The notes under the pieces are model-generated. The model searched no databases. It was not told where the DNA came from and was given only the letters and a program-made list of their open reading frames with translations. This document shows, piece by piece, positions 1 to 64,000 of a stretch of DNA of 64,000 bases. This DNA comes from Bacillota bacterium (lineage in GTDB: Bacteria; Bacillota; Bacilli; Alicyclobacillales; SLC66), in assembly GCA_021820975.1 (NCBI GenBank), contig JAKADA010000002.1, positions 62,001 through 126,000 on the forward strand. The letters run 5' to 3'. Each line of letters opens with the position of its first letter. Positions within the stretch are counted from its first letter, which is position 1. Position numbers and translations under genes: made by a program.

Positions 1-18
1 CAAAGGTCATATTTCGTG

Positions 19-50
19 TATAATCGACAGATAGTTAACACTATGGGAGG
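19..50 (+). promoter_or_regulatory. Probable -10 box and ribosome binding site of the carboxypeptidase gene
   Basis: A perfect TATAAT lies at 19-24. The -35 region would fall at or beyond the window edge, so the promoter cannot be confirmed. GGGAGG at 45-50 sits nine bases before a TTG at 60 and fixes that TTG as the start codon. Confidence 0.45.
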
Positions 51-59
51 TTAAGGATT

Positions 60-1337
60 TTGGGAAGAGTACGACGGACCCTCTGGATTGGGACTGCAGT
101 GGTTATCGTGTTAATCGGTGGTACGGTTGTTCTTGCACAAACTGGTACACAAAATAATACGACTGTATCCACGACAGTCTCTGCTTTACCCATGACGGCT
201 TCGATGAATACATCGTTGGTGTCAATAACAGCTCCTGCAGGTGAATTAATCGATGCAAGTACAGGGCAAGTGCTGTATGCGAACCACGTGACTGATCGCT
301 ATTATCCAGCTTCTTTAGTTAAGATGATGACGAGTCTGCTTTTGCTTGAACAGGTAAAAAAAGGTCAACTAACAATGAATTCTATTATTCCGGTTAGTCA
401 GCAGGCATTTCAAGTTGCGCAAACACCAGGTTTATCGGTAGCCTATATTAACCCTGCCGAACATATCCCGGTATGGAAAATGCTTGAATATATGTATGTA
501 GTTTCTGCTGATGATGCTGCTGTTGCGGTAGGGGACGCACTTGGTGGAACCGAAACGTCATTTGCGCACATGATGAATCAAAAGGCCCATCAACTTGGAC
601 TCACGGGAACGCATTATACGAATGCCTCTGGCCTTCAGGATCCTAACCAATACACTAACGTACGCGATATGGGTACGTTGGCTCGCTATCTCATTTCTCA
701 TTATCCAATTGTGTTGAAATATGCTTCGATGAAAGGTATGTATATTCACCCCGGACAATACGGTACCACGTATGATCAACTATTAGGTCAATATCCAGGG
801 CTAGATGGTCTTAAAACCGGTTCCACGACTCAAGCAGGCTATAATTTTGTTGGTACAGCCAAACGTGGTCATACAAGTCTTATTAGCGTGGTCTTACATG
901 CAGGATCTTTTCAAAATGTGTTTCAGGACACGGCTAATCTGTTAAACTTTGGGTTCACGCAATTTCATCAGGTGCAGATTCGCCGACAAAACCAGCCTTT
1001 ATCTCAAAAGGTATGGGTCAAAAATGGATCTGATCAGCAAGTTTCAGTGGCCCCTTATCAGAACATCGATGTTCAAGTGATGCGAGGCAAGTCGGTGACG
1101 GTGAAAGAAGTTTTATCAGTACAACAACTTAATGCACCCATTGCAGCTGGTCAGAAGGTTGGAATGGATGATATCGTCGTAAACGGACATACGGTATTGC
1201 AGGTTCCCGTCTATGCCGTTAAGGCAGACCCACAGGCCGGTTTTATCGCAAAAATATGGCGCTCCGTCATGAATTCGGCACATCTAGGAGCCAAACATGT
1301 CATCACCTATCTCGTGAAAAAACTTGGTAAATTATGA
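60..1337 (+). CDS. Secreted D-alanyl-D-alanine carboxypeptidase (penicillin-binding protein 5 / DacA-DacF type)
   Basis: Peptidoglycan-trimming serine DD-carboxypeptidase of the S11 family, expected to remove the terminal D-Ala from muropeptides outside the membrane. A TTG start follows GGGAGG. Residues 8-27 form a hydrophobic N-terminal signal or anchor. The SxxK catalytic motif is S85-L-V-K88, the second motif is S149-A-D, and the third is K252-T-G-S-T. The usual second motif is SGN or SAN, so the Asp is a minor variant. A C-terminal domain of about 130 residues follows, as in PBP5-like enzymes, ending in a basic, partly hydrophobic tail that may be amphipathic. The 425-residue length is normal for the family. 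The choice between DacA, DacB and DacF is not resolvable here. The stop codon overlaps the 3' end of a small antisense ORF by 6 bp. Confidence 0.9.
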   Translation: MGRVRRTLWIGTAVVIVLIGGTVVLAQTGTQNNTTVSTTVSALPMTASMNTSLVSITAPAGELIDASTGQVLYANHVTDRYYPASLVKMMTSLLLLEQVKKGQLTMNSIIPVSQQAFQVAQTPGLSVAYINPAEHIPVWKMLEYMYVVSADDAAVAVGDALGGTETSFAHMMNQKAHQLGLTGTHYTNASGLQDPNQYTNVRDMGTLARYLISHYPIVLKYASMKGMYIHPGQYGTTYDQLLGQYPGLDGLKTGSTTQAGYNFVGTAKRGHTSLISVVLHAGSFQNVFQDTANLLNFGFTQFHQVQIRRQNQPLSQKVWVKNGSDQQVSVAPYQNIDVQVMRGKSVTVKEVLSVQQLNAPIAAGQKVGMDDIVVNGHTVLQVPVYAVKADPQAGFIAKIWRSVMNSAHLGAKHVITYLVKKLGKL

Positions 1338-1493
1338 CCTGTGAATCGTTTTTTGTAATAGGTATAGGGCGGCTGCAGCTAGAAAAACGACAAATACGAT
1401 CTTAAAGATCAGAGCAACAACCGCGCTGATTACCATGAATGCAATAATAATCAAAAAAATGATGAATACGATACGAATAGCATCCCAAAACAT
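1332..1493 (-). CDS. Small hydrophobic membrane protein, function unknown
   Basis: A 53-residue protein starting MFWDAIRIVF, almost entirely hydrophobic, with one or two transmembrane helices and a short basic tail (QKTIHRS). The frame stays open upstream to 1583, but AAAGGTGG followed nine bases later by ATG (first base 1493) is the best initiation signal. It is convergent with the carboxypeptidase and overlaps its last 6 bp. I do not recognise the family. The good ribosome binding site and composition support a real gene, but a protein this short could be chance. Confidence 0.45.
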   Translation of the reverse strand: MFWDAIRIVFIIFLIIIAFMVISAVVALIFKIVFVVFLAAAALYLLQKTIHRS

Positions 1494-1642
1494 GTCGAGT
1501 AGCCACCTTTGCATATTTGAAGTAAGGTTGTCAGGAATACGTATAGCGTAGCATGGACACGACGAATTGAAAATGTGTTGCATCGTAATTAAACGTTATT
1601 TTGCATAGGATAAGTATGACTTTGAAATATGGAGGTGGTTTC

Positions 1643-1981
1643 TTGCAAGATATTACTGCCAAAGATGTTATTTCAGGTATGAAGACACATTTTGATACGA
1701 AAGCGGCAGAAGGTATCCGCGCGGTTGTAGTTTACCAGTTGTCAGGTGATCATGGCGGTGTGTGGACGATACGCGTGAAAGACGGAACGCTCGAAGTGGA
1801 TGAAGGTATGGCATCAGGTACAGTTGATGCCACAGTTTCTTTGACAACCGATGATTTTGTTAAGGTAGCTTTAGGTGAGATCAATCCGATGAGCGCTTTT
1901 ATGGGTGGTAAGATTAAGGTAGATGGCAATCCATTTGTTGCACAAAAGATGCAAGCTCTTTTTACAAGGCCATCTATGTAG
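1643..1981 (+). CDS. SCP2 sterol-binding domain protein
   Basis: A single-domain protein of 112 residues resembling the SCP2 sterol-carrier fold, which makes a hydrophobic tunnel for lipid-like ligands. The features seen are the amphipathic start, the strand pattern around VWTIRVKDGTLEV, the TVSLTTDDFVKVALGE segment and the GKIKVDGNPFVAQKM end, all typical of stand-alone bacterial SCP2 proteins. GGAGGTGG at 1631-1638 precedes TTG at 1643, so the upstream ATG at 1601 is unlikely to be used. The ligand and the physiological role are unknown. It is followed directly by a strong terminator and appears monocistronic. Confidence 0.8.
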   Translation: MQDITAKDVISGMKTHFDTKAAEGIRAVVVYQLSGDHGGVWTIRVKDGTLEVDEGMASGTVDATVSLTTDDFVKVALGEINPMSAFMGGKIKVDGNPFVAQKMQALFTRPSM

Positions 1982-1987
1982 AAAAAA

Positions 1988-2020
1988 GGTGCAACGCAAC
2001 CGCGTTGCACCCTTACTTTT
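1988..2020. terminator. Bidirectional rho-independent terminator
   Basis: A perfect 10-bp stem GGTGCAACGC / GCGTTGCACC (1988-1997 with 2002-2011) and an AACC loop, preceded by six A and followed by a T-rich stretch. It serves the SCP2 gene and the convergent small gene. Confidence 0.9.
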
Positions 2021-2046
2021 TATGTACTCCCATACTTGATTTCTTG

Positions 2047-2232
2047 TTAGTTCTTATCTTCATCTACAATAACCAGATCGTTGCGCAAAATAGGATGACC
2101 TTCCGGATAATTTTGACTAACGACACCTCCTCCTTCATCCATCATACGATGGATCCCTTCGTCCATATCTTCTTGAATTGGTTGCTGATAGTCTGATTGG
2201 CTTGGTTGCAATGAGTCATTGACTTGTACCAT
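2047..2232 (-). CDS. Small acidic, Gln/Asp-rich hypothetical protein
   Basis: A 61-residue protein, MVQVNDSLQP at the start and very acidic at the end (VIVDEDKN), with no membrane segment and no Cys. GGGTGA ten bases before the ATG is a usable ribosome binding site. It lies between the SCP2 terminator and the aconitase promoter, convergent with the former and divergent from the latter. I do not recognise the family and cannot assign a function. Confidence 0.45.
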   Translation of the reverse strand: MVQVNDSLQPSQSDYQQPIQEDMDEGIHRMMDEGGGVVSQNYPEGHPILRNDLVIVDEDKN

Positions 2233-2257
2233 TGTGATTAAATCACCCGCCTTATTG

Positions 2258-2266
2258 TGGTATAAT
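2258..2266 (+). promoter_or_regulatory. Extended -10 promoter of the aconitase gene
   Basis: TGGTATAAT at 2258-2266 is an extended -10 element with a perfect TATAAT. No convincing -35 is seen 17 bp upstream (TTAAAT), as is common with extended -10 promoters. It leaves a leader of about 75 nt. Confidence 0.6.
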
Positions 2267-2348
2267 CGTCAGCGAATGCCCATCTAAGGAATTCCTCTTC
2301 ATCTTAGGATGTGGAGAGTCGCGGAGATTATGTAAGGAAAGAGAGGTT

Positions 2349-5066
2349 ATGTTGATGTCAGCCGTAGTAGATCCATTTAAGGCAAAAAGCCAACTAAACG
2401 TTGGTGGAAAATCAGTGCAATATTATCGATTACAGCAATTAGAAGATGCGGGTCTTGCAGCCGTTTCGAAATTGCCTTTTTCTATTAAGATTTTGCTTGA
2501 AAACGTATTACGCAAATTGGATGGTTACGTGATCACGCAAGACCATGTTAAACAATTGGCGAATTGGTCGCCAAAACTTGATGACGCAAAAGAAGTTCCA
2601 TTTATGCCGGCGCGTATTTTATTGCAGGATTTTACAGGTGTTCCAGTGGTCGTTGATTTGGCCGCCCTTCGCCAAGCTATGCATCGCTTAGGCGGCGATC
2701 CGAAGAAAATCAATCCGCTTGTTCCTGTTGATCTAGTTATCGATCATTCCGTGCAAGTAGATGAGTTTGGACAAGCCGATTCACTCGAGCAAAATGTTAA
2801 CTTGGAATTTGCACGCAATGAAGAACGTTATAAATTTTTGCATTGGGCAACGAAAGCGTTTGAAAATTTTCGGGTAGTTCCTCCGTCCACGGGAATTGTA
2901 CACCAAGTTAATTTGGAATATTTGGCATCCGTGGTGCAAGTTCAAGAAACGGAAGATGGCTTAATGGCCTTCCCAGATTCTTTAGTGGGCACAGACTCCC
3001 ATACGACCATGGTTAACGGTCTGGGTGTATTTGGTTGGGGCGTTGGCGGTATTGAAGCAGAAGCTGGCATGCTCGGGCAACCTTTATACTTTGTGACACC
3101 TGAGGTTGTTGGATTTCGTATAACGGGACGCTTGCCTGAAGGAGCAACAGCAACTGACCTTGCCTTGACGGTAACCAATATGTTGCGTAAAAAAGGCGTT
3201 GTTGGCAAGTTTGTTGAATTTTTTGGCGCAGGGCTCAGCAGTATGACGCTTGCGGATCGCGCAACGATTGCCAATATGGCTCCTGAGTATGGTGCAACCA
3301 TGGGATTTTTCCCTGTGGATGAAGAAACCCTTCGCTACTTGCGTTCAACGGGTCGTGAGGAAAATCATATTGCGGTTGTGGAAGCTTATACAAAAGCCCA
3401 AGGCCTATTTCGTACGGATGATACGTCAGATCCCTTGTACTCTGATGTCGTTGAGCTTGACTTGTCTACGGTAGTGCCTAGTCTTGCTGGTCCTAAACGG
3501 CCTCAGGATAAAGTGAATTTAGATACGATGAAAGCGAAATTTGAAGAAGTCTTAGCTCTTCCTATCAAACAAGGTGGGTTTGGTCTAACTGAAGAACAAA
3601 TCGACAAGTCAGTAACCGTAACCCAAGAAAATGGCTTAAGCTCGCAGATGAAAGCGGGTGCGATTGCGATCGCAGCCATTACAAGTTGCACCAACACTTC
3701 AAACCCATCTGTTATGTTGGCAGCAGGGTTGCTTGCAAAAAAAGCGGTTGAACGTGGTTTAACACGTTGCCCACATGTAAAAACAACCTTAGGTCCTGGT
3801 TCCCGTGTCGTCACAGAGTATTTGGAAAAATCAGGAACAATGCCGTATCTTGAACAACTTGGTTTTCACGTCGTCGGCTATGGTTGCACGGTCTGTATCG
3901 GAAACAGTGGACCTTTAATTCCAGAAGTGGAAACCGCAATTCGCGAACAGGAACTCACTGTAGCATCTGTTTTGAGTGGTAATCGAAATTTTGAAGGACG
4001 TATACATCCTTTGGTGAAAGCCAATTATCTTGCATCACCACCTCTTGTTGTGGCGTATGCGATTGCTGGAACGGTTGATTTGGATCTGACCACAGAACCT
4101 CTAGGTTACGATACCGAGGGACAGCCGGTCTTTTTGCGGGATATTTGGCCGACATCCAAAGAAGTAGACGAGGCGATTGCAAGTTTTGTTACGCCAGAGT
4201 TATTCACAGCAAAATATCATCGTGTGCTTGAGTCCAATGATCGTTGGAACGCATTACCAACCCCTGAGGGCGAATTGTACGAATGGGATAAGGAATCCAC
4301 GTATATTCAAGAACCACCATTTTTTGAAGGAATTGAACATGCTGATTTATCCATTGCACCGATTGAAAAAGCACGTGTTTTAGCTTTATTAGGTGATTCG
4401 GTAACGACAGATCATATTTCTCCTGCGGGTGCCATTAGTCCAAAAAGTCCTGCGGGACAATTTCTTATGGAACATGGTGTGCAAGCGAATAATTTCAATT
4501 CCTATGGTTCTCGTCGAGGCAACCATGAAGTTATGATGCGTGGAACATTTGCCAACGTACGTATTCGCAATGAAATGGCGCCGGGAACAGAAGGCGGCGT
4601 TACCACGTATATTCATTCAGGTGATGTACTACCCATTTATGATGCCGCGATGCGCTATGTTGAAAGTAGTGAACCTACCGTAGTCATTGCTGGCAAGGAA
4701 TATGGAACGGGAAGTTCAAGAGACTGGGCAGCCAAAGGGACTTATTTGTTGGGTGTCAAAGCTGTTATAGCGGAAAGCTTTGAGCGGATTCATCGAAGTA
4801 ATCTCGTCGGTATGGGCGTACTTCCTATCCAATTGGACTCGGGTAGTACTTGGCGTTCAGTAGGGATAACTGGTCAAGAAACGTTCACGATTCACGGATT
4901 GGATGAGCATATTGCACCGCAAAAACGTGTGTCTGTCGAAGCGACGAAAACGGATGGCACATCGTTTATGTTTGATGCAACTGTTCGTTTGGATAGTAAT
5001 ATTGAGATTGATTATTTCCGACATGGTGGCATTTTGCAAATGGTTCTTCGTAATTTGATGAAATAA
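2349..5066 (+). CDS. acnA: Aconitate hydratase A (aconitase)
   Basis: Interconverts citrate and isocitrate in the TCA cycle using a [4Fe-4S] cluster; AcnA proteins can also act as iron-responsive RNA binders. The 905-residue length is typical. The cluster ligands are visible as C447 (SCTNTSNPS) and C513/C516 ([11 protein letters not shown]). Substrate-binding signatures such as [10 protein letters not shown] (about 212-221) and the C-terminal swivel domain with [10 protein letters not shown] are present. Two starts are possible: ATG 2349 and ATG 2355. The second is eight bases from GAGAGG and may be the real one, giving MSAVVDPF. The gene is monocistronic, with its own extended -10 promoter and a terminator 18 bp after the stop. 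Confidence 0.97.
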
Positions 5067-5083
5067 GTACAAGTAACTAAGTT

Positions 5084-5114
5084 AGCCCTCCCGTACGAAG
5101 GAGGGCTATTTTAG
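5084..5114 (+). terminator. Rho-independent terminator of acnA
   Basis: Stem AGCCCTCC / GGAGGGCT (5084-5091 with 5100-5107), a loop of 8 nt, then ATTTTAG. Confidence 0.85.
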
Positions 5115-5182
5115 TTTTAAATTCGGGGTATCTGTGATAACATTAGGCTAATATATGTAGTTTCATCGAGGTGAACGACGAC

Positions 5183-6232
5183 TTGCGTCGAAAAATAACA
5201 CTGGATCATATAGCCCAACAGGCGGGAGTCTCAAAGTTTACCGTTTCAAAAGCCTTATCCGGGCAATCGGGCATTAGTTTGGATACCAGAGATCGTGTTA
5301 TGCGTATTGCTACGCAGTTGGGATATTTTTTGCAACAGCAGGCTCCATCGTCTGCTACCGCTCGAAGTAAGCGGGTGGGTACATTAAAATCTGTACTAAT
5401 TTGCATGCCAAATGTTCGCACTCAAACGCTTGAGTCACATTATTGGGGTAGAATTGTCGATGGTATAACAGACGAATTAGTCGCTCTAGGAATAAGTACA
5501 GTGATTTTGACGGAACACGCCAGCGTAAGTGCTGTTCATGCTATCAATATGGAACATATGCTAGGCATTATTGGGGTGGGCTATGTATCAACGAATTTAT
5601 TAATTAGCCTTAAAAATCATGATGTACCGCTTGTTTTAATCGATCATGAGGATCCTGCCGTATCGTGTGACCTTCTTTATGTGGATAATTTTACAAATTC
5701 CGTGCAATTGGTTCAACACTTAATTGGTTTGGGACATCGCTCGATTGCTTTTGTCGGTGATGTTGCTTTTTCACCAAGTTTTGCGGAACGTTATCGTGGG
5801 TATTGTACGGCATTGCAAAAAAATGGCATTGATTTGCCTGACGTATCTGATGTATTTCGTGTCAGTGGGGAAGTGAACGATGACACGATAGCTTTTTTTA
5901 CGATTACACTAGATCAATTACAAAAAAATGGAACTCTTCCGACCGCATTTATGTGTGCGAATGATGAGCTTGCAATAGCCATGATGAATGCGCTACAAAC
6001 CAAGGGATTACGTGTGGCACAAGATGTATCTGTAGTGGGATTTGACGATATCGATGAAGCTGCCGATGCCATACCAAGTTTGACGACGGTACATGTACCG
6101 AAAAAGACGCTGGGTAAACGAGCAGTACATGCGCTTCTTGCGCGGGTCAAGGAACCATCTTTACCGTATGAAAGAATTTTACTTAGTGGGAATCTTGTTT
6201 TTCGTCATTCATCGGATACGTTGCACTCTTAA
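5183..6232 (+). CDS. LacI/PurR-family transcriptional regulator
   Basis: A sugar-responsive DNA-binding repressor. The N-terminal helix-turn-helix begins ITLDHIAQQAGVSKFTVSKAL, the classic LacI signature, followed by a hinge and a periplasmic-binding-protein-like effector domain (about 60-345) containing the family motif VVGFDDID. I place the start at TTG 5183, nine bases after GAGGTG; an in-frame GTG at 5171 overlaps that binding site and is less likely. It lies about 100 bp upstream of, and in the same direction as, a ROK kinase gene, which suggests that it controls that gene and itself. The effector sugar cannot be read from the sequence. Inverted repeats between the two genes are candidate operators. 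Confidence 0.9.
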   Translation: MRRKITLDHIAQQAGVSKFTVSKALSGQSGISLDTRDRVMRIATQLGYFLQQQAPSSATARSKRVGTLKSVLICMPNVRTQTLESHYWGRIVDGITDELVALGISTVILTEHASVSAVHAINMEHMLGIIGVGYVSTNLLISLKNHDVPLVLIDHEDPAVSCDLLYVDNFTNSVQLVQHLIGLGHRSIAFVGDVAFSPSFAERYRGYCTALQKNGIDLPDVSDVFRVSGEVNDDTIAFFTITLDQLQKNGTLPTAFMCANDELAIAMMNALQTKGLRVAQDVSVVGFDDIDEAADAIPSLTTVHVPKKTLGKRAVHALLARVKEPSLPYERILLSGNLVFRHSSDTLHS

Positions 6233-6266
6233 CACTTTGTCATAAGGAAAATTCGCATGGAAAATG

Positions 6267-6299
6267 CAAAACGCTTTTGATTCAACATATTGGGTTGAA
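6267..6299. promoter_or_regulatory. Two adjacent inverted repeats, candidate LacI-family operators
   Basis: CAAAACGCTTTTG (6267-6279) has a CG-centred palindromic form typical of LacI-family operators. TTCAAC-7 nt-GTTGAA (6281-6286 with 6294-6299) follows immediately. Both lie between the LacI-type gene and the ROK kinase start. Confidence 0.45.
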
Positions 6300-6331
6300 A
6301 TCCTATCAAATCGGTGAGGTGTAGCATCAAT

Positions 6332-7228
6332 ATGTTTTCATTAGGTATTGATTTAGGTGGTACGAAAATCCGTGCTGGGCTCATGCAATCCGATGGCAGT
6401 ATATCGAATGTTTCGGAATGTAAGACTTTACCGCATCGTGGACCCGATGCGGTTATTGATGATATGGTAAAACTTATGCAACAGATTATGAATGGTATTG
6501 ATAGAAGGGATATTCGTGGAATTGGTATAGGTTCACCAGGACCCTTGAATGTATCCACGGGGATCGTAGAGTCGCCGCCTAATCTACCTGGGTTTGAAAA
6601 AGTGCAGTTGCGATCGCGTATCGAGTCTGTTATGCAATTTCCTACGTATCTTGACAATGATGCAAGCGTGGCAGCCTTGGCAGAATATCGATATGGGTGT
6701 GGTCACGGATCAAACAGTATGCTTTATATGACAATTAGTACAGGAATTGGTGGAGGAGTTATCGAACACGGAGAAATTATACGTGGACGTCGAGGTATGT
6801 CGGCTGAATTCGGTCACGTATCGATTGATGCGAAAAACGGGAAACTTTGTACTTGTGGTAATCATGGCTGTTTAGAGGCTTTGGCATCAGGCCCTGCCAT
6901 TGCAGAAACTGCCTCGCGTGTGTTTTCTCGTTCGATGACGACTCAAGAGGTTGGGCAACTCGCTTTTGATGGCGATCCTTTGGCACAGAGGATTTTAGAT
7001 GATGCGTTTGATGCGTTAGGTGCAGGATTGGTCAATCTTGTTCATGCCTTTGATCCCGAACGCATTGTGTTAGGTGGTGGGGTGACACAAATAGGTCCTG
7101 TGATGCTTGATCGAGTATCAAGTTATGTTGTGAACCATGTTATGCCACCCTATCGTGATGTATCCTTTCATTTTGCTCACTTGCGTCAAGATGTTGGCGT
7201 GATTGGCGCAGCGTGTTTAGTTCCGTAG
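6332..7228 (+). CDS. ROK-family sugar kinase (glucokinase-like)
   Basis: An ATP-dependent hexokinase of the ROK family, 298 residues. The N-terminal phosphate-binding loop is LGIDLGGTKIRAG, and the zinc-binding ROK signature CTCGNHGCLE is followed by ALASGPAI. The DNDA motif (LDNDASVAALAE) supplies the catalytic Asp. ATG 6332 lies ten bases after GAGGTG and is preferred to the in-frame GTG at 6314. Sugar specificity (glucose, fructose, N-acetylmannosamine) is not resolvable by eye. The LacI-type gene upstream probably regulates it. A 17-bp stem terminator follows. Confidence 0.88.
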   Translation: MFSLGIDLGGTKIRAGLMQSDGSISNVSECKTLPHRGPDAVIDDMVKLMQQIMNGIDRRDIRGIGIGSPGPLNVSTGIVESPPNLPGFEKVQLRSRIESVMQFPTYLDNDASVAALAEYRYGCGHGSNSMLYMTISTGIGGGVIEHGEIIRGRRGMSAEFGHVSIDAKNGKLCTCGNHGCLEALASGPAIAETASRVFSRSMTTQEVGQLAFDGDPLAQRILDDAFDALGAGLVNLVHAFDPERIVLGGGVTQIGPVMLDRVSSYVVNHVMPPYRDVSFHFAHLRQDVGVIGAACLVP

Positions 7229-7232
7229 GCAA

Positions 7233-7274
7233 CAATAAGGCCCTTGCGAAGTTCTACTCGCAAGGGCCTTATTG
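7233..7274. terminator. Strong bidirectional terminator between convergent genes
   Basis: A perfect 17-bp stem, left arm 7233-7249 and right arm 7258-7274, with an 8-nt loop. It separates the ROK kinase from the convergent membrane protein gene. Confidence 0.9.
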
Positions 7275-7284
7275 TGACTGTCAC

Positions 7285-9198
7285 TTACTTCAAGGACGTC
7301 CGCAAACTGTGATCGACAATCGATTGAATGGTTATTGGTGCTACAGAACCGGCATAGTATGACACAGTTACATGATCCCCGGCTTGCACAAAGGGTACCA
7401 CGTTAGGATCGACAGATAACGATGCTCGATAGGCAACGCCTTTTACTAAAAATAGCCAATATTCCTTAACAGCCGCATTGTTGGCACCACTCGATTGAAG
7501 CAAGCTACCTACGCGTGAAACAATACCTGTTGTGGTGGCTAGACCTGTTACAGGACCACCACTTGGCCCTATATTCGCACCTGCCAAGTAAGCTTGCCAT
7601 CCTGCGACAGCATCACTCATCGTTCCTGCGATAACAGGTTGGGCGACATTTTTCGGATCAGTAATCGCAACTTGTTGCACGATGCCAGATTGGTTGACGA
7701 CAGGTGCGATATAGGCGAGCGTACCTGCAACATTGTATAACAATGCACGACCGGACTGTAACGAGGTATTGAGGGTCGCGCCGTCGATACGTTGCGAGAT
7801 GGATAAGTCATTTTGTAAACCGGTAAATGGTGTGAAAGTCACTTGATTGGTTTCTGCATCAACCAGAATGACGCCTGATAAGGAGTTGTCACCTGGGTTC
7901 GGAGAAGTCATTGGAATTTCCCAACCAAGACCACCGTTACCTAAAAGAACGTTGTACGGAGTAGTATGTACGGGCCGTGTTGCTAGTTGATGTGTTAATG
8001 ATGATGCAATAAAGCCAGCACGGTCCCAACCATAACGTTGTGCTTCGTTTTGTGCAAAATTAGGTCCGACTATTTGGCTAACCCAAGAAGGTTGTTGCCC
8101 TAAGGGGTAATAGCTAACTTTTCCTGTTGTTGGATCGGTAATGGCAGAACCGACAATGACACGAGTGACCAACCCTGCTAAGCCGGGTGCTGGCTCATAT
8201 AACGATGTTACCCAAAATCCGTTACCTGAGGGATCAATCTCCCAATCGGACGTTCCGATAATTTTTGTAGGAAAATTTTGATATAAAACACGCGTAAGAT
8301 TGTACGAAAAACCTGCTTTTGGTGTGATCATGTACGATTTAGTTAAAACAAGAACTGGTTTGGCAGAAGGATTGTTTGCAGATGTCCACACATAACCAGG
8401 GGAAATATGTTTTGTAAGCCAGATTAATCCGTTGTTATAGTCTAGAGGTGCTGTCCATACTAGTTGACCATGATAACGAACTAATGATAAACCACTTTGT
8501 GATACATGGTATTGCGGTCCTAAAGACCCGATTGCATTGGATAAAACGAGACTTGCACTATCGCGCTCCACGATGGGCACATCATTGACTGCTATGGGCG
8601 GTAAAGTGGATGTGGTTTTTGCATGAACTAAGTCGACTTGTGGGCCATAGGTGAGTGCGGCCGAAAGGTTGACTGCAGTACCTGAAATCATGAATGAGAC
8701 TATAAAAGCTGCTGCGGTGCCGATGACTAACACAGAAAGCGGTCCTAATTTTTGTAACGCTTTTCGCATACTTTCAATGGAACCAGCGATCCCACCGGCT
8801 TGACTGATAGGTCTAGGGCCTTTTGGTTGCCGTGTGCCTTGATAGATGGACCAGACGATAAGTCCGATCGTAATTAAACCGCCAAAGCTAAATACGGTGA
8901 TAATCACAAGGATAAGGATAGCGATGGCAATATACATAGTTGTTTTATTTCGTGTCAAAAGTGGAAAGGAGCGTTCTAACAAATAGCGGACACCACGAAC
9001 GGTTGCCGCTAGCAAGACGATAAAAAGAAGAAACGGTATAGTAATTGCTGGGAAATAGCCAGTGAAGTATTCGATGATGGATAAGACGACGACAGCAATG
9101 CCCATCATCCCATAACCGCGAAGGGGAAGGTGCCTTGGACCCCATCCAATTACAACCGCAATCATCAGCAATAATGGTGCCAAAAGATAGACATACAC
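7285..9198 (-). CDS. Large membrane protein with extracytoplasmic domain, function unknown
   Basis: A 637-residue protein starting at GTG seven bases after GGAGTGA. Five or six hydrophobic helices are seen at about 1-20, 29-49, 50-69, 86-118 (probably two) and 152-173. The remaining 460 or so residues are polar and Tyr/Thr/Pro-rich, predicted to lie outside the membrane, and end near the C terminus in a small beta-rich segment (VQAGDHVTVSYYAG). I recognise no catalytic motif. It is transcribed alone, convergent with the kinase gene, and divergent from an ABC ATPase gene 143 bp away. Possible roles such as an envelope-associated or scaffold protein are guesses only. Confidence 0.75.
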   Translation of the reverse strand: MYVYLLAPLLLMIAVVIGWGPRHLPLRGYGMMGIAVVVLSIIEYFTGYFPAITIPFLLFIVLLAATVRGVRYLLERSFPLLTRNKTTMYIAIAILILVIITVFSFGGLITIGLIVWSIYQGTRQPKGPRPISQAGGIAGSIESMRKALQKLGPLSVLVIGTAAAFIVSFMISGTAVNLSAALTYGPQVDLVHAKTTSTLPPIAVNDVPIVERDSASLVLSNAIGSLGPQYHVSQSGLSLVRYHGQLVWTAPLDYNNGLIWLTKHISPGYVWTSANNPSAKPVLVLTKSYMITPKAGFSYNLTRVLYQNFPTKIIGTSDWEIDPSGNGFWVTSLYEPAPGLAGLVTRVIVGSAITDPTTGKVSYYPLGQQPSWVSQIVGPNFAQNEAQRYGWDRAGFIASSLTHQLATRPVHTTPYNVLLGNGGLGWEIPMTSPNPGDNSLSGVILVDAETNQVTFTPFTGLQNDLSISQRIDGATLNTSLQSGRALLYNVAGTLAYIAPVVNQSGIVQQVAITDPKNVAQPVIAGTMSDAVAGWQAYLAGANIGPSGGPVTGLATTTGIVSRVGSLLQSSGANNAAVKEYWLFLVKGVAYRASLSVDPNVVPFVQAGDHVTVSYYAGSVAPITIQSIVDHSLRTSLK

Positions 9199-9341
9199 GA
9201 GGAATCACTCCACACTGCAGGATAAGACAATATTTTACCATTTCTTCGCTTTAAAAGCGATGTGTCTGTGTAATCATAGACCGCGTACAAGAAGTCAGGT
9301 AAAATACGAGAAACACATGTTTCGATAATGGAGTTGGGCAC

Positions 9342-10124
9342 ATGGAATCTTTGATCTCTTTTCAACATGTTAGTATAGTACGCCAAGGTCGTTTTTTATT
9401 GGATGATGTAACATGGGAAACAAAACGTTCGGAACATTGGGCTATTTTAGGGGCCAATGGTGCTGGAAAAACGACGCTTTTACAAACTATTCTTGGGTAC
9501 TTGTGGCCAAGCAAGGGCCAAATTCATGTGCTAACTCATCAGCTGGGAAAGTACGATGTACGGGAGCTACGAAAATCGATCGGGTTTGTTAGTACCAATA
9601 TGGATTCGCGACTCGAAGCAGATCAGTCTGCTTTAGCCATTACAGTAAGCGGTCGCTATGCTGCCTATGGACTCTACGAAGATATTCGTAAAGAAGATCG
9701 TGAGGAAGCTATGCACTTTCTTTCTATGATGGAGGCTGGTCAATTGGCCACAGAGCCGTATCAGCTATTATCGCAGGGAGAAAAACAAAAGGTATTGATT
9801 GCCCGTTCCTTGATGGCTCATCCATCGATTCTTATTTTAGATGAGCCCTGTAATGGACTTGATTTCCCATCGCGTGAACGACTAATTCAAACGATCCAAA
9901 ATCTTTGTTCTACAATTGATGCACCACAGGTGTTGTATGTAACGCATTACCCCGATGAAATCATGCCTGCCATATCGCATACACTACTACTTCGCGACGG
10001 GTCAATTGTTGGTACCGGTCTGAAGGAAGAAGTTTTAACGGAAGAACTTTTATCCATGACATTTGCTATCGCTGTACAGGTAAGTTTTCAAAACAATTAC
10101 CCTGTAGTTCGTCTTAAGCATTGA
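9342..10124 (+). CDS. ABC transporter ATP-binding protein (YlmA-like)
   Basis: A cytoplasmic ATPase subunit of an ABC system, 260 residues. Walker A is GANGAGKTT (37-45), the signature motif is LSQGEKQKVLIARS (143-156), Walker B is ILILDEP (163-169) and the H-loop is in YVTHYPDE. No permease gene is adjacent, so partner and substrate are unknown. The order and length resemble stand-alone ATPases of the YlmA/ModF-like group. GGAG lies about ten bases before the ATG. It is followed after 18 bp by addB and may be co-transcribed with it. Confidence 0.85.
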   Translation: MESLISFQHVSIVRQGRFLLDDVTWETKRSEHWAILGANGAGKTTLLQTILGYLWPSKGQIHVLTHQLGKYDVRELRKSIGFVSTNMDSRLEADQSALAITVSGRYAAYGLYEDIRKEDREEAMHFLSMMEAGQLATEPYQLLSQGEKQKVLIARSLMAHPSILILDEPCNGLDFPSRERLIQTIQNLCSTIDAPQVLYVTHYPDEIMPAISHTLLLRDGSIVGTGLKEEVLTEELLSMTFAIAVQVSFQNNYPVVRLKH

Positions 10125-10142
10125 GAAAAGAGGAATGTTTTT

Positions 10143-13100
10143 GTGGATATCCAGATAATCACTGGTCGTGCGGGAAGCGGTAAATCTCATCAGATCATTG
10201 AGATGATCAGCAAAGAGGCTGCAGCTAACCCGTTTGGTCCACCACTTCTTCTTCTTGTACCTGATCAAGCAGCATTTACGATGGAAACCTGGTTGACGAC
10301 AGCTTCCTTAGGAGGCGCACATGTCAGGGCACAAGTATTGAGTTTTCGGCGTTTGGCCCATCAAGCTCGAATGGATCTTGATAAGGCATCAGCGCGTCCA
10401 ATGCATGCTGCAGGTAAATATGCACTTTTTGCTCAGGCGTATGCTGATGTCTCTGATCAACTCACTGTGTTATTACGACCTGACGCATCGGCGCATTATA
10501 TGGAACGGTTATTACATTGGCTTGAAGAATGCCAACTGTATGCTCACACGCCAATCGATTTGGCCAACAGTGCTAAACTTGATGCAATTGACCCTTTTTT
10601 AGCTGCTAAATTAGCTGATATGAGCCTCCTTTACGATTCCTATCAAAAGAGATTGCGCGATACTTTTGTCGATTCCTATGATTTATTACCTTTTCTTGTT
10701 CGTCATGCCCATGTCTGGCCTTTCCTTCGTGATGCGCAGATTTTTGTGGACGGTTTTGTGGGATTCACCGCACAAGAGCTGCAAGTTATTCAGTCCTTTT
10801 TGACTGCGCCGATTGCATCGATGACGTTGACGATTGGTGCGCCTTTGGTCATCTTGAGTCAAATGCAACAACCTCTATCGTTACAGACACCTTTTGCGCA
10901 AGCACAAGATACCTTTCGCAGGGTCATTGATATCCTAGAAAAAGCGACAGCAACTGAGCCTTTCATCAAAGAGTTGGCAGGACCGAGTCCTCGTTTTTCC
11001 TTGGGGCCCCGTCTAGCCCATCTCGAACAAAACGTATTCACCATGCCGGGACAATTTTTCCGATCGGATACAACTGACAAAGTTGATGACTTACGCTTAG
11101 CAAAAGCTACAACAAAGCAAGCTGAGGTCGATGGCATCATCGCAGATATGCTTTCCCTAAAACGCGAACATACATTGCGTTTTTCTGATTTCGTTTGCAT
11201 CGTGCCAAGCCTCTCTCTTTATGCATCTCAAATGATGGAATCCTTTGCACAGGCTGGAGTTCCTTTTTACATGGATGAAAGACGGACGTTACGAAATCAT
11301 CCATTAGCTGTTTTTTTATTATCCGCATTGCGTGCGTCTGCAACGGGTTTGAAAAGTGAAGATGTGTTTCTTTTTTTAAAGACAGACGTTTTTCCTTTAC
11401 CACGTTTTGTCGTAGATCGTCTGGAAAATTACGCTTTAGCTCATGGCTTGTCAGGAGAAGATTGGTTACATCCGATTCAAGTCAGGCAACCAAAGGACAA
11501 GCCTCTCGAAGAGGCTAGAAAAATAGTCGCCGATATTCTTTTTGGCTTTGTGGAAAAATTGGGTCCCTCATGTACCATGAAGTCCTTAGCGAGTGCATTA
11601 TGGGAATTACTCATGGTGGTAGATGCGCCGAATACTATGGCACGTTTTATGGAGCAAGCAAAAGCTGACGGCGACCTTGTTGTGCTTGAGATGCATGAGA
11701 AGGCATATGATGCGGTTGTACAAGCTTTGGACGATTTCGTTGCGGCATTTGGCGATGAGTCTATCACACTTGTGCAGGCTCAAGAACTTATTTTGCGTGT
11801 ATTTGATGGGGTTACGGTAGGTTTGATCCCAGCACAAGTTGATCAAGTTATGATTACAGAAGTCAATCGTGTTCGTGCGTTTGAAGCACAGGCAGTTTTC
11901 GTTTTAGGAGCCGCCCAAGGTCTTTTCCCTCAAAAGGCATTGGAAGATGAGGTGCTATCTGACGCACAACGTGAATGGCTACTTGAAGCAGGCGTTGAAC
12001 TGTCGCCGTCTACGTCACGAAAACAGCTGTTTGAGCGCTACCGTGTATACCTTGCTTTGACAAGAGCTACGCGGTTTTTGACGATTTCCTACCCAGTGGC
12101 AGATGAGGGAAGTTCTTTATTGCCATCGGTTGTTTTATCAGAGATACGGCGGTTATTTGCTATTGAAGATGTTCCATGGCGCTATTATCGTGATGCGCTG
12201 GTCTTACAAGATGATGAGGATTATCGATTGTGTGTGACGCCGCAAAAAACGGCTCGTTTTTTGGCCGGTGCCTTGCGCGATTTTCAAAAGGGTCAGACGT
12301 TAACCCCTTTGTGGTATGCCGCCTATGATATATTTGCTAACCGTTTATTGCCACAGGAATTCGCCAAAACGTTTCTCGTGGGTCTTGCTCATCGTGTGTA
12401 TAGTGAAACATTGCCGCCTGTTCTTGCACAACAGGTTTTTGGTACGAATCTTGTGGCTAGCGTTTCTCGTTTAGAATTATTTGCGCGCTGTTCTTTTGCT
12501 CATTTCGCTACCTATGGACTTCGCCTTAAAGAACGAGAGCACTTTACGATTGACCAAACAACACGAGGCAGTTTGATGCATGCCATTTTGCACGATTTTG
12601 TCTCGCAACTGAAAGAAGATAATTTGCCTTGGGGATCTTTAACCGATGCTATGGTGGAGCACCGACTCTTTCGGTTATATAACAAACATGTAGAACAATT
12701 TCGTGATCAGATGCTGACTCGTTCGGCTCGTGCACGTCAGGAAGCCAAGCAGGTGTATGCCATTTTGCTACGTGCGCTATGGGTACTTACAGAGCATGCG
12801 CGGCGAAGTGCATTTGTTCCGTATCAAACGGAGTTGTCTTTTGGTGATCGTGAGAGAGATTTAGCACCCATGATGACATTGTCTTTGCCAAAAGGAACGT
12901 TGCGTTTAAAAGGTCGCATTGATCGCGTCGATATCGCGCAGGACACAGATAAAGTTTGGTACCGCGTAATTGACTATAAGAGTAGTGAACACAAAGTATC
13001 CTTATTGCGTATGTACCATGGTCTTATGTTGCAACTTCCTTTGTATGCAAAAGTTCTCGAACCGCTTTTGCAAGCTTCATTGAAAGAAGATGTGGATTTT

Positions 13101-13613
13101 GCAGGAATGTTTTATTTCCCGCTCATGGATCCAATTGCCACCGTCAATGGCCCGACTCAAGAACCGAAAACGACGGATGAATTTCGAAAGGGACTCCGGA
13201 TGCGAGGATTGTTACGCAGAGAGCCCCGCATAGTACCTTTACTAGATGCTTCTCAAGGGAAAAAAGAGGCTCGTACAGACTTGTTTCCTAAAATGCTCAA
13301 ACAAGATGGCGATTTTTCTAGTTATGTGCTCGCCGTGACGGACAACCAATGGCAAGGTTTAACAAAACGTGTGCAAGACTCTATTTTGAAATTTGCTATA
13401 GAGATGATGGACGGTGAAACGTCCATTAATCCCTATTGGCTTACGGTGCAAGACCATGCATGTGCATTTTGTGAATTTCATGCTGTATGCCATTTTGAAC
13501 CAACGCATGGGATGGGATCCTATCGAAATTTGCCGGTATTAAAAGAGGATGCGATTGCGTCTTTGCTTGATTCAGTCACAAAAGGGGGTAATCACGTTGA
13601 GGACATGGTCTGA
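10143..13613 (+). CDS. addB: ATP-dependent helicase/nuclease AddAB, subunit B
   Basis: Subunit of the AddAB complex that resects double-strand breaks to Chi-regulated 3' ends for RecA loading. The 1156 residues begin with a P-loop, ITGRAGSGKSH. A C-terminal RecB-type nuclease domain carries GRIDRVD and VIDYKSS. Four Cys ligands for the structural [4Fe-4S] staple are present: C783, then C1107-x2-C1110-x5-C1116. All are at the expected places, so the gene looks functional. The start is GTG with AGAGGAA upstream. The 3' end overlaps addA by 17 bp, which points to translational coupling. Confidence 0.96.
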   Translation: MDIQIITGRAGSGKSHQIIEMISKEAAANPFGPPLLLLVPDQAAFTMETWLTTASLGGAHVRAQVLSFRRLAHQARMDLDKASARPMHAAGKYALFAQAYADVSDQLTVLLRPDASAHYMERLLHWLEECQLYAHTPIDLANSAKLDAIDPFLAAKLADMSLLYDSYQKRLRDTFVDSYDLLPFLVRHAHVWPFLRDAQIFVDGFVGFTAQELQVIQSFLTAPIASMTLTIGAPLVILSQMQQPLSLQTPFAQAQDTFRRVIDILEKATATEPFIKELAGPSPRFSLGPRLAHLEQNVFTMPGQFFRSDTTDKVDDLRLAKATTKQAEVDGIIADMLSLKREHTLRFSDFVCIVPSLSLYASQMMESFAQAGVPFYMDERRTLRNHPLAVFLLSALRASATGLKSEDVFLFLKTDVFPLPRFVVDRLENYALAHGLSGEDWLHPIQVRQPKDKPLEEARKIVADILFGFVEKLGPSCTMKSLASALWELLMVVDAPNTMARFMEQAKADGDLVVLEMHEKAYDAVVQALDDFVAAFGDESITLVQAQELILRVFDGVTVGLIPAQVDQVMITEVNRVRAFEAQAVFVLGAAQGLFPQKALEDEVLSDAQREWLLEAGVELSPSTSRKQLFERYRVYLALTRATRFLTISYPVADEGSSLLPSVVLSEIRRLFAIEDVPWRYYRDALVLQDDEDYRLCVTPQKTARFLAGALRDFQKGQTLTPLWYAAYDIFANRLLPQEFAKTFLVGLAHRVYSETLPPVLAQQVFGTNLVASVSRLELFARCSFAHFATYGLRLKEREHFTIDQTTRGSLMHAILHDFVSQLKEDNLPWGSLTDAMVEHRLFRLYNKHVEQFRDQMLTRSARARQEAKQVYAILLRALWVLTEHARRSAFVPYQTELSFGDRERDLAPMMTLSLPKGTLRLKGRIDRVDIAQDTDKVWYRVIDYKSSEHKVSLLRMYHGLMLQLPLYAKVLEPLLQASLKEDVDFAGMFYFPLMDPIATVNGPTQEPKTTDEFRKGLRMRGLLRREPRIVPLLDASQGKKEARTDLFPKMLKQDGDFSSYVLAVTDNQWQGLTKRVQDSILKFAIEMMDGETSINPYWLTVQDHACAFCEFHAVCHFEPTHGMGSYRNLPVLKEDAIASLLDSVTKGGNHVEDMV

Positions 13614-16600
13614 CGCACAAATACGAGCCATCGAAGAACGCAATAAGGCGATTTTAGTGTCAGCTGGCGCAGGATCTGGTAAGACGAGTGTCCTTGTCGA
13701 ACGTGTCATTACTCGTGTGCTGGGTGCAGATCAAGTCGATGTTGACCGCATATTGATTGTGACCTTTACGGAGGCTGCCGCTAGTGAGATGAGGGAGCGC
13801 ATCGCCCAAGCATTTCGCGAAATGATTGATCAAAACAGCTATAATGAACGCCTCAGTCGGCAGTTGTACTTATTAGAACGTGCGACGATCTCTACGCTTC
13901 ATAGCTTTTGTATGAAAGCAATTCGTTTGGCAGGGTTGCAACTTAGCATAGAGCCAGGATTTCGCGTTATGGAGAGTCAGGAGCAAATGCTGCTTATGCA
14001 GGCCACACTCGATTATGTGCTAGAGCAGAATTTTGCAGCGGGTAATGAGGCGTTTGAGCAATTTGCTTTGCGTTATGGGGGAACACGTGGTGAACAAGCC
14101 ATCCGTGATATGGTCCTTGAGCTATTTCATTTCGCACAGAGTCAACCGCTTCCTGAATTGTGGCTGGATGAGGCTTTACAGCATTTTGTCGATGCATCGC
14201 AACAAGCTCTTTCGGATTCGCTACTGGGACAGGCGTTTTTTGAAGCCTTAGCTGACCGAATCGAGCAGAGTGCTTCCTTCATGCAAGAAGCTGTTGCTAA
14301 AGCTGAACATATAGCGGGTCCTGTACGCTGGATTCCTACCTTATTAAAAGAGCGAGATGCTTTAGTCGCTGCTTTTGAAGCGGCAAAAGCTCGTGATTAT
14401 CAGGCTATTTGCCAAGCTATGTCCTTTGAATTTGGTCGCATGCCAGCGGATAAAGAATGTGATATCGTTCGCAAGGAACAGATAACGGAACTTCGCGATC
14501 GCGTGAAACGTGATATGAAAGTGTTGAAAAGTGGTCTTTTAGAACGCTCCTCACAAACGCTATGCGATGAGTTGAAGCAAGTACTTCCCTGGGTTACATC
14601 GCTTATTACTCTAGTTAAGGATTTTTCTCGTGCATTTTTGGATGAGAAACAGCGACGTGCTGTAGTCGATTTTGCAGATCTAGAACATCTTGCTTACCAG
14701 GCCCTTTGCGGGGAGTTTGGTGTTCGATCGAGCTTGGCTAACCAATTGTCTGAACAATTTATTGAAGTGATGGTTGATGAATACCAGGACACAAGTCCTG
14801 TCCAGGATGCCATTTTGTCACTTTTGTGTAAAGAAGATAATTCCAATCTATTTCAGGTTGGTGATATAAAGCAAAGCATTTATCGGTTTCGAATGGCTGA
14901 ACCCCAACTGTTCTTAAATAAATACACACAATATCAAATTGGTGATAAGGCAGTTACGATTTCTTTGCAACAAAACTATCGAAGTCGTGAATCGATCATT
15001 CATGCTGTTAACGATGTTTTTCATCATTTGTTTATTCCTGTTCTTGGAGGTCTTGTCTACGATGAACAGGCTTTTATGTTGCCAGGAGCACAGTATCCTG
15101 ATGCACCGAATTCAATGAATACATTTAAGGGTCCTGTTGAAATGGTTGTACTAAGTCAACATGATTTGGTTAATGAGGATCAAGCGCAAGACATAGAGCG
15201 AGATGAAGATCTACTAGATGCCGTAGCTGAACGTGTGCCATTGACCATCATGGAACGCGAGGCACGTTTTATTGGAGAACGTATCTTGCAAATGAAAGAG
15301 GCGCATCAAAACGTTTTTGATGCGCGAAATGGAGTTTATCGTGAGATGCGTTACGATGATGTTGTTGTGCTACTTCGTTCTGCACTTCATCGAACAGAGG
15401 TTATCGTTCGGGTTTTGCGACAGATGGGGATTCCTTGCCAAGGCGCAAATCACGAAGGTTTTTTTACTGGTCTTGAGGTACGACTTGCCATATCATTATG
15501 TCAGATTATTGATAATCCGATGCAAGACATTGCTTTGGCTGCTATTTTGCGATCGCCGATTGGTGACTTTACAAGTACTGATTTGGCAAACATTCGCGTG
15601 AATTCGCAGGGAACATTTTACGATGCGTTGCTTGGCTATGGGAGTAGTGCACAAATAAATCATGTACTTGCACAAAAAGTGCTTATCTTTTTGGCGAAAC
15701 TTGAGCATTGGCGGACAGTTGCACGGACACAGCATGTTGGTGATGCGGTTTCTTTTGTGATTAAGGATAGCGGTTTAGATGGCTTTTCGTTGTCACTACC
15801 TTCAGGGGCACAACGTTCAGCTCATTTAGATGCTTTTCTATCGTTAGCTAAAGCGTATGATGGTATTGAGCAAGATGCTTTTGCTGGCTTTGTACGTTAT
15901 CTCGAAGAACATGAGATACAACAAACAGCCTTGGCTATAAAAGATGATGGTGTAACTGGCCTTGCTGTACGGGTCATGACTATTCATAAAAGTAAAGGCC
16001 TTGAATTTCCTATCGTATTTCTTGCTAATTTAGGTAGTAAATTTCAGTTACCCACTACGAAATCTTTATTTTCTTTACATCGGACGCTTGGATTAGGGCC
16101 ACAATTTGTGGATTATGAGCGACGTCAGCGGTATGATACGATCACTTCTTTTGGTATACGTCAAAGTGAGAGACGCGAGATGTTGGCTGAAGAGGCTCGG
16201 ATTTTGTACGTAGGTATGACGCGTGCAAGGGAATGTCTCATCATGGTGGGATCTGTTGCTGATGCACATAAAGCGATAGCGCATCATCAGGAAGTCATCC
16301 ATGGTAAGGAATCTGTTGCTTCACTCTCGAACGCTGTTATTTTACGAGCAACATCTTTTCTTGATTGGCTACTACCGATAGTGACGCGCTCGTGTAACGT
16401 TAACGATTTATACCATCTAGTCACGCAAGAAGATAGGGAGCCCGCTTTGGATTCTTCTGTATCCTTGTCACAACAGGTTGCCGATGATGATGTATCATGG
16501 CAAGAGATATCACAATTACTCCCTAACGCGTTGCCGCCTCTTTTGCCAGAACAAGAAACAATGCGTCAAGTGTGGCGAGATACCCTGCTTAAGTATGTCT

Positions 16601-17328
16601 ATGATGGTGACGCCAACTGGTTTGCTATTCCGGCTAAAATGAGTGTAACGGAATGGAAGAAACGTACATCAACTTGGCAAACGCAAGATGATTCCTTCTC
16701 TTCCTCACCGCTTGTTACAGAGTCAAGAACACCATTACGAAGACCGAAATTTGTACAACAGGCACAAGGCCTGTCAGCGACAGAGAAAGGTACTGCCATG
16801 CATAAGGTGCTTCAACTTCTTAGTCTGGATGCCCACTTAGTTAAGGAAAATTATGTTATACAAAAACTTGAGCAATTGGTTTTGGATGACAGAATAACAA
16901 TGGATGAATGTAAGGCTGTATCGGTCCAATCCATTGCGTCTTTCTTTCAGACGCCTCTTGGTCAGCTTTTGTTAAAAGATCCATCTGAGGTGCGACGAGA
17001 GGTTTCATTTACAATGGCGCTTGCACCGGATGGTGTTCGTGATCATCTGATCACAAAAAGAAGCAAGGATCGCAATGCTGCCGTAATTGTTCAAGGAACG
17101 GTAGATTGTTTGATCTTTGGTGAACATGGAATTCTTTTACTTGATTACAAAACAGATCGCGTGCATCGTAGTAGTCGTGAAGCGGCGCAGCAATATGTAT
17201 CGCAAATGGCTATGTATAAAATAGCATTAGAACGTTCATTTTTACGGCCAGTGTCCGAAGTGTGGCTGTATTTTACAGAAACATCCGAAGCAGTACAGCT
17301 TACAGATGAAGAATTGGCTATTTTATAA
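13597..17328 (+). CDS. addA: ATP-dependent helicase/nuclease AddAB, subunit A
   Basis: A 3'-5' SF1 helicase with a C-terminal nuclease; partner of AddB in recombinational repair. Walker A is AGAGSGKT (23-30). The other helicase motifs are VMVDEYQDTSP (II), QVGDIKQSIYRFR (III), QQNYRSR (IV), TIHKSKGLEFP (V) and LYVGMTRARE (VI). The nuclease core LLLDYKTDRV is near the C terminus. I set the start at TTG 13597, seven to eight bases after AAAGGGGG, giving 1243 residues. An in-frame ATG at 13549 lies deep inside addB and has no better binding site. All catalytic motifs look intact. Confidence 0.96.
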   Translation: MRTWSDAQIRAIEERNKAILVSAGAGSGKTSVLVERVITRVLGADQVDVDRILIVTFTEAAASEMRERIAQAFREMIDQNSYNERLSRQLYLLERATISTLHSFCMKAIRLAGLQLSIEPGFRVMESQEQMLLMQATLDYVLEQNFAAGNEAFEQFALRYGGTRGEQAIRDMVLELFHFAQSQPLPELWLDEALQHFVDASQQALSDSLLGQAFFEALADRIEQSASFMQEAVAKAEHIAGPVRWIPTLLKERDALVAAFEAAKARDYQAICQAMSFEFGRMPADKECDIVRKEQITELRDRVKRDMKVLKSGLLERSSQTLCDELKQVLPWVTSLITLVKDFSRAFLDEKQRRAVVDFADLEHLAYQALCGEFGVRSSLANQLSEQFIEVMVDEYQDTSPVQDAILSLLCKEDNSNLFQVGDIKQSIYRFRMAEPQLFLNKYTQYQIGDKAVTISLQQNYRSRESIIHAVNDVFHHLFIPVLGGLVYDEQAFMLPGAQYPDAPNSMNTFKGPVEMVVLSQHDLVNEDQAQDIERDEDLLDAVAERVPLTIMEREARFIGERILQMKEAHQNVFDARNGVYREMRYDDVVVLLRSALHRTEVIVRVLRQMGIPCQGANHEGFFTGLEVRLAISLCQIIDNPMQDIALAAILRSPIGDFTSTDLANIRVNSQGTFYDALLGYGSSAQINHVLAQKVLIFLAKLEHWRTVARTQHVGDAVSFVIKDSGLDGFSLSLPSGAQRSAHLDAFLSLAKAYDGIEQDAFAGFVRYLEEHEIQQTALAIKDDGVTGLAVRVMTIHKSKGLEFPIVFLANLGSKFQLPTTKSLFSLHRTLGLGPQFVDYERRQRYDTITSFGIRQSERREMLAEEARILYVGMTRARECLIMVGSVADAHKAIAHHQEVIHGKESVASLSNAVILRATSFLDWLLPIVTRSCNVNDLYHLVTQEDREPALDSSVSLSQQVADDDVSWQEISQLLPNALPPLLPEQETMRQVWRDTLLKYVYDGDANWFAIPAKMSVTEWKKRTSTWQTQDDSFSSSPLVTESRTPLRRPKFVQQAQGLSATEKGTAMHKVLQLLSLDAHLVKENYVIQKLEQLVLDDRITMDECKAVSVQSIASFFQTPLGQLLLKDPSEVRREVSFTMALAPDGVRDHLITKRSKDRNAAVIVQGTVDCLIFGEHGILLLDYKTDRVHRSSREAAQQYVSQMAMYKIALERSFLRPVSEVWLYFTETSEAVQLTDEELAIL

Positions 17329-17349
17329 GAAAAAGGTGATAGTGGAGAG

Positions 17350-20300
17350 ATGGTAAAAAGAGAGAAAATGCCGATTAATACGCGGATGAAAGAAAAAATT
17401 CTCGTGCTTGATGGGGCAATGGGAACGATGATTCAACAATGCAATCTGACGGCCAATGATTTTGGCGGTGATCAATATGATGGTTGCAACGAATTTCTCT
17501 GTATAACAAAACCAGATGTGATAGCAGAGATTCACCGCGCCTATTTGCGTGCAGGCTCTGATTTGATTGAAACCAATACATTTGGTGCTACGAGTATCGT
17601 TCTTGCCGAATATGATCTGGCAGATCGTACGCGTGAAATCAACTTGGCGGCTGCAGCTCTTGCATGTCATGAAGCTGATATTTTAAGTACTGAAGATTTC
17701 CCGCGTTATGTTGCGGGAGCCATGGGGCCAACCACAAAGACACTATCGGTAACAGGTGGTGTGACATTTTCCGCCTTGGTGGAAAGCTATTATGAACAAG
17801 CACTAGCGCTTATAGAGGGCGGTGTGGATGTCTTGTTGCTCGAAACAGCACAAGATACACTCAACGTCAAAGCGGGAAGTATTGGCATTCAAAAAGCATT
17901 TGCAACATTACAACGATCTGTTCCGATTATGATTTCAGGGACAATCGAACCCATGGGAACGACGTTAGCCGGGCAAAACATTGAGGCATTTTATCTCTCC
18001 GTAGAGCACCTTCATCCATTATCTGTGGGACTAAATTGTGCCACAGGTCCTGAATTTATGCGAGATCATTTGCGTACGCTGTCATCGCTCAGTAGTAGCG
18101 GTGTGAGTTGTTACCCTAATGCGGGATTACCAGATGAAGATGGTCACTACCATGAGTCACCCGCAAGCCTCGCTACGAAAATGGTTGAATTTGCTAAACA
18201 AGGCTGGATTAATGTGGCAGGTGGTTGTTGCGGTACGACGCCTGATCATATTGCTGCTTTAGCAGAAGTTATGAAAGATATCAAGCCTCGGCAACCTGCA
18301 CAGCGTCATTTGCCTGCTGTGGCGGGAATTGATCCTGTCTATGTTGAGCCTGATAATCGCCCACTGCTTGTAGGAGAACGTACGAATGTCATCGGATCAC
18401 GTAAGTTTCGCCGTTTGATCGCTGATGGTTTGTATGAAGAGGCATCCGAAGTAGCCAGAACGCAAGTGAAAAACGGTGCTGCGGTCATCGATGTCTGTTT
18501 GGCTGATCCCGATCGTGATGAACTCGAAGATATGCAACGTTTTCTCGAATTCACAGCTAAAAAAGTGAAAGCCCCACTCATGATTGACTCAACAGATGCA
18601 CGGGTGATTGATGTAGCTTTGCAATTCAGTCAGGGTAAGGCAATTATCAACTCGGTGAATTTAGAGGATGGACGCAAACGTTTTGATGAGGTTGTGCCCT
18701 TGGTGCATCGTTATGGAGCAGCGCTTGTTGTTGGCACGATTGATGAAGTTGGTATGGCAGTTACTAAAGAACGAAAACTCGAAGTGGCTAAGCGCTCTTT
18801 TGCGATCTTGACACAGGAGTACAACATTGATCCACAAGATATTATTTTTGATCCGTTAGTATTTCCAGTCGGGACAGGTGATGAGAATTACCTCGGTTCT
18901 GCACTTGAAACGATCGAAGGTATACGTTTATTAAAGGAAGCATTGCCTATGTGTCAGACGATTCTTGGCCTAAGTAATGTTTCATTTGGTTTGCCTCCTG
19001 CAGGTCGCGAGGTTTTAAATGCCGTATTTTTGTATTATTGCACGAAAGCCGGACTTGATTTCGCTATTGTTAATTCGGAAAAATTAGAACGGTATGCGTC
19101 AATTTCTCAGGAAGAACGTGAACTTGCAGAAGCTTTGCTGTTTCGTACAAATGATGAAACGGTCGCACAATTCACTGCATTTTATCGTGGAAAAAAGACC
19201 GTTGAACGTATTGCGGCTGAAGAACTTCCGCTAGCGGCAAGGTTGTCTCGCTATGTTGTAGAAGGTTCAAAAGATGGCTTGCTTGCTGACCTTAATGAAG
19301 CTTTGCAGACTCAGGCACCTCTTTCTATAATTAATGGCCCTCTTATGGAGGGAATGGATCAAGTTGGTAAATTATTTAATGCCAACGAGTTAATTGTTGC
19401 AGAAGTCCTGCAAAGTGCGGAAGTCATGAAAGCTGCCGTAGCTCATCTCGAACCCTTTATGGAGAAAAATGAAAGTGCCATAAAAGGGAAAATTATGCTC
19501 GCAACGGTTAAGGGCGATGTGCATGATATCGGAAAAAATCTTGTTGAAATCATTTTAGCAAATAATGGCTATCAAGTGATTAATCTCGGCATTAAGGTAG
19601 CACCAGATCAATTAATTGTCGCTTATGAACAAGAAAAACCTGATTTTATTGGATTGTCTGGGTTACTTGTCAAATCTGCACAGCAAATGGTTATCACAGC
19701 GCAAGACTTGAAACAAGCGGGTATTCACGTGCCTCTTTTTGTCGGTGGTGCAGCGTTGACAAAGAAATTTACCGATACGAGAATTTCGCCGGAGTATGGT
19801 GGACTTGTGCTCTATGCAAAAGATGCTATGAGCGGTCTTGATATGGCTAATCAGGTGAGTGACCCGTCACAAAGGGAAAAACTCATTTCAGAGTTGCGAA
19901 GTTCGCTGCAGACGAATGTGATGCCGTCTATAAATACACGCGATGCTTCCACGGCGAAAAAATCGTTGATCACACGATCAGCAATCGATACGCAAGCTCC
20001 GATCTATCCGCCACTTGACATGGAACGTCATGTCCTTCGCGATTATCCGCTCAGTTTTTTACGGCCTTATATAAATTGGCAGATGCTTTTAGGCAAACAC
20101 CTTGGTTTGCAGGGGAATGTGGAAAAACTCTTAGCACAAGGTGATGAAAAGTCTATCCATTTGAAAGCGGACATTGATGCACTACTTGATGATGCGGCAA
20201 AAACAAAGTTGTTGACAGCTAATGCAGTGTACCGGTTTTTTCCGGCCCAATCGGATGGCAATCAAGTGATGATTTATGATCCAATGGATCAGCGCACAGT

Positions 20301-20799
20301 AGTAGAAAGATTTGATTTCCCAAGACAACGTAGTGATAGTCATTTGTGTCTTGCCGACTTTTTACGCTCGGTCGATAGTGGTGTGATGGATTATGTTGCG
20401 TTCTTTGTTGTGACCACGGGATCTGGTGTACGAGAACAAGCGGAACGTTTAAAAGCGCAGGGAGATTATTTTAAATCTTACGCTTTACAGGCTGTGGCGT
20501 TAGAACTTGCCGAATCGTTTGCTGAACGGTTACATCATATTTTGCGTGATTCGTGGGGATTTCCAGATCCAGCTGAGATGACGATGAGAGAACGATTTAT
20601 CGCACGTTATCAGGGCATTCGTGTATCGTTTGGGTATCCTGCTTGTCCTCGTATCGAGGATCAGGAACAACTCTTTCGTTTGATGAAGCCTGAAGATATA
20701 GGCGTACATCTAACGGAAGGATCCATGATGGAACCTGAAGCATCCGTGTCAGCCATGGTTTTTTCCCACCCTGAGGCGCGGTATTTCAATGTAGAATAA
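17350..20799 (+). CDS. metH: Cobalamin-dependent methionine synthase
   Basis: Transfers a methyl group from 5-methyltetrahydrofolate via cobalamin to homocysteine. The four modules are in order: homocysteine-binding barrel with zinc Cys (NCATGPE and GGCCGTTPDH), pterin-binding barrel (starting near VGERTNVIGSRKF), cobalamin cap and Rossmann domain with D723-V-H725-D-I-G728 (His is the lower cobalt ligand), and the C-terminal SAM-dependent reactivation domain (ending GYPACPRIEDQ). The 1149-residue length is normal. The start is ATG with GGTGAT and GGAG upstream. It follows addA by 22 bp and precedes panE by about 20 bp, so it is probably in one transcript with both. Confidence 0.97.
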   Translation: MVKREKMPINTRMKEKILVLDGAMGTMIQQCNLTANDFGGDQYDGCNEFLCITKPDVIAEIHRAYLRAGSDLIETNTFGATSIVLAEYDLADRTREINLAAAALACHEADILSTEDFPRYVAGAMGPTTKTLSVTGGVTFSALVESYYEQALALIEGGVDVLLLETAQDTLNVKAGSIGIQKAFATLQRSVPIMISGTIEPMGTTLAGQNIEAFYLSVEHLHPLSVGLNCATGPEFMRDHLRTLSSLSSSGVSCYPNAGLPDEDGHYHESPASLATKMVEFAKQGWINVAGGCCGTTPDHIAALAEVMKDIKPRQPAQRHLPAVAGIDPVYVEPDNRPLLVGERTNVIGSRKFRRLIADGLYEEASEVARTQVKNGAAVIDVCLADPDRDELEDMQRFLEFTAKKVKAPLMIDSTDARVIDVALQFSQGKAIINSVNLEDGRKRFDEVVPLVHRYGAALVVGTIDEVGMAVTKERKLEVAKRSFAILTQEYNIDPQDIIFDPLVFPVGTGDENYLGSALETIEGIRLLKEALPMCQTILGLSNVSFGLPPAGREVLNAVFLYYCTKAGLDFAIVNSEKLERYASISQEERELAEALLFRTNDETVAQFTAFYRGKKTVERIAAEELPLAARLSRYVVEGSKDGLLADLNEALQTQAPLSIINGPLMEGMDQVGKLFNANELIVAEVLQSAEVMKAAVAHLEPFMEKNESAIKGKIMLATVKGDVHDIGKNLVEIILANNGYQVINLGIKVAPDQLIVAYEQEKPDFIGLSGLLVKSAQQMVITAQDLKQAGIHVPLFVGGAALTKKFTDTRISPEYGGLVLYAKDAMSGLDMANQVSDPSQREKLISELRSSLQTNVMPSINTRDASTAKKSLITRSAIDTQAPIYPPLDMERHVLRDYPLSFLRPYINWQMLLGKHLGLQGNVEKLLAQGDEKSIHLKADIDALLDDAAKTKLLTANAVYRFFPAQSDGNQVMIYDPMDQRTVVERFDFPRQRSDSHLCLADFLRSVDSGVMDYVAFFVVTTGSGVREQAERLKAQGDYFKSYALQAVALELAESFAERLHHILRDSWGFPDPAEMTMRERFIARYQGIRVSFGYPACPRIEDQEQLFRLMKPEDIGVHLTEGSMMEPEASVSAMVFSHPEARYFNVE

Positions 20800-20818
20800 C
20801 GGATAGAAAGGGACGATG

Positions 20819-21757
20819 ATGACGATGCGAATTGGAATTTATGGAGCTGGTGCGGTTGGCGGTTACTATGGCGGTATGTTGGCTCGAAGTGGAGAAGATG
20901 TGACTTTTATCGTACGCGAAAAACGTGCAAAACAGCTTCTTGAACGTGGCCTTGTCGTTCATAGTGTAACTGGCAGTTTTACCGTGCAACCTACGCTTGT
21001 CACGGATGTTCGAAACACGAACAAACTCGATGTGGTAATTGTCGCTATTAAAAATTATCATTTGTCTGATGCCATGGATGATCTTGCTGTGTTACGCGAT
21101 GCTGGAACTGTGATCATTCCCTTGTTAAATGGGGTTCGGCATATGGATCATCTACTCGCTCAATTTGGAGAAAAAAATACGCTCGGTGGCTCTTGTTATA
21201 TCGAAACAACTTTATCTAAGGATGGAGATGTTGTACAAACAGGTGGTTCTTGTGAGATCGTCTATGGTCCTGTTAACGAATTGAAGTTGGATGACAGGGT
21301 AAAAAACCTAATGCAAGAACTTCAAGGCGTTTTGACGAAATCTGGCATTAAAGCTATGTATCGCCAGCAAATTCTCGTGCAAATGTGGAAGAAGTATGTG
21401 TTTTTATGTGCCCTCAGTGGTGTAACGGCAGCTTGCCGATTACCTATTGGTTCCGTTTTGCAGGAGCCTAAGGGTATGCTTCTTTATTCTGATATGATTC
21501 GTGAATTACTTTCTGTTGCGCATGCAAAAGGGGTCGCATTGCCTGAAGATTTGCATGATCAAATGATGGAAAGTACGGCTAAGTTGGATCCCGCCTTGAC
21601 ATCATCGATGCATCGCGATTTGGAAAAAGGGTCGCCACTTGAACTGGATAGTTTGCAAGGTGCACTGCTTGACATGGCTATGGAACTTGATATTCGTGTG
21701 CCTGTACATGAAGTTATTTATGCCGTGTTGGTAGCGCATAGGTTTGGAAGTCGGTAA
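20819..21757 (+). CDS. panE: 2-dehydropantoate 2-reductase (ketopantoate reductase)
   Basis: NADPH-dependent reduction of ketopantoate to pantoate in coenzyme A biosynthesis. The N-terminal Rossmann motif is GIYGAGAVGGYYGG. A conserved K-N pair is at VAIKNYH, and the C-terminal helical domain contains SSMHRDLEKGSPLELDSL, a hallmark of PanE/ApbA proteins. Three in-frame ATGs (20816, 20819, 20825) follow AAAGGGA; 20819 has the best spacing. It is the last gene of the addB-addA-metH-panE run, followed by a terminator. Some PanE-like proteins act on other 2-oxoacids, so the substrate is inferred. Confidence 0.85.
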   Translation: MTMRIGIYGAGAVGGYYGGMLARSGEDVTFIVREKRAKQLLERGLVVHSVTGSFTVQPTLVTDVRNTNKLDVVIVAIKNYHLSDAMDDLAVLRDAGTVIIPLLNGVRHMDHLLAQFGEKNTLGGSCYIETTLSKDGDVVQTGGSCEIVYGPVNELKLDDRVKNLMQELQGVLTKSGIKAMYRQQILVQMWKKYVFLCALSGVTAACRLPIGSVLQEPKGMLLYSDMIRELLSVAHAKGVALPEDLHDQMMESTAKLDPALTSSMHRDLEKGSPLELDSLQGALLDMAMELDIRVPVHEVIYAVLVAHRFGSR

Positions 21758-21772
21758 GAATAAGAATAGAGA

Positions 21773-21816
21773 AAGCAACTGGTTGGTGACGCGAAGCATC
21801 AACCAGTTGCTTGTTT
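21773..21816 (+). terminator. Rho-independent terminator after panE
   Basis: Stem AAGCAACTGGTTG / CAACCAGTTGCTT (21773-21785 with 21800-21812) with a 14-nt loop, then GTTT. It probably also serves the convergent AraC-type gene. Confidence 0.85.
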
Positions 21817-21851
21817 ACACAATATATAATGACCATTATAGGTCTTATCGA

Positions 21852-22730
21852 TCAACGAATTTCTGCGTGCATGAAATTGTAAAATTGTTTTGGGGTCATT
21901 TCGTACTGATCCTTAAATGCACGGAAAAAATGAGAGTAAGTATTGAATCCACATTGTGCGGATACATCGCTAATTGGCATGTTCTCTAAAATGAGTTGCT
22001 TGGATAATACCAGTCGTTTTTGCATGATGTATTGATGAATTGTTGTTCCTGTCTGTCGCTTAAATTCGCGCATTAAGTAAAACTTACTCATGTAGAAATG
22101 GGTTGCTATCCCATCTAACGTAAGTTCTTGAGATAGATTTTCTGAAATGAAAGCGGTAATGGGTTCTAAAAAATCATTCACTAAAATAGCATCGTTGAGA
22201 TCTTCATTTTTTCCAAGAAGGGCATAACGATTCAGCAATATCATGAGTCGTTGCACATACGAATGGCTTAAAAGTTTACTGCCAAACGCTTCTTCTTTAC
22301 TTGTGATTAGGAGTTGGAGCAGTTCGGATTTTATGAGCTGAAAATGATCCGGACTAAGCCGTAAGAGATTGGTATGCGTCAATAATGTGGTATTGAAACA
22401 TTGTTCTAAATCTGTCGTAGTGTCTCCTAAAGTTTTTAAAAATTGCCGATCAATCCATAGAACCATGCGTTCGTATGCTTGTGTATCCGCAGAAATAACG
22501 GCTTGGTGCAATTCGTTAGGTGCAATAAAAAGAATGTCATGTGGCTTAAGTACGTAGGATTTTCCCTCTACAAAATAGGTTACTCTTCCTGAAAGAAATA
22601 AATACACCTCATAAAAATCATGATGATGCAATTGAACATCATGCAATTTCCGATCCAAATAATGAAAAACTTCATACTCTGTTCGAATCATATGCTGCCT
22701 AGATTGAAAGTCTTGCGTAGAAATCTTCAT
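21852..22730 (-). CDS. AraC-family regulator, probable controller of the glucuronide operon
   Basis: A 292-residue protein. An N-terminal cupin-like sensing domain carries a His-rich strand (HHHDFYEVYLFLSG). A C-terminal pair of helix-turn-helix motifs lies at about 200-290: LDGIATHFYMSKFYLMREFK, then VSAQCGFNTYSHFFRAFK. This is the AraC/XylS arrangement of sugar-responsive activators. ATG 22730 is six bases after GAGGTG; the in-frame GTG at 22739 is part of that binding site. It is divergent from uxaC, so it very likely senses an uronate or glucuronide and activates the operon. The ligand is inferred from position only. Confidence 0.88.
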   Translation of the reverse strand: MKISTQDFQSRQHMIRTEYEVFHYLDRKLHDVQLHHHDFYEVYLFLSGRVTYFVEGKSYVLKPHDILFIAPNELHQAVISADTQAYERMVLWIDRQFLKTLGDTTTDLEQCFNTTLLTHTNLLRLSPDHFQLIKSELLQLLITSKEEAFGSKLLSHSYVQRLMILLNRYALLGKNEDLNDAILVNDFLEPITAFISENLSQELTLDGIATHFYMSKFYLMREFKRQTGTTIHQYIMQKRLVLSKQLILENMPISDVSAQCGFNTYSHFFRAFKDQYEMTPKQFYNFMHAEIR

Positions 22731-22786
22731 GATAATCACCTCAAAAAATGAAAATCACAACTGGATACACTCACTTTACAACTTTA

Positions 22787-22851
22787 TGTGCAATTTTTGC
22801 AAGTATTTAAGCACAAATTTGCATTTTAATCGCGTAAATAGTAAGTATACT
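22787..22851 (+). promoter_or_regulatory. Operator-like repeats and -10 box of the glucuronide operon
   Basis: TGTGCAATTTTTGCA (22787-22801) and GCACAAATTTGCA (22811-22823) are related elements in opposite orientation, separated by a short A/T spacer. They could be AraC-family half-sites. TATACT at 22846-22851 is a good -10 box; the -35 is weak, as expected for an activator-dependent promoter. Confidence 0.5.
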
Positions 22852-22887
22852 AAGAGTCATAGCAAGTTGAGGAGGTGGACACTCTCT

Positions 22888-24291
22888 GTGGTGAAAGCGT
22901 TTAGTGGTCCAGAATATTTATTGAAAACGAACAGGGCTAAGGAATTATACGAAAAATTTGCTTCTACGTTGCCTATTTATGATTATCATGGCCATTTAAA
23001 TGCACGGGAAATTGCAGAGAATAAATCATTTACTGATCTAGGCGAATTGTGGATGGCTGGTGATCATTATAAATGGAGGTTGATGCGTGCAGCCGGTCTT
23101 CCTGAAGAACTCATTACGGGACAGATAACCACCTACAAGGAGAAATTTATGGCTTTTGCACAAGTACTTCCTTATTTCGTTGGGAATCCCGTTTATCACT
23201 GGGCTCACTTGGAATTGCGACAGTACTTTGCTATTGATAAACCACTTAGTGCAAAAACGGCCGATGAAATTTATGATGAAACGCTACAACAAATTCAAAA
23301 AGGTGGATTTCGAGCGCGAGATTTGATGGCAAAGTCTAATGTGGAAACTATCGCAACGACGAACGATCCGATTGATGATTTGTATTTTCATCGGCAACTA
23401 CACCATGCAACTGACCTACAGATATATGTTGTTCCTACTTTTCGACCGGATGCTGTCTTGGTAATTGCGTCTGATAGCTTTTCAACTTATCTTCAACAAC
23501 TGGCAGAAGTATCGGGTTCAAACATGCAAACATTGGATGATTTGCTTGATACGTTACGTCAACGAATGGACTATTTTGCAACGATGGGATGTTGTAGTGC
23601 TGATCATTCGGTGAGTACGTTTCCTACGGTCAAGGGCACATATGCGCAAGCAAAACACATTTTTGCCAAAAGATTAACTGGTCAGTCATTGCAATTGGAA
23701 GATATTGAAAGATATCAATATTATTTGTTGTTTTTCTTGGCTTCTGAGTACGCAACACGGGGTTGGGTAATGCAACTGCATCTTTCAGCACTTCGCAACG
23801 CGAATTCTCGGCTCTTTGATCAACTTGGTGCTGATTGCGGTGTGGATTCTATTGGTGAAGCGGTCTCTATACGAGCTTTACAACAATTTTTTGATGATTT
23901 AGAGATTATAGATGCTGTACCGAAAGTTATTCTTTACACGATGAACCCAACGGCGTATTACATGATGGCAACTATGGCGGGCAATTTTCAGCGAGGAAGC
24001 AAAGGGAAGATCCAAGTAGGACCTGCTTGGTGGATGTTAGACCATAGAGATGGCATTGTAGAACAATTACGATTGATCAGCAATACAGGAGCATTGGGGT
24101 TATTTATCGGTATGACGACGGATTCTCGAAGTTTTCTATCGTTTTCCCGTCATGACTATTTTCGCCGGATTGTTTGTTCACTGATTGGCCAATGGATCGA
24201 GGATGGAGAAGTACCGGATGACAATGAGACATTAGGTCCCTTACTGGAAGGTGTTTTTATTCAAAACGCGAGAAATTATTTTACAAATTAA
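22888..24291 (+). CDS. uxaC: Glucuronate/galacturonate isomerase
   Basis: Converts D-glucuronate to D-fructuronate, the first step of the uronate pathway. The metal-binding motif is [11 protein letters not shown] (H34, H36) and the family segments [13 protein letters not shown] and [13 protein letters not shown] are present. The 467-residue length matches UxaC (about 470). The frame is open back to 22729, but GGAGGTGG at 22871-22878 marks the GTG pair at 22888/22891 as the start. It is the first gene of a seven-gene operon, with the next gene 8 bp downstream. Confidence 0.95.
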
Positions 24292-24299
24292 GGTGGCTT

Positions 24300-25364
24300 A
24301 TGACGACGATGCAGATGACCTTTCGGTGGTATGGAGAAACGGATCCCGTGACGCTATCGCATATTAAACAGATTCCAGGTATGCAAGGTGTCGTGTCGGC
24401 CATATACGATGTACCGGTAGGCGAAGTGTGGCCACGAGAAAAAATTACTGAGCTTAAGCAAAAGATCAATGAAGCTGGTTTGACTTTTGAAGTTGTAGAG
24501 AGTGTTCCTGTACATGAGAATATCAAACTGGGTGGGAGCGACGCACCGCGTTTGATTGAGAACTATTGCGAAAATGTGCGTCGTTTAGGTGAAGCGGGTG
24601 TAAAAGTCATTTGCTATAACTTTATGCCTGTTTTTGATTGGCTTCGTACGCAACTTTCCTACGAATTACCCGATGGTTCTTTTGCTCTTTCCTATTTTAA
24701 TGAAGATTTACTACAACGTAATCCTTTACAAAGTGAATTAAGCCTTCCCGGGTGGGATGAAAGTTACACCAAAGATCAACTCCGTGATCTACTTTCGCAA
24801 TATGCGGATGTGAATGAGGAAAAGTTGTGGAGCAATTTACAGGATTTTTTACATGAAGTTATCCCTGTGGCAAAAAGTGCTGGGGTTAAGATGGCTATTC
24901 ATCCGGATGATCCGCCGTGGAGTGTATTTGGCTTACCAAGAATCATCACTAATGCAGAAAATATTGATCGATTTTTGCGCATGGTTGATGATCCGGCCAA
25001 TGGTTTAACATTTTGCACAGGATCTTTAGGTGCCAGTGCTCAAAATGATCTTCCAGCGATGATTCGGCGTTTTGGCGGCGAGGGACGAATTCATTTTGCT
25101 CATTTACGAAACATTTTGCGCATCGGTGAGAAACAATTTATCGAAAGCTCTCATCGTACGACGGACGGATCGCTAGACATGTATGAAATTGTAAAAAGTT
25201 TAGTGGATTGTGGATTTGATGGGTATATTCGCCCGGATCACGGTCGTATGATCTGGGGGGAACAAGGCAGGTTTGGTTATGGACTCTACGATAGAGCACT
25301 TGGTGCCACGTATCTCAATGGCCTTTGGGAAGCTATTCAAAAAGAAAGAGGGAAAACGGTATGA
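24300..25364 (+). CDS. uxuA: D-mannonate dehydratase
   Basis: Dehydrates D-mannonate to 2-keto-3-deoxygluconate. The 354 residues have a TIM-barrel layout and the family signatures [13 protein letters not shown] (near 105-117), [10 protein letters not shown] (near 198-207) and the C-terminal [11 protein letters not shown]. The length is typical of UxuA. Several ATGs are clustered (24300, 24309, 24315) after AAGGTGG; the exact start is uncertain. It overlaps the next gene by 4 bp (ATGA), so translation is coupled. Confidence 0.95.
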
Positions 25365-26212
25365 CACTACCATTTGGTGTGGAATTACAAGGTAAAGTTG
25401 CTGTATTAACAGGAGCAGGTGGGGTTATTGGCTCACATTTTGCTCATGTGTTAAGTCAAAGTGGTGCCACGGTCGTGGTGACCGATTTGAAAGAAGAGGC
25501 TGCTAAAGCTGTGGCTGATAAGGTGGTGGAACAAGGTGGAAAAGCCTTGGCACTTGCCGTCAATGTATTGGATAAAGATAGTCTTACCATAGCATTAGAT
25601 AAAGTCTTATCGAGCTACGGAGCATGCGATATCTTGATCAATGGCGCAGGCGGGAATCACCCTCGAGCAACAACAACGAAGGAAACTTTCGCTGTAGGTG
25701 ATGAAAAACAAAACGATCTATTGACCTTTTTTGATCTTGATCCAAGTGGTATCAAATTTGTGTTTGACCTGAATTTCCTTGGCACATTGTTGCCGGTGCA
25801 AGTTTTTGCTCCTGTAATGGTACAAAGAGAAGGCGCGACAATCATCAATATATCATCGATGAACGCTTTTCGACCACTTACGAAAATTCCAGCTTATAGC
25901 GCCGCCAAAGCAGCAGTGTCCAACTTTACGCAATGGCTTGCTGTCCACTTTGCCCCGGTTGGTATTCGTGTGAATGCCATAGCCCCTGGATTTTTTGTTA
26001 CGAACCAAAACCAGGCCTTGCTTTTTGATGAAAACGGCAATCCAACAGATCGATCAAGCAAAATTTTGTCGCATACACCGATGCATCGATTTGGTGAGTT
26101 GGATGATCTCACGGGGACGTTACTGTGGCTTGTCTCTTCAAAGGCATCCGGATTTGTTAATGGCATTGTTGTGCCAGTAGATGGCGGATTTTCTGCCTAT
26201 TCGGGAGTATAA
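25361..26212 (+). CDS. uxuB: Fructuronate reductase (D-mannonate oxidoreductase), SDR type
   Basis: A short-chain dehydrogenase of 283 residues that, by context, reduces D-fructuronate to D-mannonate with NAD(P)H. It has the coenzyme motif [11 protein letters not shown], the NAG segment NGAGG, catalytic Ser (ISSMNAF) and YSAAKAAV (Tyr-x3-Lys). Its length and operon position match the Bacillus YjmF/UxuB SDR rather than the long-chain E. coli UxuB. It starts at ATG 25361, overlapping the uxuA stop, with AAAGAGGG upstream. The family call is certain; the substrate is inferred from the operon. Confidence 0.88.
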
Positions 26213-26216
26213 GAGA

Positions 26217-26852
26217 ATGCAAAAGGAATTTATAATCCAACGCATCAAAGAAACTGGACTGGTTGCCGTCGTACGTGCATCTGATCCTGAGCAAGCCATC
26301 AGGATTACCGAAGCCTGTCTAGAGGGTGGTCTTATTGCCATTGAACTGACGTTTACCGTTCCGTTTGCTCATCAAGTTATTGAATCGTTAGCTAGGCGAT
26401 ACAATCCCGACCAAATTGCTCTTGGTGCAGGTACGGTGCTCGATGCGCAGACGGCACGAATCGCAATCTTGTCTGGTGCTACGTACATTGTCAGTCCCAG
26501 CTTTAGCTTAGATACGATGAAATTGTGCAACCGCTATCGAGTACCGATGATGCCTGGTATTGTGACACCAGCCCAAGCTATCGAAGCTATGGAAGCTGGA
26601 GCGGATATCTTAAAGGCGTTTCCTGGTGAATTGTTTGGCCCAAAACTTATCCGTGCTTTGCGAGGTCCAATACCCCAAGCTCAGATTATGCCGACGGGTG
26701 GTGTTGATATCAGTAATGTCAAACAGTGGATTGAAGCAGGTGCTGTAGCTGTGGGAGCAGGTAGTGCGCTAACGAAAGGTACGCATGAACAAATCGTCTC
26801 AGCGACACGTGCATTTCTATTAGCGATTGCAACGGCTAGAAGCGCAAACTGA
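26217..26852 (+). CDS. kdgA: 2-dehydro-3-deoxy-phosphogluconate (KDPG) aldolase
   Basis: Cleaves KDPG to pyruvate and glyceraldehyde 3-phosphate, the last step of uronate catabolism. It is a 211-residue class I aldolase with VAVVRASDPEQA at the N terminus, the catalytic Glu region (AIELTFTVP), Schiff-base Lys in ADILKAFPGE and the phosphate-binding MPTGGVD. ATG 26217 follows GGGAG by nine bases. It lies 4 bp after uxuB, and kdgK follows after 25 bp. Confidence 0.93.
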   Translation: MQKEFIIQRIKETGLVAVVRASDPEQAIRITEACLEGGLIAIELTFTVPFAHQVIESLARRYNPDQIALGAGTVLDAQTARIAILSGATYIVSPSFSLDTMKLCNRYRVPMMPGIVTPAQAIEAMEAGADILKAFPGELFGPKLIRALRGPIPQAQIMPTGGVDISNVKQWIEAGAVAVGAGSALTKGTHEQIVSATRAFLLAIATARSAN

Positions 26853-26877
26853 TGTTGTTGGAAGAGGGAACGATAGG

Positions 26878-27954
26878 ATGTCAATGATGAGAGATGTACG
26901 GCAAGAAAATTACGCGTTTGATTGCGTATCGCTTGGTGAAGTTATGCTTCGATTTGACCCGGGTGACGCGCGAATTCGAACGGCACGTGAGTTTCGTGTT
27001 TACGAGGGAGGTGGTGAGTACAACGTCACACGGGGGCTTCGGAAATGTTTTCAGCAACGTACCGCCGTTGTAACTTCACTTGTGGACAATGAGGTAGGCC
27101 ATCTCATCGAAGATCTCATGATGCAAGGTGGTGTGGATACTTCGTTCATCGTGTGGGTACCGGACGAAGGTTTTGAAAAACATGTTCGAAACGGTCTGAA
27201 TTTCGTCGAACGGGGTTTTGGCATTCGCCGAGGTACAAGTGTTTCGGATCGGGGCAATTCAGCAGCAAGTCAACTGAAACCTGGCGACATTGACTGGGAC
27301 TCTATATTTGGGAAATTGAAAACGAGATGGTTTCATACTTCAGGGATTTTCACTTCACTATCTGAGACTACAGGGGCGTTGGTACTGGAGGCCGTACAAG
27401 CAGCTAAGCGTCATGATGTTATTGTTTCATTTGATGTGAATTATCGACCATCTCTATGGAATCGTGTTGGAGATCGACAGCATTTCCTTAAGCTACAAGA
27501 GCAGATTGTTAGCTATGTGGATGTTTTTATTGGCTTGGGACTTGCTATTGAAAAAGATCAAAAAGTTTTTCAAAGTCTGGATGAAGACGTATACAGAAAA
27601 CGTATGTCAGATGTTGTTGAACAATATCCCAATGTAAAAGTTGTTTCTACAACAGTTCGAAAAGTGCTTACGTCCAATCAGCATGAATGGTCGGCTATGG
27701 GCTTGGTCAATGGACAATTCTATGAATCAATGAAATTTACCAAGTTACCTATTTTCGATCGCGTTGGTGGTGGAGATGGTTTTGCTTCCGGACTCATCTA
27801 TGGACTTCAAACGTCAGATGATTTTCATGTCGCATTAAATTATGGCGTTATTCATGGAGCTCTTACGATGAGCACGCCAGGTGATAATTCGATGGTTAGT
27901 TTTAGGGACGTGTTAGCCATTTTGCAGGGCGAAGCGGCAACTATAATTCGATGA
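26878..27954 (+). CDS. kdgK: 2-keto-3-deoxygluconate kinase (PfkB family)
   Basis: Phosphorylates KDG to KDPG. The PfkB/ribokinase fold is seen as the N-terminal SLGEVMLRFDPG, the substrate-site GGGEYNVTRGL and the C-terminal GGGDGFASG, which carries the catalytic Asp. At 358 residues it is slightly longer than E. coli KdgK. The ATG at 26878 lies about eight bases after GAGGGAA; the frame is open further back into kdgA, but without a better signal. Its place between kdgA and the permease supports the assignment. Confidence 0.92.
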   Translation: MSMMRDVRQENYAFDCVSLGEVMLRFDPGDARIRTAREFRVYEGGGEYNVTRGLRKCFQQRTAVVTSLVDNEVGHLIEDLMMQGGVDTSFIVWVPDEGFEKHVRNGLNFVERGFGIRRGTSVSDRGNSAASQLKPGDIDWDSIFGKLKTRWFHTSGIFTSLSETTGALVLEAVQAAKRHDVIVSFDVNYRPSLWNRVGDRQHFLKLQEQIVSYVDVFIGLGLAIEKDQKVFQSLDEDVYRKRMSDVVEQYPNVKVVSTTVRKVLTSNQHEWSAMGLVNGQFYESMKFTKLPIFDRVGGGDGFASGLIYGLQTSDDFHVALNYGVIHGALTMSTPGDNSMVSFRDVLAILQGEAATIIR

Positions 27955-27989
27955 CGTTTAGTTCAATTTGACAAGGTGGAGCGTGTTAT

Positions 27990-29312
27990 GTGATGAGCAA
28001 CCAAGATTTAGCGAAAGACATACTCAAATTCGTTGGCGGAAATGAAAACGTAACCAGTGTCGTGAGTTGTGTCACACAATTGCGATTTCAGTTGCGAGAT
28101 CATCAACAAGCAGATAAGGCCGAACTTGAAAAACTACCTGGTGTATTGATGGCATATGATGCAGGAGAAAAATTCCGTATCGTATTGGGTATAGAAAAGG
28201 TAGCTGATGTTTACCAGGAAATTGTGAAGAGTACGAAATTGAAGAAAAAACAAACTCAGGTTCAACGAGTTTTTGATTTCATTTCTCGTAGCTTGTCACC
28301 TGTGATCACAGTATTCGCTGGTGCTGGCATGATCAAAGCACTCTTGGCAATCCTGACTATGCTTCATTGGTTATCTCCACAAAGCGGAACGTATTTCATT
28401 CTTGCTGCAGCTGGGAATTCTGTATTTTATTTTTTACCGATTATGTTAGGCATAACTTGCTCAATGGCGCTAGGGGCTAATCCTTATATCGGTGGGGCTA
28501 TAGGGGCAGCGCTTTTAGAACCGAATTTTACAGGGTTAATGCAACATGGTTCAGCAACATCGTTTTTAGGTATTCCTGTTTTATTAATGAGTTATTCTTC
28601 AACGATTTTTCCCATCTTTATAGCCATTCCAATTTACGCTGTATTTGAGAAATTTCTACGAAAAATAATTTTTAAGGATATACAACTGTTTATGGTTTCT
28701 ATGTTGTCCCTAATCATTATTGTACCCTTGACGGCAATGGTATTTGGACCATTTGGTATTTATGTAGGCCATCTTATCAGTGTCGTGGTGCTCTTCCTAT
28801 TTAGTAAGAGTGGTTTTCTAGCAGGAGCGGTTTTAGGTGCAAGCTGGACTTTCCTAACAATTGTCGGACTTCATTGGGCTCTGATACCTATTGTTATCAA
28901 TGATCTTGCGCATGGAGGTGATCCATTAATCGCGGCTGCCGCAGCGGGAGTGTTTGCACAAATGGGGATGGCACTCGGTGTTTTCTTGAAAACAAAAGAT
29001 AAAAATTTGAAATCCATTGCAGGCGCAGGGTTACTTCCAGCTATCTTTTCTGGTGAAACAAGTCCAATTTTATACGGGGTTTTCCTTCGCTTTCGACGTA
29101 CGTTTCTTTATGTGGCCATCGCCGGGGCCGTTGGTGGAGCGATTTCTGGTGGCGCTGGCGTAAAATCGCATGCTATGGTATTTCCGAGTTTTTTGTCTAT
29201 GCCAGTCTTTGCACCTTTAGGGCTATATATTATTGGTATGCTAGTTGCTTTTGTCGGTGCGGCGGTTCTTACGATGCTGTTTGGATATGAAAACAAGAAT
29301 GAGACTTTGTAA
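27990..29312 (+). CDS. PTS-type permease, EIIB-EIIC fusion (beta-glucoside order), probable glucuronide transporter
   Basis: A 440-residue membrane protein. The N-terminal EIIB domain (about 1-85) has the phosphorylatable Cys27 in SVVSCVTQLRF. The EIIC domain has about ten helices from residue 100 on. There is no EIIA domain, so EIIA must come from elsewhere. Where family members have G-I-T-E-P before helix-rich C-terminal segments, this protein reads G355-E-T-S-P359, so the conserved Glu is displaced. It sits between kdgK and beta-glucuronidase, so it should import beta-glucuronides. Such substrates carry a carboxylate at C6 and cannot be phosphorylated there, which makes its mechanism uncertain. 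The start may be GTG 27990 or ATG 27993. Confidence 0.82.
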   Translation: MMSNQDLAKDILKFVGGNENVTSVVSCVTQLRFQLRDHQQADKAELEKLPGVLMAYDAGEKFRIVLGIEKVADVYQEIVKSTKLKKKQTQVQRVFDFISRSLSPVITVFAGAGMIKALLAILTMLHWLSPQSGTYFILAAAGNSVFYFLPIMLGITCSMALGANPYIGGAIGAALLEPNFTGLMQHGSATSFLGIPVLLMSYSSTIFPIFIAIPIYAVFEKFLRKIIFKDIQLFMVSMLSLIIIVPLTAMVFGPFGIYVGHLISVVVLFLFSKSGFLAGAVLGASWTFLTIVGLHWALIPIVINDLAHGGDPLIAAAAAGVFAQMGMALGVFLKTKDKNLKSIAGAGLLPAIFSGETSPILYGVFLRFRRTFLYVAIAGAVGGAISGGAGVKSHAMVFPSFLSMPVFAPLGLYIIGMLVAFVGAAVLTMLFGYENKNETL

Positions 29313-29337
29313 TTCATAAAAAGAGGAGGAATTTTTA

Positions 29338-31134
29338 GTGTTATTTCCAATAATGACTTCTACTCGCGAATTGATTTCACTCAATGGAATTTGGAACTTT
29401 CAACTCGATCACGGTACGGGATTTGTCGATAGTTGGCATGAATCAGGATTGACGAATGCTATAGCTATGCCAGTACCTTCTTCGTATAACGATATTTATG
29501 AGACCAGTACAATACGTGATCATGTAGGATGGGTGTGGTATGAAAGAGATGTAGTGATTTGTAAAGAGTTTTTAGCGAAGAGAATGGTCATTCGCTTTGG
29601 TTCGGTAACACACGAGGCTAAGATCTATGTTAATGGTGTGCTCGTGAAAGAACACCGAGGTGGATTTACACCCATAGAAGTGGAACTCAACGGTCATGTT
29701 CATGAAGGGAAAAATCGTCTGACCGTAGCCGTCAACAATATTTTGGATTATAGTACGCTTCCTGTTGGTACGTATAAAGAGGAAGAAATCGATGGCTTAG
29801 GGAAAGTCAAAACGAATGCGCCAATGTTCGACTTTTTTAATTATGCAGGCATTCAACGTCCAGTGTATTTGTGGATCATGTCAAACACGTACGTGAAAGA
29901 CATCACCATCATTCCATCAATCGATGGTGTAAATGGAAGAGTTTCTTATACGGTGACATCTGTCGGCGATGCTGACATCAAGATTTCAGTCATGGATGCT
30001 CAAGGTGTTCAGGTGGCAAAGGGCGAATCTGCGACAGGTGAAGTGATTTTGGCTGGTGTGCATTTGTGGCAGCCGTTACAGTCGTATCTGTATAACTTTG
30101 TTGTTGAACTTTATCAAGATGGGCAAATGATTGATCAGTACGAGGAACCATTTGGTGTACGTACTGTCGAAGTTTCAAATGGACAATTTTTGATAAATGG
30201 TAAACCGTTTTATTTCAAGGGATTTGGAAAGCACGAAGATTCCCCACTACACGGACGTGGTTTCGATGACGTCGTTAATGTGAAGGATTTTAGTCTTATG
30301 AAATGGATTGGGGCTAATTCATTTCGGACATCACACTACCCGTACTCTGAGGAGATCATGCGTTTAGCTGATCGCGAAGGTATGGTCGTCATTGACGAGG
30401 TACCCGCTGTTGGCTTACATCTTAATTTTGGAAGCATGGTGTTTGGTGATGGACAAAAGCACAATACTTGGGAGGAATTGCGCACTAAAGAGGCACATCA
30501 ACAAGTGATTCAAGAGTTACTGGAAAGAGATAAAAATCATGCTTGTGTTGTCATGTGGTCTATCGCAAATGAACCTGCTTCTGAAGAAGAAGGTGCCTAT
30601 GAATATTTTAAACCACTGGTTGAATTGGCGAAAAATCTCGATGCACAACATCGCCCTGTGACCATTGTAACGCATATGTTTGCCACGGCCGAGCGTTGTA
30701 AAGTAGCGGATCTTATTGATGTGCTAGCGCTTAATTTGTATTACGGATGGTATGAGTACGGTGGCAAACTTGAAATTGCAAAGGCACGTTTACGTGAAGC
30801 TTTAACTGCATGGACCAAGCGTATGCCTAATAAGCCTATGATGTTTACAGAGTTTGGTGCTGATACAATAGCTGGATTTCACGATGCGACAGAAGTGATG
30901 TTCACTGAAGAATATCAAGTAGCATACTTTAAAGCGAATCATGCCGTGATGGATGAATTTAAGACTCTTGTTGGCGAACAGGTATGGAATTTTGCCGATT
31001 TTCAAACGAGTCAAGGTGTAATGCGAGTACAAGGAAACAAAAAAGGCATCTTTACAAGAGACCGAAAACCGAAGCTCGCGGCACATTATTTACAAAAACG
31101 GTGGCATGAAATTCCTGATTTTGATTTTAAGTAA
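29338..31134 (+). CDS. uidA: Beta-glucuronidase (GH2)
   Basis: Hydrolyses beta-D-glucuronides to glucuronate plus aglycone in the cytoplasm; no signal peptide is seen. The three GH2 domains are in order: sugar-binding jelly roll, immunoglobulin-like domain, TIM barrel. The acid/base is E412 ([11 protein letters not shown]) and the nucleophile E505 (MFTEFGADT). The N567-x-K569 motif ([14 protein letters not shown]) binds the substrate carboxylate and separates glucuronidases from galactosidases. The start is GTG about seven bases after AGAGGAGGAA. It is the last gene of the operon, closed by a terminator. The 598-residue length matches E. coli UidA. Confidence 0.96.
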
Positions 31135-31140
31135 TCGTAA

Positions 31141-31177
31141 CCCCTAGATAACTTCAAAAGTTGTCTAGGGGATTTTA
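31141..31177 (+). terminator. Rho-independent terminator of the glucuronide operon
   Basis: Stem CCCCTAGATAACTT / AAGTTGTCTAGGGG (31141-31154 with 31158-31171, one G-T pair), then ATTTTATT. Confidence 0.88.
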
Positions 31178-31208
31178 TTGTAACTAATTGACTAAGGAAG
31201 GTGATCGT

Positions 31209-32165
31209 ATGGAAAGAGAGTTAGCTTTGGAGATTGGTCGTGTTACGGAGGTAGCGGCAATCGCGAGTGCAGAATGGATGGGCCTTGGAAAAAAGATGGA
31301 GGCCGATCAGGCAGCAACGACAGCCATGCGCCATATGTTTGATACGATGGCACTAGATGGTACTGTAGTGATTGGTGAAGGTGAAATGGATGAGGCACCC
31401 ATGCTCTATATAGGGGAAAAATTAGGTGATGGAAATGGTCCACATTTGGATATCGCAGTGGATCCCCTAGAAGGTACAAATATTCTGGTCAATGGTAGTT
31501 TTAATGCCCTTTCTGTGTTGGCTGTGGCACCTGCTGGAACGTTATTGCATGCTCCTGATATCTACATGCAAAAATTAGCTGTAGGATCGCGGGCACGAGG
31601 TAAAGTTGATATTGATCAACCTATTAAAGAGAACGTTCTTGCTGTAGCCAAAGCACTGGGCAAGAACACGATAGATGTTGTTGTGGCAGTTCTTGATCGA
31701 GAGCGTCATGCTAATCTTATTCAAGAAATTCGGTCAACGGGTGCACGGATAAAACTATTATCTGATGGAGATGTGGCTGCGGCGATTAATACTGGGTTTG
31801 ATGATACGGGCGTCGATATGATGGTTGGGATAGGTGGAGCTCCGGAGGGGGTTTTATCTGCAGCGGCACTCAAGTGTGTTAAAGGTGATTTTCAAGCTCG
31901 GTTGCTTCCAGAAAATGAGGAGCAAATGAAACGTTGTCTGCAAATGGGCATAACGGATCCGTCGAAAGTTTTATATATGGAGGATCTTGTAGCAGGAGAC
32001 GATGTTATTTTTTCTGCTACGGGTGTTACGGATGGAGAATTATTACGTGGAGTGCGTTTTTTAAGTGAGAATAAAGTGACGACACATTCGATAATTATGC
32101 GAGGGAAAACCGGAACAATACGCTTTATTACGGCAAGGCATGATCGATCAAAAAAACGCCCTTGA
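31209..32165 (+). CDS. glpX: Class II fructose-1,6-bisphosphatase
   Basis: A gluconeogenic phosphatase, metal-dependent, GlpX type, 318 residues. The metal and substrate motifs are [10 protein letters not shown] (55-64) and DPLEGTN (85-91), with [10 protein letters not shown] further on. ATG 31209 follows AAGGAAGGTGATC; the in-frame codon at 31188 is not needed. It lies after the glucuronide operon terminator, so it is probably transcribed separately. Functionally it complements the operon, because growth on uronates requires gluconeogenesis from triose phosphate. Confidence 0.93.
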
Positions 32166-32194
32166 GGCATCATCTGTGGGGTGGTGGACTCGAT

Positions 32195-32887
32195 ATGGGC
32201 AGTGTAAGCAAAATTAAGGCTGTACATTACGTTGCTGATGCTCTAGCGCAAGTTGCGCCGAGAGCCGTAGAACTCGGCGTGTCTGTGTTGTTGGAGTGGA
32301 AATATGTGATATCATAAAGGAAAAAGCGGATGCTGTTGCTATCCATTACAAAAGCACGGCGTATTATGATTACCATGATCTGATTCAAAACTCCGATCTA
32401 GAAGCAATCATCTTTGGTCGAAAAATGATTTCAGCTTTTGACGTAGCGAGGAGCAAGAATCCCTAGAAAGCTTTGCTCATGTGGAGAATTGGAAAACTTC
32501 GATTCCTGTTAAAACGGATGAACATGTTGGGGTCAATCGATGAAGTGTATGCACTTTCTGGTACCTATATCGACAAGATGGAAGCTGAAAATACAGCGGT
32601 TGTGACGGTTAAGTTTCAAGGGGGCGCCCTTGCGACAATTGTAGTAGTGCAAAATCTAGCAAATTCAAATACGAAAAATAACGTTGAAATGCCTGTGAGT
32701 CCACTTTGGACAGAATCAACTTGCACATAGATTGCAGATTCAAGACATGATAAAGGCAGTACAAAAGGGTGAACAGCCATTTGTTCGTGGAGAGGATGGC
32801 CGCAGAGTAATTGAAACCATTTTAGCCATTTATGAGACGAGTAAAATAGGCAAACCTATACGGTTACATCAAAGAAGTATCCTCTAG
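32195..32887 (+). pseudogene. Decayed Gfo/Idh/MocA-family oxidoreductase (inositol-dehydrogenase-like)
   Basis: Four pieces of one gene can be read in shifting frames. The first, 32195-32317, includes IKAVHYVADALAQVAPRAVE. The second, around 32330-32465, includes AVAIHYKSTAYYDYHDLIQ and ends at a stop. The third, 32535-32660, includes SIDEVYALSGTYIDKMEAEN and VTVKFQGGALATI. The fourth, about 32745-32887, includes MIKAVQKGEQPFVRG and ILAIYETSKIGKPIRL. These match the NAD-binding and C-terminal domains of Gfo/Idh/MocA dehydrogenases, whose intact length is about 330-400 residues. About a third is missing and several frameshifts are present, so no functional protein is expected. The SDR gene downstream is intact. 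Confidence 0.85.
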
Positions 32888-32904
32888 TTATGGGGTGAAA
32901 AAAG

Positions 32905-33684
32905 ATGGCACGCATTGTGATTACGGGCAGCACGCGCGGTTTGGGGTATGCCCTTGCTCATGAATTTTTACGGGTGGGCGATGTTGTCACCATTTCAGGT
33001 AGCCACGAAAAACGTTTAGCAGATGCCGTTGAACGACTATCGTCATTTGGTAATCGTAGACAAGGATGCCTTTGTGATGTGCGAAATCCTGATGATATTC
33101 GTCGTTTATGGGATACAGCATCTGAGCAATTTGGTGGGGTTGATCTATGGATTAACAATGCAGGGATTAATCAACCCTACGAAAACCTTTGGCAAATTAC
33201 ACACAACACAATACATACTATTCTATCTGTCAATCTAGAGGCTGCTATACAAGGGTCTTTAGTTGCCATGAACAAAATGCTTCAACAAGGGTACGGTGCT
33301 ATTTATAATGTTGAAGGATTTGGAAGCAATGGTATGCAACGTAAGGGATTAAACCTTTATGGCACGACGAAGAGGGCTCTTACCTATTTCACTGATGCGT
33401 TGGCTAAAGAAGCGACTGACACTTCGATTCGAGTAGGGATACTTAGCCCAGGTATGATGGTTACTGATTTTTTGCGTGGTTCAGATGGTACGCTTATGGG
33501 CGATAAAGATACAGAAAAAATCTTTAACATTCTTGGCGATAAGCCAGAAACAGTGGCACGCTTTCTCGTAGAGCGATTAAAGGATAATCCTCCTAATGGA
33601 ACGCATATCACATGGCTTACCAAGAAAAAAGCTGTTTTTCGTTTTATGAAGTCTCGCTTTGTGAAACGAAACTTGTTTGACTAA
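32905..33684 (+). CDS. Short-chain dehydrogenase/reductase
   Basis: A cytoplasmic NAD(P)-dependent oxidoreductase, 259 residues. The coenzyme motif is TGSTRGLG (8-15), NNAG is present in INNAGINQ, and the catalytic Tyr-Lys pair is in YGTTKRAL. The usual catalytic Ser segment reads NVEGFGSNG, so the Ser is shifted relative to the classical ISS. GGGGTGA precedes the ATG. The neighbouring pseudogene may once have formed a polyol or sugar oxidation pair with it, but the substrate cannot be named. No terminator is seen downstream before the leuA leader promoter. Confidence 0.82.
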   Translation: MARIVITGSTRGLGYALAHEFLRVGDVVTISGSHEKRLADAVERLSSFGNRRQGCLCDVRNPDDIRRLWDTASEQFGGVDLWINNAGINQPYENLWQITHNTIHTILSVNLEAAIQGSLVAMNKMLQQGYGAIYNVEGFGSNGMQRKGLNLYGTTKRALTYFTDALAKEATDTSIRVGILSPGMMVTDFLRGSDGTLMGDKDTEKIFNILGDKPETVARFLVERLKDNPPNGTHITWLTKKKAVFRFMKSRFVKRNLFD

Positions 33685-33733
33685 AAAATGAAAATTGCAC
33701 AACGGTATCGAATGCTAGAACTTGAATGTTCAT

Positions 33734-33775
33734 GAGCAATTGCTCTTGACCTGATGGAGAAAATCATGGTACTTT
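33734..33775 (+). promoter_or_regulatory. Probable promoter of the leuA leader with an adjoining palindrome
   Basis: TTGACC at 33746-33751 and an extended -10, TGGTACTTT, at 33767-33775 are separated by 18 bp. A perfect 12-bp palindrome, GAGCAATTGCTC (33734-33745), abuts the -35 box. Together with the T-box that follows, this accounts for the 414-bp gap before leuA. I saw nothing else in 33685-33733 or 33776-33845. Confidence 0.45.
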
Positions 33776-33849
33776 GAATACACGAAAAAATTTATTAATT
33801 TGTGATATAGAAACGCTATGAATGGGAATATTAGGGAATAGCACTTATC

Positions 33850-34069
33850 AGAGAGCTGCGGTATGGTGCAACGCAGTAAGTTGAATTCCTGAAACTCACC
33901 CTGGAGCGGCTAGGCGGAACTTAAGTATGCTTAGACGATCGACCCTCGTTATTGGGTCACGCAGGTTGTTCTGCGGCAGAGGTGGGTCCGGGTTTACGGG
34001 TCAACAAGAGTGGTAACGCGTTCGGCGCAGGTCGATCGTCCCTTGAGGGATGATTGGCCTGTTTTTTTT
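33850..34069 (+). ncRNA. T-box leader, leucine type, upstream of leuA
   Basis: A tRNA-sensing transcription attenuator. AGAGAGCTGCGG marks the base of stem I (from 33850). The T-box core AAGAGTGGTAACGCG is at 34006-34020; its TGGT can pair with the ACCA end of uncharged tRNA. A terminator with arms 34030-34042 and 34047-34059 (G-T pairs allowed) is followed by GCC-type spacer and eight T at 34062-34069. The best specifier candidate is CTC (33895-33897) followed by A, which reads leucine and fits the downstream gene. The specifier is inferred because I did not fold the RNA. Uncharged tRNA-Leu should switch leuA on. Confidence 0.88.
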
Positions 34070-34098
34070 ACGAGACTAACCGGTGGGGGAATGAAGCA

Positions 34099-35799
34099 AT
34101 GATGAATCATCATGAACGCGTACAAGGCGGTATGAAAAATCACGTAAAGTACACAAGAGGATATTTTATGCCCCAAAAAACAAACATGAAGTGGACGCAA
34201 AAGGAATACATCACAGAAGCACCGATATGGTGTAGTGTTGATTTGCGAGATGGCAATCAAGCTTTGATCGTACCTATGAATCTACAAGAGAAATTAGATT
34301 ATTTTCAATTGCTATTGAAACTTGGCTTTAAAGAAATTGAAGTTGGCTTTCCAGCAGCGTCTGATACGGAATTTGTCTTCTTACGTACGTTAATTGAACA
34401 GAATTTAATTCCGGATGATGTCACCATTCAAGTGCTGACGCAATCAAGAGAACATATTATTCGAAAAACTTTTGAATCCTTGAAAGGTGTCAATAAGGCA
34501 ATTGTACACTTGTATAACTCCACGTCTTTGGCACAACGTGAACAAGTGTTTAGAAAGTCCAAAGAGGAAATTAGAGATATTGCTGTGAATGGAGCAAAAC
34601 TCGTCAAGGAGTGCGCGAAAGATACTGAAGGCCACTTTTTGTTTCAATATTCTCCGGAGAGCTTTACGGGAACAGAAGTCGAATTTGCACTTGACGTATG
34701 CAATCAGGTACTCGACATTTGGCAACCAACTGCGGACAGTAAGGTAATTATCAACCTTCCTGCTACGGTATCTTTATCTTTGCCACACATTTACGCGAGT
34801 CAAATTGAGTATATGAGTGATCACTTGCATTTTAGAGATCATGTCATCCTTTCCGTACATCCTCATAATGATCGTGGAACCGGTATTGCAGACGCTGAAT
34901 TGGGGATGTTGGCTGGTGGACAGAGAATTGAAGGTACGTTATTTGGAAATGGTGAACGAACGGGTAACGTTGACGTCATCACGCTTGCCTTGAATTTATT
35001 TTCGCATGGGGTTGATCCGAAACTAAACTTTGAGAATATCCCGGAGGTCATGGCGGAATATGAACGATTGACAAAAATGACCGTCTCTAAACGTCATCCC
35101 TACGCTGGGGAACTTGTCTTTACGGCATTTTCCGGCTCTCACCAGGATGCAATTGCTAAAGGGATGAAATGGCGGGAGGAAAAGGATCCGGCACATTGGT
35201 CTGTGCCCTATCTGGTCATTGATCCGAAACATATTGGCCGCGAATATGAAGGTGATATCATCCGGATAAATAGCCAATCTGGAAAAGGCGGTATCGGCTA
35301 TATTCTGCAGCAAAATTACGGGCTTGACTTGCCACCTAGCATGCGTGAAAGTCTTGGTTATGTGGTGAAAGGTGTGTCAGATCGACTGAACAAAGAACTG
35401 TTGCCACAAGAAGTGTATGATATTTTTACGAGGGAATATGTAAATCTTGATACGCCGATTACCTTTGTTAAATATCACTTTATACAGCATGACGACTTTC
35501 AAACGGTTGTCAGCGTGCGAATCAATGGCCAACTGCAGGAATTTACTGGTACAGGGAACGGAAGACTTGATGCCATTAGTCATGCTTTACGTACACATTT
35601 AAATCTTGACTATTCGAATCTTGTCTATAAAGAGCATGCTTTAGAGGTTGGCTCGGAGTCACAAGCTGTCTCCTACATTGGCATCACAGGAGCAGATGGA
35701 ACGCTGTTTTGGGGCTGTGGTATTGATGTGGATATCATGACCGCTTCTGTCAAGGCATTGTTTAGTGCCGTTAACAAAATGAGCAAGACGGCACAGTAA
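34099..35799 (+). CDS. leuA: 2-isopropylmalate synthase
   Basis: Condenses acetyl-CoA with 2-oxoisovalerate, the committed step of leucine synthesis. The catalytic barrel carries WCSVDLRDGNQALI (metal Asp and substrate Arg), EIEVGFPAASDTE and the metal-binding HPHNDRGTG. A C-terminal regulatory (LeuA dimer) domain of about 120 residues is the likely site of leucine feedback. It belongs to the longer LeuA type (566 residues here). ATG 34099 lies eight bases after GGTGGGGGA, directly after the T-box terminator. ATG 34168, with AGAGGA upstream, is an alternative giving MPQKTNMKW. No other leu genes are adjacent. Confidence 0.92.
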   Translation: MMNHHERVQGGMKNHVKYTRGYFMPQKTNMKWTQKEYITEAPIWCSVDLRDGNQALIVPMNLQEKLDYFQLLLKLGFKEIEVGFPAASDTEFVFLRTLIEQNLIPDDVTIQVLTQSREHIIRKTFESLKGVNKAIVHLYNSTSLAQREQVFRKSKEEIRDIAVNGAKLVKECAKDTEGHFLFQYSPESFTGTEVEFALDVCNQVLDIWQPTADSKVIINLPATVSLSLPHIYASQIEYMSDHLHFRDHVILSVHPHNDRGTGIADAELGMLAGGQRIEGTLFGNGERTGNVDVITLALNLFSHGVDPKLNFENIPEVMAEYERLTKMTVSKRHPYAGELVFTAFSGSHQDAIAKGMKWREEKDPAHWSVPYLVIDPKHIGREYEGDIIRINSQSGKGGIGYILQQNYGLDLPPSMRESLGYVVKGVSDRLNKELLPQEVYDIFTREYVNLDTPITFVKYHFIQHDDFQTVVSVRINGQLQEFTGTGNGRLDAISHALRTHLNLDYSNLVYKEHALEVGSESQAVSYIGITGADGTLFWGCGIDVDIMTASVKALFSAVNKMSKTAQ

Positions 35800-35815
35800 C
35801 AAAATGAAGATATAT

Positions 35816-35853
35816 CACGGAGCCATGCTAACGATAGTTGGCATGGCTCCGTG
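35816..35853. terminator. Bidirectional terminator between leuA and ogt
   Basis: A 17-bp stem (35816-35832 with 35837-35853, one wobble pair) and a GATA loop, between two convergent genes. Confidence 0.88.
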
Positions 35854-35855
35854 CC

Positions 35856-36383
35856 TTATTCACCTACCAATCCTTCAAGTTGTAATAAGTCTTTTTTGAT
35901 ATCAATTCCACCGCGATAACCCGTGAGTGTACCGTTTTTTCCAATGACACGATGGCAGGGAATGACGATGGGTAGCGGATTTTCTCCGTTGGCAGCGCCT
36001 ACTGCTCGAACTGCTGTGGGGCGTCCAATACGTTTGGCAATCGCGGAGTAACTCTGTGTTTGTCCAAATGGGATTTCCCATAGTGCTTCCCACACTTGGC
36101 GTTGAAATGGCGTTCCTTTAAGATCAAGTGAAAAGTTGAATTTTTTGCGCTTACCGCCAAAGTATTCAATAATTTGTTGGCTGTAGGGTGTCAATTTTAT
36201 ATCATCTTGCAGTAAAATCGCGTCTGGTACATATTTTTTTGCAAAGCTTTTTACGGTATCGAATGTCTCTGACGGCAATGTTACAAGACAAAGTCCTTCA
36301 TCAGTTGCTGCCAAATATAAACACCATGTGTTGTTTGGTACTTCAATTTTTGTCCAATAAATGTACTTTACGAGTTGAGTCAA
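35856..36383 (-). CDS. ogt: Methylated-DNA--protein-cysteine methyltransferase
   Basis: A suicide repair protein that removes methyl groups from O6-methylguanine. The active-site Cys is in IVIPCHRVIG, preceded by the helix-turn-helix region GRPTAVRAVGAANGENP with its Arg finger. The 175-residue length fits the Ogt type without an Ada regulatory domain. It starts at TTG, nine bases after AAGGAG. It is convergent with leuA and divergent from the amylase gene. Confidence 0.95.
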   Translation of the reverse strand: MTQLVKYIYWTKIEVPNNTWCLYLAATDEGLCLVTLPSETFDTVKSFAKKYVPDAILLQDDIKLTPYSQQIIEYFGGKRKKFNFSLDLKGTPFQRQVWEALWEIPFGQTQSYSAIAKRIGRPTAVRAVGAANGENPLPIVIPCHRVIGKNGTLTGYRGGIDIKKDLLQLEGLVGE

Positions 36384-36460
36384 TGTTTTTTTCTCCTTAT
36401 CGTCAAAATCATAAATACCTTATTTATGTAGTATAACAGCTAGAACATTGTTTATTATTT

Positions 36461-36486
36461 TGCTATAATTAGTGCAAACGTTTTCA
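36461..36486 (+). promoter_or_regulatory. Extended -10 promoter overlapped by a cre-like catabolite repression site
   Basis: TGCTATAAT (36461-36469) is an extended -10 element. TGCAAACGTTTTCA (36473-36486) differs from the CcpA consensus TGWAANCGNTNWCA at only one position and covers the transcription start, the usual place for CcpA repression of amylase genes. Confidence 0.72.
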
Positions 36487-36520
36487 TTAACGTTGATTCT
36501 ATATAAAGTGAGGTATAACT

Positions 36521-38836
36521 ATGAATCATTCTTCTTCGCCTCTTGCACGAAAAAAGCGGGTCATACAATCGACTTTGGCTGTTATGATTGCTTTATCAGC
36601 AGGAGTTCTTTCTCTATTACCGCAAAGTATAGTGTTACAAACTGCACAGGCTGCGCAAACTAAGCATTTTATATCCTTGTATCAAGAACTGTACCACAAT
36701 TCGTATTTGTCTTTGTATCGAACGCCTTTTGGAGCTGATCCCACAGGTCAACCTATTACACTTAGATTGCTAGGACCAGCCAAGATGACGTCTGCAGAAA
36801 TTCAATTGCAAAATAGTAATAATAACGGCAATCAACAAGCTGTAATTATGATGCATAGAAGTTCATCACTACTCTTAAAAAAAGCGGTAGGATCTGCGGC
36901 GATAAATAAATACTCATTGTTTGAAGGCACTATCCCAGCCCAAGATGTTGCACAGCCAGGCATTTTATCATACAGTTTTATAGCTAAAGCAGGAAAAGAG
37001 GTAGCTTACTATGGCGATAATGGTAATGGTTTTGGCGGTGTAGGTGCCGGAGCTACAACATCTGATGCGATTTTACCTTATAACATCACGGTGTACGCCA
37101 ATACATTTACAACGCCGAGTTGGCTTGTACACGGTTTAATCTATGAAATCTTTCCTGATCGTTTTTATAATGGTAACAAAGCCAACGATGAGAATCCCAA
37201 GATGCAAAAGGCTATCGGCACTTTACCAGATGGAAGTGAAGGGCTAGTACCCATTCAATTTCATCAAGATTGGTATAGTCAGCCTTATGATCCTAACATA
37301 TCGGCCAATCCTTCAGACGCTAATTATAAGCAGGAGTTAGCAGCACGTGGTAATGGTACATGGAGTACAGATTTTTACGGCGGGGATTTGCGTGGCATTA
37401 TCGATAAATTACCGTACTTGCATAGTTTGCATGTCACAACGCTGTATCTGACCCCTGTATTTCAAGCGGAATCCAATCACAAGTATGATACCGGCAATTT
37501 CTATAAGATCGACCCCGGGTTTGGAACCTTACAAACGTTTAAGGAATTACTTGCTGCTACTAAAGCGTTGAATATGCATGTCATTCTCGATGGCGTTTTT
37601 GAAGATACTGGAAGCGATAGTGTGTACTTTAATCGCTTTGGCAATTATCCTAATGTGGGTGCTTGGCAACAGTATTTGTCGAATAACAAAAAAACTTCGC
37701 CATATTACAATTGGTATCAATGGAACAAAGGCTTTAATCCGCCTTATATAGGATGGAGCGGTGTGGATACTTTGCCACAAACCAACACGTCAAACCCATC
37801 TTGGCAGCAATTTGTTTATGGTAAATCAGATCCGAAAAAACCTACGGATCCAGCCACTAATTCCGTCGCTCGCTATTGGATTAACTTGGGGACTTCAGGA
37901 TGGCGGTTAGATTCGGCTAACAACAGTAATTATAGTGTGGCTTGGTGGACTGCATTTCGCAAAGCTGTTAAAGCAACGAATCCTAACGCAGCTATTATTG
38001 GGGAGGATTGGAATGATCCAACAAATGATAATGGCGTGGATTGGATGACGGGGACAACATGGGATTCGACGATGAACTACCCTTTTCGAAATGATGTGAT
38101 TTCCTTTTTTCGAGGATCGTACAATGATGGCAATGTGCAAAACTATGCGATCAATGCGCAAACGTTTGGCTCGCAACTCATGCAGATGCTCGAAGAATAT
38201 CCTAAACCAGCGATGTACGCTGAAATGAATTTGCTAGGTTCACACGATACGGAGCGTATCCTGACTATTCTTGAAGGGGCACCAGATGCCTCATCGACTA
38301 CGGCGAATCAGCAAGCATTTTTTAGACCAACAGTATCACAACAAGCTAAAGGCATTAAAAAATTAGAACTTGTCAGTGATTTCCAGTATGGGTTTGTGGG
38401 TGTACCCATGATTTACTACGGAGATGAGGCAGGAATGATTGGATACAAGGATCCGCTTGATCGTGGTACGTATCCCTGGGGACACGTGAATCAATCATTG
38501 ATCAACTACTTCATCAAACTGGGTCAGATTAGAGCAAGTCACCCTGTTCTTCAATCCGGGGGCTTTCAACCACTGTATGCCAAAGGACAAACGTATATTT
38601 TTGCTCGTATGAATCGCCATGGACAGGATGCACTAGGGGCAAAAGCTGCTAACGCAACAGCTGTGGTAGCCGTCAATAATGGACAGGCGAAAACGGTAAA
38701 TGTTGCCGTATCGTCCCTTCTTAAAGACGGCACAAAGCTCATTGATGCATTGAATAATAAAACCTACGTCGTTTTGCATGGGGTCCTAAGGTTGAACTTA
38801 GGTAATGAACAAGGAGCTATGTTGTTCACGTCGTGA
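36521..38836 (+). CDS. Secreted alpha-amylase-family glycoside hydrolase (GH13, neopullulanase/alpha-amylase-like)
   Basis: An extracellular starch or maltodextrin hydrolase, 771 residues. A Sec signal peptide has a basic start (ARKKR), a hydrophobic core and a likely cleavage after AQA near residue 45. A beta-sandwich domain (about 50-200) precedes the barrel. The nucleophile is D464 (GWRLDSANN), the acid/base E495 (IIGEDWND) and the third Asp D576 (GSHDTERI). Region I reads DGVFEDTG where most relatives have a His (FNHTG or FSHTG), so E361-D362 is unusual. An all-beta C-terminal domain ends the protein. GAGGT precedes the ATG, and the promoter has a cre-like site. Its 3' end overlaps the convergent methyltransferase gene by 11 bp. 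Confidence 0.88.
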   Translation: MNHSSSPLARKKRVIQSTLAVMIALSAGVLSLLPQSIVLQTAQAAQTKHFISLYQELYHNSYLSLYRTPFGADPTGQPITLRLLGPAKMTSAEIQLQNSNNNGNQQAVIMMHRSSSLLLKKAVGSAAINKYSLFEGTIPAQDVAQPGILSYSFIAKAGKEVAYYGDNGNGFGGVGAGATTSDAILPYNITVYANTFTTPSWLVHGLIYEIFPDRFYNGNKANDENPKMQKAIGTLPDGSEGLVPIQFHQDWYSQPYDPNISANPSDANYKQELAARGNGTWSTDFYGGDLRGIIDKLPYLHSLHVTTLYLTPVFQAESNHKYDTGNFYKIDPGFGTLQTFKELLAATKALNMHVILDGVFEDTGSDSVYFNRFGNYPNVGAWQQYLSNNKKTSPYYNWYQWNKGFNPPYIGWSGVDTLPQTNTSNPSWQQFVYGKSDPKKPTDPATNSVARYWINLGTSGWRLDSANNSNYSVAWWTAFRKAVKATNPNAAIIGEDWNDPTNDNGVDWMTGTTWDSTMNYPFRNDVISFFRGSYNDGNVQNYAINAQTFGSQLMQMLEEYPKPAMYAEMNLLGSHDTERILTILEGAPDASSTTANQQAFFRPTVSQQAKGIKKLELVSDFQYGFVGVPMIYYGDEAGMIGYKDPLDRGTYPWGHVNQSLINYFIKLGQIRASHPVLQSGGFQPLYAKGQTYIFARMNRHGQDALGAKAANATAVVAVNNGQAKTVNVAVSSLLKDGTKLIDALNNKTYVVLHGVLRLNLGNEQGAMLFTS

Positions 38837-39974
38837 CTGGTTTCTCACGTTTAGGCAATGGCCCAAGATATTGATAAAAATGGCATTCAATACGACCGTT
38901 GTAAAGTTTGCGATTTTTATCAGCCTGCTTGCCAAACAACCGTTCAAAAGCAGGATGGGCTGTAATGATGAAGAATGACCATGTGGGCAGCCTTCGGGCT
39001 GCCTGACCCATTTCTTTATACAGTTGACGCACAGTTAACTCATCACTGAGGCGTTCACCATAGGGTGGATTGGTGACGATACAGCCATAATCTAATTTTG
39101 TAAAAAAGGTGGCAATGGGTTCTACAGAAAAGGTGATGCTATCAAAAACACCAGCCTTTGTTGCATGTTGACGTGCCATGGCAACGGCGGATGAATCAAT
39201 ATCGGATGCAAGAATCGGTTGTGTGCCTTGAGGTAAAAGCGCATCTCTAGCTTCTTCTCTAGCAAGCTGAAAACTATCCTTAGGAAGGAAAGCGAAGTTT
39301 TCGGCGCTAAAACCGCGGTTTATACCAGGTGCTACATGGCGTGCGATCATAGCAGCTTCGATGGCAATCGTTCCACTGCCGCATAAAGGATCAGCAAACG
39401 GTCGGTGTGCTTGCCAACGGCTTAAAAGGACAAGCGCTGCAGCGAGTGTCTCTTTAATCGGTGCAGGCCCCATTTCTGTACGGTAACCTCGTTTATGTAA
39501 GCCTGGACCACTTGTATCTAGAGTCAAGGTTACGACATCATTCAATATGGATACTTCTATCGCATATAAGTCTCCAGACTCTTCAAGCCATTCTTGTGCA
39601 TAGCGTTCTTGCATACTGGTTACAATGGCTTTTTTAACGATAGATTGGCAAGCTGGAACACTGGATAATTGTGATTTGACGGAACGACCTTCCACAGGAA
39701 ATCGCGCATTTTGCGGTAATAGATCAGTCCATGGTAACGTTTTTGTTTGTTCAAATAATTCTTCAAAAGTATGTGCAACAAATTCCCCAACAATAATGAG
39801 GACACGATCTGCACAGCGTAGCCACAGATTACTTCTTGCAATGCCTAATCCGTCTGTTTGATAGATCACTTTTCCGTTAAGAACACGACATTCATATCCA
39901 AGTTGCTTAACTTCTCGTGCCACAACTGCTTCAAGGCCAAGCGGTGCGGTGGCCATGACTGTATAGGTCATCAA
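38826..39974 (-). CDS. THUMP-domain RNA (guanine-N2) methyltransferase, YpsC/RlmL-like
   Basis: A SAM-dependent rRNA methyltransferase, 382 residues. The N-terminal THUMP RNA-binding domain (about 1-160) begins TAPLGLEAVVAREVK. The C-terminal Rossmann domain has DPLCGSGTIAIEAA (SAM loop) and TNPPYGERL (the NPPY catalytic motif of N2-guanine methyltransferases). It resembles Bacillus YpsC and the first half of E. coli RlmL; the modified position (23S G2445 in RlmL) is inferred. The start is TTG 39974 or the next codon, ATG 39971, after AGAGAGGA. A minus-strand extended -10 (TGGTACAAT) is at 40008-40016. Confidence 0.9.
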   Translation of the reverse strand: MMTYTVMATAPLGLEAVVAREVKQLGYECRVLNGKVIYQTDGLGIARSNLWLRCADRVLIIVGEFVAHTFEELFEQTKTLPWTDLLPQNARFPVEGRSVKSQLSSVPACQSIVKKAIVTSMQERYAQEWLEESGDLYAIEVSILNDVVTLTLDTSGPGLHKRGYRTEMGPAPIKETLAAALVLLSRWQAHRPFADPLCGSGTIAIEAAMIARHVAPGINRGFSAENFAFLPKDSFQLAREEARDALLPQGTQPILASDIDSSAVAMARQHATKAGVFDSITFSVEPIATFFTKLDYGCIVTNPPYGERLSDELTVRQLYKEMGQAARRLPTWSFFIITAHPAFERLFGKQADKNRKLYNGRIECHFYQYLGPLPKREKPVTT

Positions 39975-40007
39975 TCGTCCAATCCTCTCTCTAAGTCACT
40001 CTGGCTT

Positions 40008-40016
40008 ATTGTACCA
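40008..40016 (-). promoter_or_regulatory. Extended -10 promoter for the THUMP methyltransferase gene
   Basis: On the minus strand the sequence reads TGGTACAAT, an extended -10 element about 35 bp before the start codon; no good -35 was seen. Confidence 0.4.
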
Positions 40017-40031
40017 CAGTGTTACATACAC

Positions 40032-41354
40032 TCAGGCAAACAGATGTGGGAACACGATCATCAGTCCGTACGTGCTTCCCATCAAGGTAATTGCGATAAT
40101 AATCATCCATCCTGTGATGTTAGCAAGAGTTCGATTCGCAAGTGTTCCCATAATCTCTTTATCATTGACAAGTAAGATTAAAAAGAGAAGTGCCGGTGGC
40201 ATAAGTAAGGTTGCGATAACATTAACCGTAATCGTAATGGCTTGAAGAGGTGCACCAGGTAGTAGAACCACAACGGCGGCAATGATGGCGCCGATGTACA
40301 GAGATGCATAGAACCATGGGGCGTCACGAAATGTTCGATTTAAACTGCTAGGCACTCGGGTTACTTCGCCAAATGCATAAGCTGAACTTGTGGAAATCAT
40401 AATGGTGGCTACAAGTCCTGCCTCTGTCAAGCCAAGTGCAAATAGCGCTGCACCCGTGTGACCGAGATAGGGAATGAGGACACTCGCAAATTGCGATTGT
40501 GTGACAGTGCTTAAGTTCACGTGATGGATAAACAGCGGTGCGGTAGCCACCACCGTTGCGATAGCGGCGATGGCTGCGATGAGGGCACCAAGAGCCGTAT
40601 CCACTCTGCCGTGTGCTATATCATTTTTCGTAATGCCTTTATCGACCGCGGCACTTTGTTGAAAAAAGAGCATCCAAGGTGTTACTGTGGCTCCCACATC
40701 AGCCATCAGTTGTACAAGCAAAGGTAAGTGAAATCCCCCAGGTAAGGGGCTAAATGTGTATAGTGAATGGCCAATGGCAGCTACATTTGGATGAGCCAAC
40801 AGGGCAGCTGGGATAAAAATGAGATTAAAGAGGGCAAGTGATAAAGCAATACGTTCCCAGGTAAAATAGCGTCTTGACGATGTGGCTAGCACAATGACTA
40901 ACACGGAGAGTAAAACGCTCACAAAAGGCGAAATACCAAAAAAACCGAGACCGGCACGGATGCCTATAAATTCAGTAATTAAGGTTAAAATATTGCCAAT
41001 AACTAGATCAACCATCGAAAAGAAACCCCAGAATCGTCCGAATCGGTCAAAAATAAGTTCCGCATGGCCACGGTGTGTTGCCGCAGCAAGGCGAACCGTC
41101 ATTTCCTGAACGACGTAGGCCATCAAAAATGTTAACACAATAAAAGGAAGGAAAAATCCAATCCCATAGGAGGCACCAGTTTGCGCATAGGATAACATGC
41201 TAGGTGCATCATTTTCTCCAAGCATCACGAGAATGCCAGGTCCGACGAGAAGCCACAGTAATCGCCAACGATGCCCTTCTTTTCGAGCCTTAACTACACG
41301 AAGACGGTCCTTTGCGCGTGCTTTGTCTTCCTGTGTCCATTCATCCTCTCGCAT
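40032..41354 (-). CDS. NRAMP-related divalent metal transporter with altered metal-binding site
   Basis: A membrane transporter of the LeuT-fold NRAMP superfamily, 440 residues, about 11 helices. The first-helix segment is GPGILVMLGENDAPSM; canonical NRAMPs have D-P-G-N where this has D49-A-P-S52. The sixth-helix motif M-P-H is replaced by T225-P-W227 (GATVTPWMLFF). The lost Met is the soft ligand that favours Mn/Fe over Mg/Ca. The pattern resembles NRAMP-related Mg transporters more than manganese importers, but this is inference. ATG 41354 follows GGGGGT by eight bases; the frame is open to 41411. It appears to be transcribed alone. Confidence 0.83.
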   Translation of the reverse strand: MREDEWTQEDKARAKDRLRVVKARKEGHRWRLLWLLVGPGILVMLGENDAPSMLSYAQTGASYGIGFFLPFIVLTFLMAYVVQEMTVRLAAATHRGHAELIFDRFGRFWGFFSMVDLVIGNILTLITEFIGIRAGLGFFGISPFVSVLLSVLVIVLATSSRRYFTWERIALSLALFNLIFIPAALLAHPNVAAIGHSLYTFSPLPGGFHLPLLVQLMADVGATVTPWMLFFQQSAAVDKGITKNDIAHGRVDTALGALIAAIAAIATVVATAPLFIHHVNLSTVTQSQFASVLIPYLGHTGAALFALGLTEAGLVATIMISTSSAYAFGEVTRVPSSLNRTFRDAPWFYASLYIGAIIAAVVVLLPGAPLQAITITVNVIATLLMPPALLFLILLVNDKEIMGTLANRTLANITGWMIIIAITLMGSTYGLMIVFPHLFA

Positions 41355-41533
41355 TCGTCTACCCCCTAGACAAGCGATTGTCATACAATGTTCGGTGTTT
41401 CCAAAATGCAACTTTTTTAACCTAGTACAATAAAATTGCCCATGGGAAAAATATAAGTTTATTGTATGATTAAATGACTGTAATGTGAAGTGCTATCATA
41501 GAAGGTGTATAACGGACTAAGGGGGAGTGGCGA

Positions 41534-41971
41534 ATGGAAGAAAATTATATAGGCCAATGGTCAGTTCCAGTCAATAATGTCATTGAATGGGGTGCCGTGC
41601 GCAAATTTGCAATGGCCATCGGTGATCACAATCCTAACTACTTTGATGAACAAACAGCACAGCACAATCATTACGGGCGTTTGATCGCTCCGCCTACGTT
41701 TGCCGTGTCATTAGATTATGGGGTGCTTCCAGGTGGAGGTTTTGATTTTACTGGGATGATTCATAGTGAGCAAACGTTTTCTTCTTTGAGGCCATTATTT
41801 GTTGGAGAAACGCTTACATGTTCCGCTCGATTGGCGGATTGCACAACACGGAAGACGGGCTCTATGCAGATGACTTTTTATGTTTTTGAACAACAGGCTG
41901 TAGCTAGTGATGGTACCGTTGTCTGCACAGCTCGCATGACGGTGCTTCGACGAGAGGTGGTGGCACAATGA
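41534..41971 (+). CDS. MaoC-like dehydratase, structural (HadA-like) subunit
   Basis: A hotdog-fold protein of 145 residues resembling the N-terminal MaoC domain or HadA of (3R)-hydroxyacyl dehydratases. The region AIGDHNPNYFDEQTA corresponds to the hydratase motif but has Tyr where the catalytic His should be, so it is probably the substrate-binding, non-catalytic partner. AAGGGGGAG precedes the ATG. It overlaps the next gene by 4 bp (ATGA), as expected for subunits of one heterodimer. The acyl substrate is unknown. Confidence 0.83.
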   Translation: MEENYIGQWSVPVNNVIEWGAVRKFAMAIGDHNPNYFDEQTAQHNHYGRLIAPPTFAVSLDYGVLPGGGFDFTGMIHSEQTFSSLRPLFVGETLTCSARLADCTTRKTGSMQMTFYVFEQQAVASDGTVVCTARMTVLRREVVAQ

Positions 41972-42390
41972 GTAAACAGCTATGGCAACGGGGAGATAAA
42001 CTCAAAACGGTTATAAAAGGTCCTGTGACGCAAGTGGACCTTGTCCGCTACGCAGGTGCTTCTGGTGACTTTAATCCGATTCACTTTGATGATGTTGCCG
42101 CTAAACAGGCTGGACTTGATGGTGTGATTGCACATGGTATGTTAACAATGGCGTATGTTGGCCAATTGATTAATGAATTTGCTTCGGACAATGCTTTACT
42201 CAAAGAATTTAGTGTTCGCTTTAGGGCAATGGTCAAACCTGGCGATACAATTATCTGTTCTGGCGAAGTTATCCGTGTGGAGCCGCTAGATTCGGAGGAT
42301 ATACAAGTGACCGTGTCGGTACTCGCTGAGACAGACACATCGCAAACAGCCATAAAAGGTACGGCGATTCTCCTTTTTTATGCAAAGTGA
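41968..42390 (+). CDS. MaoC-like dehydratase, catalytic (HadB-like) subunit
   Basis: A hotdog-fold R-specific enoyl hydratase/dehydratase, 140 residues. The motif SGDFNPIHFDDVAA carries the catalytic Asp and His (D-x4-H), followed by GVIAHGMLTMAY, the standard R-hydratase signature. It is translationally coupled to the upstream HadA-like gene. Together they probably act on (3R)-hydroxyacyl thioesters in fatty-acid metabolism. Confidence 0.86.
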   Translation: MSKQLWQRGDKLKTVIKGPVTQVDLVRYAGASGDFNPIHFDDVAAKQAGLDGVIAHGMLTMAYVGQLINEFASDNALLKEFSVRFRAMVKPGDTIICSGEVIRVEPLDSEDIQVTVSVLAETDTSQTAIKGTAILLFYAK

Positions 42391-42397
42391 TATGTCG

Positions 42398-42406
42398 TGC
42401 TATACT
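42398..42406 (+). promoter_or_regulatory. Extended -10 promoter of the pncA-pgi-cysK-osmC run
   Basis: TGCTATACT at 42398-42406 is a good extended -10 element, eight bases after the upstream stop codon. The -35 is not clear. Confidence 0.45.
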
Positions 42407-42435
42407 ACCGATAGGATAAGGTGGTGATGGATCAA

Positions 42436-42969
42436 ATGTCTAAAACGGCTTGGCTGGTTGTGGATATGACAGAAGACTTTGTCGCAACGAATGGCGCTTT
42501 GACGTGCGGTCAAAGTGGCCAAGCCATTGTTGATCCTCTTGTGAAAAGCCTCACGAAGGCGCGTGTTCAAGGCGATCTTATTATTTTTGCATGCGATGCG
42601 CATGAACCACAAGATGCTGAGTTTCGCTTGTGGCCGCCGCATTGTATTAAGGGAACTTCTGGCGCGATGTTATACGGTGCTGTCAAGAATTTTTATGACA
42701 CGTATCGCAGTGATTCAGTTTTCTATTTAGAGAAAACGCGTTACGATGCTTTTTACGAGACAAATCTTGATGATCTTTTGCGTTCGCACGCGATAAAAAA
42801 TGTACATATTGCAGGCGTATGCACATCGATTTGTTGCTATGCAACGGCAAGTGGAGCGTATTATCGAGGTTATGGAGTTTATCTGGAGCCAACTTTAATG
42901 GCAGATCTTACCGATAAAGATCATAACTATGCCATTCAACATATGCGAGATGTGCTTAAAGCACAATGA
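42436..42969 (+). CDS. pncA: Nicotinamidase
   Basis: An isochorismatase-fold amidase that converts nicotinamide to nicotinate for NAD salvage. The catalytic triad is Asp in VVDMTEDF, Lys in LEKTRYDAF and Cys in GVCTSICC. The metal-binding stretch DAHEPQD with WPPHCIKGT is typical of nicotinamidases and sets it apart from other isochorismatase-like proteins. It has 177 residues. ATG 42436 lies ten bases after AAGGTGG; the earlier in-frame codons overlap that site. It is first in a same-strand run with pgi 15 bp downstream. Confidence 0.87.
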   Translation: MSKTAWLVVDMTEDFVATNGALTCGQSGQAIVDPLVKSLTKARVQGDLIIFACDAHEPQDAEFRLWPPHCIKGTSGAMLYGAVKNFYDTYRSDSVFYLEKTRYDAFYETNLDDLLRSHAIKNVHIAGVCTSICCYATASGAYYRGYGVYLEPTLMADLTDKDHNYAIQHMRDVLKAQ

Positions 42970-42984
42970 AAGGATGATTCATGC

Positions 42985-44334
42985 ATGATTCGTATACTAC
43001 ATAAAGCCCAGGAATTTGTAACCGATCGTGAACTGCAATTGCAACAACCGTTTATTGATGCGGCACATCGGTTAGTCCATGAAAAATCAGGTGCAGGCAA
43101 CGACTTTTTAGGCTGGGTAAACTTGCCGACTGACTATGATAAAGAAGAATTTGCACGCATCAAGGAAGTCGGAAAACGCATTGCTGCAAATTCTGATCTG
43201 CTTGTCGTCATTGGCATTGGTGGTTCGTATCTTGGTGCCCGAGCAGCTCTTCATTTTTTGCAACATTCTTTTTCAGAGTTGTTACCAAAAGATCAAAAAC
43301 CCGTACAGGTTGTGTTTGTTGGTAATCAAATGAGCTCTACCTATATGCAAGAATTGCTTTCGATTCTTGATCAACACGAAGTGTCTGTCAATGTTATTTC
43401 CAAGTCAGGAACAACGACTGAACCTGCTTTGGCTTTTCGGTTTTTACAAGATTATCTTGTTAAACGTTATGGACAACAAGAAGCGAGTCAACGTATTTAT
43501 GCGACGACAGATAAAGCCAAAGGTGCGCTTCGTTCTTTGGCCAACGAATTTCATTATGAGACATTCGTTATTCCAGACGATGTGGGGGGACGCTTTTCTG
43601 TACTAACTCCCGTCGGACTTTTGCCGTTAGCTGCTGCGGGTGTCGACCTGGATACTTTAATGGCAGGCGCAAGACAAGCACAAAATGAACTTGTAACACC
43701 TGACGTGTTAAAAAACCCTGCTTATACGTATGCTGCATTACGAACCATTTTACGGGAAAAGGGTAAATCGATTGAAATGTTGATCAGTTATGAACCTGGT
43801 TTGCATTATGTCAGTGAATGGTGGAAACAACTGTTTGGCGAAAGTGAAGGGAAAGATCACAAGGGACTATTTCCTGCTTCAGCCGATTTTTCCACTGATT
43901 TGCATTCGTTAGGTCAATTTGTGCAAGATGGCTCACGTGTGATGTTTGAAACTGTGCTTAAAGTCAAAACACCACGCCAGAGTCTACGCATTGAATCGCT
44001 AGCAGGAGATCCGGATGGATTGAATTATTTGTCAGGACGTCTTATGCAAGAAGTGAATGATACGGCACTTGAAGCAACAATGCTTGCTCATACAGAAGGT
44101 GGCGTACCGAATGTGATTCTTGAATTGGAAGATATGAGTGAGAAGACGTTAGGTTATTTGTTTTACTTCTTTGAAAAAGCAGTGGCCATTAGTGGATATT
44201 TGTTAGGCGTCAATCCTTTTGATCAGCCCGGAGTCGAAGCATATAAGGCTAACATGTTCGCCTTATTAGGAAAGCCAGGCTACGAAGAACAGAGAGCTAT
44301 GCTTAAAAATAGGAATTCTTCGTCATTGGCCTAG
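42985..44334 (+). CDS. pgi: Glucose-6-phosphate isomerase
   Basis: Interconverts glucose 6-phosphate and fructose 6-phosphate. The 449-residue length is the compact Bacillus type. Family signatures seen are [11 protein letters not shown] (phosphate loop), [32 protein letters not shown] with the catalytic Glu/Arg region, and [16 protein letters not shown]. The ATG follows GGATGATT. It is probably co-transcribed with pncA and cysK. Confidence 0.96.
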
Positions 44335-44345
44335 GAGGAACTACG

Positions 44346-45263
44346 ATGCGCGTTGTCGATTGTGTCACCGATTTGGTTGGGAGGACCCCTTTGTTTCGCC
44401 CACAGCGCATTATCGATGACGGGTCTGCTGATCTTTTGCTCAAACTCGAGCGATTTAACCCCGGAGGAAGTGTAAAAGATCGTCCTGCTTTAAACATGAT
44501 CCTACGCGCACAAGAACGGGGAGACCTACGCAGAGGTATGACCATTATTGAACCAACTAGCGGCAATACAGGCATTGGAATTGCTATGGTGTCTGCTGCG
44601 ATGGGATACCGTGCGATATTGGTGATGCCTGATACAATGACGCGTGAACGTATTGCCATCTTACAAGCTTATGGTGCTAAAGTGGTCTTGACACCTGGTA
44701 GTTTGCGGATGCAAGGGGCAGTCGATAAAGCAAAGGAATTGCAAGCGATGATGGGTGATGACGCCGTAATTTTAGGTCAGTTTGAAAATAGCGATAACCC
44801 AGATGCACATCGTACGACAACGGCTCTTGAGATCTTGGAACAAGTAGATGGCCAACTCGATGCTTTTGTCTGTTCCGCCGGTACGGGCGGAACAGTCACT
44901 GGCGTCGGTGAGACACTCCATCAATACCTTAGCCAAATTCGTATTGTGGTTGTTGAACCTATGGGATCGCCGGTTTTATCTGGTGGCAAGCCAGGTCCCC
45001 ATAAGCTTGTCGGTACAAGTCCTGGATTTATTCCACCCATTTTAAATACATCGATTTACGATCAAATTATTCAGGTATCTGATGATGAGGCGATCATGAT
45101 GACTCGCCAACTAGCTCAACGAGAGGCATTACTCGTGGGTGTTTCGTCCGGTGCTGTTGTCTTTGCTGCGCGACAGATTGCGCAGGAGCTAGGGACGGGT
45201 AAACGTGTTGTGGCTCTGTGTCCTGATACAGGCGAACGTTACTTGAGTATGGACTTGTTTTAA
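44346..45263 (+). CDS. cysK: Cysteine synthase (O-acetylserine sulfhydrylase)
   Basis: A PLP enzyme making cysteine from O-acetylserine and sulfide. The PLP Lys is in NPGGSVKDRPA, the asparagine loop TSGNTGIGIAM follows, and the phosphate-binding loop is GTGGTVTGVGE. The 305-residue length is typical. A strong TAGGAGGAA precedes the ATG. The CysK and CysM types are not safely told apart by eye. It starts 11 bp after pgi, and osmC follows after 27 bp. Confidence 0.92.
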   Translation: MRVVDCVTDLVGRTPLFRPQRIIDDGSADLLLKLERFNPGGSVKDRPALNMILRAQERGDLRRGMTIIEPTSGNTGIGIAMVSAAMGYRAILVMPDTMTRERIAILQAYGAKVVLTPGSLRMQGAVDKAKELQAMMGDDAVILGQFENSDNPDAHRTTTALEILEQVDGQLDAFVCSAGTGGTVTGVGETLHQYLSQIRIVVVEPMGSPVLSGGKPGPHKLVGTSPGFIPPILNTSIYDQIIQVSDDEAIMMTRQLAQREALLVGVSSGAVVFAARQIAQELGTGKRVVALCPDTGERYLSMDLF

Positions 45264-45290
45264 TCATAAATGGATTAGGAGGGAAACGTG

Positions 45291-45707
45291 ATGCAAGCTC
45301 GCGTATTATGGCAAGATAAGCGACGGTTTGTAGCTAAAGGTGATTCAGGTCATGAGGTGACAATTGACGCTAAGCTTGAAGCTGGCGGGGAAAATCAAGG
45401 ACCTCGTCCAATGGAACTTTTGCTGATGGGACTTGGTGGATGTACGGGCATTGATATTTTAATGATTCTCGATAAAATGCGTATTTCTTATACGCGAGTG
45501 GATGTGCTCCTAGACGCTGTGCGCGCTCCCGAACCTCCAGAACGCTTCACGGAAATCACATTAACTTACGAAATTGATGCATCGGATGCACCTGCGGATA
45601 AAGTTATGCGAGCAGTTACTTTATCGCAGGAAAAATATTGTTCTGCGGCGCACTCATTGAATGCGAAATTATCAGCTGTGTTAGTGTTAAACGGGCAACG
45701 CATGTAA
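45291..45707 (+). CDS. OsmC-family peroxiredoxin-like protein
   Basis: A 138-residue OsmC/Ohr-fold protein. The two redox Cys of the family are in LGGCTGIDIL and KYCSAAHSL. Such proteins reduce organic hydroperoxides or other electrophiles. It closely resembles the YhfA-type OsmC proteins rather than Ohr. ATG 45291 is seven bases after AGGAGGG; GTG 45288 is an alternative. It is the last gene of the pncA-pgi-cysK-osmC run, just before the decayed PTS/nag region. Confidence 0.88.
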   Translation: MQARVLWQDKRRFVAKGDSGHEVTIDAKLEAGGENQGPRPMELLLMGLGGCTGIDILMILDKMRISYTRVDVLLDAVRAPEPPERFTEITLTYEIDASDAPADKVMRAVTLSQEKYCSAAHSLNAKLSAVLVLNGQRM

Positions 45708-45786
45708 TTGCCCAGGTAATGAGAAATGTCGACCACTTTTTCCAAGGCACGTCATTAGGTGTCTGAATATGTCGATGGAAAGTATC

Positions 45787-45825
45787 CGTTGCCTGTGACA
45801 GCAAAGAAGATTGCCACAGGCAACG
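45787..45825. repeat. Inverted repeat at the left edge of the decayed cluster
   Basis: CGTTGCCTGTG / CACAGGCAACG, 11 bp perfect (45787-45797 with 45815-45825), 17-nt loop, no T tract. It may be a worn terminator after osmC. Confidence 0.5.
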
Positions 45826-45912
45826 AACGGGTACTTAGGAGATGATGCTAGCGATTTTGATAGTAATCATTTTATGAAAGCGCTTGCTAAGGCGGGAGGG
45901 GTAGGGAGTATT

Positions 45913-46478
45913 TTGTTAAAAGAGTACCGGATTGAACGTGTTCTAAATAATAATGTCTTAATCGTTCATGATGAAGGTGAAATAGAAAAGATCTTGGTTG
46001 GTAGAGGTATCGGCTTTGCGGTTAAACCTGGCAATTATATTGACAGTAAGGATATGCGAATTGAGAAACGATTTACCCTTGTATTAGACGAGAACAGAAA
46101 TCATTTTCAGCACATATTCATTCTGCTACGCATGCTAAAGGATTGTCTGAGACCGTACGAATTACTGATGCCATTACAATGGCTGTTAAGGCGATCGAGA
46201 GAGCCATGGGAACCGAACTTCCTAAACACCAATTAAATTACGCTCGAATGGTGGCTCATTTGCGGTATGCTATCCAGCGTGTTTCAAATGGTCAACCAAT
46301 TGATAACCCTTTGACAGATACAATTATAGAAAAACTCCCTCAAAGTTATGAAGTTGCTATGCGAGCTTCTCAAGAGATAAGTATGAGGATAAAAAAGTCT
46401 GTTCCCGTGGAGGAAATTTCTTTTCTAGCCATGCACATTGAGCGACTTAAGATTGCTATGCAACGAACTGAGGAATGA
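45913..46478 (+). pseudogene. glcT: Broken GlcT-type PTS antiterminator (CAT domain plus PRD2)
   Basis: The first part encodes a complete CAT RNA-binding domain (YRIERVLNNNVLIVHD to KRFTLVLDENRN). It then joins directly to the end of PRD1 (HIHSATHAKGLSET) in another frame and to a full PRD2 (VAHLRYAIQRV to FLAMHIERLKIA, both regulatory His present). Intact GlcT/LicT proteins are about 280 residues with two PRDs of about 100 each. Nearly all of PRD1 is missing, and the junction is frameshifted near 46110. A TTG at 45913 after GGGAG is the likely original start. A truncated CAT-only peptide might still be made; CAT domains alone can bind RNA constitutively. Confidence 0.85.
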
Positions 46479-46542
46479 GTTTTCAATTTTCAACTTAAAT
46501 CTATTGCCTTTTACAGATAACTAGTTTACTCTAATTCATGTA

Positions 46543-46600
46543 AGCGTGTAACTGCTGATTCGAGGCAGGCATGAGCCGAAAGGTTTATGCCTGCCTTTTT
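46543..46600 (+). promoter_or_regulatory. RAT antiterminator element overlapping a terminator (GlcT-type)
   Basis: GTGTAACTGCTGATTCG followed by GGCAGGCATGAG (46546-46575) resembles the RNA antiterminator target of GlcT. It overlaps the left arm of a terminator, AGGCAGGCAT / ATGCCTGCCT (46563-46572 with 46587-46596) plus five T. This is the layout upstream of ptsG in Bacillus, and it survives although the antiterminator gene and its target are broken. Confidence 0.75.
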
Positions 46601-46652
46601 GGTCGTTTTAAGTTAACCGCTTACAAATTTGAGTGTCTAAAGGAGGATTTTT

Positions 46653-47579
46653 ATGCAAGCCAAGAATCGGAACCTAATGCAAATTATGCTCCTGTTGGTT
46701 GGGGTGTTTTTGGTTGGAGCCATTCTGTATTGCCGTCGGCATTGCAAAGGAAAACCAAGGTGCATCTGCATTGGCCGCATTTTTGAGTTATGAAGTGATT
46801 ATTCAAGGTGCAACCGCAATTTCATCAAAAATTGATACTGGTGATAAAAGTCCCTTCTTGCTCGTTGCAGGCCTTTTGCTTCGATTGGGGCAACCAGACA
46901 CATTAAATATTCCTTTCATGGCGGCTGCAGGTGGTGCTGAATTTAATTTTCTTCCGATTCTTTCATTTGGCTCACAGGCAATCAACCCAGCAAACAATCT
47001 TGGCTATTTAGGAGCTATTGTTGGGGGGTTATTAACGGGGTGGTTGTTTAACTCTTTTAGTAAGATAAGGATGAAATCGTTTGATTTCATGGGCGGTGCT
47101 AGAGGCATAGCTGTACTCTTAATTCTCTTGTTGTCTGTTATTCTCTCTCTGCTTTTCGGTGTCATTTGGCCGTTTGTTCAAGACGGATTTAATTCCTTGG
47201 GTATCTGGCTAGGAGCGACTGGTGCCATCGGAGCAGGACTTTATGGCGTCTTTAACCGTTTATTGATTCCATTTGGTTTGTTTACGGAAATTATCATGGT
47301 GTAACAGGTGACTTAAATCGATTCTTTGCAGGTGATCCCACTGCTGGCGGATATATAGCAGGATTTTTCCCGATCATGATGTTTGGTCTCCCTGGAGCTG
47401 CACTAGCTATGATTCTTGCCGCAAAACCAGAAAGGCGCAAGGCGGTTGCTGGAGTTTTGGGGAGTGCTGCCTTTACGGCGTTTCTGACTGGTGTCACGGA
47501 ACCCCTAGAGTTTGCTTTTATGTTTGTTGCACCCGTTCTATTTGTTGTTCATGCACTATTAACTGGTATTTCCATATGT
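46653..47579 (+). pseudogene. Broken PTS glucose/N-acetylglucosamine EIIC gene with displaced blocks
   Basis: AGGAGG precedes ATG 46653, but the frame ends within 50 codons. In the next frame, IAVGIAKENQGASALAAFLS comes before AGLLLRLGQPDTLNIPFMAA, the reverse of the usual order in ptsG/nagP-type EIIC. Normal order then resumes (NLGYLGAIVGGLLTG to YGVFNRLLIPFG) to a stop at 47304. After another frameshift the gene continues from GVTGDLNRFFAGDPT through GVTEPLEFAFMFVAPVL to HALLTGIS. The EIIC end and any EIIB domain are missing. This cannot make a working permease. Specificity for glucose or GlcNAc cannot be settled, though the nag genes favour GlcNAc. Confidence 0.85.
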
Positions 47580-47729
47580 AAAGGTGATAAGGAAGTAGAT
47601 ATGAAAAGTATCCTAGGTATTCTTTCATTATCAGTGGATTTTGGCGATCTGGTTATGATAAAAGCGATTGGTGCAGATGAAGAGCAAGCAATGACAAACT
47701 TGATACGATTTTTTAATGAATTATCCTGA
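47580..47729 (+). pseudogene. ptsH: C-terminal remnant of HPr (ptsH), fused to the EIIC remnant
   Basis: The reading frame leaves EIIC at TGISI and continues GDKEVDMKSILGILSLSV to GADEEQAMTNLIRF, which matches the second half of HPr, including the regulatory Ser46 region (KSIMG in Bacillus). The N-terminal half with the phosphorylatable His15 is gone. The fusion is in frame with the EIIC fragment. No ptsI sequence follows: the EIIA gene starts 60 bp later, although glcT-ptsG-ptsH-ptsI is the usual order. Confidence 0.82.
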
Positions 47730-47788
47730 AGATAGTGGCTCTATCTGATCATATTGGCAAGTTGGCCTCAAGGAAGGGAAGTTCTATC

Positions 47789-48304
47789 ATGCTCGGTAAT
47801 CCATTTAAAAAAATGTTTTATCAAAAATCGTTCGAAGAACACTCGTTAACATTGTTAACTCCACTTAGTGGAAAAATAATTCCAATTACGCAGGTCGATG
47901 ACCCCGTCTTTGCACAGTGCATGGTTGGTGACGGAGTAGCTATATTGCCGAATTCCGATAAAGTCGTATCCCCTGTGTCCGGTACGGTGACGACACTTTT
48001 TCCAACCCTCCATGCAGTCGGCATCACAACGGCTGATGAATTAGAAATTCTTATTCATGTTGGACTTGATACTGTGGAACTTAAGGGTCGGGGATTTACA
48101 CAATTGGTATGTCAGGGGCAAGTGGTTACTGCGGGGACACCTTTGATCAAGTTAGAATTGGATATTTTGAAAAAAACAGCAAGATCACTTCAAACTCCCG
48201 TTATTATCACGAATAGGCAAAAAGTTAAAAAGTTAGAAAAGACGAGGGCTGAGGAAATTCGTTACGGAGATTGGATTATGAAGGTTACCCTTGAAGAACA
48301 GTGA
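47789..48304 (+). CDS. crr: PTS EIIA component, glucose (Crr) type
   Basis: A 171-residue single-domain EIIA(Glc). The phosphorylatable His90 is in LEILIHVGLDTVEL and the supporting His75 in LHAVGI; both are present. The C terminus carries an extra basic stretch of about 25 residues after the usual end. ATG 47789 is about eight bases after GGAAGGGAAG; GTG 47735 is further back without a binding site. It reads as intact amid broken PTS genes. It could serve as the missing EIIA for the EIIBC permease of the glucuronide operon if HPr and EI are encoded elsewhere. Confidence 0.87.
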   Translation: MLGNPFKKMFYQKSFEEHSLTLLTPLSGKIIPITQVDDPVFAQCMVGDGVAILPNSDKVVSPVSGTVTTLFPTLHAVGITTADELEILIHVGLDTVELKGRGFTQLVCQGQVVTAGTPLIKLELDILKKTARSLQTPVIITNRQKVKKLEKTRAEEIRYGDWIMKVTLEEQ

Positions 48305-48313
48305 GGAGTTGAG

Positions 48314-49522
48314 ATGGTGAGTAGCGACAGTTCATCGTTATTGTTGTATAATGCGCGGATTCTGACGTCAAAACAGGTAATTGATGGAGGGTGGTTGCGT
48401 ATTGAACAGCAAACTATTATGGAATTGGGTTATGGTGATCCACCACAAGATCTGCTACACAGTGTGTCAATGATGTCGATCAATGTAGAGGGACATTGGC
48501 TTGCACCGGGATTCATTGATATGCATGTGCATGGTGCTGATGGTGCTGATGTGATGGATGGGACTGTGGAGGCACTTGTAACCATTGGTCAATTTCATGC
48601 ACGTCACGGTACGACAGCATGGCTTCCAACTACACTGACAGCGCCCTTGACAGCTTTACAGAAAAGTGTATCAGCAGTTGCAACAATGTATCAAGAACAA
48701 TATCGCTTGTCAGGCGTTCAGGGCGCTGCATCTGTGTTGGGCATACATTTAGAGGGGCCATTCGTTTCATCAGATAAAGCGGGAGCTCAAAATCCGCGCT
48801 ATATCAGTGCGCCCAATCTGATAACTTTGGAGCAATTAGTTAATACGGCACCGAGCATAATCAAAAAAATTACATTAGCACCAGAATTGCCGGGGATTTT
48901 GCCTTTGATTTCATGGTTGACCCAACGTAACGTGATTGTATCACTGGGTCACTCAGATGCTACTTTTCAAGAAACAATGAAGGGTATTGAAGCGGGGGCA
49001 ACCCATGCTACTCATCTGTTTAACGCGATGCGTGGATTACATCACCGCGATGGTGGCGTTGTCGGTGCTTGTCTGTATGCGGATGCTATCGTCTGTGAGC
49101 TGATTGCTGATGGATATCATGTGAGCCCTGAAGTCATGAGTTTGGCATTGCGTTTAAAAGGTCCAGATCATATTGCTCTAATTACAGATGCCATTTCGGC
49201 TACAGGGAAACCGGAGGGAAAGTATCAGTTGGGGGGCCTTGATATTACGGTGATGGGAGACCGATCCGTTTTGGCAGATGGGCACACTCTAGCAGGTAGT
49301 ACGCTTACCATGGATCAGGCGGTACGAACGATGGTTCAACGTGTGGGAGTTTCCTTGCAGGATGCTGTCGTTATGGCGAGTACGACACCAGCAAGGGAAC
49401 TGGGATTGGCAGATCGCAAAGGTAGGTTGGCGATTGGTTTTGATGCCGACTTAGTTGTACTCAACGAATCACTTCAAGTCGCGAAAACTTTTGTGCTTGG
49501 GAGGGAGGCATTTTGTCGGTGA
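48314..49522 (+). CDS. nagA: N-acetylglucosamine-6-phosphate deacetylase
   Basis: Removes acetate from GlcNAc-6-P, giving glucosamine 6-phosphate. It is an amidohydrolase fold of 402 residues. The metal motif HVHGADGADVMD (H-x-H), EGPF with the metal Glu, LGHSDAT, THLFNAM and the catalytic Asp in LITDAIS are all present. GAGGAG precedes the ATG, 10 bp after crr. It overlaps the start of the next gene. It looks functional, but its usual downstream enzyme, NagB, is internally deleted here. Confidence 0.93.
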   Translation: MVSSDSSSLLLYNARILTSKQVIDGGWLRIEQQTIMELGYGDPPQDLLHSVSMMSINVEGHWLAPGFIDMHVHGADGADVMDGTVEALVTIGQFHARHGTTAWLPTTLTAPLTALQKSVSAVATMYQEQYRLSGVQGAASVLGIHLEGPFVSSDKAGAQNPRYISAPNLITLEQLVNTAPSIIKKITLAPELPGILPLISWLTQRNVIVSLGHSDATFQETMKGIEAGATHATHLFNAMRGLHHRDGGVVGACLYADAIVCELIADGYHVSPEVMSLALRLKGPDHIALITDAISATGKPEGKYQLGGLDITVMGDRSVLADGHTLAGSTLTMDQAVRTMVQRVGVSLQDAVVMASTTPARELGLADRKGRLAIGFDADLVVLNESLQVAKTFVLGREAFCR

Positions 49523-50031
49523 CGTTGAGTCATAAACTAAATGTGAGATGGATCGTTAAGGAAGACGACAATACATTGAGCGAACTTGCTGCACAGGTAC
49601 TGATCGATGTACTTATGAATACGGCGCGTCCTGTCATTGGATTTGCAACGGGGGGGACTCCACGTAAATTATACCAACATCTCGTGAGAAAATCACAGGC
49701 AGATCAGCAATTACAACGACATTGGCAGGATATGATCGGATTTAATGAGCCATCTGATAGATTGGAAATTGAGACTCATGTGACGCACTTAAGTGAAGGG
49801 ACAAGGCAGGCGAATGCGCTGTATTTTCAGGACGGTACTGTTCCCTTACAGGCTATAACGATGGGGATGGGAAGCATTTTACACGCTAAAAAAATCATTT
49901 TGCTCGCGTTTGGAAGTGTGAAACGTCAAGCACTATTACGGGCATTTTCGGGAACGATCGACACGAGGTGTCCCGCATCTTTTTTACAGTTGCATAACAA
50001 CATCATAATTTTTACCGATCAAATCTTGTGA
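49513..50031 (+). pseudogene. nagB: Glucosamine-6-phosphate deaminase with in-frame deletion of the active-site middle
   Basis: The open frame is 172 residues, against about 240-265 in NagB. The N-terminal part has FATGGTPRKLYQHL (phosphate loop). After LQRHWQDM at about residue 74 it jumps to IGFNEPSDRLEIETHV and proceeds normally to ITMGMGSIL and the C terminus. The missing block holds the catalytic Asp of the DEY motif (Asp72 in E. coli), the segment up to GHI (Asp141, His143), and about 70 residues. The retained NEP carries Glu148. Deaminase activity is very unlikely. The frame is uninterrupted, so a stable shortened protein may still be made. TTG start after GGGAGGGAGG. Confidence 0.82.
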
Positions 50032-50782
50032 CGTACGAAGTAAGTTTTATTCACGACATTTTTACGATTTATGAGTTGCGTGAGACAACTACGCAATCAC
50101 ATTTTAGAATTTGTCCAGAACGTGGTGGTATGGTAATTTCTTATGCTCCATATGGAAAGGAAATTCTATACTTCGACGAAGTCACATTTCGTGATGTATT
50201 AGTTAACGTGCGCGGTGGTATTCCGGTTCTTTGGCCTATTTGCGGTAAAATGCCAGATGGGTATTCTGACCTTATTGATAGGGAATTTGTGATGCAAAAT
50301 CACGGGCTCGTTCGTCAACTACCCTGGGAAGTTGTCGACATAGATACAGTAAATAGGGCTGCTATTACGTTAAAAGTATCCAGCAATAAAACGACCTTGC
50401 TCTTCTTTCCATTTGCGTTTGAGCTACTATTTACGTATGAATTGAAACAAGGTAGACTGAGCATTTTGCAAACGTACACTAACCTATCAGACGATCCTAT
50501 GCCCATGTATGCAGGTCTTCATCCGTACTTTTTAGCTGCTGAGAAAAAGTTATTGTTACAGATGGATACATGTCAATATCTTGACTTGCAAGACGGTTTG
50601 CATAAGAATTTTTGTGGTGCTTTGGATATGAGTGAACGGTGAGTGAAAAACAGTTCGTATGCGTCGAACCATGGATGGCTGTACCAAATTCTCTACAAGT
50701 ACAACAGGATATTCATAGGATCCCTGCGCGGCAATCCTTATCTATTTTTGTGACCTTTTTTGCAAAACATGCTAAGGAGTAG
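50028..50782 (+). pseudogene. Broken aldose 1-epimerase-like gene
   Basis: The first frame (to 50642) encodes the N-terminal two thirds of a galactose-mutarotase-fold protein (RICPERGGMVISY, GGIPVLWPICG, YAGLHPYFLA). It stops after LDMSER. From 50639 in another frame the typical C-terminal end continues (QFVCVEPWMAVPNSL to the stop at 50782). A stretch between the two parts is missing, about 40-60 residues by comparison with a 290-residue family. The start overlaps the nagB stop by 4 bp. It resembles glucose-6-phosphate 1-epimerase or YihR-type proteins; the substrate is not assignable. Confidence 0.78.
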
Positions 50783-50788
50783 AGGTAG

Positions 50789-50816
50789 GCTAGCCTGCTT
50801 GTATAGTCAGGCTAGC
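50789..50816. repeat. Hairpin between the broken epimerase and namA
   Basis: GCTAGCCTG / CAGGCTAGC (50789-50797 with 50808-50816), 10-nt loop, no T tract on either strand. It could be a weak terminator between convergent genes. Confidence 0.5.
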
Positions 50817-50831
50817 TATCGTGTCGAAAAC

Positions 50832-51857
50832 TTAAAATGCCCGTTGATATTGTTCGATAGGCTGCGGTTTATCGCCGAGTTGTTGAGCGGCATGCAGTGC
50901 ATAATATGGGTCGCGAAGCAATGCGCGTCCTATATTGATCAAGTCTGCATAGCCATTACCAAGTGCTGATTCAGCCAATGCTGGATCTTCCATTTTACCC
51001 ACTGCGAGTACTGGTACATTGGTGGCTGATTTAATGCCATAAGCCAGTGGCAATTGATACCCGGGATGAACACCAGGTTGACCGCTTGAACCGATCGGAC
51101 CTTCACCACCTGAACTAACATCAAATGCATCAACTCCAGCTTTGGCATACGTCGCACAGAGTTGTTGGCTATAAGCCAAATTATATCCGCCATCCACATA
51201 TTCAGCGGCGCTAATACGGAAAATCAGAGGCATGGTACTAGGTATTACGCTTTTGACAGCCTGAATGACTTCCACGCCAAAACGGCTCTTATCTTGACCA
51301 TACTCATCTTTTCGTACGTTAGTATAAGGCGATTGAAATTGGTGGATCAAATAACCGTGTGCGCCGTGCAACTCTATCGTGTCCATGCCAGCTTGTACTG
51401 CACGTTGTGCAGCTGTCGCATAACGTTCAACCATACGTTTAATGTCGTCTATCGTCATTTCACGTGGTACTTTGTAACCTTCACCTTCAAAACGAATGGC
51501 TGATGGAGCTACTGGAACGGCAGCATCCTGTGCTTTTCTCCCTGCATGACCCAGTTGCACACCGACTTTGGCTCCATAGGTATGAATGGCGTCAACGATG
51601 CGAGAGAATGCAGGTACGTGATCATCAGACCATAAGCCGAGATCATAATCCGTGATTCGGCCATCAGGCTCAACATCGGTCATTTCAAAAACGATCAACC
51701 CAACGCCACCAACAGCACGACTTGTATAATGGGTAAAATGGTAATCTGTTGGCACGCCATCTTTTTTAGGCACCGAATATTGGCACATAGGCGACATGAC
51801 GATACGATTTTTTAAGGACAAATTTTTAAGAGCATACGGTGATAGTAATAAACTCAT
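50832..51857 (-). CDS. namA: NADPH dehydrogenase, old yellow enzyme family
   Basis: An FMN enzyme that reduces activated C=C bonds and nitro compounds, 341 residues. Signatures are NRIVMSPMCQYS (flavin site with the thermophilic-like OYE Cys), the substrate His/His motif in ELHGAHGYLIHQF, GQLGHAGRKA, and the C-terminal IGRALLRDP phosphate loop. It corresponds to Bacillus YqjM/NamA. ATG 51857 follows AAAGGGGTG by about seven bases. It is monocistronic on the minus strand, behind cidB. Confidence 0.94.
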   Translation of the reverse strand: MSLLLSPYALKNLSLKNRIVMSPMCQYSVPKKDGVPTDYHFTHYTSRAVGGVGLIVFEMTDVEPDGRITDYDLGLWSDDHVPAFSRIVDAIHTYGAKVGVQLGHAGRKAQDAAVPVAPSAIRFEGEGYKVPREMTIDDIKRMVERYATAAQRAVQAGMDTIELHGAHGYLIHQFQSPYTNVRKDEYGQDKSRFGVEVIQAVKSVIPSTMPLIFRISAAEYVDGGYNLAYSQQLCATYAKAGVDAFDVSSGGEGPIGSSGQPGVHPGYQLPLAYGIKSATNVPVLAVGKMEDPALAESALGNGYADLINIGRALLRDPYYALHAAQQLGDKPQPIEQYQRAF

Positions 51858-51909
51858 GATACACACCCCTTTGTTAATTCCTTCTCTAGCATATCACAAC
51901 CCTCGAAAA

Positions 51910-52593
51910 TTATAGATGCACCTGTAGGAGGTGCACAAGTAACGGTGCTATAAGCATGGTGAAACCAGCTGCAAGGATCATGGAGATACTCGCAAAAGTC
52001 CCTTCGATATTGCCAAATTCAAAAGCTCGTGATGTACCCGCTGCATGCGCAGAGGTTCCCAATAAGGTACCTTTCGCTAAAGAACTGGTAATGCGCAAAT
52101 GGCGAATTACGATCGGACCAACTAAGAGACCGACTAAGGCGGTTAAAATCACAAATACTGCAGTTAAAACAGGCGTTCCCCCGATCATGTTTGATACATC
52201 CATAGCAAATGGTGTTGTGATAGATCGTGGTGCAAGACTATCCGTCAAAGAGGTATTGAGACGAAAAAGATGCGCCAGTAAAACCGTAGAACTGATTGCG
52301 ACCATGGATCCGCCGATAACACTAACGAGGATCTCAACACTATGACGTTTCAATAACTGAAAATGCTTATAGAGTGGTATCGCAAAAGCGACCGTGGCAG
52401 GTTGTAATAAATAGGTAAGGTAACGACCACCTGACATATACGACGTGTAGGAAACGTGAAACAAAAGGACAAATAAAATGGTCATCAACAATGTCGTGAA
52501 AATAGGGGAGAGTATGGCTATCTGAAATCGTCGATAAATCATGCGCGCAATGAGAAAGAAAAGAACGGTGGCACAGATACTAATCCACAGCAT
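51910..52593 (-). CDS. cidB: LrgB/CidB-family membrane protein
   Basis: A 227-residue polytopic protein with 6-8 helices and the family motif region PRSITTPFAMDVS and GTSAHAAGTSRAFE. LrgB/CidB proteins act with CidA/LrgA, either as holin-like regulators of murein hydrolysis or as pyruvate/acetate-linked transporters. ATG 52593 lies ten bases after AAAGGAG and overlaps the end of cidA by 14 bp. Confidence 0.9.
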   Translation of the reverse strand: MLWISICATVLFFLIARMIYRRFQIAILSPIFTTLLMTILFVLLFHVSYTSYMSGGRYLTYLLQPATVAFAIPLYKHFQLLKRHSVEILVSVIGGSMVAISSTVLLAHLFRLNTSLTDSLAPRSITTPFAMDVSNMIGGTPVLTAVFVILTALVGLLVGPIVIRHLRITSSLAKGTLLGTSAHAAGTSRAFEFGNIEGTFASISMILAAGFTMLIAPLLVHLLQVHL

Positions 52594-52969
52594 GCGTAGT
52601 TTTCTCCTTTGCCAAAGTATGATGTAACCGATCAGCAACCCATCCTGTTGCACCCATAACCAAAAGTGTGCTGACCGCGATCACGAGTAGCAAACGCCAA
52701 CCTTCTACACTCATTAAGGCACCGTATTGCACAATGCCAGCTGCCGATGGAACGAAAAAAAGAAGCATCTCAGATAATAACAGGCTTGCACCAAATTCAA
52801 ACCATTCTACGCGCACCCATTTTTTATACAACAAAAAAAGAAGTAAAAACAAACCGATAACACTGCCAGGGATAGGAAGATGAAAAAACACGGCAATGAG
52901 ATTGCCAATTTCAGATAGTATCATGAGAAAAAATACTTGTGCGATAAGTAGCGCTATTCGACGAACCAC
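52580..52969 (-). CDS. cidA: CidA/LrgA-family holin-like membrane protein
   Basis: A 129-residue protein with four hydrophobic helices and the family motif PIPGSVIGLFLLLFLL. The C-terminal segment is SLLLSEMLLFFVPSAAGIVQY. GTG 52969 follows AGGAGGC by seven bases; the upstream part of the frame has no start signal. It is co-transcribed with cidB and divergent from a LysR regulator, as in the ywbHG/ywbI (cidABR) arrangement of Bacillus. Confidence 0.9.
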   Translation of the reverse strand: MVRRIALLIAQVFFLMILSEIGNLIAVFFHLPIPGSVIGLFLLLFLLYKKWVRVEWFEFGASLLLSEMLLFFVPSAAGIVQYGALMSVEGWRLLLVIAVSTLLVMGATGWVADRLHHTLAKEKTTHAVD

Positions 52970-53081
52970 GGTTACGCCTCCTGAAAAATGTCTTTTTAAG
53001 TATACATCCGTAATTTCCATAGGTAAAATGCATATATACAATGTTTATCATTCATAAAATGCATGAAAGGGGAAATGTTAC

Positions 53082-53963
53082 GTGGATATACGTCATTTAC
53101 TCTATTTTCGCGAAGTAGCCCTTACAAGGTCTTTTACGAAAGCTGCACACACTTTATCGATTACGCAACCTACGATGAGTAAAATGATCAAAGATCTTGA
53201 AAATGAACTGGATGTTGATTTATTTACACGTATAGGTAAGCGTGTTGCAATGACTGATGCGGGAAGCCTTATCTTGCCTCAGGTGCAAAGAATTATCGAT
53301 GCGTTTAATGAGCTTACTGTGCAACTTGATGATTTTCGTCATGTGCGAACCGGAAGGCTAAAAATTGGTCTGCCACCAATGATTGGTGCTAACTTTTTTC
53401 CAAAAGTCCTTGCAGAATTTCATGACCATTTTCCTTTAATCGATATTGAATTGATGGAAGCGGGGGGAAAGGCTGTTGAACAAGGGGTGGCGGATGGTTC
53501 GTTGCAACTAGGCGTCGTTGCTTTGCCAGTTTCTCGCAATGACTTTCTCGTCTCTTCGTTCTTTCGTGAAAATTTACGCGTGCTTGTTGCAAAAAATCAT
53601 CCACTGCACAAACATCATCGTCTATCTTTGTCTGCTCTACAAAAGGAACGATTCATTTTGTTTCACGAGGATTTCGCCTTGCATGATATGATTTTGGCGC
53701 ATTGTGAAGAAGTGGGCTTTGTACCGAATATCTTGTGTAAGAGTTCACAGTGGGATTTTATCGTTCGTTTGGTTGCGCAAGGGCTTGGCGTGGCGCTACT
53801 TCCAGAAACTATTTGCCAAGAGGCTCAGGATGAATCTGTTGCAAGCATAGCGTTGAACGACCCTGTTATCCCTTGGCATTTGGGTTTTGTTTGGCGAAAA
53901 AATGCTTCCTTATCGTTTGCTGCTAAAGCATTTCTTGACTTAGCGCAAGCCCACTTTTCTTAG
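53082..53963 (+). CDS. cidR: LysR-family regulator of cidAB
   Basis: A 293-residue LysR-type protein. The N-terminal winged helix starts MDIRHLLYFREVALTRSFTK and contains ITQPTMSKMIKDLE; the effector domain is from about 90 on. The start is GTG, with AAAGGGG upstream. It is divergent from cidA across 112 bp, which is the basis for calling it the CidR regulator; CidR responds to acetate or pyruvate in relatives. Its stop overlaps the stop of the convergent amidohydrolase gene by 4 bp. Confidence 0.87.
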   Translation: MDIRHLLYFREVALTRSFTKAAHTLSITQPTMSKMIKDLENELDVDLFTRIGKRVAMTDAGSLILPQVQRIIDAFNELTVQLDDFRHVRTGRLKIGLPPMIGANFFPKVLAEFHDHFPLIDIELMEAGGKAVEQGVADGSLQLGVVALPVSRNDFLVSSFFRENLRVLVAKNHPLHKHHRLSLSALQKERFILFHEDFALHDMILAHCEEVGFVPNILCKSSQWDFIVRLVAQGLGVALLPETICQEAQDESVASIALNDPVIPWHLGFVWRKNASLSFAAKAFLDLAQAHFS

Positions 53964-55294
53964 CAGCAGGTATGCCTCATGCTGTTTCGTCTGCGTTCAT
54001 CGGCATCAGGAAAATCGTCGGGATCATCCTCATCAGAATCGATCATTGTGCGACCGGGGGCATGCTTGCCATGTTGTGCTGTTTTTTTGGCGTCTGGTGA
54101 TCCTGGAACGCCTGTCACACCTTCAAATGTACCAAATGCGATAGGTTCACCATCTTTCACGACCTGTTTTCCTTTGGCAAAGACGTGGATAATATCATAG
54201 GTGTCGTTTGTTAAAAATAAATCGGCATCAAGTCCTTGTCGTATCCGGCCTTTATGGCCCAACTTTAAGATGCGTGCGACATGTTTTGTGATGATGCCAA
54301 TCGCCTTTTCGATGGGAATTTCTTCTTGTATAATCATATCACGTGTCTCTTGCCATAAAGTGGCGATCGATCCAATACCCATAGCTACAAGTTTGCCTTG
54401 ATCATCAAAGATAGGTGAGCTTCCATTACTATCAGAGCTCATGGTAATAAGGCCTGGTTTAACGCCTTTGTCTAACAGTATACGAACTGCTTTGGACGGT
54501 TTTACGGAGATATGATCATGCTTATCTGGTCGGATGCCTGAGGTTACGTCAACGTAACCTCCTTCTTTACCATACTGTACCGCTTCTTTTAATAAGTCCG
54601 GATTGCGATTAAGATGCGTCGGAACAAATACCGAACGGGGTAGCTCTGTTTGTTTTAAGACGTTAAAAATGATCTGTAATTTGGTATCATCGTCACCAAC
54701 ATGAATATGTACGACGCCAGCTTTTCCTGCTAAAAGTCCGCCAACGCGTGCCTCACTGGCTAATTCAGCAAGTTGTTTTTCACTGGGGTGACTCGACCGA
54801 GAATCAGATATTGCAATTTCGCCAACACCAATCACTTTCTCGATCATCACAAGATCTCCTCGTGGTGTTCCTGTGATGGTTCTTGTTGGCACCTGATACG
54901 CCCCTGAATAAATGTATGTCGACACGCCTTCAAATTCAAGGGCATTCGCTTTTGCTAACAACTCTTGTGTTGATCTTGTCACGCAGTCAGTCCCTAAAAC
55001 GCCAACGAGTGTTGTTACTCCTGCTGACGTGATATGACTTAGGGATATTTCCGGTGTGCGGTAGTGAAACCCACCTTCGCCACCACCACCTGCCATGTGA
55101 ACATGTTGGTCAATCAACCCCGGAAAGAGTAGAAGGTCTGTTGCATCCACTTCTTCCATATCCGGTAGGACACCATGAAACTCAATATGATCTTCAATTG
55201 CTAGAATCTGACGACCTCCTACTAAAATATCTTTTTTCCCCAAATATTCAGGCGAATAGATCGTTGCACCACGTATAATGGTGAGTAATGACAT
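53960..55294 (-). CDS. iadA: Isoaspartyl dipeptidase-like amidohydrolase with acidic C-terminal tail
   Basis: A metal-dependent amidohydrolase of 444 residues resembling beta-aspartyl dipeptidase. The metal motif is DQHVHMAGGGGEGG, the segment AISDSRSSHPS corresponds to the substrate region of IadA, HIHVGDDD and THLNRNPDL carry further ligands, and SSDSNGS holds the catalytic Asp. The last 54 or so residues (after FGTFEG) go beyond the usual 390: they are Pro/Asp-rich, highly acidic (DSDEDDPDDFPDAD), then basic, ending in CC. GGGAGG precedes the ATG by eight bases. Confidence 0.85.
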   Translation of the reverse strand: MSLLTIIRGATIYSPEYLGKKDILVGGRQILAIEDHIEFHGVLPDMEEVDATDLLLFPGLIDQHVHMAGGGGEGGFHYRTPEISLSHITSAGVTTLVGVLGTDCVTRSTQELLAKANALEFEGVSTYIYSGAYQVPTRTITGTPRGDLVMIEKVIGVGEIAISDSRSSHPSEKQLAELASEARVGGLLAGKAGVVHIHVGDDDTKLQIIFNVLKQTELPRSVFVPTHLNRNPDLLKEAVQYGKEGGYVDVTSGIRPDKHDHISVKPSKAVRILLDKGVKPGLITMSSDSNGSSPIFDDQGKLVAMGIGSIATLWQETRDMIIQEEIPIEKAIGIITKHVARILKLGHKGRIRQGLDADLFLTNDTYDIIHVFAKGKQVVKDGEPIAFGTFEGVTGVPGSPDAKKTAQHGKHAPGRTMIDSDEDDPDDFPDADERRRNSMRHTCC

Positions 55295-55333
55295 GTAAGG
55301 ATCCTCCCTAAAGAGTTATTCATCGCCTTATTT

Positions 55334-56224
55334 TTGCGCATCCTAAAAAAGCTATGCACGGAGGTGTTATACACGAAAGACGACAGTAAGGTAAAGAGCG
55401 AAACCATTGTACATTATGACAAAATGGTTGGTTTCACAACGAGAGAAGACCTAGTGGCTACGGAGTATGCGTTAACGATTTATGTCAATCAACAGGAATT
55501 AGCAACAGTGGTTTGTACACCAGAATATATAGAAGACCTTGTCGTTGGATTTCTTGCATCCGAAGGGATCATTCGTTCGATGGATCAGATTAGTGCCATG
55601 GATGTAAAAACATATCGAGGGGCTGTTTACGTAAAGACCGTATCAAAACACAATTTTAATCAATCCTTTTTTAATAAGCGATACATTGGCTCTTGTTGCG
55701 GTAAAAGCAGGCAATCTTTTTATTTTTACAACGATGCGCAAACAGCGAACCCGGTCATCGATGATGTATTGGTGACGCCACAAGATGTTCTAACACTGAT
55801 GACGAACTTAGATAAGGAGGCGGATCTGTTTAAAGAAACGGGAGGGGTGCATATCGCACGCCTTAGTGATGTATCAGGCCATGGAATCTCACGCAGCGAC
55901 ATTGGACGTCATAACGCGCTTGATAAATTATACGGATACCTGCTTCGTACGAACTTGACTTCTGCAGGTAAGGTCGTTGTTTTTAGCGGTCGTTTATCAT
56001 CGGAAGTTTTGCTGAAAGTCGCCAAACTAGGCGTCGGAATCGTCATGGCAAAGTCTGCGCCTACAGCACTAGCTCTAGCCATTGCTGATGAATTGAACAT
56101 TACGGCAATTGGATTTGTGCGCAATGACTCGTTTAATGTCTATACACACGCATCACGCCTTCTGGGTGCGATAGATCAATTGAAGGAGGAGAGTAACCAA
56201 CGTGCAGATAACTATCGATGGTAA
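55334..56224 (+). CDS. fdhD: Formate dehydrogenase accessory sulfurtransferase FdhD
   Basis: Needed to sulfurate the molybdenum cofactor of formate dehydrogenase, with sulfur from a Cys desulfurase. Family hallmarks are EDLVATEYALTIYVN, GFLASEGII, ETGGVHIA, SDIGRHNALDKLYG and FSGRLSSE. The usual CxxC is replaced by adjacent Cys in GSCCGKSR. The start is uncertain: the TTG at 55334 lacks a clear binding site, a strong GGAGGTG lies at 55359-55365 inside the frame, and GTG 55364 is part of it. It overlaps fdhA by 23 bp. Confidence 0.92.
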   Translation: MRILKKLCTEVLYTKDDSKVKSETIVHYDKMVGFTTREDLVATEYALTIYVNQQELATVVCTPEYIEDLVVGFLASEGIIRSMDQISAMDVKTYRGAVYVKTVSKHNFNQSFFNKRYIGSCCGKSRQSFYFYNDAQTANPVIDDVLVTPQDVLTLMTNLDKEADLFKETGGVHIARLSDVSGHGISRSDIGRHNALDKLYGYLLRTNLTSAGKVVVFSGRLSSEVLLKVAKLGVGIVMAKSAPTALALAIADELNITAIGFVRNDSFNVYTHASRLLGAIDQLKEESNQRADNYRW

Positions 56225-59138
56225 ACAAGTCGATCTCTTGGACAATGAGACACTTCTAGACAAGATCTTAGCACAAGATAACGAATTTCCTCATATTTGT
56301 TATCACCCTGCTTTAGGACCTATAGAAACATGCGATACCTGTATTGCTGAGGTCAACGGTAAACTCGTGCGAACCTGCAATACGCTTGTAAAACCAGGGG
56401 ATATTGTTCAAACAATGACAAAGGCGGCGCTTGCGGCTCGTAAGGAAGGCTTAGACCGAATCTTGCACAATCATGAATTGTACTGCACGGTGTGTGATAA
56501 CAACAACGGCAATTGTGTTGTACATAACACAGCCTTGCATATGCGAATCGAGCACCAAAAGTATGCCTTCGAACTAAAGCCTTACGAACAGGATCACAGC
56601 CATCCTTTTTATCGATATGATCCTTCGCAATGCATTTTATGTGGTCGCTGTGTGGAAGCGTGTCAAAATTTGCAGGTGAGCGAAGTGCTTTCGATTGATT
56701 GGTCAAGAGAACGACCACGTGTGATTTGGGATAATGATGTTTCAATCAATGAATCTTCTTGTGTTTCGTGCGGTCATTGTGTCACGGTTTGCCCATGTAA
56801 TGCCTTGATGGAAAATTCCATGCTTGGTGAGGCTGGGTTTTTAACCGGTATGGAACCGAAACTCTGGGAGTCTATGGTTGATTTGGTTAAGGATATTGAA
56901 CCCGGTTATGGTCCTATTTTTACTGTCTCAGAAATGGAGGCAGCAATGCGAAACTATCGTATCCAAAGAACTAAGACCGTTTGCACGTATTGTGGTGTTG
57001 GATGCAGTTTTGATGTTTGGACGAAAGGACGTCATATTCTAAAAGTTGAACCGCAAATGGAAGCACCTGTTAATCAAATATCGACTTGTGTTAAAGGTAA
57101 ATTTGGCTGGGATTTTGTTACGAGTGAAGAACGACTGACGCAACCTTTGTTGCGACAAGGTGATGCTTTTGTGCCAGTGTCATGGGAAAAAGCTTTGGCC
57201 TATACAGCGCAACGTCTTTTGGAGATCAGCAATGAACATGGTCCGGATGCGATCGGTTTTATTTCTTCTTCCAAATGCACAAATGAAGAAAATTATTTAA
57301 TGCAAAAGTTGGCTCGCTCCGTTGTCGGAACGAATAATATTGATAATTGCTCGCGTTACTGTCAAACACCTGCTACAGAAGGATTACGAAGGACATTTGG
57401 CTATGGTGGAGATACAGGATCCATTGAAGACCTTGAACAGGCTGACCTCGTTATCATTGTAGGGGCTAATCCAGCGGAATCTCATCCGGTTTTATCGACG
57501 CGTATTCGCCGAGCAAAGAAGAAACATGGTCAAAAACTAATCGTGGCTGATTTGCGAAAAAATGATCTGGCAAAACGAGCTGATCTTTATTTGCATCCTG
57601 AGCCAGGGACAGATCTTGTGTGGCTGTCTGCAGTTACGAAGTACATGATCGATCAAGGATGGCATGATGAGGGATTTCTTCAAAAGCGTGTGAAAGGGCT
57701 TGCATCGTATCGTGAATGGCTAGAGCCGTATACGCTGGATTATGCAAAAGAAAAAACAGGCATTAGTGAGGAACAATTGATAGCGACTGCACGCATGATG
57801 CATGATGCATCACGAGTATGCATTTGTTGGGCAATGGGGGTAACGCAACACGTCGGTGGTAGTGAAACAAGTACGGCAATTTGTGACTTACTGCTTATCA
57901 CAGGACAAGTAGGAAGGCCAGGAACCGGTGCTTATCCTTTACGCGGTCACAACAATGTTCAAGGTGCAGGGGATATGGGTTGCGCACCTGGGTATTTGCC
58001 TGGTTATCAACTTGTAGAGGATGAGGTGGTGAGACAGCGTTTTGAACAAGCTTGGCAAGTTACTTTGTCAAGTAAACCGGGCCTTGACAATCATCAAATG
58101 GTGCAAGGCATTCATGATGGGTCCGTTAAGGCGATGTATCTTTTCGGTGAAGAGATGGCTTTGGTCGACTCAAATTCCAATCTCGTCCAAAGTGCGTTTG
58201 AAAAACTCGATTTTTTTATCGTACAAGATGTGTTCTTTACAAAGACAGCACAGTACGCCGATGTAATTTTTCCAGCATCACCAAGCCTTGAAAAAGAGGG
58301 TACCTTTACCAATACCGAACGACGCATCCAGCGTCTCTATGAAGTATTTGAACCTTTAAAAAACAGCAGACCGGATTGGAAAATTATCCAAGATGTCGCC
58401 AATGCGATGGGTGCTAATTGGTATTATGAACACCCACAAGACATTATGCATGAAGTAGCACAACTGACTGACTTGTTAGCAGGCGTTACGTATGACAGAC
58501 TGCAGGGATACCAAAGTTTGCAATGGCCCGTGTTAGCTGATGGTACAAGCACACCGCGTCTCTATGAGACAACATTTCCTTTTGATGATGGGCTTGCTCG
58601 TCTTCATCTCCCTACTTGGCATGAACCGGTAGTTTTTGGTGATGAGTATGATTTGCACTTAAATAATGGACGAATGTTAGAGCATTTTCATGAAGGTAAT
58701 CTCACGTACCGTGTTCATGGTATTGCCAAAAAAGTACCAACCACGTACGTGGAAATATCGCCGCAATTAGCTGCAGAACGAGGCATAGAAACGGGGGCAA
58801 TCGTTAGATTGTCTTCACCGTATGGGCAAGTAGAGGTACCTGTTGTGGTTACGGAACGTGTCATTGCACACGAATTATATCTTTCCATGAACAATCGTAC
58901 GGATCAGCAAGCGGTCAACTATGTCACAAGCAGCTATCATGATGCTGTTACCCATACGCCCGCTTACAAAGAGACGTCCGTTTACATGGATGTACTTCAA
59001 AGTAAGGGTGAATCACCGATGGTAAGAGGAAACTTTCGCCTCGGTCATCCGAACCCGCAACGAGGAGTTCTTGTGGAAGAAAAATGGGCACGAGCTGATT
59101 TTGATCCGATCATTGATGTGAGCGAGGAGGGAATGTAA
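56202..59138 (+). CDS. fdhA: Formate dehydrogenase, molybdenum catalytic subunit with N-terminal ferredoxin domains
   Basis: Oxidises formate to CO2; cytoplasmic (no Tat signal), 978 residues. The order is a [2Fe-2S] domain (C33, C44, C47, C59), a His/Cys cluster site (C95, C98, C105), two [4Fe-4S] sites (C144-C154 and C187-C199), then the bis-MGD oxidoreductase core with its own cluster (C261, C264, C268). The molybdenum ligand is C387 (NCSRYCQTP), a Cys and not selenocysteine. This is the YjgC/YrhE type of Bacillus. GTG 56202 lies about ten bases after AAGGAGGAGA within the end of fdhD, so fdhD-fdhA-DUF1641 form one coupled operon. Confidence 0.94.
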   Translation: MQITIDGKQVDLLDNETLLDKILAQDNEFPHICYHPALGPIETCDTCIAEVNGKLVRTCNTLVKPGDIVQTMTKAALAARKEGLDRILHNHELYCTVCDNNNGNCVVHNTALHMRIEHQKYAFELKPYEQDHSHPFYRYDPSQCILCGRCVEACQNLQVSEVLSIDWSRERPRVIWDNDVSINESSCVSCGHCVTVCPCNALMENSMLGEAGFLTGMEPKLWESMVDLVKDIEPGYGPIFTVSEMEAAMRNYRIQRTKTVCTYCGVGCSFDVWTKGRHILKVEPQMEAPVNQISTCVKGKFGWDFVTSEERLTQPLLRQGDAFVPVSWEKALAYTAQRLLEISNEHGPDAIGFISSSKCTNEENYLMQKLARSVVGTNNIDNCSRYCQTPATEGLRRTFGYGGDTGSIEDLEQADLVIIVGANPAESHPVLSTRIRRAKKKHGQKLIVADLRKNDLAKRADLYLHPEPGTDLVWLSAVTKYMIDQGWHDEGFLQKRVKGLASYREWLEPYTLDYAKEKTGISEEQLIATARMMHDASRVCICWAMGVTQHVGGSETSTAICDLLLITGQVGRPGTGAYPLRGHNNVQGAGDMGCAPGYLPGYQLVEDEVVRQRFEQAWQVTLSSKPGLDNHQMVQGIHDGSVKAMYLFGEEMALVDSNSNLVQSAFEKLDFFIVQDVFFTKTAQYADVIFPASPSLEKEGTFTNTERRIQRLYEVFEPLKNSRPDWKIIQDVANAMGANWYYEHPQDIMHEVAQLTDLLAGVTYDRLQGYQSLQWPVLADGTSTPRLYETTFPFDDGLARLHLPTWHEPVVFGDEYDLHLNNGRMLEHFHEGNLTYRVHGIAKKVPTTYVEISPQLAAERGIETGAIVRLSSPYGQVEVPVVVTERVIAHELYLSMNNRTDQQAVNYVTSSYHDAVTHTPAYKETSVYMDVLQSKGESPMVRGNFRLGHPNPQRGVLVEEKWARADFDPIIDVSEEGM

Positions 59139-59638
59139 TGGCAAAAGCCAGTACACAGATATATGATGTGTCTCCTTCACATGCGGAATTTACGCATGCT
59201 GAACTTGAGCAGATTACCGACTGGATTGCGTTGCATAAAGACAGTGTTACTGCGCTTTTAACATTATTCGATAATATGCACGAGGCAGGCCTGTTAGATA
59301 TTGTCAATGCTCTCATAGTTCGAGGACAGGACTTGCTGAAAATTCTCGCTGATCAGGCTGAGAAGCCTGAATACGCAGGAGGCATCAAAAATGTCATTGC
59401 TCTCGTACAAGGATTTGGTATGCTTGATGCCAAGGTTCTTGCACAATTAATGCGCAACTTGGTGTTTATAACACGTAATCTAGATTTGACGAATGGCCCC
59501 AAAGTAGCCGGTGTTTGGAGCACGTTGCAGGCCGTACGAGATCCAGATGTTGCCGCGGGATTTTCAGTGGCACTTGCTATTATTCGCGGGCTTGGACAAG
59601 GAATACGCGCGGAGCAAGAAGAGGGAAAGTCGGTTTAA
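59138..59638 (+). CDS. DUF1641 protein, formate dehydrogenase partner (YjgD/YrhD-like)
   Basis: A 166-residue helical protein of the DUF1641 family, as found beside formate dehydrogenase genes in Bacillus. The conserved core is in NVIALVQGFGMLDAKVLAQLMRN and WSTLQAVRDPDVAAGF. GAGGAGGGAA precedes the ATG, which overlaps the fdhA stop (TAATG). Its likely role is as a structural or electron-transfer partner of FdhA; no redox motif is visible. A strong terminator follows. Confidence 0.88.
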   Translation: MAKASTQIYDVSPSHAEFTHAELEQITDWIALHKDSVTALLTLFDNMHEAGLLDIVNALIVRGQDLLKILADQAEKPEYAGGIKNVIALVQGFGMLDAKVLAQLMRNLVFITRNLDLTNGPKVAGVWSTLQAVRDPDVAAGFSVALAIIRGLGQGIRAEQEEGKSV

Positions 59639-59664
59639 AGCTGCTACTGTTCAGAAATTTTTAA

Positions 59665-59710
59665 AAGCAAGTATCCTTCGTTGCATGCACGAAGGATACT
59701 TGCTTTTTTT
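59665..59710 (+). terminator. Rho-independent terminator of the fdh operon
   Basis: A perfect 17-bp stem (59665-59681 with 59689-59705), 7-nt loop, run of seven T. Confidence 0.93.
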
Positions 59711-59821
59711 GTGCCTAAATCAGACATTTCCATGCGATAAAAGTGACGGTTCTGTAACTAGTGCCGTACGCTGTATAGAGGTTGCTGTTGCACTAGAACG
59801 TCTGACTTGTGAGGGAGAGCT

Positions 59822-60916
59822 ATGATAAAACAAGCGCAGAAGGTCCTAGATGCTTTGCGAATGGAAAGTGGCCTTTATCTAGCAAGCTCGTCGGATGAAT
59901 ATCATTTTGTCTGGATTCGTGATAACTGTTATGCTGCTATGGCGACGTTGTGGGAACCAAGTAATCGTTATGAACAAACGTACCATGCGTTATTTGATAT
60001 TTTTCGTCGGTATGCGTGGAAATTAGAATACCATGTGACACATCGCCCGAATGAGGCTTTTGAATATGTCCATCCTCGTTATACCGTTGACGGATGGGAG
60101 GTTCAGGAACCTTGGGGCAACGCGCAAAATGATGCTATTGGCATTTTTTTATACGGGGTTGGTGAAGGTTTGCGGCAAAAAAGAGCCATGTTTCGTGATG
60201 CTGTAGATCGCCAAATCGTTCAAATGTTAGTGAAATATTTGCGTAACCTTGAGTACTGGCATGATGCGGATAACGGTATGTGGGAAGAAAATTGTGAAGT
60301 TCACATGAGTAGTGTCGGAGCTTGCGCGGCTGGACTTTTGGCAATATCATCCTTTATCCAGGTTGATTGGGATAGCGTCGTTCGTGGTTTGACGACGGTT
60401 CTCTCCCACTACCCGCGAGAGAGCGCTTCTAAAGATTGTGACTTGGCTGAGTTGAGCTTAGTCTACCCCTATCAATTACTTCCGGTAGATTTGGCACGTC
60501 GTTTACTTGTTAATGTTGAGCAAAACTTACTGCGCAGTCACGGTACGATTCGTTATCAGGGTGACAAATATTATACTAAACAGGAATGGGAAGCAGAGTG
60601 GTCGATGGGACTTCCCTGGTTAGGCTTGGCCTATCTTACAATAGGAGATATAAATAAAGCTTGTGAATACCTTGACTGGACAGAGCGCGTGATGATTTCA
60701 CCTGGTGTGTTGCCAGAACTTTTCGTGGGCGAACTTCATACACCAAATGGCAATACTCCTTTAGCGTGGTCACAAGCGTTGTATCTAATTTTGGCAAGAT
60801 CATTTGCTGACAGTGCAATCCTAGAAGGAATGGTTTGCACTGCCAGCACAATTTATACCAAGTGGCGAACGTCAAATGTGTCAGCGACGAGTCTCCATAG
60901 TTGCGGAAAAGGCTGA
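59822..60916 (+). CDS. GH15-like (glucoamylase/phosphorylase-kinase-alpha-like) protein
   Basis: A 364-residue (alpha/alpha)6-barrel protein without a signal peptide. GH15-type segments are FVWIRDNCYAA (about 29-39), WGNAQNDAIGIFLYG (about 98-112), the Glu-rich EWEAEWSMGLPWLGL (about 264-278) carrying the likely acid, and NTPLAWSQALYLILA near the end. The N-terminal beta-sandwich of true glucoamylases is missing and the protein is about half their length, so it may be an intracellular oligosaccharide hydrolase or a non-catalytic relative. GAGGGAGAG precedes the ATG. Its 3' end overlaps the convergent LysM gene by 64 bp, an unusually long overlap. Confidence 0.7.
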   Translation: MIKQAQKVLDALRMESGLYLASSSDEYHFVWIRDNCYAAMATLWEPSNRYEQTYHALFDIFRRYAWKLEYHVTHRPNEAFEYVHPRYTVDGWEVQEPWGNAQNDAIGIFLYGVGEGLRQKRAMFRDAVDRQIVQMLVKYLRNLEYWHDADNGMWEENCEVHMSSVGACAAGLLAISSFIQVDWDSVVRGLTTVLSHYPRESASKDCDLAELSLVYPYQLLPVDLARRLLVNVEQNLLRSHGTIRYQGDKYYTKQEWEAEWSMGLPWLGLAYLTIGDINKACEYLDWTERVMISPGVLPELFVGELHTPNGNTPLAWSQALYLILARSFADSAILEGMVCTASTIYTKWRTSNVSATSLHSCGKG

Positions 60917-62136
60917 CCTAATACCCAAAAGCTGATTCCTCGCAAGTCCATCTCATAGACAAGGTGAAATTTTGCCAAAATGGATTTAGGGTCTTCATAC
61001 CAAACTTCATGTTCTTGGGATCCTACGTAATAGTGAAACATGGGGCTTGCTGAAAATGGATTAAAACGCACGGTGGCCCCTTTTTCAATAGCGACATTTT
61101 GTGCTTTATTCGGGGAAATGCCGGTAGCCAAATTATTTTTCGTATCTGGTATTTGCCAATTGTAGCCATACGTTGCAAATCCCATCAGAATTTTATCGGG
61201 ACTAATAACCGATGTCGCATACTCAAGCACTGCGCGTACCTGATCGATGGGTGCAATCGCCATGGGCGGTCCGCCAACCCAACCCCACTCATAGGTCATT
61301 AACATAAGAAAATCTACGATAGATCCTAATGTCCGATAGTCAAATGCTCCCATCCATGCTGCGTAGGGTTCATCCGCAGTTTTTGGACCCATAGCAATCG
61401 AAACGCTGAATCCTTTTGGATGCATACGCGCATGGAGTTCACGAATAAACTCATTGTACAAGGGACGATCCGTTGGTTGCATATGTTCAAAGTCAACATT
61501 GACACCTTGAAAACCTTTTGCGATCATTTGTTCTTCCATTGAAGTAAACACTTTATTGCGCAAGGTAGAGCTTGATAAAATAGCATGCGCCAAATCGGTG
61601 TTGAAATTATTGCCGTCAAAATTGGTGACGCACATGAGAAGAGCTTCATGTTCGTTTTTGGCCGCATCCCGTGCTTCTTGATCGGACATTGGAACAATGT
61701 CACCGGATTCAGTCACGTGGTAGCTGAAAATCGTGATAAAAGTCAGAGGGGTGGCATCGCGAAGAATCGTTGGGTCTTCTGATGTACCTGATGGAATAAG
61801 GTAACCATTTGCATCAATTTCTTTTTTTACCGAAATGGGTTGTGGTACGAATAAAATTTGGCCAATTTCCAGTTTCGCGTCACTGGCAAGACCGTTAGCG
61901 CCGTAAATCGCGTACACAGGTACACCGTATTGTCTAGCAATGGTCGTCAGAGTTTCCCGAGGACCGACAGTGTGATGAATGAGCGTGCTTGGCTTGCCGG
62001 GAATAAGTAGATTGATACCTTCTGTCAACGTGTTACTTACGGTCTGATTGAGTGTCATTAATTCTTGTTGCGTTGTACCGACAACATTCGCCACTGATGC
62101 TAAAGTATCACCTTTTTTTGCCGAATAAATGTACAA
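60853..62136 (-). CDS. LysM-GH18 spore cortex/peptidoglycan hydrolase (YaaH/SleL-like)
   Basis: A protein of 427 residues with two N-terminal LysM domains (about 2-46 and 52-97) that bind peptidoglycan and a GH18 domain from about 130. The catalytic motif is GVNVDFEH (211-218), with E217 as the acid. No signal peptide is seen, as in YaaH and SleL, which are made in the mother cell and act on cortex fragments during spore germination. TTG 62136 is six bases after GGGTGGA. It implies an endospore-forming host. GH18 proteins of this layout also occur as general cell-wall enzymes. Confidence 0.9.
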   Translation of the reverse strand: MYIYSAKKGDTLASVANVVGTTQQELMTLNQTVSNTLTEGINLLIPGKPSTLIHHTVGPRETLTTIARQYGVPVYAIYGANGLASDAKLEIGQILFVPQPISVKKEIDANGYLIPSGTSEDPTILRDATPLTFITIFSYHVTESGDIVPMSDQEARDAAKNEHEALLMCVTNFDGNNFNTDLAHAILSSSTLRNKVFTSMEEQMIAKGFQGVNVDFEHMQPTDRPLYNEFIRELHARMHPKGFSVSIAMGPKTADEPYAAWMGAFDYRTLGSIVDFLMLMTYEWGWVGGPPMAIAPIDQVRAVLEYATSVISPDKILMGFATYGYNWQIPDTKNNLATGISPNKAQNVAIEKGATVRFNPFSASPMFHYYVGSQEHEVWYEDPKSILAKFHLVYEMDLRGISFWVLGQPFPQLWRLVADTFDVRHLV

Positions 62137-62200
62137 GTCAATCCACCCCCACGTACTATGCTCTACATATGCCTACGCGTGAGTGGTTGTTCGTATGCAA

Positions 62201-62235
62201 AAAACCGTCATGAGGATATTCCCCATGGCGGTTTT
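62201..62235 (-). terminator. Terminator after the Rieske gene
   Basis: Stem AAAACCGTCATG / CATGGCGGTTTT (62201-62212 with 62224-62235, one wobble), with A-rich and T-rich flanks, so it can work in both directions. It separates two minus-strand genes. Confidence 0.85.
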
Positions 62236-62257
62236 ATAAGTTTATAGTGCCAAATGA

Positions 62258-62881
62258 TTATGAAATAGAAGGGTTAGGATTGTAATCCCATGCAGCATCT
62301 GTGCGTTGAATCGTTTTGCCCACATGCACATAGCCATTGATAATTTGATATTCGTACAGATCAAGTGGTCTTGGAGCAGGCGACGTCGGCGTATTAACAC
62401 CGTAGATGTTATACATGCTATTATGACATGGGCAATGGAACCAATCTTTGCCACCATTGTAGGAAGGTTGTGCCGAAACTTTATGTGCTGCATCAGAATA
62501 GGAGCCATTGACGTGGCAACCAAGGTGCGTGCACACATGGGACATGATCATCAGCTTATTGTCTTTTATGATCACATAAACATCATTAGGCGTGTCATGT
62601 GAATTCCATGCATCATCTACGTGTTCCGTAAAGGATACGTGTGTGGGCAAGTTAGTGTTAAAATCTGAAACACGCCAAGTTGTCGCTGATAGACCGCCCG
62701 TCCCACCTTCACGCCGTAGAGGATCAACAGCAAACGTGACGAGTGGGGCAAAAATTGTCGTTGCCATAAAAGCACCCGTGCCGGCTAGTACATACGTTAA
62801 AAACTGTCGCCGAGTTAGTTCTTTGCGCGATTTTACAGGCGGCGTATTCTCCGTGTCAAGAGTAGCTGATTTACGATCCAT
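62258..62881 (-). CDS. Rieske [2Fe-2S] protein with Tat-type signal anchor
   Basis: A 207-residue protein on the outer face of the membrane. The N-terminal twin-arginine motif LTRRQFLTY (22-30) is followed by a hydrophobic anchor (about 31-52). The cluster motifs are C117-T-H119-L-G-C122 and C150-P-C152-H153. It resembles QcrA-type Rieske subunits of menaquinol:cytochrome c reductase. No cytochrome b or c gene is adjacent, so it is an orphan here, and its partner must be elsewhere or different. GGAGGGA precedes the ATG. Its own terminator follows. Confidence 0.93.
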   Translation of the reverse strand: MDRKSATLDTENTPPVKSRKELTRRQFLTYVLAGTGAFMATTIFAPLVTFAVDPLRREGGTGGLSATTWRVSDFNTNLPTHVSFTEHVDDAWNSHDTPNDVYVIIKDNKLMIMSHVCTHLGCHVNGSYSDAAHKVSAQPSYNGGKDWFHCPCHNSMYNIYGVNTPTSPAPRPLDLYEYQIINGYVHVGKTIQRTDAAWDYNPNPSIS

Positions 62882-63009
62882 GAAAAAGTCCCTCCAAGGG
62901 TGTGCATAGCATGCATATAGTGAATTTATGCTACAAGTCTAAGCGATTCTTGGTCTTTTGTGGGTGAACATCCTGTGGCAAAAGCATTACAATTATACAG
63001 ACAAACCTA

Positions 63010-63786
63010 TTAGGAATGGCGATAGACTAGACCACCACTAGCTTGATCGACAGGTCTAACGATAATATCATCCAAATTGACATGGTTCTTTCTAGTCACA
63101 GCAAAAAGGATGATGTCGGCAATATCATTCGCCGTTAAGGGTGTTGTACCAGCATAGACCGAGTCTGCACGATCTTTATCACCAGAAAACCGCACCATGC
63201 TAAATTCAGTCTCAACCATTCCCGGATCGACGGATGTGACGCGGATGGCATGACCCAATAATTCTTGGCGCAAGGCAGTTGTAATGGCTTGTACACCAAA
63301 CTTTGTGGCGCAATAGACAGAACTGCCGGCATAAGCTTCGTGCCCTGCCGTGGAGCCAAGATTAACGATGTGACCATAATTTTGTTCGATCATGGAGGGA
63401 AGTACGAGCCTTGTCATTCGCATCAGACCCATGATGTTTGTGTCAACCATATCCTGCCATTCTTCCTCGTTTTGTTGGTCAGCAACTTTTGTTAGTCCTC
63501 GTGCAAGTCCGGCATTGTTAATAAGAACATCAATGTGTTGGAAATGATCGAGTGCATTTTGTACAAATTCTGTTGCATTGTCTTTATTTCGCACATCTAG
63601 GGTAGCGGCTAGAACGTCACTTCCAAAAGTTTGCGCCTTTTTGGCAACATCTTCTAATGCTTCTTTACGTCGGGCTCCTAAAATGACATTAAAGCCATTT
63701 TCCGCAAGTAATAAGGCGGTGGCTCGTCCAATTCCAGAACTGGCACCCGTTATAAGGGCTGTGCGTTTTTGCTTTGTTATTGTCAA
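63010..63786 (-). CDS. Short-chain dehydrogenase (YdfG-like, NADP-dependent)
   Basis: A cytoplasmic oxidoreductase of about 258 residues. The coenzyme motif is TGASSGIGRA, the R of GARR suggests NADP, NNAG is in INNAGLARG, and the catalytic triad is Ser in NLGSTAG and Tyr/Lys in YCATKFGV. It resembles YdfG-type 3-hydroxy-acid or serine dehydrogenases, but the substrate is open. The start is uncertain: TTG 63786 is six to eight bases after AGGGGATG, ATG 63795 adjoins that site too closely, and ATG 63837 has no binding site. It is divergent from the gene at the window end. Confidence 0.85.
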   Translation of the reverse strand: MTITKQKRTALITGASSGIGRATALLLAENGFNVILGARRKEALEDVAKKAQTFGSDVLAATLDVRNKDNATEFVQNALDHFQHIDVLINNAGLARGLTKVADQQNEEEWQDMVDTNIMGLMRMTRLVLPSMIEQNYGHIVNLGSTAGHEAYAGSSVYCATKFGVQAITTALRQELLGHAIRVTSVDPGMVETEFSMVRFSGDKDRADSVYAGTTPLTANDIADIILFAVTRKNHVNLDDIIVRPVDQASGGLVYRHS

Positions 63787-63878
63787 TGATGTCATCCCCT
63801 GAGTGAAAGCTTTATCTTTAAAATGTACAGTAGCCATGATACCATTTTTATAAAATCATGGGGAGAGCAGGTGAATCG

Positions 63879-64000
63879 TTGTTAAAGGATCAAATTCATT
63901 GGATAAAAGAAGACGGAACGCTTGATCCCTTTTTAGCTCAAGGAACGTTAATTGAGTGGCTTGGCATCGAGTTTATCGAAGCAACAAAGGAAAAATTAGT
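63879..64000 (+). CDS. Hotdog-fold thioesterase, PaaI/DHNA-CoA hydrolase-like (partial, runs off the window)
   Basis: Only the first 40 residues are in the window. They contain TLIEWLGIEFIEATKEKL, which matches the N terminus of PaaI/YdiI-type acyl-CoA thioesterases (usual form LVEHLGIEF). TTG 63879 follows CAGGTGA; an ATG at 63858 is also in frame, after no clear site. The catalytic region lies beyond the window, so the call rests on this short match. Confidence 0.6.
   Translation, partial: MLKDQIHWIKEDGTLDPFLAQGTLIEWLGIEFIEATKEKL

Follow-up and report, generated by a model that had tools for sequence, protein, structure and literature searches.

A nagB remnant in a decaying GlcNAc-PTS/nag operon and a possible dependence on imported amino sugar in a member of the Alicyclobacillales

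The frame at 49513-50031 of the window (the whole 64,000-nucleotide stretch of DNA that was analyzed) is very probably a nagB pseudogene, best explained by ordinary decay. It lies in a glcT - tandem nagE - ptsH - crr/IIA - nagA - nagB - galM gene order, an operon that is decaying by deletion. A broken nagB frame alone is ordinary; the interest lies in its apparent joint loss with glmS. With confidence that stops just short of an even balance, we propose that this bacterium, which has an intact GlmM, lost GlmS (together with its ribozyme) and NagB, that imported amino sugar supplies its wall, that NagA passed from a catabolic to an anabolic role, and that, with NagB gone, GlcN-6-P escapes catabolic consumption.

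The nagB remnant

The initial annotation had described an open NagB-like frame that lacks its catalytic centre. The frame is real: its 172 codons match both Pfam Glucosamine_iso, at profile positions 165-218 of 225 only (31 bits; cut-off 27), and NCBIfam nagB TIGR00502, at 113.2 bits, below the curated family score of 236.9. The start codon overlaps the nagA stop codon, and GGGAGGGAGG just 5' of it is a good ribosome-binding site. Still present are the ATGGTP loop, the FNEP glutamate, and the TRQAN and FGSVK segments; for the loop, the TRQAN arginine, and the FGSVK lysine, we assume the roles known from work on E. coli NagB. The NLDEY aspartate and the GIGxNGH segment are what we take to be the catalytic residues of NagB, with the roles of the FNEP glutamate, the ATGxTP loop, and the Lys of AFGxxK presumed likewise. 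NLDEY occurs in all 10 aligned family relatives and is missing from the remnant. The GIGxNGH segment is missing too, the 10 residues before IGFNEP being gone. The loss of the catalytic centre was thus borne out by tblastn with the intact NagB of the family relative G007 (255 aa), against which both DEY and GxGxxGH are absent. The parts of the frame are as follows:

49513-50031, + strand: nagB remnant, 172 codons, with a TTG start at 49513 and a stop codon that ends at 50031
49687-49701, + strand: putative deletion 1 junction zone, with an in-frame net loss of 62 codons, DEY among them; the tblastn blocks break off at 49686 and restart at 49702 (also placement test)
49702-49734, + strand: putative island DQQLQRHWQDM between the deletions (tblastn, placement test)
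49734-49735, + strand: putative junction of deletion 2, 10 codons with QILGIGxNGH gone in frame (tblastn)

G007 NagB residues 24-49 match window 49609-49686 (weak alone, E 0.023), and residues 117-233 match 49702-50019 (E 9e-25). Within the second block, another 10 residues, QILGIGLNGH, are missing directly before IGFNEP. Measured against G007, the net loss is 72 codons. This agrees with the annotated removal of some 70 residues with the frame kept; the single jump from RHWQDM to IGFNEP, on the other hand, fits less well than a pair of in-frame losses, net 62 and 10 codons, that leave RHWQDM in a surviving island. We consider two deletions the better reading of the sequence because of where the 14 residues SQADQQLQRHWQDM are placed by a column profile built from 30 of 31 relatives. 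They score 13.6 at ARYDEVVRKHPLDM, just upstream of the ILGIG strand, where the next best place scores 2.2; readings that make them continuous with the N-terminal part or with IGFNEP score -12.0 and -16.0, respectively. Among 5000 shuffled segments, 1.3% reach the 13.6 maximum. Contrary to the two-deletion reading, a shallow MAFFT alignment of four sequences gave one single gap. A repeat search around nagB found nothing marking the deletion junctions.

Decay of the surrounding operon

Only IIA and NagA are intact in the operon. The glcT, IIC/IIB, HPr, and galM genes are broken, some of them out of frame: the frame changes within glcT, IIC, and galM, IIB is gone, and HPr is truncated. Besides the nagB remnant, the operon comprises:

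45811-46478, + strand: glcT-type antiterminator remnant, with CAT_RBD and PRD2 in different frames (1 and 3) and the middle missing
46571-47576, + strand: tandem nagE-type IIC remnants, with a 28-residue gap, a 7-residue gap plus frameshift, and IIB lost (tblastn with the G007 IICB and the adjoining IIC fragment)
47568-47729, + strand: C-terminal HPr remnant, continuous and in frame with the IIC remnant (PF00381 positions 32-80)
47735-48304, + strand: PTS IIA (Glc type), intact (PF00358 2-126 of 127; TIGR01995 470-617 of 618)
48314-49522, + strand: nagA, intact, 402 aa (TIGR00221, 347.5 bits; cut-off 225.65)
50028-50773, + strand: galM (aldose 1-epimerase) remnant, with 34 residues missing and a frame change

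The GlcT profile matches the antiterminator remnant at positions 1-62 (the RNA-binding domain) and 169-272 of 272 (the last PRD). By tblastn, the IIC remnant runs directly into HPr position 34, with the IIB domain absent; the end of the IIC remnant and the C-terminal half of HPr share one frame at 47376-47729, a chance fusion by deletion. The G007 galM matches with residues 2-207 and then, in another frame, with residues 242-287. NagA departs from two of 67 conserved columns, which is the median of 35 relatives. In G007 (L097, G007:C22), galM and ptsH share a PTS cluster with IICB and IIA, and a second IIC fragment lies upstream; the tandem IIC is therefore common to G007 and this genome. A plasmid search gave partial matches only, to 11 records; the eight listed share 69-77% identity with the query over 2-6% of its length.

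Absence of GlmS and of a replacement NagB

No other PF01182 or TIGR00502 match was found by profile search of the assembly, nor was a NagB found in the six loci examined for it. Of the 61 genomes searched, 45 have a nagB match, and in 38 it lies above the family cut-off; this genome falls below. GlmS is the SIS enzyme that makes GlcN-6-P, and the assembly has no SIS-domain match anywhere, a result that would also cover SIS-type deaminases.

GlmS scores above cut-off in 17 of 18 family genomes, this one being the exception, and the glmS ribozyme is likewise missing from this assembly only (17/18). Across the order, 57 of 59 genomes have GlmS, and the second genome without it is 62% complete; when restricted to genomes with completeness of 90% or more and contamination of 5% or less, the count is 44 of 45, again with this genome as the exception. 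Its glmM is intact (G000:C22:5017-6330; 597 bits, cut-off 447.55) and lies inside contig C22. In all 17 family relatives, glmS adjoins glmM (in G016, it is split across two contig ends). Here, a membrane-protein gene lies directly behind glmM (L158 4137-6360, G000:C22), with no glmS or ribozyme between them. An assembly gap at this empty site is unlikely because the ATG of the next gene lies about 40 bases past the glmM stop, glmS and the ribozyme are absent between the two, and the site is inside a contig. A longer stretch was compared in 12 of the 17 relatives. Three of them (G004, G011, and G015) have a membrane protein behind glmS that is 63-73% identical to the gene directly following glmM here; in G011, this is followed by an FTR1-like gene of matching relative orientation, the gene that lies further on in this genome. 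The other nine gave no match to that membrane-protein gene behind glmS, with some stretches (G003, G005) ending less than 1 kb past glmS. The absence of GlmS and the empty site lie beyond the sequence as first read and could not have been seen in the initial annotation.

Under the proposal, glmS ancestrally lay behind glmM and was lost from there. With GlmS and NagB both absent, nothing was found that links Fru-6-P with GlcN-6-P, while GlmM is kept, and GlcN-6-P is therefore still needed. NagA would have been retained because, with glmS lost, no route to GlcN-6-P was found other than deacetylation of GlcNAc-6-P. Unless the missing 8% of the genome has a GlmS copy, it is likely that GlcN-6-P cannot be made from Fru-6-P and that imported amino sugar is needed, with NagA as the likely entry point. 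Given an assembly that is 92.3% complete and a single genome of its genus, we judge GlmS loss with amino-sugar auxotrophy, as read from sequence, to be about evenly balanced. If true, a requirement for GlcNAc or GlcN is expected, the organism is predicted to depend on neighbors or detritus for its wall sugar, and the case would illustrate the conversion of a catabolic deacetylase gene into a biosynthetic one.

The strongest alternative is that nagB decayed without wider meaning, glmS having moved to the unassembled part of the genome and nothing depending on NagA. We find this somewhat doubtful but far from implausible: by the completeness estimate, about 8% of the genome is missing, and GlmS is nearly universal in the order. 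However, a gene that adjoins glmM in 17 of 17 family relatives must then have moved and also been missed, its former site is empty inside a contig, and no ribozyme was found anywhere in the assembly. A relocated glmS is compatible with the pseudogene reading of nagB and competes only with the GlmS part of the proposal.

PTS genes and the retained IIA

Elsewhere in the window, there is a likely user of the retained IIA, judging from domain content:

27990-29312, + strand: beta-glucoside-type PTS IIBC, intact, without an IIA domain (TIGR01995 2-453 of 618)

This IIBC gives the only PTS_EIIB match of the assembly. It covers positions 2-453, and the retained IIA covers 470-617, of the same 618-position IIABC profile. 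We infer that IIA was retained because an intact IIBC lacking this domain remains. The IIBC gene belongs to an apparent glucuronate/glucuronide-use cluster at 22729-31134, whose genes, named by eye, include uronate isomerase, mannonate dehydratase, KDG kinase and aldolase, and beta-glucuronidase. Further along, a T-box leader (RF00230, 116 bits) at 33809-34046 precedes what looks by eye like a leuA-like gene at 34054.

A mannose-family PTS (IIA, IIB, IIC, and IID) is intact on contig C9 with ptsI alongside, and an HPr match lies just before ptsI. In other bacteria, GlcNAc and GlcN are among the sugars that members of this family transport. By analogy, and with nagE being broken, the C9 system is a candidate amino-sugar importer.

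Decay, misassembly, or a retained protein

Of the two fates that the initial annotation had offered for the frame, plain decay is the one that the operon favors: the neighboring genes are broken too, and frame retention is within chance. Eight deletions were counted in the operon (one each in glcT, between the two IIC genes, from IIC to HPr, and in galM, and two each inside IIC and in nagB), of which five keep the frame (p = 0.09 by chance). Retention at this level is within chance, and the open nagB frame therefore needs no selection. Two in-frame deletions would have removed the catalytic residues and a core part of the NagB fold, and the frame would have stayed open by chance. Several observations count against a pseudogene, namely, the lack of a stop within the frame, the good ribosome-binding site, and the fact that both deletions are in frame. 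Conserved-column counts do not show decay in the remaining NagB parts: the remnant departs from 16 of 61 columns, about as many as one intact relative of another subtype (16/62), a second such relative having 12/62. One further row of that test, L028, has 39 departures in 56 columns and is probably a paralogue or in the wrong frame. The codon-position GC of the remnant (0.50/0.37/0.44) is only slightly flatter than that of intact genes, and over the aligned part, no relative exceeds 45% identity to it, in a comparison set where the genus is represented by this genome alone.

Misassembly of mixed strains could also produce such deletions, and we regard this as very improbable. There are many deletions within 5 kb, yet residue identity is high (one IIC part is 78% identical to G007), and the assembly is in 84 contigs, with 92.3% completeness and 3.0% contamination. 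Against this, the window has long intact frames over its first 45 kb, IIA and NagA escape the breaks, and the frameshifts and fused genes are expected products of decay.

Structure prediction for the 172-residue product, which the initial annotation had called for, is weak evidence. From the single sequence, it was uninformative (pLDDT 32.4); with a four-row alignment that includes three relatives, the mean rose to 60 in only one of the five models, and this best model (pLDDT 60.4) has block means of 74-81 in residues 11-40 and falls below 50 in residues 79-119. That the shortened NagB was retained to bind sugar phosphates, the other fate suggested initially, or to serve in regulation is highly improbable, since the open frame with its start and ribosome-binding site, the surviving motifs, and the better-modeled residues 11-40 are set against adjoining genes that decay in the same way, in-frame deletions within chance, the loss of the DEY and ILGIG segments, and a poorly modeled stretch at residues 79-119.

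Comparison with known systems

The operon has the same gene content as the GlcNAc PTS/nag operon of Firmicutes, of which G007 has IICB-IIA-galM-ptsH-ptsI together. In contrast, most of its genes are broken here, and HPr lies between IIC and IIA. Like NagB (TIGR00502; 2bkv/2bkx, the closest solved structure by phmmer), the remnant has the ATGGTP part at the N-terminus and, from IGFNEP on, the C-terminal half; unlike NagB, it lacks the DEY and GxGxxGH segments and stays below the family cut-off. In the portions of the open-licence PMC literature available to us, we found no report of such an operon or of a GlmS-less member of the order.

The nearest parallel is Akkermansia muciniphila, which is without GlmS and needs GlcNAc or GalNAc (PMC5902328). 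As here, no GlmS was found, and cell-wall precursors are expected to come from imported amino sugar. Akkermansia has retained an active NagB, an enzyme considered unlikely to aminate Fru-6-P under physiological conditions (PMC5902328), whereas here, NagB is broken too, and the dependence is predicted only. By analogy, this genome may represent a further GlmS-less auxotroph of the Akkermansia type, one step beyond it in that NagB is also broken.
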